This document shows, piece after piece, positions 1 to 64,000 of a stretch of DNA of 64,000 bases. The stretch is from assembly GCF_042242105.1 (NCBI RefSeq), contig NC_092012.1, forward strand, positions 8,809,470-8,873,469. Direction: 5' to 3'. The number at the start of each line of letters is the position of its first letter. The first letter of the stretch is position 1. This DNA comes from Pempheris klunzingeri (taxonomy: Eukaryota; Chordata; Actinopteri; Acropomatiformes; Pempheridae). The notes beneath the pieces are model-generated. The model did no database searches, was not told the origin of the DNA, and was given only the letters and a program-made list of their open reading frames with translations. The position numbers and the translations under genes were made by a program.

Positions 1-780
1 TATGCATGTATATGCATGTATAACCCACAATGTACAGCATATACAGCATGCTTAGAGTTGTATTTGAGTAATAAAACTGTATTCAAACTACAAAATATAT
101 CATTTAGAATTTGTAGCTACAGTGGAGGTTTAGTGTTACAGGGTTATTAAACTTAAAAAAGTTCATCAGAGTGAGCAAAAAACTGTTCTCATGCCCATTT
201 TTTAAAAATACATCAGCATATTATTATTCTATTTGATTATTAGTTATTTTGTGTAAAATAAATAAAATATTGAAACCCTTTCCATATTTCCATATGCTGC
301 TGCTAAGTTGCCCCCTTTGTCTGCCAGATTTCTGCATTCATTGGTTTTCCTAGAAAAATCTCTCTTTGGGCTGCAACCTCCTTGTCTGTGTACCTAAATG
401 TGTCAAAACCAAAATCAGCACGACCTGCGCTCTCACAATATTCTGCGGACGTTGGTCCCCGGAGTAAGAACTAAATCAGGAAAAAAAAAAAAAGCCTTAA
501 AATATGCTTTCCCTTCCTCCAGAAATAATGCACACGAGGGCCTGAAACTGTCAGAGCTCATCACACTTTTAGAGGATCCAGGAAATAATACTCTTGGTCA
601 ATGTGATTGTTTGTTTAAATGTCATTGCCTAATAGTTATGGAAATTGTACCTGGTGTGGTAAATATTAACAGCATATTATGTTAGTGGTCTGTTGTTGTA
701 AAAGTGTCAATGCTGCATTCTTGGCAGGAAAAGAGATTTTAATCTCAGTGAGACTTTTTACCTGGTTGAATAAAGGTAAT
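1..780. other. AT-rich upstream region, no gene seen
   Basis: This stretch upstream of leo1 shows no reading frame with recognisable protein sequence. The one open frame of about 95 codons (near 398-685) runs through a poly-A tract and resembles no family I know. The first 20 bases are two copies of a 10-base unit. I read it as intergenic. Confidence 0.5.
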
Positions 781-964
781 GTATATATTCTATATTGTGA
801 GTAGAGCAGTTCCTGACTTTACCCTGGTGTGTAGCGCCTCCTGGCGGCTCTTAACACTCGTTACACCAGCATGTCCGCCGCAGCTTGAACTCGGAAACAA
901 AAGCTTTCTGCTCAAAGGCAGATCATTTCCTGTAAGGTCACATTTTACTACAGTTTTGGAAGAA
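781..964 (+). promoter_or_regulatory. leo1: Probable leo1 promoter / 5' UTR with a tiny upstream ORF
   Basis: The 180 bases before the leo1 start codon are richer in G+C than the flanks. They contain an upstream ATG at 871 whose frame (Met-Ser-Ala-Ala-Ala) stops at 886-888, about 76 bases before the leo1 ATG at 965. If transcription starts upstream of 871, this would be a minimal upstream ORF. No TATA box is obvious. The transcription start is inferred, not seen. Confidence 0.35.
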
Positions 965-11599
<10,635 letters not shown>

Positions 11600-11800
11600 T
11601 TTTTTTTTTTATTATTATTATCATTTCACTGTATTATCAGTGTGCTCAGCCCACATGGCATATAAACAGCCATATTTTGTTTTGTAGATTTTCTTAAGAC
11701 CTGTGTGTGGGTGAGTGTGTTTGTGAGCGTGATTGTGTGTTTGCTTGTTTATGTTGTGTACAGCAGAGGTGAGAAATAAAGAAATGGCTCTCTTATGTAA
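11600..11800 (+). terminator. leo1: leo1 3' UTR and poly(A) signal
   Basis: A short 3' UTR follows the TAA at 11597-11599. A canonical AATAAA lies at 11775-11780, with a GT-rich stretch upstream at about 11700-11760. Cleavage is expected shortly after 11790. Confidence 0.7.
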
Positions 11801-13364
11801 CCAATGCTTCCTAAGGCCCCTTTTATCTTTTTTAACAGCGTGATTCATATTGGTGAATCACGCTGTTGTGAAATTATGATATTTGCTGCTCAGTCCAGTT
11901 CCCAAACAAAAAGGAGGTTAATGGGATAAGTGGTGTATGGTTGATTTGAGATTAAATCGGGTAAGTAGCGTAACCGCAACACCCGTCACTTACTCTTTCA
12001 CTCACTCTCAAACAAACAATATAACAGCATTGACCAATGTTTTACCAATGTGCCAGTTTGGCTTTGAAGTTCATGCAGTTCATGTGGATGAAAAAAGGGC
12101 CCTTGAGGTAAAAACTGGAGAGAGTGGTTGGGGAACAAATCTTGCCTGGCATTGAAAGAACCAACTAAACCCACCTGACAGGAGAGGCAAGAGATTAGGG
12201 GATTTGGGAATTGAGACAAAGGAACTGTGGTGCTGTGAGAGAAGATCCTCCGCAACCTGCCTGCCAGCCCAGAGGAAAGGGAGGGAGCATAGCTGGGAAT
12301 TATGGGTCTTGGAAAAACAAGCCTCTGCCAAACATCCACAACTTCAAAACACTACATGATGATATGTTGGTTGTCCAACACATATTTCACTTGAATTAAC
12401 AGAGTTTTGACCACGGCATGCCAGCTTTCCAACCAATACTCTTTATAGCATTATTGTGTTTTTGTCCCCAACATTTTATTTATTATTGCCAAATAAATAT
12501 ATCCAGCGCCAATTGGCAGTCATAGCTACACTTTCAGGAAACCAGAGAGTTTTAAACACAATGAAGTCAAAACTTCACAAATTCTCCCACTGAATTCACA
12601 TAGAAATACACTTCTAACATTTATTTTGCTGAAATTCAAAATGTAAATGTTTTTCTCTAGGAAGTGAAATCTACATGTGAAATGCAAAATATATTCAAAC
12701 AACAGATAGCAGTGTTGCTCAGTGCCAATGTTAACATGCTAACATGTTGAAGTTAAGCAGGTGTTCACCATACACACCATCTTGGTTTAGCATGCTAACC
12801 CGCTAATTTAGCACATCGTGGTTCCCTTGGTACCATGAATTTCTGCTCAAAATGACCATATGGCATTTCAAAATAACATTTCATGACAAAATATCCAATG
12901 AGGTGTTTCAGTCTGCACCACAGTGGTGGACTGACATGGTCTCCCATGGAGCCGCGCTCTGTTCAGATACACAGAAATCTGTATTGATGGAATTATTTAT
13001 TCATTATTTACTTTAAAATTTGAGCATTTATGTTGTATAGTAAATATTACCAATATGGCCCTTGTGCAACTTCTCTTTCAAATCCAAAATCTAACAGTGT
13101 ACTGTAAAACCTAGTGTATGATGTGATTATAGAATATTTGAAAAAAGTAGGAACTGGAGGACTCTCAAACAGTGTTTCGGTCCGGTCCGGTTCGGTACGT
13201 CAGTGCTGCACTTGTTAGAAAGCAAGTGAGGTTGGGTGAGGTATTGTGATTTGATCCCTTTTGAGCCACAGAGTGAGAGGGGAATGTAGAGAACAACAGT
13301 CCCGGTTACTGATTCAAGTTCATCAGCCAGAATGACGCACAGTGTCGCTCACTCCCTCTCTCTG

Positions 13365-13372
<8 letters not shown>

Positions 13373-13412
<40 letters not shown>
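13373..13412. repeat. (CA)n microsatellite
   Basis: About 20 uninterrupted CA units follow a short CT-rich lead. The open frames across it are artefacts. Confidence 0.95.
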
Positions 13413-13897
13413 GCATTAAACTGGGCTCCCAGAGATAGATAACAACCCTCAAATCCGACCTCTCCCCCAGCCCTGTCCAGACAGAACTGGCTGCAGCCAC
13501 CCAGAATACAAAACTGGTAAAACACTAACTAAGTGATTAAGTAAGAGTTACATAAATTGGCTGCATTCTCTGTCTTGGCAACGGCCCCTCTGTGCCACTC
13601 ACACACACACACTGCTTTGACGTGGACACACACTACTGTCAGTCCGTGGAGAGCTATCAAAGACCTCTTGCCTGTTCACATGGTACGGCCTTGTGTACCA
13701 GAGAGGTTCTGCCAGTCAGCAGCGTTTAAAAGTGCCTTTAGTATTTTCTAAGTGTTTGGTCCCAGCAACCATTTCCCAGAAAATCCATAATGAAGCTGCT
13801 TGGTTGGAGTGAGGTTATTGTGCGACAGAACCACTCATTGCTGAGGGCGAGTTGTACCCAGTAACATTAGCTTGTCTATCATTTGCTCAGAAACAGG

Positions 13898-13900
<3 letters not shown>

Positions 13901-13934
<34 letters not shown>
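13901..13934. repeat. (GT)n microsatellite
   Basis: Seventeen uninterrupted GT units. Confidence 0.95.
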
Positions 13935-13936
<2 letters not shown>

Positions 13937-14915
13937 ATGCAGCGCAGTGAGTAGTAACTGTCCCTCCTCAGTATAGCACATGATAAGCTATATATAGTGC
14001 TTGCTATGAATGTTTAATGCTGCTTCATGCAAATGTTGTCTTTGTTGCCTTGAGAGGAGAAGGTGTCGTCAGTTGTGGTGTGCTGCGTTATCTCAGACTG
14101 CAGTGGGTTATGTAAACCCTATTCTACACAGTAAGGCGAGGGGAGGGGCAGGGTGGGGGTGTGCACTGCTGGGGCCGCTGCATTTCACCCTCTTTTTTTT
14201 TTTGTTTTCTCCTCCCCCTTCATGTCGTCTTTCTCTCTGTGTCACTTCAGCTGTTTCTCCCAGATACCCCATTTTCCCACCGTCCTACCCGATTCTTGAC
14301 ACTGTAACGTCACATTTTGCTCAAACTGCCTCTTCAATTACGGCGACAAAACTATAAAATGCTATCCCTATTACTATTAGAGTGTGTTAGTTTTAATCAG
14401 TTTAAAACTACAAAATGAAGGACAGGTAGGCTGTCATTGAGGCCTGAATGCACACACACACATTGGTCTGTCCTAAAGATGTATTCATTTGTTGTAAGCG
14501 TATCAATCATTTTATACAATGTAATATATACTAACATATTGATTTTTAAGTGGAATTGTCATTTTTTATATTGTTTATTATGAATACAATACCCGTCCAG
14601 GGACAACAGATAGAAATTAGCAATGTGCTATATCTGGTGCAATATTTGTATTGTACAACTAAATTTTCTGTAAAGAAAGCACAGGCAGCAGCAGATCAGA
14701 GGGTATCTTCTCTGTTTCTAGAACCTCACAGACCGAAACATGGAGGAAACTCAGGTGTAATTCAGGGATAACTTGGCCACTGTTCTGCCAAATGGGTCAG
14801 AGGGGAGACGGCGGCTGGGTCAGTATTAGGCCAGGTGCTTCTTGAGGTAAGCAAGGATGTTTTTATTATTCTCAGTCTCCTCTTTGTTTGCCTGCACGGA
14901 TGCCCTGGTTGACCT

Positions 14916-14925
14916 GTGCGTGTGC

Positions 14926-14957
<32 letters not shown>
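14916..14957. repeat. (TG)n microsatellite, imperfect
   Basis: A TG/CG-interrupted head followed by a pure TG run. Confidence 0.9.
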
Positions 14958-15737
14958 ATCCAGGTACTGCACGTGTATACCTGTCTCGATTGGATGCTCA
15001 GGTAATATTTTGGCTATTCTGCATGCTTATGTTCCTTGACTCGTACCATGGCCTCATTCCAGGGTTCATCATATCATTAACAATATCAACAATGATAATA
15101 ATAGTCAAATGATGCTGAAAAAAAAGACAGTAATTTAATTAATACATCATAAGTCGTAAATCATCCCAATCTGTTGACAGGAAAAATTTGCTTCCTCTTA
15201 AAAAAACATTTCCTTATTAACAGGATTTATTCAGATTTTCTTCCTTCTCTCTTATTTTTGTTGGTATGAGTCAAAACCTTTTCTATGTGGCGTATAATTC
15301 ATTGTCTGGCACGCATACTTTCCATTATTTTTCAATATGTTGTATATTATCTCGCTCGTTCAGAGCAATATTTTCTATTTTCTACTCGGAAAGGAAGTGC
15401 GATGAACTGTAAATGAATACTGTATTATTGTTGGCAAGTTACTGTTTAACTATATGATGGTCAGATGAACACATTTGTAACAATAAAGTGTATATAAAGA
15501 AACACAAACATTGCAGCTATTCGATTTTTCTCATAGCAGATCTATTGCGTCTATAATTTAGGCCTAATTCTTTTTATTTTATAAACCACCTCAATAACAG
15601 TCCAGCTATGCGTACCCTGACTGTATTTCATAGCCTCGTGCCCTTTACCCCATCTCAGTGTGTCCCGTCGCCCCGCTGGTGCTTATATAAGAGGCTAATA
15701 AATAAAATAGAAACATAATACTCTACTCTCACCACAG

Positions 15738-15813
15738 GATCCTCAAACACTCACGCATGACACTGGCCCAGAGACTGAAGCGAGCGGGACTATTTTCCCT
15801 TGCGCGCGAGCAG
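15738..15813 (+). other. Candidate orphan exon (76 nt), weak
   Basis: A pyrimidine-rich acceptor (tactctcaccacag) precedes a 76-nt segment that ends GAGCAG|gtgtgc, a plausible donor. The segment is much richer in CpG than its AT-rich surroundings. In the frame that leaves one leading base it encodes 25 residues including MTLAQRLKRAGLFSLAREQ, which looks protein-like, but I cannot assign it to a family. No phase-compatible partner exon was found nearby, so it may be chance, a lncRNA exon or a relic. Confidence 0.2.
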
Positions 15814-16394
15814 GTGTGCATTATTCACACAAACGTTCACATAAGCACAGTTGTAACAATTCACTATGACATGGGTTTCTTCGTCCTGACCTTAACGATT
15901 TGGGTCAGCGTGTTCTGACCAAGGACCAGGGCTTAATCTGTAAACAACGGGTTACCTTCAACTGTGAGCTGCTCTGCGCACAGATTACACTTGAGCTTTT
16001 CCCAAAACAGACAAGAAAAAAGAAAGAAAAAAACAAACAAGCAAGGTGACCCTCTGCAGCACAGCTTCTGCAGAGCCAGGGCCACTCTTCTTCCTCATTA
16101 AACACAAAAAGTACCATGTCCCCCAAATGCATCATTAAAAATAGCTTCATTATGTACAGAATCTACCAGCATGCTTCTATCTGTACCCTGGTCTTACATT
16201 TCATATTCCAGATTCATTCCATTACGATATACGAATGATCAGTTTGTCACACTATGATCTTACTCAGTAAAGTAAGTAAAGGATGGTAATTACAGCTTTG
16301 GTGTCCTTTTAAAAGGTTGACCTCTGGTCGGTGGTCCATATGAGCAGCTAATTCCAGGTTCAGGCGGACCCACGCGTGAACCTGAGATGCTAAT

Positions 16395-17110
16395 GTGGTG
16401 GAAAGTCTTTAAGTACATTCAGTATTATACTTGAGTAAACTTTTTGAATGTTTATTCCTCCATTTTATGTTACTTTCTACTTCAATTATATTGTATTTTT
16501 AATTCCACTTTACCTAAAAAGAAAACTTGTGAAATACAATATACTGCTAACTGTGGCCCCCAAAAGCTTTTTGGCTTGTGACCTCTTACAAAAACAGACA
16601 CAGTGTCTTGTTTAGCTGCCTTGTCATGCTTTAAATGCCTGTATTTTTGGTACTTCCTTTACTGATGGTATCATTTAAATAACCTGGATGCCTAAACAGA
16701 TAAAATTATACAATATTTCAAAAATACTGCAAACATTAGAGACAAGTAAAAGCAATCAAATAAAACAATTTTGTGTAACAGAATTATTTTTCTCCTTTTT
16801 TTACAACATTAATCATCTGATAACCTCTTAGATTTAACTTGTAATCAACTTAAGGAGGCCAGAGCCCTGATTCGGAAACCACTTGACTAAACTGTAGTTA
16901 AAACTTGCTACACGATGATCAACTAATAGAGGAAACTGCTTCCTACACATTGATGCACCAGCATTAACAATCTAATAATGTCATAATATATTTTTCTGTA
17001 GAACAAGTACTTTTACTGCTGTTATTTGATGTACTATTGTTTATAATACTTCTGTACTTATGCAGTTCAAGACTTTTACTATTAGTGTAAAAGACTGTTA
17101 GTGCTTTAAT
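16395..17110. repeat. Dispersed fish repeat ('acttgagta' type)
   Basis: The block begins with 'gtggtggaaagtctttaagt' and 'atacttgagtaaac', and ends with 'acttctgtacttatgcagtt' and 'gacttttactatta'. It matches the overall order of a very common teleost interspersed repeat that I recognise by pattern. It is diverged and has no coding capacity. The edges are approximate. Confidence 0.45.
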
Positions 17111-18362
17111 AGGTAAATTTAACTTTGGTTGCATTTGAAATGCTGCTTTCGAGAACAGCTCTCATGATTATCGTGTCACTATGTGGAACCAGTTAAAAGT
17201 GAGATTTACGAGGGAACAAAAGTCTACTGTATCATGTATTTTAATCATTTGTTTTCATTACATATTTCCCTCAAAAGCAGTATTGATAATGAGAGCACAG
17301 TATCCTGGTGAAATCAATTAAAAGTGAAACTGCGTGCACAGCAGGAGTTTGTTCCCTGGGCTGTCAGCAGGCCAGTGAGGTTTAAGCAGTTTAACAGAGA
17401 AAGCAGAGGAATGCACACGAACCATAGGATGTCTGTCTTGGATGTATGTCACTGGGGAAAAAGGGGTGGGGGGGGGAGACCGGGAGAACAAGATGCAAAG
17501 AAGTGACACCAAAAGCCTAAAAAGCGTTGTGGAGGAGAGTAGAGGATGGGAAAAAGTTGCTGAGGTCAGGTGTGGGCCGAGAGCTCGCCCAGTCTCCTCA
17601 GGCCTGCGGTATTTCAGAGCCCGGTGCGACTCACAGCACATTACACCCTACTTCTGACCTTCAGTTATCTAACCACCCTGCCAGCAGCAAGCCAAACAAA
17701 CTCTCACTCTCTCTGTCTTTCTCTCTTCTCCATCTTGCCCGTCTGTCGCCTACCTAGTGTCTCACCACTCCCAGTTAGATAACCCAAAGGATTTAGAGCA
17801 AGATAATAGATGACTAATGTGCCATCTTTGCATTTGCACAGGCTTTGGTTGAGTGATCAGTTTAGTTTAATTGATTCCTGATTGCCTGGAAACCAGCTTC
17901 ACATTACTGCCTAATTTGGGAAACCAAAAAATTGAAAAGTTTAAATGTCTTTTTGTTGCAGCAGAACTGGTGCCCCAACAGTTTTCATAACCATCATAGT
18001 AACGCAGATATTGAGAGCCCTTGATGTCAGAGCAACAAGCACACAGAAACGATTGCGAAGAGACTTGTTTGCGAGAAAGGCAAGACGTTCTTCGCATCAT
18101 TTGATGCCTTTGATTCGATGCTACATTGGCATAATGTCCCTCAGTCCTCTTAAACAAATTTGAAGCTATAAAGAAGGGTCGCTACTTCTTCCCTGGTCAA
18201 ACAGCGCCGCAGGTTAGCATTTATACCCCCTTTGGGACAGTTTCATTTAGATGTCTGCTTTGATTAGATGATGATTGATGATCTGGCCTTTGTCGTCTTC
18301 ATCTTCTCTGGGGTCTGCAGTTATGAAATCACCCCGCAGTGGACTGCTGAGAGTGCTGCTGC

Positions 18363-18410
18363 AGAGAGAGGGAGAGAGAGACAGAGAGAGAGACAGAGAG
18401 AGAGAGAGAG
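18363..18410. repeat. (GA)n-rich simple repeat
   Basis: An imperfect GA-repeat tract interrupted by ACA. Confidence 0.9.
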
Positions 18411-18506
18411 CTGGTTTCTGCTGAAGCTAACACCTTTTCCCTGCTCAAAACAACAGGCCCCTGACAGAGAGGGAATTATAAAATCTGGTTATGGTTTTAA
18501 CGTGTA

Positions 18507-18509
<3 letters not shown>

Positions 18510-18543
<34 letters not shown>
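18510..18543. repeat. (TG)n microsatellite
   Basis: Seventeen TG units. Confidence 0.95.
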
Positions 18544-18545
<2 letters not shown>

Positions 18546-19280
18546 ACCTTTGACCCATTCCAATCCCCAGTCTCCAGGTAACAGTATATAACAGTTGCTT
18601 TCAGCTCATTACCTGTTTTCCCACCCTATCCCCACTTCCCCATTTCTCCCTCCTTCTCTCCCTCCCAGAAGTCTGTCATCTTTTTTCTATATAATAAAAC
18701 AAAATCCCCACATTATGTTTGCTAACTTTGGCATGCTTCTCTGTGGACATGTGCAGTGCGTGTCTGGTGTGCAGGTACTGTTCTCTTTACAGTAAATGTT
18801 TCGCAAACAGCATCGTTAATGCTGTAGGCTGCTGGTTATGTAATGACCTGTACTGTAGAAAAGCAAGGAAAGCAGAACACAGCAGCTTTAGTCATGTTGG
18901 GAATGTACAGCGTGGTGTCTTGTTGCAAATCCGAATTACCCTCGGGGCCTGACTGGAGCTTTGTATCAGCCCTTTAGTCGTGTCATCGGTCTCTAAACTC
19001 GCTCTACTTCCCTTTTTCTTCTTCGATTCTCTGTGGTTTTCTGAAACTTTTTACCCATCTTTACCTTCATAAGCCTTATGCCCGTTTGACCCAACGCTTA
19101 TTTGACTAGGTAAATATAGTGACAGGCAGAGCAGAGATCTCACCGAAGTGTGCCAAATAGACATACCCACTTGTCCATCCACCCCTTTTCCATGACTGCA
19201 AATCATTATCACCATGGATACTTCCACAAATAGAGCATCAGTTGAATGAGAGCACCCAGTGCATTAGAGAGAAGTCAAAG

Positions 19281-19323
<43 letters not shown>

Positions 19324-19349
19324 TGTGTGCGCACGTACACACACACACA

Positions 19350-19382
<33 letters not shown>
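19281..19382. repeat. Compound (CA)n-(GT)n-(CA)n microsatellite
   Basis: A long CA run switches to GTGTGTGTGCGCACGTAC at 19321-19338 and then returns to CA. Part of the tract is therefore self-complementary and consists of alternating purine-pyrimidine, the pattern favoured for Z-DNA or cruciforms. Confidence 0.95.
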
Positions 19383-19385
<3 letters not shown>

Positions 19386-20962
19386 TATTTCATACCTGGA
19401 GAGAGGGGACAATGGCTCTGGCCTGCTGGGTAGCCTCCTTTCAGGGCCCCTTGCATGTTCAGCGTGACCCACTTTCAGCCTCCTTCACTGTGACATGGCA
19501 GATAAGTGCAGAAACAGAGAAGAAGAGTCGTACGATTGAAATGTCCAAACTGGGTCAAGACTGAAGTCAATTTGGACAAAACAATTCAAGTTATTCAAAG
19601 TTCACATTTCCCGATACACGTGAATGGATTTCTTAAACAAGTCAACAATGATAAGAGATAGCTGCCTCTCAGTGTGACGCTCAGAGTAAAGAATCTGTTT
19701 CATTTCTTTGACCCAAAAACGGACTTAAAATTATCTACTGTTTGTGTGGTGCAATGTTGCACTTTCTGTTGTTAAAGCTCATCTGTTTAACATTACATCT
19801 GTAAAGATAGCAACCGCTGTAATTGTCCTAATCATTGTTGAGACCCAGTTCGTTCCAGAGCGGCAGGCGGCTGACCTGTAGATGTCTGCAGGGAGTGTAA
19901 CCTCTGGTAAAGTTTTAATCAGTTAAGAGGATTGATTTGTGTGGTTACATACCTTTGCGGGGGGATTTTCTCTTTCAACATCATATTAACAATCACAGCT
20001 CAGCACATTTAGATGCACACACGCACAAGCACACACACGCTGCAGACATTTCACTGGGAACAAAGTGTTTACTCCACATAGGGAAGGGAGGGAGGGAGAA
20101 AAGTACAGAGGAGAGACAAAATAATGTAAACATATCATTAGAAAAAAACTTAAACTTTTAAGTAATTAAATTACCTTTACAAATACCACAACAAATATTA
20201 GTTACATTAGACTGAATGCCAGTTTGCAGCCATAAAAGTGTGAATGTTGAACAGAAAATCTGAAAAATGATCAGATGAAAAAAAGATAAAGGACAAAAAA
20301 AAAGATAAAAGAAAAAAAGACATGCTTTCCAATATTTGGAAAAACATATATTTAAATCCAAACTTTGTATATTTAAGGTATTGATAAAAAGAGTAACTCT
20401 GCACATTGACTTCAAACCAGACATTTACCTGAAAAGACACATTAATTGTGATATTTCTTCAGGCCTACATAGACTCGCTTTGTATATTTCCACTTTGCAT
20501 TTTTCCTTGACTATTTTCCAAAAATCCTGTTACTTTTTACTCCAGTACATTTATGACAGTTGTACATTAACATTAGGCAAAAAATGTCTGAAAACCCTTT
20601 AGCTTCATGAAAATTGCATTTAAACATTACGTAAAACGTTTTGGAAAGATTAAATCTTATTTTCTTTCACCCAACAGAAACAATATGACACATTATTGTA
20701 GATTAAACTGTCTGAGTAATGATGCGGTCAAACTAAACACTATCTGCACCAGCAATAGCGTTCGAATATTACTAATATTTTCAAATGTTAACTGTGGAAG
20801 TGAAGTATACCTGAATAACATGAGTATCACTTTTTATACTTGATTAATTGTTATTCCTTGTGCATCTTAACTTTTTTATGCATCGATGAATGCAGGATTT
20901 TTTCTTGTAATATAGTATTTTCCATTTTGACATTATTCACAGAGCACATATCCCACCACAGG

Positions 20963-20997
20963 TGACTGACTGACTGACTGACTGACTGACTGACTGA
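20963..20997. repeat. (GACT)n tetranucleotide repeat
   Basis: About eight and a half GACT units. Confidence 0.95.
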
Positions 20998-21480
20998 ATT
21001 AACAGTCGGCAGGCTCTGCAGCATGCTGGGAGGCCAAGTCTCTGTCTTAGTGAGGAATCCCCATGGCAAGCCTGAAGGGGAAGAGCAGCACACTCTGTTT
21101 AGGACTTAGATCCCCCACCCGCCCCCACCAGCACCGAGCCAAAGACTCTCTAAAGTTAAACCCACTGAATTAAACAAACTGCCTCCACCTCATTCTCTGC
21201 CCAGTCGCCTCTGTGTGAAGCACTTCAGAAAATAGTTCATCGCATGTTTTTATCCTTTCGTTTATAGCTCTTAGGAGCATTGGCAGTGAACAGACGACAC
21301 ACTGACTGGACCGGGATCATTCACTATGCAGTGACAGCCGTCCTGTGCAGGAGGCTTCACATCTATGATCTGCTGTTTTCATTTGTCCTCAAATCTCTCT
21401 TCCATGTACTGCTCTGTAATTATTGATCCCTTCACGATGATGCAGACAACATGACATGCTGCAGGTCATCGCCCATGTAA

Positions 21481-21493
21481 CCCCCCCCCCCCC
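21481..21493. repeat. Poly-C run
   Basis: Thirteen consecutive cytosines, a likely length-variable or sequencing-error-prone site. Confidence 0.9.
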
Positions 21494-23018
21494 AGTGGGA
21501 TGTAAATGGTAATCTGTTAAAAATAGGCAGCTCCACGTAGGGGATGGTTCTTAGAAAAGATGTTACAAAGTAGGAAAGCCCACCATTCATCCCATTCATA
21601 TCCAGGATCCAGAGAGTTATCCCTTTTATTTTCTTCTCCCATCTGCTCTATCATCTCCTATCCTCTTGCTCACAAACTTTCCTCTCACTTATCTCTTTCT
21701 GTTTTTTCACTATTTGCAGTAATGCACAGGCAGTGTCACGTGATCCTGAGATTAAAACTAACAAAACTCCTGGTCCAACACCTTCTTTCCTAAGCTTGGT
21801 ACCAGATTAACAGATAGACCACATTCTTGTTGGCCATGTCATGTCTCCTTGGCCAAAACACCCTCCTCCCTCATGAAAACCCCTCATTAGTTTCCACCGG
21901 CCTCTCTTTCTTTTCTGTTTCATCGCCTTACTGTCTGGATTTCTTTTGTGCCATCCTGGCTGACAGGCAGACAGTAATTCTGCTTCACTTTATTTCTCAG
22001 AATGACTCGCCTCTGCCAGTTCTTACCGTATGTAGGCTAAAGGTTCTCAAGTACTGAGTCTAGAAGGTAAAGCAGTGCTATAGTAGATTATAGGAACTGG
22101 GGAGCCACGTAGCCGTGGGAGAGAGAGAGAGGATGAAAGTGTCTGCTGTATCAGCACATGTGGGAACATGTGCACTCAGAGGACACAAGTAAATGAGTCT
22201 CACAGGTTTACTCCATATTTCACTGCCACTGTCACACTTACTGCATGTATTATTGCTTCATTGTTGGTCTGGTACAGTTGAGAGGATTATTGCAGGCCTC
22301 CACTGAAAATGATGGCTTCCTGATCTGTTCGCCACATAGTGAGCATATTGTATGTTAGGTGTGTTGCAGAATGAATTTCCGTGTTTTTGTCTCTTTTTTA
22401 GCATCATTTGCTGTCCTGTGAAAATCAGGATGGTTGATTTAGAATGTGATATGCTGTTTTTTTTATTGAACCATTCAGACATTTTTGCTTCTAAAACTAC
22501 AACAACAGCTTCTTTAAACTTGAGCAAGATCCAAACCACACTGTAGGAACCAGTGACAGCTCAGTCTCTGGGAATCAGTGCCTTAGCATGGAAAAGGAAA
22601 GAAGCATGGAAGAGAAATAGAGAGAGGATGAGGTGGAATTGGGCAATGAGAAAAACACCCATTGGTGAAATAACAGTACAATGTGCAGTTTATTTATCAG
22701 GGGAAGTTTGAAGTGTTCAGCTCATTTTTGGCAATGTCGGTATTCTTTTTACTGCTGCGAGCTCCTCAGTACAGAATACCAGTGTACACATTTGATGATT
22801 GAGTGCGTTGCTTAAAGGCTCTATATTAATAGCTGTTGGCACTGAAGTTGTTTTGCTCAATTTGGTTCCACTGAAAATGGTTAAACTCATGAGCAGAGGC
22901 AGAACCAACTGACAACGACCTACTTGTGGCAGTCGTCCACTCGTAGTCAAAAAGCGTCAAAAGTGTCAAAAAGCCCAAGACATTCCTGCAGATATTAGAT
23001 AGATTGTAGACTGTAGAT

Positions 23019-23020
<2 letters not shown>

Positions 23021-23090
<70 letters not shown>
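23021..23090. repeat. (GATA)n tetranucleotide microsatellite
   Basis: About 17 perfect GATA units over 70 bases, with an imperfect lead-in. Confidence 0.97.
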
Positions 23091-25862
23091 CTGACAAATA
23101 TTATTAAATATATAGATATTAAAATGTGAAAAATGAAATCCAAACTGTTATTTTTCTGTTTTACTACACTTTACAAAGCATAAACCAGCACAATATAAAT
23201 CCATGGATACAAACATTTTGCTTTAAGATGCTGTGCTGTCTGTTTTGATATTGTTACATTACATAACTGACCTCTGACACCATCAGCACAGCTTCAGGAA
23301 ATCACAATAAGTTAGTCTGCATTGCGTTAAAGGGCAGAGTGTGTACACACATGTGTGTTTGCAATGTCTGTGTTTCTTGTAGTACATAATGTTCCGTCTG
23401 TCATGTGTGCAGCACACTTCACTGTATGTGAGTAACATGTGGGAGATGTTCTGCTCGGCTGCACATACAAACCTAATGGGCAGAGAGGATGGTGAGGGCT
23501 TAGGTGCAGATGTTGGGCCGCTGCTGCACACTTTGTGGCTTTGCGTCCTTATCTGTAAGTAGGGCACTTTCACGAACTCACTCCCAGTGTGTCCGCCTGT
23601 AAAGCCCCAAGTCTCACAGCAGAGAGCAAATCAACACACGGGCCAGTCTGGAGGGAGGACTCGTGTTTATCTGCATCAACACAGAAGAAGCAAACAGAAG
23701 CTCTTGGACCTGCTGCTCTCACCTCGGTCTCTGTTGTCTCCTTATGTTTAGTCTGTCGATGCCTTAGGTGCTTATTAGTGCTCTTGAGGACAACTTCCCA
23801 TAATGCACAGGACCCTGGTGTACCAACAGGTTGATACATGTTGATACATCACAAGCTCCGTATTTGAATCATAGTTGAATCATAGTATGTTAAAGCATTG
23901 TTGCACAGTCCATCAATAACTGTTTTTTTTTTTGTTGTTGTCATTGTTTTGTTGTTATTTTATTTGGCCACCAATCAGCAGCATAAATAACCCGTGGGTG
24001 CAATAGTGACATAATATCACTTTTTAATTTCAGTTACATTTAATTCACGTTTGATAAAGCAGGGTTCTGCAGCATAAAAATACAGTTTTTATATTATATA
24101 TCAAAATACAGTTTGTATATTACAGCAAACACATCATAAGCAGAAGCAGAAGAATATTATTAATATGAACCCTAAAGTAAGGTTTCTCAGAGCATGAGAA
24201 ATAAAGGAGAATTCTTGTCATGTTTTTTTAAAGTTGATATGGCAGAATTGTCCACAAACATTTCCCTATTTGCACATCCAGCAGCTCCAGAGCAACATTA
24301 GCATTCATTTGATGTTGTGTTTCTGACCACGAGGCAAATATTAGTGAAATGTTCAGGCACCTTTTAGCTCTGTTTTTGGTATCCACCGAATCCAGCTAAA
24401 TATCTGTAAACAAACATATGCTCCACTATGTACACCAGCTAGTTTAACTTCAGTCCGTCTGTCGTTTTGATACTGTGCAGGTGGAATACTACGGGTCTTT
24501 AGACCTTTTTTGAAGAAACTAGATGCTTTATGCTGTCAAAAACAACCATGAGCACAGTTAGAATGAACCAAAACAGTAACAATGAGCTGAAAGAAGCTAA
24601 AAGAGTTGAGGAGGACTCCAGAGCTGTGGGATAATTTGAGTTTGTCACTATGATTGACACATATACTTATATGATTCATTATTGCTCATTGCCACGTAAA
24701 TGCTTGGAAATCTAATAAAAATATGGTGCACTGTTTCCTCCGCTACCAATTACTCATATTCTCAATTCATGATGTTGTCCAAATGTTACAACACACAGTA
24801 TCTATAAACATTATGAATGGAGGCAAATTCTGTGCATTTCTTATTGGATACAATGTGGACTAAATAAATCTGTGGTAAATCCATGTTGCTGATCTATGAT
24901 GATTGAATTCTCTGCGATTCTGTATGTTTCTTGCAGTCTCTGATTACTTTGCTCCGTCTTTGTGAAGCATAGATTTGTATCTTCCATTTTACAATGGCAC
25001 TTTTCCCATTTCTTTTCGGCATAAAATGCATCCACTAAGCCTGTCTCTAGGCCACAGAGGCTCCCCTCTCTCACAAAACAGATAATTGCGAGGTAATATT
25101 TGTTCATGCACTGTCTGTGAGAACAGCACACACACACAAGTGGTAGGCTTGCAAACAAAGCCTCAGGCGCTCACCCAGAAAAAAAAAAGCTAAATAGAGT
25201 GTGTTTGTGCTTGTTCACCTTTCAGATTTGATATCATTCTAATACAAGAGAACATACTGTAGTGCTTTCCTTCTACAGAGTTTGACAATGCATTAAGCAG
25301 CAGAAAATTTGGATGAGATGTGTACCTATTATTTTGAGACGTCAGCTACCTCAGAAACAAATAGAGGCAGATGTTCTCATTGGCATGATGAAACACTGAA
25401 TCCCAAAGCATTTACTGTGCAATTTACCTGACAGTGTAGCAAGTAATCATCATTCGGGGTGCAGAATTTCCCTCTATCTGTTTGTGCTTTCTACATTAAA
25501 CTCAGCTGCCACTCCACATCAGACGCTTCTATTGCTCTGCTCTCCTCTGCAGTTTGAAAAAGAACACAGCCTACAGAGTTCAGCTACTCATGCATGACTA
25601 AGACCTGTTATGCAATTAAACAAAAACAGTAATTGATTTCTCTCTTATCAGCCTTGATGCTCAAAAGTTAATACATTGGGTTCTGCTTACCTATTAAATT
25701 TTACTTTTACTGTTATAGGAATCATTGTTGTATCAGATTCCTATTCAACCTATTCAAATTAAGTTTATGTAATACTAATTTGCGACAGTGAATTTGATTT
25801 GAGGGGGGCATAATGCTACACGGATTATTTTTTTATCAACATAACGATTTAATGAGATAATA

Positions 25863-25915
25863 ATTGCCTACAAGCCCAGACAGGTATATGTCTGCACCAT
25901 GGGCTCGTAGGCAAT
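25863..25915. repeat. Hairpin-forming inverted repeat, 16-bp arms
   Basis: The left arm 25863-25878 (ATTGCCTACAAGCCCA) is complementary to 25900-25915 with one mismatch. The 21-base loop contains a small nested AGACA/TGTCT inverted repeat (25878-25882 and 25889-25893). It could be a miRNA-like hairpin, a protein-binding palindrome or a small transposon relic. No coding frame crosses it. Confidence 0.6.
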
Positions 25916-26881
25916 TTCTGAGAAATACTCCAGCACAAGACCCCTTCAAACCACAAACTGACTTAAATTTTTGCCACAGATTAAAAATTCAAGATATAAC
26001 ATGTTAATTAGTTATTTTAAGAGGTGATATTCAGATTTTCAGACAGAGCCAGGCTTAGCTGTCTATCTCCTGGTATAAGCATGTTTTTTTCTTTTTTTCT
26101 TGCATACATATCTTTCTAGGACACATGACTTTCTTTTTTTAATGAAACCACCTGAGCTGAGCTCGACAGCAGGTGTGTTGATATAGCTCTCGACATAGCT
26201 GTGATGCAGAGAAGAAGAGGCAAAATATTTGTAATTTCTCTCATTCCGATGAAGTCTCAGTAACAGAAGCGTAAATAGTCAGTCCTGGCCTGTTGCCTTG
26301 GCCTGTCTGTGGCACTAGATCCATCTGAAAGCACACTGTTATCCATTCATTACCAGCTGTAAATAGAACACATCTGCGCACGAATGTCCACATACCACAC
26401 ACACTCATAGTAAACCCAGTGCATTAATTGGGCTCGTCATTATTGGAGCATTTACGCTGTGACATCACAGGAGGCGTGTTCGTTTAGGCAGAAAGAGAAA
26501 TGGTTTAGCAGGATATAAAGGGGTGAGCAGAGGTAGGAGCTCCTCTTTCATCCGCCCTTATGTAACCATTGGGGTATGAAACAATCCCTCTATCCCAAAT
26601 TGTGACGCGCTCTTAAAGGGATTTTTAGGTGAACTCTGCACTGCCAAATTTCCCAATCTAATCCATCCTGATAACAGTTATGCAGGCTGCAAAGAAGTGT
26701 TGAACAGATGCAAAGGAAAACCTTAATGTCAATTCTTTTTTTTAAATCATTATGCAATATATTCCTCAGCAGTGCAGAGGAGCAGAGATAAACTGAACTG
26801 GAATGACCCATCCACCGAAGAACTCTACTCCAACTTATCATCCCACACTAGGGTGTACTGTGGAGCATGTAGTGCAGCTGG

Positions 26882-26885
<4 letters not shown>

Positions 26886-26956
<71 letters not shown>
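26886..26956. repeat. (CA)n microsatellite, long
   Basis: About 35 uninterrupted CA units. Confidence 0.97.
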
Positions 26957-26957
<1 letters not shown>

Positions 26958-29900
26958 GTCTCCAGATTACCCAATGAACACACACCTCAGTTGGTCCGAG
27001 AGCTGTAGCATTCCGCGGTACAGGATTACATGTTATTGCAAAACAAACCTGAGTTCAGTGTCCCCTGCTAGAGGAAGGATGCAGTACAACTGACCTGGAA
27101 CAACAGCAATGTGTTTTTCCACTCCTCTTCCTATAACGCTTTGCCTCAGTACTACAGGTTAATGATTGATACTTTACACAGGCCTGTCGAATGACTGTCA
27201 CAGACCTGTTGTCGTGTGACTGGAAAAACCCATTTTCAAAGATGTGTTTTACAGTCACTGGGGACTAAGGAAGCCATAATGAGTTTCAAACCCTGGCGTT
27301 CGCCTCAGATAAGGACCCTTGGCATTTTTGTGGCAGGTGGCCAGTGATGTCAGCCCAGAGATGAGTAGATAGCCAATCCAAGCAGAGCGATGAGATGCCA
27401 TTTTATCCAATAATTTGTATGCAGGGGTGGGCAGATTGCAGTGACAGTTTGGCTAGGCCAGGCCAAGATTGGCCAGACAGGCTCCCCATTAGCCCTGCCA
27501 CTCTGCTGATAGAACTGAACATTGTGTGCTTTTCTCCTGCTCTAGTGCTGCATCGATCCGCAGTGACAGACACACAGAGCTAATGCAGGGAGGCTAAGGA
27601 AGCAGGGCAGTGAGAGCAGCTGCAGCGCCATTCACACAATGCTGCCACACTTAAAAGACAGGCCTGATCCCATGCTGGTAATCTTAATACTCTCGGCTGG
27701 CTGTATTCTACACGAGCCCATTATTGCTGCACATCGGTGCACCATCCACTCTGTAGTCCTCCTGAGTTTAACTGATGGGAAAATGAACAGGGATGGAGGG
27801 CAATGCGCTGAGCGATCTGAGTGTGTGAGTTTCAGGTTCAGCTGTGATCTGCTTGTGATTAATGGAGAGTGCTGCTGCTCAGCTCCTGTGACACACACAC
27901 TCTGAGAGAAGAGGCCAATCAATCCTATACGTACCGCTGGTGTGACCCGATGTGAGATAAGAAGCTTGACGCTGTGTCTGTTAGAGATTGTAGAGAGCTG
28001 GTAAAAGTCAACGAATGGAAATGTGTCCCTGTTAAGGAAAGTCTGAGAGGAGAGATAAGAGTGATATTATGTAATTGTTGAAAATTAAGTCACAGATCTT
28101 CTTGGTGGGAACAGCATAACAGATATGTGCACTCTCCTCCAAAAAAGCACCAGTGTTTACATGCAAACATTATTCATTCTCTGACACAGCACACATATAG
28201 ATAATTACAGGGGAAATATCTGATGCAGGACCAACAACATGCACAAAACAGACTGAGGGAGACAAATGCAGGAGTTATGAAATATGTTCAGACAGCAGAG
28301 TGCTGATAATGATGACACAGGATGTCCTTGATCTTATTTGAAACCCAAATATTATGAGTAATAAGACCTTGTAGACAGTAAAAAGAGAGCAAGAGGCCAG
28401 AGGTACTGTGGTAATAGTACCACACATCTAGATAACGAATATTGTACGCAGCATTTTAAATAGCAGCTGTCTCACATCTATCAATCTCTGCCTCTCTGCC
28501 CCCACCCCACCCAACTATAATGATATGGATGGTGTGTTCTTGGTGTGATTATCATAGTTTTATTGTCTCTTTCAGACATTGAACAGTGAGTGCCTCCAGG
28601 AATTGCTCCATCACAATTGTGGAAGAAAACAGCAGCTCTAACTTTGACCCTGCTTTTTAATCTTTATGATGTTATTGCAATAAAAAGAAAAAGGTTTCCA
28701 TTGAAGTGTGACATCGTACTTTCTGGAAGTGACCTACAAAAACTATAACATTTTTTATTGTTGAAATTACCCTCAGTTCAAACGTGCTATCTGCTCAGAA
28801 TTTTAGGTCATTTAGATTATTTATTTTAGTTCGTTTTAAGCAGCAAAATTCCTGCTTTTCCTGATAACAACTGTCCTGGAGAAGATCACCTGTATGAAAG
28901 GGGTATAAAGTTTGCCACACGATCTAATATAGATAACGTTTAAAGATTAGTGTACTCGAACCACATCCTGTAAGGTTACCACTCAAGTTGTCTAAATGTG
29001 TGCCGGCAAGCTTCTCTGGTCGAATTAAGGCTACATCTAAATTTACAACGGATTAATTTACGCTTATGCCACCCAAAAACACCCTGCCAGGATCCACGAC
29101 ATTTGCCCTGGGACAGCAACCTTGATAACATGTTCGTCTCCTGAACCTGAACCTGCTGAGTAGTTTTAAACATACAGGCACCTATGGGTGAAAGGTATTA
29201 GTCCTGTTAAGAAACCTCCAGATTCCAAAGCTTCTGATCCTCTTACATCACAACCAAACACCCAGTTTTATCTCTGACCCCATACAAACAAATTCAATCA
29301 CATCAAACTCAGAGCACACACACCCACACACACTACACACAATGTCCCTGCCAGATCGCTTAATCATTTTGCTGCAGAATGTCCAGAGAATTGACTTGTC
29401 TTTTTTAATCGTTTGTCTGAAGGCGAGGAGCACGCAAAACAGGTTACATCACATCATAAAAGGGATGGCTCATAGCCCCAGCACTCACACACACAAAGAC
29501 ACGCAGATACACAAGCACAGGACTGTAGGTCTTAAGATGCTCCACTTACCGACGGTGAGAGGCCTTTCCTCCCCCGTCTTCCCCTCTCACTTCCCCTGCT
29601 TTCCAAAAGAGCTATAATGCAGGAATGCTATTAAAACAGGTCAAAGATTCAAGATCTGCAGTCATGCTGATAATTGGATTCTTGTTGTTCTTCAAAATCT
29701 GCTTTCAATGCAAAGACATTTGATCCTTAATTCCACTTTTTGGCCACATGCCTTGGATTTGTGTGTACTTTCCTGGCCTGTCATAATAGAATCCAACTTT
29801 TCTACAGAGCACAGTTCAGCAGCATTTGATAATGATTTCAGTGGTGATTCACGCATGGAGGAAGACTTTAACATCTGTTCTTTACATTAATATGTACAAT

Positions 29901-32900
29901 GGATTAGCCTGTTAACATTGTAGATCCTTCACATATCTGCTGGCATCATCTCAGATCTAAAACAAAATCATCAAAGTATACATCACCCTATAAAGGGGGG
30001 AAAAAAGGCTAATTCCAGGTCATTGGTTGTGGTACTGTTGTGCATTACGTAATAATACCGTCACGTCCCACTAACACTCTGAATAAGCTGAATGAGGTCC
30101 CATCTGTCCTGTGCGCTCACATAATTGTCATGCATAAGTGTGTGTAGATTTGCATCTTGTCTTACCTTTGGGCAGTGGTGGAAGAACATGCTCTAAGAGA
30201 AAGACGGTGGAGCAGAAAGCAATGAGATGGACAGCCGTTCTCTTTGGGTTAACAGGCATGAGGGGGAAGATTTTTTCTAAATTTCAGGCGAGGACGGGTG
30301 AGGTTTGCAAATGAAGCAATCACACATGTATATCTGATTTATTTTAAAGATATTCCTGGATGCTATTATGTAAACACGCTTACCTACAAGTTTAACAGAG
30401 ACATAATCGCAGTGGGGAAAGTGTGACAACAATTTCACTGCATAGGCCTCTTTCACAATTGTGTGAAATACCTGAGTTGCATGGTATCTGACATGTACAG
30501 GGTGTGTTTGGATGACACAACTCCTGCAAGGGTCAAATGGCCACTGATATTAAGGCGGGGGTGCAAGAATTCATGCCCTGTCTCGATTCGTTCTGCACCT
30601 TGGTTTCAGGTCCAGTGAGAGATACTGTTATATAAGCAGACACAGTATGCAAAACAGCAGATACATCGGAGGTCAGTCATTCCGTCTGCCATATTGCTTC
30701 TGTAAGTTGTGTTATATAATGGTCTCTCACTGTACTCATATAGGGCAATCTGTCATTAATTAATTAATGGTGCTTATCAAGTCCAACGCTGCTGTTATTT
30801 ACAGTAGATTAACATTGCAACAAGCCCACACGAACACACGGGTTTACACTGCAGGCATCACAGATCATTGATTAATCTTTTAGGCAGAAGTGATAATAAG
30901 AGAGAAAGAAAAACAAAAATACTGTATTAGCAAAAAAACACAAAACCCAGAGCCCTCATTTCCTCATACATGCATTCAGATATTTTGATAACACACAGTT
31001 GGTCCAGACCCTGCAGCAGTCTGGTTTAAATATCAAACAACAAACAAATACACACGCACGCATTTCCTTACAGTCTAAACATACCAGTCTGCTGGGATGC
31101 CAGAAACCTGCCATTTGACAAGCAGATCAAGATGGTGGAGTCCTGCCAGCAGGACCTGACTCGCAGGCTGAGAGCGGCAGACAAAATGGGATATAAAGGA
31201 GCAGATACAGGTTTCAGGAAGGAAAAATCTGATTTGTGGGGCTGGGGGAAACCAGGCAACCATGAGGGATCAGCACTGACTCTTCTCTGGCATTTGTAGA
31301 ATGATGATACTGACCATTCCAGCGGGCAATAAAACACAGAGAGGGCAAACTGCAAACACATAAAAGTGTCTCTTTGTACAGAAATATAAAGTAGACCCTG
31401 TTCTTTCAAAAAAAAATAAATAGAAAAGAGCTTGTGAAAATGTATGACCAACAATTTGGTATGTGCATGTGCTGTAATGTGACTAAATCTGCCTCGTTTA
31501 TAGCTAGACGAGCGAGCACTTTTCATTTCATTCAAATTTATTTTGCAGGTTTTTCCTAATGCAAGGACATGCTGAACATTCACAACCCATTAGGACTGTG
31601 TAATCTTATGATTTAAGCTGACAGATAAAACTCATGAATCACCAAAACTGGACTCATCCAAAAGCAGGACTATATCTCAAAAGGATTAGTTTCTGTACAT
31701 GCTTAGACTGGACCGAAACATGGAGGGATAACATTTAAGAGGAGATCAGAAAATTAGAGGGGAAAAGAAAGAGAGGAAGTAAGACAGAAGTTGTGAAAGG
31801 GAGAGCCAGAGAGAGGTGGTGGCAGTGGACTCTACTGGTAGTGGGCCTGACACACTGACAGGCCATGCCATACACAGAGCAGTCTCCTCCCCTCTTCGGA
31901 CTGGCCTATATTAACTGCCCATGGAGCTCCACCTCACAACCAGAGGCACATGGAGTAGGATAACACACCGCCAAAGCTCTGAGAATACATTCACATAACC
32001 CACACATAAACAAGGAGATACTGGACTGCGCTGAAACATTTCCACCTGTCTGCCTGTCCTCCTAACACTGTTGGATATACAGCATAAATTCTCTTGGATG
32101 GACTATTAACTTCTATACAATGTTGCGCCAGGCGTCTCAGGAGAATTTCAGCCTCGGTGAGTGGCAAGAAGATTTCATTTTCCGCAAAGAACAACTAGAC
32201 ACCAATATGACGTGTTTGTGATGTTGAGGATTTTTCTGTTTTTGCCCAACAATTAGACTAAATAAAGAACAGGTGAAATGTCCTCTGTTACAGAGAGCTA
32301 GAGGATAATGCAGGATTGTGGCTGAGACACACTTAGATGCCCTGTATAGGTGAAAATGTGTGCGTGAATGTGTTTGTGAGAGAGTAAGAGTCATACCACT
32401 ACCAGCAGCAGATGACCGTATATGTAAACAGCATGTGCATATCTTCATTCGTCACACAAGGAATACTCTGTTCTCACCAAACAAGACCCCTGGAAGTCCA
32501 GCAGTACAGTGTTTGTTTTGTTTTATACCATAGAGCTTTACGGTAATGCAGCACAAACAGTAATAGATGCCGCTATAATCTCAACTAAATCACACAGTGA
32601 AATGTGTGTTGGGTTAAGACATGTCAACTATTTGTCTCATGGTGTAACAGTGGAGGCCTGCAGCTGAGGCTGTAATCACCGTGGTGGAGAAATTCTTTGT
32701 GATTGGAATACAAATAACAGATTTTTTTGTCTTCTATTAAAACAATCAAAATGTGAGGAAATGACCGTATTACCTGACAGGGAGAGTGAGTTACATCATG
32801 CAAGTTAACCTCTTGTTCATTAATGTACAGCAGAGGGCAAAGAGCACTGATCGGACAATCCAGTGCCAAAACCTTATCTACCAATGTGATTTTTAATTAT

Positions 32901-33369
32901 TGATGTAGCTTCAATCAGAAGCAATCAGTGATGCTTGTCAAAGGAGGCCAGAGGCCAGCGGGAAGGATTCATATCATGCAGTCTCATGAAACAGAATCTT
33001 TAACTGGCTCTCTTTGTTTCTGACTTGTGGAAGATGTTGGCCAAAGAGTCTCAACTGAGCAGAAAGGCAGAAGTGCGTCCATGGGCTCAAAAAATCTACT
33101 GAAGTTCCCTCTTTACAGCAAAGACAGTCAATCTGCACAACTTTGACCTCTGACCCTCTGGTAGAGCAGGGGAATCATAACTTGCATAAATAAAGCATGA
33201 TTTTTAGCATTTACTAAACATTCATTGTAAATCTACATTTAATGCTAAACCCAAAACTCAAATATAAACAACTTAAAGAAATAAAGTAGTTTCACTCGAA
33301 TTTTTTCTGAAAAAATAGATCAACTCTGGGTAAAGTAGCCTATAACTCAGCAAACTGGAAAATGAGGCT

Positions 33370-33945
33370 TTAGTGTCGTGTTGTTTCATTCAAAAAGAAC
33401 GATTCTTTTGGGTGAATGAACCGACCTGAATCACTTCCTGAAATGATCGGTTCCTTTCTCAGTTTTTTGGAACCTGCATTATGGAAAAAAAAATTGTGGC
33501 TGAAGACTGTCCCAGATGCTTTAACTGCAAGAGAATCAGTGAATATACGCCACGCATGTTCAGTGACTACTAAACGAACCCTGAGTGACAATAACCGGCT
33601 CAAACTGCCAGAGCCAGTCCCAGCAAGGTCAAAAGTAATGCTGAACTGTAGATCAGTTTAAAAGCTGTAAAAATCATTAAAAAAAACAGTGTACATATTC
33701 CATTTTCAGTGAGGAATCTTTTAAAATATCAAGAATTATGAATGGAGTTTGGTGCGTTTATCAAAGCGACAGCAGTTCCTGTTCTGAAAGCTGCTGATCA
33801 TGAGGAATACACCTTCAGATGGGTTTCAGTTCAGTGTGTGGGACTCAGAGCTCCAGCCAATCCAGTGAACAAACATTTCAAATCTTTTCAGTGAACTGAT
33901 TCTAGTGACTGAAAAGAACTGCTTTGCACATGACTAAAAGGCCCT
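33370..33945. repeat. Possible dispersed repeat with 'gaac/gaatcatt' motifs
   Basis: Repeated short motifs (aagaacgattctttt, gaatgaaccg, cagtgaactgattct, gaaaagaac) occur at both ends of this stretch and remind me of a fish interspersed repeat. No clear terminal repeats or target-site duplication were resolved. Confidence 0.3.
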
Positions 33946-34084
33946 ATTCTGAAAGTAATTGCATCTCCCTCATCTCTCTCTCATTAAAATCCAGTAAATC
34001 ACGTTAGATATTATAATTAGCCTGTGTACATTATTGCATAATTTTAAGTCTTTTGCACTGATGCATGACAGCTAATAATCGTGA

Positions 34085-34320
34085 TCATGAGTCGCTCTGT
34101 GAGTCTGTCGCATCCCGCTCAGTGCAGTGCAGCTCCAGCTCTCCATCGCAGAGCCCATCCCGGCCTGTGAGGAGCATCTGCATTCTCGGGCACATGGGCT
34201 CTCACATGGTCTGCCTGCGGATGCTGATGTAGACTGCAGCGGCTGTGATGCTGCCGCCTGCCCGCCCCATCCATCCCCTCATCCATTCAGAGCACCCACA
34301 GTGAGAGAGGTGATATAGGA
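34085..34320. other. GC-rich block of unknown role
   Basis: This 235-base stretch is clearly richer in G+C than the surrounding AT-rich DNA. It contains open frames on both strands (63 and 85 codons) that resemble nothing I know. It could be a distal promoter, a noncoding RNA exon or simple composition drift. It ends about 1.5 kb before the mapk6 promoter region. Confidence 0.3.
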
Positions 34321-35829
34321 GCCGCAGTCTGAATGAGGGATTGGGAAAGGGAGAAATAGTGCCTTCCTGGATGTCTGGGCTTTGTTTTGCTCTGGATGTG
34401 TGAACCTCATGGAGATCAGATTTGAGGGCGGACCGCTTAAAAAGAAACACCCTGCGCATCTCGGTGCCAGATGGACTTTTTTTTTTTTTTTTTAAATCCG
34501 CAGTTCAGTGAGTGAACTGTCCGTGCCATAATCTGATAACAACATTAATTCCCATCAAAGACAAAAAAAAACAAAATAGGAAAAACAAACCGTGGATCAA
34601 TCGGGGAAACAGCATTGGCAAAGAGGGCACAGCAACTACTGAAGGCTATACTCAAAAAACAACTATCACAAAAATGTATGGATGAAAAATGGGAGAAGGA
34701 GCAGACTATAACCTGTGAAGAAAGGCCTAAGTGTTCTGTTATGCTTGACACAAATTTGGAGGAAGGTGAAATAATAAACAGCACATAGAAAGAAGAATTA
34801 ATTCAGGTAAGCAACCGTAATAGCGTCTGTTTTGCAGAATTTTTGAGCGACTTTTCCACTGATTTGGGGACTTTTTGCACCTTTCCTTGGGCAGGCAGTA
34901 AATAAGATATGTAAAAAATTTGCTTATTTTTAAGGGTGAAGCGATATACAACCAGTGAAAGCAAAAATAATTCTAATCTTCTCAAATAAATGCCTGGATG
35001 ATATTAATTTGCCCACTGGGCTATGATAACTTTCTTTTTCAAATTGCAGCAGTGGCTGAACTTTTGGTTCAAATGTGCTATAGCTGTATAAAGATGATTT
35101 ATTTGTTTACTGTAAGCGTTACTAGCATTTCATGCAGAAACCTGCAGTAATATTGAGCAGGGTTTTGAATCTACCGCTGTCACGTGATCACCAACCTCAA
35201 ACAGATGTTTTCAATGACTCCTGCTGCTTTTGCGAACCGCTCGGAGCCCCAACACGTAAAAACGACCGACTCTGTAGTAGTGCGCTCCGTTACTGATACA
35301 GCCAACTATATCTAATGCACTGCAGTATGTGTTATTCTCATTATCGTAAATTACTAATTATGTGGCCTTTATTTAATCATATACTAAAAAAGACATCACT
35401 TCAACTGTCACTTATTGATACATCAGAAGTATCAAATCAATTCAGTTCAAATAATCTATTGTGTATTTGTTTAGCTTTTTTTTTTTTTTTTTTTACTTTA
35501 TTAAGAATATGTGAATACTAGCATCGGCATTACAAAAATATGCGATATGATGAGGGGTATAATGTTTCTAGAATCATGAAAAATATGTGAAGAACTACAT
35601 GCAAAGATCATGCCAATCAATGATAATAATATAGCTTAAATGTGACTGTAAATAAAGCAGTAAATGCACAACACAACCACAGTTGTATTAACACTAATAA
35701 ACAAATATAATAACAAGTAACTGATAAATTAAAAGTGATTTAACAATGACAGTAAAATGAACTGATTAAAAATAAATGATGCACCTTACTCATAACTTCA
35801 CCCTCTAAACTGTGAGTGGCTCTCACAGT

Positions 35830-36002
35830 AGTTTCCGACCGTCCGTGAAGGCAGCCGTGTGACGTCACCCCCGCCCCTCATAGCTGTGCCCAGCCTCAAT
35901 GGCGACTGCTACAGATCCGCAGTACTCGGTGGCGGAGCGCAGTCAAACCTCGTCCAGGGTTTGATTAAAGAAACTACCAAACTAATGCGACGAATAAGGA
36001 CT
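35830..36002 (+). promoter_or_regulatory. mapk6: mapk6 promoter region and putative noncoding exon 1
   Basis: A perfect palindromic CRE (TGACGTCA) lies at 35860-35867, immediately followed by a GC box (CCCCCGCCCC, 35868-35877), inside a local rise in GC and CpG that continues to about 36350. A possible donor (GGACT|GTGAGT) at 36003 would end a noncoding first exon. The splice partner could be the strong acceptor at 36835 (ttgtcttccag). The promoter role is inferred from position and motifs. Confidence 0.5.
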
Positions 36003-36851
36003 GTGAGTAGTGTCTTCCGTGTCGATTTCTGTTGCTGTTATCTACATTATGTGTCGTTTAATCGTGGATTCGCGGTGTATTTTTTAGCGGTTTAGCCGAC
36101 GTCGGCTTTGTGCTGCTTAGCTCAGGAGAAGGTGTAACGTTACCACGTAGTCAGAAGCCTCCGCCAACAACGGCTCCTTTGTTCGCGCTATCGGCGGGTT
36201 TCACGTTAACTTTGTGTTGTATATTTATAAAACAGGCGGTGTTTTGAAGGCTTTGTTTCACTGTACAATGTGGTTTGTGTTGTGTGTGTTACTGGACGTG
36301 GTTATGTGAATTTTAAACCAAGTCGACGGAGGTCTGTCAGCAGCTTGTCAGCCTGCCGTTATGGGTTTTTTCCGCCAGCCAGCCAGCCGCACTCTCTGAA
36401 GACCCAAAATAGGCTGTATGAAGGGTTAAAACTCAGAATAAAAGCTGTTATTTGTCATTAATGCATGACATTTATGGTATTAGTGTTGGATAATCCTTTA
36501 TAGGTTATCTCTCAGTTTTATCGATACTCACTAACCGGACTAGCATACGCTTAAACCGGGCGGGGGAGGGTTAGTTTCCATTATTGACACCACGTTTAAC
36601 CTAAAGCCGGTGAATGAGACTGTTTGTTGTTAATCTATTGCTTTTTTGACATCCCCGATATATTTTAATAGTAAAAAAGATGAGATATGACTATATTTTA
36701 ATGGAACGACAGGTTATCTTGTGAAGATCCCATCTTATTAAATGATGGACTTTGAACTCCTTTCTATTCTGGCACTATTTTTATCCTTATCTAAGCTTTT
36801 TTTTTCCGTTCTGCTTTTCTATTCTTGTCTTCCAGGTTATTCCCAAGTAAA

Positions 36852-36905
36852 ATGGAGGATAGTTTTGACTGCGACTGTGGCGAACTTGAGCCACCTGATC
36901 ATTGA
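36852..36905 (+). other. mapk6: Upstream ORF in the putative mapk6 5' UTR
   Basis: If the exon starts at the strong acceptor near 36836, the first ATG (36852) opens a 17-codon frame (MEDSFDCDCGELEPPDH, stop 36903-36905) about 600 bases before the mapk6 start. It could reduce translation of ERK3, a protein kept at low level by rapid turnover. Neither transcript inclusion nor conservation can be seen here. Confidence 0.35.
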
Positions 36906-37485
36906 GGGTGAAGATTTACTTTGAAGACTTTAAGGCCAGACTCATTTCAGTTTTATAGATCAGGTGACTTGACGGGAAAAATACAAAAAAAAAACACATA
37001 AAAAAATTAAGAAAACAAACAAACAGTGCATTTAGGCACATTTCATATGAAGCTGCTCAGGACCAGTCATACACTGAATGTATCTGCACTGTAAGGATGC
37101 AACTACATGCTTTTATAGTTTAACATAGTCTCAGTGCTTTTTAATTGGCCCCATTAGTCATTCCATTGCAGTCTATAAACGCCAGTCTACTAAGAACTGT
37201 TCAGTTAAAGATATCCACACATCCAGGATTTGAGGGGGAATTAAACTTTAACATTTTCCTCTCCTTATTCAAAATGGAAAGAAACTTTGACTACACATTA
37301 GTGCCCCGCATTTGACAGTGACGGCTGGACAGGGGGGACTCAGTAGTCGTCTGTACAGGGGTCAGTTAGCTCAGCTTCTATAGCAGCGGGGGGGGGATTG
37401 TCGTATAAATTCCTCTGTCGGTGTTGAAGTTGGACTTGAAATAGGCCAGAGACCAAACGTTAGAGATAGCAGAAGCTCTGTGTAA

Positions 37486-46361
<8,876 letters not shown>

Positions 46362-47745
46362 AGAAATATATATCCTCCCTCACAGTGCAAAATCTAGGCA
46401 GTTTTGTTTTTATGTTTTTTTTTTTTTTTTTTTTAATAATATGGTATATTATTGTACTTGAATCATTTCATACCTTTTTTATTATGGTTACTTTTAATTA
46501 TTATTATTATTTTGTTTTTTAAGAGTTGAGAGGGGTGATTTATTATATTTAAAGAGTTTTGGTCATCACTCTGAGCCTTGATCACCAGGCCTTCATGGGT
46601 TAATGTCTACGCCCTCATTGCTAAACTGGCACGTCACTCGCACACTTAAGTACTGTAGAAGAAAAAGGTGGGGAGAATTGGGTAGAAGAAAGGCGGATGG
46701 TGGGAGAGAGGAGTTTTGATTCATGAGAAGAGGTTTGGCTGTGAAGGAAGGATGGTAGACGCTAACATTGCTGTAGGCATTTAAAGTGCTTTCAAACCCC
46801 CTTTCCTGGGATGGGATACAACAGAAAAAAGGGGATGGGATGTCCTTTTTTTTAAATTTTTTTTTTTTATTTTTGATTTATTTTATGACTTTGACATTTT
46901 CCACCGAAGAAAGCTTCCTTAATAACCCTTTCATACTGTAAATCTGACACATGATGCCAGCAGCAACCATTATCGTAGGCGTTAATGTAAATGTGTTATC
47001 TACCTCAAGGTAACAGCCGCGAGAGACACTCGAAGCCGCACTAGTGCTTTACACACATGACCATCCTCATACCATGAAATGAAGTGGTCGCGTAGATGAA
47101 ATCTGTCTCACTTTAGCATTTAACATAGTGAGGTGTTTCAGTAATCATTATTTATTTCTAGCAGATGTGCGATATTTATTTTATCAAAATGTGTTATTTC
47201 AATGTGATTATTGAAGATTGAGGAGTTGGACAGACTTCCATTTTCATTTCGGCACTATACGGGCGTGCAAGTGTTCCTTTGGTTTATGGTAGGATGCAAA
47301 TTCATCTGTTTTTGTTCTACAAGGAGTTGAGGCTTTCCATTTTCCACCAATATTGTCCAAATGGATATCATTCTTTTTGTTCATTTTGTTTTTTTTTTTT
47401 TATTTATAGGTGCGTTCTGTCTCTAGTGAAAAAACTGCTTTATGGTTTAAAGAAGCGCCTAAAAGTCTTAATTTTTTATCTAAATGTAATGTAAAAAAAA
47501 ATGCGTGCATGGAGGCAAGAGAAAGGTACATTTAAAGTAAAGTTAATGGTGAGTATAATGTACGTCAGTTTTAATTGTACGTTTTTTGTTAAATTTCTAT
47601 GTACTTTTTCCAGGCAAGCATGATGAATTAGGTTAAGGTGTAGCATGTAGAACACTTATGGACTTTTTTTTTTTTTTTTGTAATCATTGGTTCCCCTGTT
47701 CTACAAAATATCTCAAAATAAAATTACTGGCAAAGAGTTTGGCCT
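46362..47745 (+). terminator. mapk6: mapk6 3' UTR with poly(A) signal
   Basis: About 1.36 kb of T-rich and AU-rich sequence follows the TAA, with long poly-T runs (about 46417, 46853, 47392, 47666) and several ATTTA-type elements that could affect mRNA stability. AATAAA lies at 47717-47722. The small open frames inside are not genes. Confidence 0.65.
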
Positions 47746-48060
47746 GCGTCTGTCCTTTTTATTTTTGGTTAGGGATGACTCTGACCTCATCCACATAAAT
47801 GGTGTTTTGGTAATTTTACGACCGCTCAGCCATGAGATCCTTGTTGGTGGAGCAGAAGTGCTGACTATGGTGCAGCCACCTCTAGACTCCACTTATAATG
47901 TTTATGTAGGCAGACTAAATTACACTGCAAGTGCTGTGGACGAGTTTTGAATTGGCAGCTAAATGTGGCTCTGACTCAGACCACCATGGTTCAGAGCTGT
48001 GGACTCAGATTCCCACCTGCTCATAGGTACAAAAACACTGCAGAGACGAGCAGGATTACG

Positions 48061-48095
48061 CAAATGTGTCCTTTTTTTAAAAAAGGACACATTTG
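48061..48095. repeat. 35-bp near-perfect palindrome
   Basis: CAAATGTGTCCTTTTTTT is followed at once by AAAAAAGGACACATTTG. The arms of 17 bases are perfectly complementary with a single extra T at the centre. It lies about 340 bases past the mapk6 poly(A) signal. Confidence 0.85.
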
Positions 48096-51000
48096 TTGGC
48101 ACTTTTTGGCTGCAACGTCTTGCGTGCTTTGCAACGAAACAGATGTAGAAACACTATGACTGCATCTCAGGCGCCCTCATCGTATTTCTAAATTTCCCTG
48201 AAACAATTGAGAGAGACAAAGCGAGAACTCGACAAGAAGGCGACGACGGCATTGGATTGTTTGGAAATAATGGGTTGTTGCAAGTTGTGGTGACACTGTC
48301 AAAGTCAGGCAATGTAATTTAAGCGGACTAGGTTTAGCAGCATTAAATCATCAATGACCTGCATTGCAAACAAAGTAGTAAATTCACCGACAAAGCACCC
48401 TGAGTTCACCCTCTGCATGAAAAGTGTTGCGTGAATTAAGTTGTCATGTGACACGTGGCATGATAAGAACTACGCTCATCAAGTATGGCTCGGCCTCCTT
48501 AGTTGTACCAAAGAGCAGTCAAAAATCTCACCGTTCGTGAACGCAGCATCAGTATTTCTTTACCAAAATGCATGTGGAGCTACATGAAATAGTCTCCATC
48601 TTTAAGTGTTTGTCCACATGAATCAAATGGCAAACCGGAGACTCTCTTAAACCACTCTAACATTACAGGAAGGGAAAAGTTGTGGTGCAAAGGTTGGAGC
48701 TTGTTGTCTCGCCATAACCAGTTACAGCTGGGCTTGGGTTTGTCGCTGCTGCCGCTTCCTGCTGGGAAAAATTAGGCCAGCTACGTGTTGTTTATCTGCT
48801 CTCTTGGTAACAATACAATCCTCAGGCACAGTGATTAAACCCCGCCGGAGGACTCGGATGAAAGCTGAGGTACACGGTTTGCGCCAAGTGACAGAAGAAG
48901 ACGGTTGCCTAAAGAGTGAATGTTGGCCAAAAATCCTAATGCCATGCTGTTTTCACTCCCACCACCTCACATGTCCTCTGCCCATGTGTCTCATTCTTCT
49001 TTCTGCAGCTTCCTCTTCTGCAGAGAAATGTGATGCTCTGATTTAATCATCTGTGTCTCTGCCAACTCTAGTATCTACGCCTTGCAGGCTTCTCAGGTGT
49101 CTACCCCTCCCTCCTACCTCTGCGCTACTGCGAGTTCATCCACGAGCCACAACTAAATATTGTGTATTTCACCACAGTCGTCCACCTACACACCTCATAC
49201 CTCTCTTTTACCTTCCCTTGACTGCCACTCACCCTCAACCTCTGAGGTTGGCCCTGTCAGGTTAAAAATAAAGTCCAGGAACACCAGCATAAGCAGCTCA
49301 ACTCACCACCAATCAGCTGACAGTAGCTCAAAGCATCTCCCGCTAACTCAAGGTCATTAATGCTATTCAACTTCCTGGAAGACCAATTAAAACTCAGCAT
49401 TGTAGATTGCTGCAAAGACCAGGAACTGATTAAGCTCCTACAGAAGTTCCTCGAACGGAAAGTGCTGAAATAGCTTAAATAGATGGGATGACCTGCTTGG
49501 CAGAGGTTGCCCAGTGTGGTTGAATAAATGTGGAGACAAAGCACAAGCCTCCAACTAGTTATCTGCTACAACTTGAGGTTGCTCATTATGGCTCCTGAGT
49601 GTCAGAATGTGTGTCCATATTCAGACCAAAGTTGTGCACGGGGCAGGACACTAAAGTTAGAACACAAAGTGCCTTTATAAATAGACATCAGCTGCACTTT
49701 GAAAGCTTTAACTACTGCCAAAGTTACAGAGTGTCCTCTAACCACTGACATCAGATCAGCATATCGTTTTTTTATGACTTCTAAACAATGTGCAGTTTTG
49801 ACGTCAAATTCTGGAGCAAATACAAGCTTCTGTTTTTTTTTTTTATCCACCAATCAAATATACACTAACGCTGTGCTCACCCTGGCAATCACATTTTCTC
49901 TGCTTTCATTCAAGTGAGAGTGAATGAGAGCAGCTATCATCAATATTTTTCTGATAAATATGTGTCATGTGACAATGTGAGAGGGGTCGTGGATAGCGAT
50001 GAAGCCACAGAGACTTATCACCCGAGTCTGCGGCTCCCCTCAGCTTTGTGAAGCTTTAGAGGGAGTCTCGGCTCATTGTTTAGATGCCTGGCAACTTCAC
50101 CTTCATCACTCGTACTATTCACCACCAGCAGTTTCCTTTAGGAGCTGGTAGAGACCAAAAACAGAGCTAAAAGAGACCCCTATTCTCCATCGGACGAATG
50201 GATGAAAATATTTATGCTCCATAACTGCTGGGTGTGTAAATAAGCAAATGCTTGATAATGCACTTGAAATATCAACATCAAAGTTTCACGATATGTCAAC
50301 GCTGTGTTTACAACTTGCCCCCAGAATATCAGTTATTGCAAGTTTAAGGATAAATTCACATTTTCTCAAGTTTGTCTTAAAATTACATCAGAATCCAAAC
50401 ATGTACACTGAAAGAGATTTTGGTTGCAGTATTGATTCCTCCTGTCCGTACCGGCCACGAAGAGCTTCCTAATGTGATACTGATGTAAGAAATGGGGGAC
50501 ATTTGAAACTCTGTATATCTCTGGAATCACAAAACAGAATACAGGTAGCTCCATGCTTAGTGTAAACACCTGAAAATATTCATCTTTAAGTACTTTATTG
50601 CTCCCCGCCAAAGAATGATACTGGACTGGACTATAGCGGCGTGATAATAAACATTTGAAATAAACTTCATTTGGCTAATTTAGCCATAAGGAGTCTGATA
50701 TTTTCTTTTTATCTTTATATCATCTTCAACAATGGAGTGGTTTTTGCCCAGCGCCAGGACTGTGGGTGTTGTCTCCCATCTCTTACACTTAAAAGGGGAC
50801 CTCTTAAGACACAGACAGTATAGACAGAGGGTGTGATTACAGCAAACCAAACGAGTATTATTTTAAGATACACCTGGAAAAAAAAATGTCTGTACTAAAA
50901 GCCTGACTGCTCAAAAGTCCACCGTGACTGCAGAGCATCATTTTTACAACGGGGATTATGCCGAGGTAAAAGCTAATTTTGAAAAAGAGCAATCAGTTTG

Positions 51001-52734
51001 AGAAAAACACATTAGTCCTCAGTTAGGCGTAAGTGCTTCGGTGCCGACGTGATAAACAAGGGTAGCTAATTTGTACCCTCATTCAAAGAGAATCATTCTA
51101 AAAGCTTATTAATATTTACAATGTTCTCATTACACAATGTTCCTCCTGCTCGCAGAGTAGCGACAGCTGTTCCTGGTGAAGCACATTTACGTGGAGACAT
51201 ACAATTCAGCTGAAGGGTTTCCATAGTAAAACATTTTTCTTTCTGAGCAACAACTGGAAGCCCAAAAATATGTCGTGTTTTTTTTAAATATTGTATGTCA
51301 ATTTGCTTCTCTTCCCTACTGTGCAGCAAAATGTTTAGCTAACGGAAGGAGTTCAGATTTAGACCACGTCAGTTGACCTCATCCATGATGAATTAAACAG
51401 CCTGGGTGGGTTTAAACCTCCTCTGGCTGCTGATATTGTGAGGTATTTCAGCTGCATAAAATCTTGGATTGTGGTTGGTTATTTTCATGGTTTTATACAG
51501 TTCTTGGGTTGCTTTTTAGGATCCAATCGATTTATTTTCACATTTTCATAATCTTATTCATTTTTTATTTCTGATGTTGTGGCATATTTGTCAGCTGTCG
51601 AATATTGTTTGTCTGGCTGCTCTTAAAGGATTTATATAATGTCAATGAAGCTTTATAGATATTACGGGAGCTATTAATTCAATTGAATTATTATTAAAAC
51701 TAAACAAACAAACAAAAATGTTCCCACATGATAAAAAAAAAAAAAAAAAAATCATCTTAGGGGGCTTCCAGGGTTCTGTACCAGCATATCTGGGGTCACT
51801 GTGCTGTACTCACATAGTTATGAGGAGATGGTCTGAAGTCTGCACGTGTTTGGCTGAGCTGGCCTAAAAATGAAAGAAGAAAAAAAAAAAAAGAGATACA
51901 CTTATCAGTTGACCTTATTTTCGACACTGTGGCCAGGTTTCCATGCACCGCTCACTAGAAAGCCAGCATATATTCCCAACACAACAACAATTCTTTGTGT
52001 CTGCCAAAACAAAGTTGACCTTTTTCAGGAGACGGACCTTTTCACTGAACGGTTCCATCTAAAAATAAAGACATTTCCATTTAAGATGAAGGTACAAAAA
52101 CTCAGCTCATGTATGTAGAGACGTCAAACTATTCTACAACCGATTATCTACAACGCTGTGTGTTTTCTGGCAGTCACACTGCATAATGTATTTTCCCACA
52201 GACCTCCTGAGAGACACCAGTTAAAATTAGAAATACAGTTTTGCACAACATGTCTTATACTCACTCTGGTGTGTTTTGCCTTTTTATTCATACAGATTTA
52301 CTCATGAATTAGTGAACATGCTGGTAAAAGAGCACAGCAGCAAAGAGGTGAAGACAATTTGTTCCCCATTAAAGAACAAGTGTGTGTTGTCTGCGTTTGT
52401 GTGCATCACTAAACCTACCAGTGCAGAATCCAGTGACTCAATGTTCTTGCTGATTCTTCAAAACAAAATTTGAATCTAATAAGGAGGCAAATACCTACTT
52501 GTGTGCCTAAAGCATATAATGAATGGTTGTAGAGAGAATTCAACCAGTCAGTATGTGATCAAAGTAGGGCTGAGCGAGACGAGACGTCATCATGAGAAGT
52601 CCCTGTGGTGTGTGTCCGTGGTGTGTGTCTGACTGACTCATCATGTGACCTTTCACAGGTTATTAGCAGAGGAAATGAGTGTCAGCAATGATGTTTCATC
52701 TCCACTGACATATTTGTCTTATTTACTCTGTAAC

Positions 52735-52890
52735 TGTGATCGTACAAAGTACTGGAGTACAATTTTGAGGTAGTTGTGCTGTACTGCTTAACACTTCTAC
52801 TCATCTACATTTCACAGGAGAAATGTCCTTTTTACTCTCTTACTTCAAATTTCAAATGCAGGAGTTTTACTATTAATAAAATTAAACTAA
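52735..52890. repeat. Dispersed fish repeat fragment ('acttgagta' type)
   Basis: 'aaagtactggagtacaattttgaggta', 'cttctactcatctacattt' and 'aatgcaggagttttacta' occur in the order expected for the same interspersed repeat family as at 16.4-17.1 kb. The copy is short and diverged. Confidence 0.45.
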
Positions 52891-55800
52891 TAGTAAAGGA
52901 CAGGTTCACATATTTCTGAAGTCTGCCCATATGAACACTGAATCAGGCTTTGATTTGATCTGAACCCATGAGGCTTAGTTAGTTTGATTAGAAATAGCGT
53001 CTGTATTTCCACTGAGAGGACTGATTTAGGAAGAAACAATTGATTTGTCTACCTCACACTGCTGACATCTTGTACACTAGTAAAACATTTCCATTTATAC
53101 ATGGAGGTCTCAAACTGAGATAAAATCAACACTGAAGTATTACTGAATCTGCATGTATGTGAATGAAATAACGTGTGTGGCCGTGTTTCTTCCCACGCGC
53201 ATAACGAGACGGTAGCTTCCAAACAGCTGTCTGACAACAGTGAAGCAACAGTTTTCTACGTCTAACGCATCCACCGAAGAAGTCGGTTTCATCATTTTTC
53301 TTACTGGTCTTCTTCCCATTACAGAAAAACTGAAGAGCTCCACACATTTTGTTTTGATTGTCGTTACTGAGACCTGCGTTTTTCACCATCAGCTCAGATG
53401 TACAGCTCAGATGCAAAGTGTTTTCAGAAGATCATTTAAGTGGTGCTGCACTGCAAAAGATCGCCTACATGTGTATTACTTGACACTCCTACATGAAATA
53501 AAATCATCACCTTTGTGTTTTCTTATTCATTGCGTGGGTGACACGAACTGGCCACTTCACCATAAAGCACATGCTGTAACGGTGGATACTGGATTATGTT
53601 TTCTGTGGGTAAATCAATAGATCTTATATTAGAAAGTGTAGGAAAGCTCCAAGGGGGCACTGAAGGAGAGAAGATGGCCTTTGATATTAATGGATTAACA
53701 TATTTTGAGCTTGAAAGTGGATTTGATTTATGCAAAAGAGCTTCCAGAGCCCTTGAGGTAATTGTGTGATTTTTCCACCCCCAATGACTGAAAGCTGGAT
53801 ATAGTCACGATGCCCCGGTGCTGCAGCATATACACATTCGCTGTGGAACAAAACACTCACCAAAAGACTGCTACTGAGAGACTGTTATGGTCTGTTCATA
53901 TATTTGTTTAGTCTTGCTTGTGCATGAAAGAAATTTACAATGTTAGCGTCATATCATTCTGTGACGAGGCCTAAAATGTTATTTTTCTACGGGTGAAAAT
54001 TATGTTGTTTTTTTTTTGCTTACAATGGATGACACCTTTTTTTTTTTTCTTTTTTTTTTTTTTAAAAGGATTTTCACTTTCTTTACTATTCGAGACACCT
54101 GCTGTCTATCCTCTTTTAGGGGTTTCAGGTTAAAAAGCCAGATGAGCTTTAGTCTAATGATAGCGATTTGTATTCATTTTGATCACAAGCAGGCAAAACC
54201 ATGCCGAGAAATGCTTCTTGTTCTGCGTTTCACAGTCAAACAGTGTGTGTGCTGAATCCAAAATGAAATCTTCCCACAGATATTTCTGTTCCCATATGGC
54301 AAATGTTGGATCAAGTCTGTAGAGGCAAAATTGTGTTTTGTCAAAACACAGAATGCTGGCTGAATAATTTGGCTGAAATTTACCAGACTGCATTTGTTAA
54401 ACTGGTCTTGCCCGAGCTGAAAGAGAAACAAGAATTATTATTGTTGTTGTTGATGCTAATGCACCTGAAACCATGAAATTCAAACCCGCAGATTAACATC
54501 TGCATCCCCCGTAGTCCGACATGCATCATCTCCTGGTAGAACGAGTGCGGGAAGCAGCTGTTTAGATAAGCTGCTGAGTTCAGTTTACAAGTAAGCATAT
54601 AGCTTCTAGTATTCAGTGCAGTGCTTTTTTTTTTCTGCTATTTGCATAAGTGAGAGTTTGAGGATTTACATGTTAAATTTTAAACCTGCGAATGTTTGTT
54701 TAACTGGAACATATTCCATTGAAAGCGGGAAGAACTCCAGAGCTGTGACAGCCAGTGACGGAGTATCCAACACGACTGTCGCCCTGGCCAAGAGAAGGAT
54801 ATCTAATTAGATATCCACATGGCATGAAGCTCGATGGCTTATTATAAGTACCAAACTTTGAGCAATCTATGACTCTTTATTAATGATTGACCATTCGTGC
54901 CTGCAGACTTTATGGTTAAGTGAGAATCTTTTAAAATGATTTACCAACATTTTTTTTTTTTTTCTTTAACTTGATGGCGTATTTCTATGAGGATTAGCAT
55001 TAACTAATAGTAGGAGGCAACATCAAGTCTAAATCCTCAGGTCTGAAGGGACGTCACCATTACTTTCCTCTGCTGTAGTGCAGAGCAGATCTGACAATGA
55101 CTAAACAGCCCCCCCTTGTGGAGAATCTACCAACGAGTGCAAGTCCAGTTCTTGGGCTGATGTCAGTTTGTTTGTGCGGAAAGGAAACTCTACTGAGATT
55201 CATCTTTGAAAGATGCCAGTTGTTTTCTGGTGTGTTCAGAACAAATAAAAAGCCATCCTTTTATTTACATTTAGATCACTGATGATGCCTCGAGGAATAA
55301 GCTTAAGGGTAGCAGCACGCCAGCACCCAGCAAGACAAGACCTGCCAGTACCCCAAAGAAATAGGCAAATCAGTGTAATCTAAATGCAGATTTGGGTGAC
55401 ACAGGTCCCACTGGGACAATTACTCACCCTACACTGCAGAAACCCGGATACAATCTCTGATACGACACCTTTGGCTTGTTTGTGCATTCCACAAAACACA
55501 TTTATCAGCACTTGTGGGCGGGAAAGCCAGCGAGGGGCTCTCGTCCTTGTTGCAGCACTGGCGGCTCGCGCTGGCTGGCCTTGACACCTGCATGGAGAGG
55601 GGTGGGATTCTGGGGGACTTTACAAGAACCACATGGCTGATGGCGCCGCTGACTTGACGGTGGTAATATCACTGAGGAGCCCAGTACAAGAGAGCTGGCT
55701 ATTCCAGAGAGGGCAGAAAAAAAAAAGAGTAAAATGAAAATAATAAAGAGAAAAGTTAAAGAATGTTAATAAATGTTGCTTAATGTGTGTGTGTAAGATT

Positions 55801-56284
55801 GTTTAGACCTCTAATACTGACTGATAGCTACACAATGAAGCAAACTGGTGACATACAGTGTTTTACAGTGTCTCTTTAGCTGCTGAATAGGTTGCAAAAT
55901 GTCAAGTCAGACCCTGAAGTCACACACAAGAGGACAAAAGCACATCATGGGAGCTGCAATGCGGTCAAAGTGCTGTGTTTACAGGTTGCTAAGACACAGT
56001 TGTCAAGCTACAGCGGATGCCTGGTGATTTACCTCAACAGCAGATTCTCATGGGTGTCAGAGTGTGTTTCACCTGAGAGCAGATCAGCACACACACATAT
56101 GTGCATGTACAGTACACACTGTTTGTCACCCTATAGGATAAGAGAGAAACTTAGAGCGCACTGTGTTCTGTGCCTTTGTCATCAAACTAAACAGGCTACA
56201 GGGAGGACTTTGAGGCACATGGTAGCTGGGTTTTTACTGGCTTATCTCTTGCCATGTCATAGTGGTTTCTGCAGAGAGGCTAAG

Positions 56285-59200
56285 ATGAAGGCCAAAGCTT
56301 TGTCAGTGAGGGAGTGCACCTGGATGTCAGAGGAGTGCCACCTAGTGGGTGAGCTGCATGGAGAGTCACAGAGGGACGGGCTGTGTTTACCAAACATATT
56401 CAGGTCGAAAAAGGTGAAGCCGCTCACCAGGATTCAGACTGGACCCACTTACCACGTCTACTACACGGCCAGAGAGCTCCTGCTGGAGGTGCTGGACAGA
56501 GGAGCCATCCGGGAGCTGATCAGGAGAGCTGCTGGTGCGAAGCCAGGCGCTAACCGTCCGTCATACAGCCAGAGCAGAGAGCAGAGTGCAGATCTCTCAG
56601 AGGGGGAGTATGCTGAGGCGTTAACATGGTTCTCTATAGTCCTACAGAGCGGTCTGTCTGTAGGAGAGAACTGCAGCTTTGGCTCTGAGTTGACCCTGAA
56701 ACTGGACGGGTGGCAGGCTGTCCTCAAGAGAAACAGCTTCCAGACCAGCCTCCTGTCTCTGACCAGACTGGAGGATGGAGACAAGCTGGAAGCCCTTTCA
56801 GCTTTCTGTAACCACTTAACCAAGCGCTACCAGGCTTTATACACACCTGGTTACAATCTGGCTGTGAAGAAATACAGACTTTCCTACCAGCAGAGTCCTT
56901 GCGCTCTCCATCTTGCCCTCCTCTGTGACACGACCTCAGGGTTCATCTGCAGCATGTATCTGTACTGTCCAGACCAACTCCAGAGGCAGAGCAGGAAACC
57001 TGTCATCGAGCAGGTGGTTGGACACCTGCTGAGGCCTTTCTGCAGTCACAGACATGTGGTTCAGCTGGACAGCTCTGCTTGGATGGAGGGCAGACTCACA
57101 GACATCTTCTCTGGCTTAGGGATCAACATTGATTTTGTTCCGACTGTTAAAAGGGCATCGCCACCGGTCATCCAGCAAACGTCCGAGGACTCACTGTCTC
57201 AATTTGTAGCCCACCTGCAGGGCTGGACCGGACCTGCTCTGTTTCCCCCGTTGGACCTGAAAGGAGCAGTGTTAGATGTGTTTCTCCCTGGACTCTGGGC
57301 GACGCTACACATCATCTGCATCAACACGTTTATGCTCCACACCCTGCAGAGCCAGGGCTTGGGCAGGCAGGTCCACCTGACAGACTTCACCAGGACTCTG
57401 GCCTCTCAGCTGGCCGTGGACAGCAGCGTCACTGTGCCTGTTCTGCCACAGCTCAACAGCTGTTCATACCATGAGACAAGTTTAACAAATCATTCAAAGC
57501 AAAGGTTAGTCTTACTGTTCGTTCTAGTGTTTAAATTAATGTTGTGACTTTATAAAATTATGATATGATGTGCAACACTGCACAGGAATAAGAATGGAAG
57601 TGAAGAATGATTTCTCTTCCATCACTGGCCTTGCAGGGCAAATGCTATTAGCTCTGGTCAGGTGATGGCAAATGAGAAACAGGACTGCAGCGCTGCAGTG
57701 AGGCTGCAGAGATGGAACAGAGCAGGAGTTTGTGGTTTGGACAACTCTGGCAACTCCTGCTACTTAAATGCTGTGCTACAGTGTCTGTGTTGCACCGTGC
57801 CCCTCGTGGAGCACCTCCTTAACCAAGACAATCGCAAACAGCTGGCAAGGTAAGACCCCCCACCCCCATCTCTCTCTCTCTCTTTCTGACTCCCTTGAAT
57901 GTTGAGTCAAGCTTTCCCAGTGGCTTAACCTCCACTCGTGCAGGTCTAAGTGCCGGGTGGCAGAGGTGTTTGTCCGCCTGCTGGAGGAGATGTGGCTGGG
58001 AAGGAGCTCCAGCTGTGCTCCTGTGGAGGCCAGGTCTGTGCTGTGCTCCATCCTCCCCCAGTTCGACAACTACTCCCAGCATGACGCCCAGGAGCTGCTG
58101 CTGTTTCTCCTCAACGCGCTGCACGACGACGTCAAAAAGGTGCAGCGACACACGATCACATCTGAACGATCGCTCACCACCTCTCTGCGACAAATCGTTA
58201 CACCTACAGAGAGTGAATCTGTATCTGTGTGTGTGCATGTTGTGTTGTGTTACTAGGTTGCAAAGCGCCAGATGCGTTCTTCAATACGACAGCAGAGACA
58301 AGACAAGAACAGACACTGTGCCACCGCAGTCGGGGAATCCACCATTGTCTCAAACCTGTTTGAGGGCCAGCTGAGCTACACGACCCTCTGCATGCTCTGC
58401 GATCACCAGGCGTACAACACACAGACCTTCACTGTGCTGTCACTGCCGATTCCAACGGATGTCATTAAGTGCTCCATTCAGGTACCTTGTATGGTCCGGA
58501 CAGTATGCATGTCATGTTTAGTTATCTTATCTGTGCTTTCTCATAGTTCTGTCTCTGTGTTGAGCAGGACTGCCTGTCGCTGTTCTTCGAGCAGACTATC
58601 CTGACCGGGGGAGAGCAGATGCTGTGTTCTGCATGTGGACTGAGGGGAGAAACGGCAGCACTGACTTGTTTGGACAAACCTCCCGAAATTCTCATATTGC
58701 ACCTGAAAAGGTGAGCAAAAACATAACACGATCTGTTAAGGCATCACTGTGGAGTAAGGGTGGATGTTTGCTTGAACAAATGCACGAGATTTAAAACTTG
58801 AATCATCACTGATAAAACATTCTCACCTAAAAGGTCCATTTAGTTGCTGGTCTGGGGCTTTCGATCAAATCACATGATCTTCGTAAGCAGATGAACTTTG
58901 CCCAGTAGCCATAGAGATGAAGATGTTCAGAGAAAGTAATTTAAGGACTTTTATACCATGTTGGCTTAATGTTTAGTTTTACGATAATGCTACATGAATG
59001 CTAATGATTCATGTCTACAGTATAATTCTGCTTGAGAGACTCAGGCCTGATCTGATCAGTGCTAAACTCCTATTTTACCTTGAAATAGTCTGACTTTGGT
59101 CTTTATTTACGCATTCACAAAAGATTTAGAAGTATCATGACGACATTATGCAAGCTTGGACATGTATTAGAATAATTGGAGGAACCGACTTTGATAAACT

Positions 59201-60050
59201 AAAACAGTTCAGTTCAAAAGGTCAGAGAAGAACTGACAGATGGGAAAGCTGAGAGAAAGACTATAAAAAGCTAATTTGATGACATTTCAGTTACGGATGG
59301 TTTAACTGAGTCAACATTCATTAAGTTATGGCACATTAAATGAAAAGCTCTCAAACTAAACTGTATTAATAATGAACCACAGACCTTCACAAACCATTGA
59401 ATATAGTTGTGCGCCAAATCAAGAAGAGTCATTCTTTATGCTCTAACATGCGTTATGTGTTCTAATATTAAGTGCTACAGCATCCAAACACCCTGGGCAT
59501 GCTGGACAGTTCGTGTTGTGGGTATTAGTAGCTGTAAACCAATAATACCTGTGAATTTCTTCCCCTGTGCAGGTTTGGTTGTAAGGGGAAGAACCCAGTA
59601 AAACTGAGGACTAATGTTGTGTTCTCAACGAAGATCGATCTCACCCAGTTTCTATCCAGTCCACTACAGAACACCTCATATTCTTCATACCGCTTGTATG
59701 CTGTTGTGGTGAGTTAAAACACACACAGCTAAATTAAATATTGACTCATTTTACAAAATATCTTTTGGCTGCTAGTTCGGCGACAGTAAACTGTATCAGT
59801 AAAGTTACAATCAGACTAATTAAGATGAATGTATATGGAAACTGACCCCTCCCTTCTCTAGAACCATACAGGTCATCTCAACATGGGTCACTACACAGCT
59901 CTGTGCCACAACGCCCTGACCCGGACCTGGCACTGTTTTGACGACTCAGCGGTCAGAGAGGTGCGGGACAGCCTTGTGCAATCTCCAAATGCCTACATGC
60001 TGCTCTACAGCCGCAAACCTTTTCAAAAGCCAAAGATTATTGGACTCTGA
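56285..60050 (+). CDS. usp50: piggyBac transposase-like / USP50-like deubiquitinase fusion
   Basis: Predicted exons are 56285-57504, 57637-57849, 57944-58139, 58257-58481, 58568-58710, 59573-59708 and 59862-60050. All have GT/AG borders, phases agree, and 2322 nt give 773 aa. Residues 58-395 are piggyBac transposase-like. Residues 437-770 are a USP-family deubiquitinase, which removes ubiquitin from proteins: Cys box with [18 protein letters not shown] (catalytic Cys448), [15 protein letters not shown], zinc-finger CMLC and CSAC pairs, LHLKRFG, His box GHYTALC (His721) and CFDD (Asp738/739). The USP part most resembles USP50 (EMWLG, VLSLPIP, YAVVNH), and the position tail to tail with usp8 supports that. 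Human USP50 (about 339 aa) has no transposase part. I chose ATG 56285 because a good acceptor (ttctgcag, 56274) lies just upstream and the text before it is not protein-like; the frame stays open back to 55892. The alternative is two separate genes, the USP one starting at ATG 57665. Confidence 0.8.
56450..57480 (+). mobile_element. Domesticated piggyBac transposase domain (inactive-looking)
   Basis: Within the fusion, residues 61-85 ([21 protein letters not shown]) match the piggyBac N-terminal helix block that precedes the DDD core. [14 protein letters not shown] (187-200) aligns with the strand carrying the first catalytic Asp, normally (I/V)DE, but has Lys-Lys at 195-196. LCDTTSGF at 213-220 and HVVQLDSS with Asp262 match the strands leading to the second Asp, usually [21 protein letters not shown] (341-354) and FTRTLASQL match the family's C-terminal helices. 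The region of the third Asp is shortened and the C-terminal cysteine-rich finger is absent, with the USP domain following instead. Family membership rests on pattern recognition; I judge DNA cleavage activity lost. No terminal inverted repeats or TTAA duplication were seen around the exon. Confidence 0.75.
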
Positions 60051-61856
60051 GCTCTCCCAGCAGGCCAAACCCAGGATGGGACTGAGTTTTCACCGTCAAC
60101 TGTCCAACAATGTTACTGCACTGATGATAAATTAGCGGAGTACTCCTTTAAAGTGTATTTGAATCTGCTCCTCGTCAGTGGACGTTTTTCTGCTGTTAAG
60201 ATTAGCAGCATTAACTCGTGTGCCATCATTACAGCCCCCCGTTTGTGTGCACTGTTTATACACCATGTTCTCTTATAACCTCAGGAATAATAAGACTAGA
60301 AGAATAAGAGCAGGGCTTCATTCAGTCAATCACTCTTTTGCCGGTATGTATAATTTTATACCGTATATCCCAAAACAGTCATTCAGACACAAGAACTAAT
60401 TTGAAGCAGTTTTAATAAATAGTCATATGAGTTGTTTGAGGTTAATATAATCGTTATATCTGAAAGATTTTTTTTTTTTTTTAGAGTATTAAGAAATGAA
60501 ATCAACATGTACAAGTAAAAAGAAAACAGATTATGATCTCATGCTAGGCAATAAAACTGTACTCAGGAGGAGTCAAATCCTGCCACCTCAGATCTCTGGT
60601 CCATTCAGAAAAAAAAATCTCAGTATACTTTGTGCTTGCTCTTGTCAGTCAGTCGGTCAGTCGGTAAAGTCAGGCAGCAAATGTTGACTCACACACTCGT
60701 ATAAGTGAATAAAGTCAATTTCCCATGTTTTCATATTCTCCCGGGTCAGTACTGAACACAGAAATCCAATCAGGTAATCAAACCTCCAGCCTCTTAGAAA
60801 TATTTCAAAACCAGCATCACTGGTATAAGCCATGAAGTTATTCCAGTGATTTTTTCCTCTAAATAGTTTTTTTTTTTTTAGAATAATAATGTAGAGAGTT
60901 AATTATGATTAACAGAATAAATTCTACAGCAAACTTTATAGAAGCAGGTAGGTTCTTCTGTCACTGTCTGGACCATGCAGGACAGACAAGATCTCAGCAT
61001 CAGTATCGCTTCAAAGAATTCTGAGTCGAGAATTAATGTTTGCTGTTAAACAACGTGTCCTACATAGACAACTTAAATCGATTGCATATCGTGTAAGTGC
61101 AAAGAAATGTGGCTAATATGAACAAGCAACAATCTCAGTTCCCTCTCCTCTTTAGGAGTAATGCAAAATTCAACACTCACAGTCTCTTCCATCCTCTTTA
61201 AGAGCACGTTAAACATCAGAAGGCTATAGAGTTAAACCCCTAAAACACGTGGTTTGTCTTAATGAATATGGTGATATTAGGATGGCTGCTACTTTTATGA
61301 AAAAAAAAAAAAAAAAAAAACAATTTGGTCACTTAACAGATAAACACCTTGCCCTTGAGTATTTACATTTTTGAATGTGCAACATCAGCATTGGTAAGTA
61401 TGTACATGCCATCTAACTGTTAACCCTGGTGTATGCACAGTACAAGCTGAAGATCAGTTCTGCGATTCGCCCGGCCACACTGAGTGCAACAGAAATGACA
61501 GTGAAGAAGCTGTCAGCCCTACAACATACAACCATCACTAGTCGGAGTAAAAGGAGCATCTGTTTAGTCTCTAGATTATCAGTAATATGAACAGACGGCA
61601 TGTTTTAACAGGTATAGGGTCCTCTAGTAGCTGAAGCATTGCACTGTGTGCCTGCACCTTTCTCCCATCTGCGACAGACAGGGATCCCACAGCCACTCGC
61701 TCGAGTATGTCCTCGCGTGCACATACGCGACTAGTTAATCGCCAACTACGTGCACCGGGATCCTCAGAGCTGTGATTTTAAAAAGGAAAAGACAACCTCT
61801 AGGCTTGAGCGTCGCTGCCCTGGTGTAGTGTTTTCTCTGCATGTCCTACGGCTCCA
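60051..61856. other. Convergent 3' region between the USP50-like gene and usp8
   Basis: This holds the 3' UTRs of both genes. For the + strand gene, AATAAA occurs at 60414-60419 and again at 60708-60713. No clear AATAAA was found on the minus strand for usp8. A poly-A run of about 20 bases lies at 61301-61320 and T-rich runs at about 60467 and 60868. No further gene is seen. Confidence 0.6.
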
Positions 61857-63136
61857 TCACAGGCTTGAGTAAAACAGGATGTAGGCTGCAGAGGACTTGA
61901 CGGAGGAGGTGGAGATATCGGACACCTCGTGGTCATCAAACTTGTACCAGCGCTGCTTGAGGGCGTTCTTACAGTAGGCTGTGTAATGGCCGCCATCTAA
62001 ACCCCCGTAATGGTTCTGGTGGTGGAAATGAAGATGGTTAACAGTTAGATAATAATTATATTTAATTGTTACTTTGAATGTGTAAGAAATCCACTTCACA
62101 ACAGAATAAATTGCAGTTCTACTTACAGAAACTCCATAAAGGCTGTATCTCTTCAGGCTCTGTTTAGGTCCAATGACGTACTGGCTCAGGTCCAGATTGT
62201 CTAGAGAGAAGTCTACAGACGTCTGCAGCTTCTGCTTCCATCGACCCTCATAGGAGAATCTACAGAAATTACACCCATGCAAGAAAAATGAGCATGAATG
62301 TGGTATCCAGCTTAAAATTCCCCCAATTTTGGGGAAGTTTCTAAATCTTACTTCCCAAGCAGTCAAAGTGAGTACTACTCAGTAAACGTGAAATTAAAAG
62401 AAATAGTATGCAAAGCGTTTGGTCTTGGCCTACATCATTTTAAATGCAAAGATCACTACAGACCGTTTTAAGTGCACCAGGAGAATGGGTGGGACTTTCC
62501 AGATCTCGAGCTTCTTGGTGGAATCTCTGTGCGCCTTGCAGTGTCTGCAGAACACCTTGTTGTTGTCTGTAAGCTTTTCTTCCTTGGAGAACAGCCTCAG
62601 ACAATCCTGCCGAGAAGCAGCAAGCATTTCAATTCAAGTATTACGATGCAAAAAATGTGTTTGTCAAGAGAGAGAAATTCCAAGTCATTTGATGGTTGTC
62701 AAAGTCTAAGTCTCCAAGTAAAAATGTCCTTATCAATGAATATAAAGGAAATAAAGGAAAGTGAAGACTCGTGCTTTTATACTTTGAGTGGCTGTGCGTG
62801 TCTGTAAATTAAATAGTCCAAGTGTAATCTTTCTGAAACGGTTAAAAACAAGAAACTCCTGACAAACACTTCAGTGGACATGTCTAACATCTGACCGACC
62901 TGTAGGGAGCACTTGCTGGTGGAGGCGAGAGGCAGGGACAGGTACATAAAGGTCTCAAATGTCCGTGACTTGCGATGGCAGGTCAGACACTGCACGGTGG
63001 ACTTGAACTGCCCCTGGAACAGCGCTACAATGATGGACTCATTCAACAGCTTGTGTTTACTCCAGGCCAGGTCAGCCGCTGTCTGATCATCCAGATGGTC
63101 GTTTTCCTCCTCCTTGTACCGCTTCCTATTGTCCGC
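61857..63136 (-). CDS. usp8: USP8 (UBPY), C-terminal four coding exons, partial
   Basis: USP8 is an endosomal deubiquitinase that acts on receptors and the ESCRT-0 complex. Minus-strand exons in order are 63136-62900, 62606-62464, 62259-62127 and 62015-61857, with consistent phases (0, 2, 0), encoding the last 223 residues. They start at ADNRKRYKEEENDHLDDQ and include LNESIIVALFQGQFKSTVQC, zinc-finger pairs CLTC and CRHC, PPILLVHLKR, FSYEGRWKQKLQTSVDF, LDLSQYVIGPK, the His box GGLDGGHYTAYC and the acidic residue in KFDDHEVSDIS. Similarity to human USP8 is very high. The protein stops at LFYSSL, whereas human continues about nine residues. The catalytic Cys exon and everything N-terminal lie beyond position 64000. 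It converges with the USP50-like gene. Confidence 0.97.
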
Positions 63137-64000
63137 CTGACACCAGAGAAGGGACAATAACACCATTGGTGCGCAGGTACATCTGAAGCTTAAAATGTTA
63201 GCAAAACCTGCCTTCACGATCCCACTAAAGCTCAATGATTGATGGCATATTCAGAATTTAAGGGTCCTAATTATAATATTGGAGTTAGCTCTAAAAAAAC
63301 TGAACTCATCGAGGGATACAGACTGATTACTAAGTGATGAAACTTTGTATTCAACACCTCTCACATCTTTTTCATTTTCATTAGCATGCAGTTCAGCCAG
63401 TTCACTCTCATTATGATGGCAGGAAGATATGAAAGGCAGGTTAACACTTGCTAATTAATATCTCATCAATTAAACTGACTGATTTATCAATTAGCCTGGA
63501 CAGACAGAGTGGACTGGGACTGGGCCAGCCTGATGGCAGACAGGTCTGAACATCACACAAAAGGGACGTGATGAGATGGAGTGTGTATGATGAGAAATGC
63601 ACATCATCAATTGGTACAACCTAATTGGCACCTCATCCTTTAAACAGAGAGTAAAATGGGGTGAATGTACTACTGCAGCTCAACCCCAGGTGGAGACAGT
63701 ATCACAGTGTATCCAAGCTGTCTGTTGTTTTGACAACCATATTCTCTGACAGCTTAACTGTGGTTATGAAATGTCTTTTTAACAATTCAGCTATTCCTTC
63801 TGCCCATTCAAATGCACATGAAGCAAGTAAACTCAGTCGACACAGGCAATGAGGCATGTCTTGGGTCTACATGCAGAGAGATTCTGACAGAGCATCAGAC
63901 CAGACAGATGCAGACACGCCACACTCACACTGCTGCAGGAGGACCAAGGACACACAGCTATTTACTTACTCTCTAATTTGCCATCAAAATGAAACCCGGT
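63137..64000 (-). other. usp8: usp8 intron, running off the window
   Basis: No reading frame here matches the USP8 segment that should precede ADNRKRY (the Cys box and QQDSQELL region), so I read all of it as intron. A good minus-strand acceptor (gtgtcag) abuts the exon at 63136. Confidence 0.7.

Follow-up and report, generated by a model that had tools for sequence, protein, structure and literature searches.

In a 64,000-nucleotide stretch of the Pempheris klunzingeri genome (the window), we find what is probably a host–transposase fusion gene, in which a catalytically dead piggyBac domain would form the N-terminal half of a 773-residue deubiquitinase and likely serve as a protein–protein module. 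Seven exons on the forward strand, between positions 56285 and 60050, join into 2322 nt that form a single frame of 773 codons plus a stop, with zero internal stops. An earlier sequence-only reading had proposed that a 1220-nt exon ending in CAAAG before the donor gttagt is spliced to an exon starting at 57637 after ttgcag, that AG and G join in phase to encode Arg, and that the whole chain is open and divisible by three; all of this was borne out, with exon 1 at 56285–57504 (ending in GCAAAG), ccttgcag ahead of 57637 and Arg-407 at the junction. Its picture also holds at the sequence level in the domain identities, in the in-phase splicing and in the placing of a degenerate transposase, not a live one, upstream of a USP50-like protease.

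Gene structure and the predicted splice junction

Exon 1 lies in the longest stop-free frame of the window (555 codons). In 30 simulated 64-kb sequences, drawn from a first-order Markov model with exon-1 composition, no open frame exceeded 340 codons, and a chance open frame was rejected on this comparison. GC content by codon position is alike in exon 1 (0.542/0.433/0.648) and the USP exons (0.530/0.413/0.639). An acceptor-like site just ahead of exon 1 would fit a possible non-coding upstream exon (Table 1).

Table 1. Features of the candidate fusion gene and its surroundings (window positions)
Feature	Position	Strand	Remarks
Possible acceptor tttctgcag, exon from 56275	56265..56274	+	score 6.7; six upstream AGs score above
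Exon 1	56285..57504	+	degenerate piggyBac domain (DDE_Tnp_1_7) of 406 aa; start codon ATG, base -3 an A; phase-2 end
Catalytic Asp 1, approximate site	56864..56872	+	VKK (residues 194-196) against VDE in transposases; MAFFT alignment
Catalytic Asp 2, approximate site	57065..57070	+	Asp-262 retained; LDSS against FDN-; MAFFT and HHalign alignments
Catalytic Asp 3, approximate site	57215..57232	+	LQGWTG (residues 311-316) against HMGGVD; Asp gone; forced whole-length profile alignment
Intron 1	57505..57636	+	132 nt, phase 2; phase as in USP8; no AATAAA
Exon 2	57637..57849	+	USP domain start; Cys box GNSCYLN, Cys-448 of chain
Exon 3, USP domain	57944..58139	+	intron phases as in USP8
Exon 4, USP domain	58257..58481	+	intron phases as in USP8
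Exon 5, USP domain	58568..58710	+	intron phases as in USP8
Exon 6, USP domain	59573..59708	+	intron phases as in USP8
Exon 7, USP domain	59862..60050	+	His box MGHYTA (His-721), FDD (Asp near 738), stop TGA
Likely polyadenylation signal, first AATAAA 3' of USP stop	60414..60419	+	
USP8, catalytic half, tail-to-tail neighbour	61857..64000	-	runs beyond window (L012); comparator for introns

Exons 2–7 encode a ubiquitin protease (PF00443, E 5e-59, above cut-off) with the Cys, His and Asp boxes of the UCH domain at residues 448, 721 and about 738. Among proteins of solved structure, USP8 scores best against it (211.5 bits), and the fish's own USP8, which adjoins it, shares the UCH domain and 132 of 350 aligned residues. 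The six intron phases run 2,2,0,0,2,0 in the same order in these two convergent genes, and five of the six introns fall at aligned residues. The first, a phase-2 intron before exon 2, lies 41 residues ahead of the catalytic Cys, compared with 44 in USP8. Because this intron is common to USP8, exon 2 appears to have been inherited as an internal exon, one that depends on a donor further upstream, and the piggyBac exon supplies a phase-matched one 132 nt away. The shared intron adds support beyond the evidence of the sequence-only reading. USP8 differs in having a long N-terminal part of its own; human USP50, which also adjoins USP8, has a short one, and to our knowledge neither USP8 nor human USP50 carries a transposase domain. 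As of 2009, USP50 was counted among the genes missing in zebrafish, according to excerpts of PMC2809080.

The donor at 57504 (AAG before gttagt) has the second-highest matrix score among 74 GT sites. The acceptor at 57637 is of modest strength: it is the top AG within 57508–57759 and the 17th of 137 AGs across 56285–57759, and its score of 3.3 lies under all 11 known sites (7.6 to 18.8), on which the matrix itself was trained. When the known sites were scored leave-one-out, it was the fourth lowest of 12; the matrix was built from 11 introns of two genes only. The next best AG, an alternative acceptor at 57662, was rejected since it leads to an immediate stop.

Intron 1 contains a stop (57545–57547) and a weak polyadenylation-like signal, TATAAA, at 57551, so a short transcript ending within the intron is possible, while the first AATAAA downstream of exon 1 sits past the USP stop. 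One reading built on these elements, which overlaps with the fusion, is that the locus makes alternative products: a solo piggyBac-like protein by retention of intron 1 alongside the spliced fusion, and possibly a USP-only form. The read-through frame and the weak signal are consistent with it, and CSB-PGBD3 offers a precedent (excerpts of PMC3902484). The solo form would bear a hydrophobic 13-residue tail; such a tail is short and may be due to chance, and we consider this reading rather unlikely.

The same elements could instead mark two adjacent genes, namely a single-exon domesticated piggyBac gene terminating within intron 1 and a USP50 whose first exon lies elsewhere. The exon-1 frame runs 14 codons beyond residue 406 to the stop, with TATAAA nearby, and USP50 could have a 5' exon far away; exon 2 itself has an in-frame ATG ten codons in (Met-417). 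However, the donor is among the two best of its 74 GTs and has the correct phase, the acceptor phase of exon 2 is common to USP8, and a 132-nt intron without AATAAA leaves scant room for both a 3' end and a promoter. Two separate genes are therefore unlikely in our judgement.

Remote homology and losses in exon 1

The sequence-only reading had called exon 1 piggyBac-like, and a profile match agrees: PF13843 (Pfam piggyBac, DDE_Tnp_1_7) aligns with residues 110–264 at 29.1 bits (gathering score 22.4, E 8e-7). When exon 1 was compared by HHalign with eight piggyBac proteins from the same genome, it scored 35.3 (E 0.00096, probability 22%), against 22.9 for the best of 60 shuffles, 12.4 for the exact reversal and 15.0 for the USP part. 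Addition of PGBD5 raised the score to 39.7 (E 0.00023, probability 44%), against 23.6 for the best of 100 shuffles and 14.1 for the USP part; all HHalign probabilities for exon 1 thus stayed below 50%. A HMMER profile built from the eight transposases gave exon 1 only 1.3 bits, inseparable from 1000 decoys (best 3.6, four higher than exon 1). With phmmer, exon 1 had no significant match among the eight transposases and no piggyBac match among PDB sequences. It was absent from the 122 PF13843 matches listed genome-wide, for which 116 of 507 candidates were scored, and NCBIfam comparison yielded nothing useful. A single-sequence AlphaFold model (mean pLDDT 36.9) was too poor to judge an RNase H-like fold. 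As judged from these comparisons, the piggyBac homology of exon 1 is remote, with the broad Pfam profile and the block order as its main support.

Relative to piggyBac transposases, exon 1 has lost several features. The three catalytic Asp residues are invariant in all five aligned transposases of this genome, whereas by alignment the DDD triad of exon 1 is incomplete, with two of the three lost. The MAFFT alignment places the Asp 3 column elsewhere than the profile alignment does, likewise without an Asp. Much of the insertion region also appears to be missing by alignment. The Cys-rich C-terminal domain, found in four of the five aligned transposases (the fifth, L001, is a truncated piece only), is missing as well, exon 1 stopping short of it. 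Moreover, the core (residues 69–380) carries +0.3 charges per 100 aa, compared with +2.5 to +7.1 in the five transposases and +5.4 in PGBD5. Among the five transposases, D1–D2 spacing was 79, 78 and 79 in three, the other two being dropped for a missed or mislocated motif, and D2–D3 spacing was 111–114 in four, the fifth (228) being dropped as mislocated.

As to terminal inverted repeats and TTAA duplication, positions 54500–62000 hold 89 inverted-repeat pairs; among the 25 longest, those around exon 1 are A-/T-rich or consist of one 25-nt, 76% pair whose far arm (58970–58994) lies inside a USP intron. TTAA occurs four times in the 1000 nt before exon 1 and six times in the 1000 nt after, a frequency at which it is uninformative.

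The losses in exon 1 suggest that its domain probably cannot transpose. The neutral core and the missing Cys-rich tail argue against DNA binding, making the domain probably a poor DNA binder and weakening the earlier suggestion that the transposase part provides DNA or chromatin binding. An N-terminal protein-binding or dimer-forming module appears likelier.

Age, copy number and origin of exon 1

A search of the 646 Mb genome at the DNA and protein levels found no second copy of exon 1 among the best candidates scored, which falls short of proof. Since no similar copy was seen, exon 1 is probably old. Under neutral drift, 4.7 stops would be expected in exon 1 at 0.1 substitutions per site (probability of none, 9e-3) and 14 at 0.3 (8e-7). 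As in a domesticated gene, exon 1 is single-copy among the candidates scored, keeps its frame intact and, judging from its residues, would have lost mobility. We infer selection on exon 1, with the intact frame as the sole basis. A live or recent transposon was rejected given the lost catalytic residues and the lack of a second copy among scored candidates. Scans of viral and prokaryote contigs gave 3 and 20 pattern matches for exon-1 relatives, and 44 and 40 for piggyBac relatives, none of them confirmed.

Exon 1 might also be a functionless, decaying transposon fossil that is open and in phase by luck. PF13843 has at least 122 matches in this genome, and in a genome so rich in piggyBac copies a chance insertion upstream of a gene would be cheap. 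Many of the listed matches contain several stops, but many others contain none. Exon 1, however, is probably old and yet stop-free over 406 codons, where the two drift rates predict 4.7 or 14 stops, and we find a fossil improbable.

Descent from the ancient domesticated PGBD5, as a retrocopy or relative instead of an independent capture, is very improbable: both have lost catalytic aspartates (for PGBD5, excerpts of PMC3902484) and exon 1 is intronless as a retrocopy of the intron-bearing PGBD5 would be, but a separate multi-exon PGBD5 lies on contig C12 (58–90% identity per exon to a human query sequence) and its pairwise comparison with exon 1 is not significant (-1.3 bits). As exon 1 is equally unlike the eight transposases, the low similarity only fails to support kinship; a retrocopy of, or identity with, PGBD5 was rejected on its location elsewhere and the missing pairwise match.

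For the fusion gene, we propose that an old piggyBac transposase came to sit immediately 5' of the exons that encode the catalytic part of a USP50-like protease related to USP8. The donor at the end of the transposase coding part would have joined the inherited phase-2 acceptor, and the transposase-derived domain would thereby have come to form the N-terminal half of the deubiquitinase. Having neither transposase chemistry nor the Cys-rich tail, this domain would most likely now be a folded protein–protein module for the protease, with dimer formation, partner or substrate choice, or localisation as its proposed roles. The gene would be transcribed and translated as a single chain, with its N-terminal part acting as that module.

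Comparison with known transposase fusions

Transposases have been joined to host enzymes before, and in SETMAR the host enzyme is N-terminal. SETMAR unites a SET methyltransferase with a transposase of another family, mariner, and retains site-specific DNA binding (excerpts of PMC3902484 and PMC12062965). CSB-PGBD3 unites primate CSB with a piggyBac transposase by splicing (excerpts of PMC3459987 and PMC3902484). Its transposase is C-terminal, as an alternative 3' exon, and PGBD3, with a single D-to-N substitution, still binds a piggyBac end; here, the transposase part forms the N-terminus and has a protease as its partner, and it keeps one of the three Asp residues but no Cys-rich tail. Both CSB-PGBD3 and SETMAR are described as retaining site-specific DNA binding (excerpts of PMC3902484). 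PGBD5, like exon 1, is an old, catalytically degenerate vertebrate piggyBac domain, but it is multi-exon, unfused to a protease, basic overall and without pairwise similarity to exon 1. It is described as binding neither DNA nor chromatin in excerpts of PMC3902484; this inertness is disputed, since excerpts of other papers report that human PGBD5 induces transposition (PMC4625184) and that PGBD5 interacts with piggyBac-like elements (PMC12324416).

In one open library of papers, nothing was found on USP50 together with piggyBac; there, piggyBac, deubiquitinase and domesticated transposase together led, in the excerpts returned, to programmed DNA elimination only. Existing fish gene models may already include the fusion. 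The pairing of a transposase with a deubiquitinase is an unusual combination.

More tentatively, and with some doubt, we suggest that the capture of this dead piggyBac domain, which is uncharged, dates from deep in fish history and that selection has since maintained the domain for protein binding, by which it would aim or assemble the protease. We know of no such targeting module in mammalian USP50; if our suggestion is true, the fish protein would have gained one. The capture would then be among the oldest vertebrate piggyBac domestications, with a transposase fold switched from DNA to protein binding, and would mean that such a fold can persist for its protein contacts even when transposase chemistry, Cys-rich tail and positive charge have all gone.

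The seven-exon frame and its protease part

The chain described in the sequence-only reading, seven exons of 2322 nt encoding 773 aa plus a stop, with a junction at which AG+G gives Arg-407, was confirmed in the sequence. The reading frame of exon 1 spans 555 codons from stop to stop, with none longer in the 64-kb window, and the longest frame in simulations (30 sequences of 64 kb with the dinucleotide make-up of exon 1) was 340 codons. No stop interrupts its 406 codons, where 4.7 would be expected at 0.1 neutral substitutions per site and 14 at 0.3.

Exons 2-7 matched the UCH family PF00443 (E 5.1e-59) and contain the Cys box GNSCYLN, the His box MGHYTA and FDD, as well as two CxxC pairs read in the sequence (CMLC and CSAC). 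The protease half is probably active as a deubiquitinase. Its closest solved relative was USP8 (211.5 bits), and 132 of 350 aligned residues were identical to those of the fish's own USP8, whose catalytic half lies tail to tail with it. The name USP50 rests on sequence and on this arrangement beside USP8, which is also that of the human locus. The protease part was found once in the genome: among 25 matches, six were self-exons (87-99% by exon, including flanks), and the weaker ones were USP8 exons and other USP-like pieces. A USP-like match on contig C341 crosses several exon boundaries without introns (28% identity, five stops), which gives it the look of an old USP retrocopy.

The six introns of the chain and the last six of USP8 have phases 2, 2, 0, 0, 2, 0 in identical order, and five of the six lie at aligned residues. 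The first shared intron falls 41 residues ahead of the catalytic Cys in the chain versus 44 in USP8, splitting an Arg and a Lys codon, respectively; its exact register is not independent, because the alignment begins at that junction. From these common phases and positions, the exon 2 acceptor seems to be inherited and to call for an upstream partner whose end is in phase 2, as the end of exon 1 is. With a small splice matrix built from 11 introns of the chain gene and USP8, the exon 1 donor scored 7.6 (leave-one-out range of known donors, 1.0 to 10.2), second of 74 GTs within 56285-57636. The acceptor at 57637 scored 3.3 (leave-one-out range of known acceptors, -2.0 to 15.2) and was the top AG within 57508-57759. 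When leave-one-out was not applied, however, each of the 11 known sites outscored it, and with exon 1 included it ranked 17th among 137 AGs. The second-best acceptor, at 57662, was rejected because its use would give an immediate stop. A fair acceptor 10 nt ahead of the ATG would suit a 5' exon.

Read in frame, intron 1 would add a short hydrophobic tail after residue 406 and then a stop, which is followed by a weak TATAAA. A short transcript may end within intron 1, and an isoform that keeps this intron could have a membrane-like tail.

Positions of the features discussed (window coordinates unless a contig is named)
Feature	Position	Strand	Remark
Exon 1	56285-57504	+	piggyBac-like
Intron 1	57505-57636	+	132 nt, phase 2
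Intron 1 read-through	57503-57547	+
In-frame stop	57545-57547	+
TATAAA	57551	+
Exons 2-7	57637-60050	+	USP50-like protease
USP8 catalytic half	61857-65891	-	last part in locus L012
MAPK6 (ERK3)-like exons	37486-46361		putative, judged by likeness of sequence
LEO1-like acidic ORFs	~1-11000
PGBD5 ortholog	C12:8321005-8332853		loci L013-L017, L022
USP-like match	C341:23258-23908

Remote piggyBac kinship

A search with the piggyBac profile had been proposed as a check of exon 1, and it gave a match: the protein (P0001, 406 aa) matched PF13843 DDE_Tnp_1_7 at 29.1 bits against a cut-off of 22.4, over residues 110-264 and profile positions 38-214 of 349. This was its sole Pfam family, and a near-exact reversal of the protein had no match. 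HHalign against eight piggyBac proteins from the same genome scored 35.3 (best of 60 shuffles, 22.9) at an HHalign probability of only 22%, and 39.7 with PGBD5 added to the eight (best of 100 shuffles, 23.6) at only 44%. A forced whole-length alignment (probability 14%) was collinear from N-terminal helices through RNase H strands to a C-terminal block, the last opposite VDVAVVNAWFLYRM. An HMMER profile of the eight copies gave exon 1 only 1.3 bits, under the best of 1000 decoys; phmmer found no significant match to the eight copies and no piggyBac among PDB sequences. Exon 1 was not among the 122 PF13843 matches listed for its own genome (116 of 507 candidates scored), and no relatives were found in viral and prokaryote contigs. 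A single-sequence structure model had a mean pLDDT of 36.9, too low to support a fold. We read the kinship as real but remote.

The 646-Mb genome holds at least 122 PF13843 matches. Two loci, L003 and L007, carry near-alike open piggyBac frames of 509 and 594 codons with all three Asp kept, which suggests a fairly recently active family. Among the best-scoring candidates, exon 1 found only itself as DNA, and itself plus one chance-level piece (E 6.4) as protein; because these searches score best candidates only, its uniqueness is unproven. A query with human PGBD5 matched own-genome transposons with E down to 1e-20, besides a vertebrate-type, multi-exon ortholog (58-90% identity per exon). By this comparison exon 1 is the more divergent of the two, being older or faster evolving. 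One account dates PGBD5 domestication to more than 500 million years (PMC3902484).

Decay of the transposase part

By alignment, all three catalytic Asp are invariant across five own-genome transposases; exon 1 has the first replaced (VDE to VKK), the second retained (LDSS) and the third replaced (GGVD to QGWT). The first two stand 67 residues apart, versus 78-79 in the three of five transposases where the pattern count worked, and the second lies 53 residues from the place of the third, versus 111-114 in four of five. Given these shorter spacings, exon 1 seems to have lost some of the first RNase H strands along with much of the insertion region. Exon 1 also ends ahead of the Cys-rich tail, visible in four of the five. 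Both a DDD motif and a Cys-rich domain at the C-terminus are described for piggyBac transposases (PMC9499001). Net charge in the exon 1 core (residues 69-380) is +1 over 312 residues, or +0.3 per 100, whereas PGBD5 stands at +5.4 and the five transposases range from +2.5 to +7.1; the whole exon has 39 Lys+Arg and 36 Asp+Glu. Two short stretches of basic residues, KKVK (from residue 42) and KKYR (from residue 195), match a simple pattern for nuclear signals and may serve as one.

A probable transposase-derived half on a deubiquitinase

In the best reading, a spliced fusion protein, a retired transposase fold would form the N-terminal half of a deubiquitinase and serve protein contacts: dimer formation, partner choice and placement. 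The sequence-only reading had proposed a domesticated transposase supplying DNA, chromatin or partner binding. The fusion holds at sequence level, whereas the losses and neutral charge speak against DNA or chromatin binding. We infer that protein contacts, partner binding among them, are the favoured role, since the transposase part has lost catalytic residues and positive charge as well as the Cys-rich tail and much of the insertion region. PGBD5 offers a parallel, as one account reports it without DNA or chromatin binding (PMC3902484); later papers report that PGBD5 brings about transposition (PMC4625184) and that it interacts with piggyBac-like elements (PMC12324416).

In the open literature searched, no paper was found that brings USP50 and piggyBac together; gene models of other fish may already include the fusion without anyone having remarked on it. 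Host-transposase fusions are an already known kind; the new element here would be a deubiquitinase whose N-terminal half derives from piggyBac and has apparently shifted from DNA to protein contacts.
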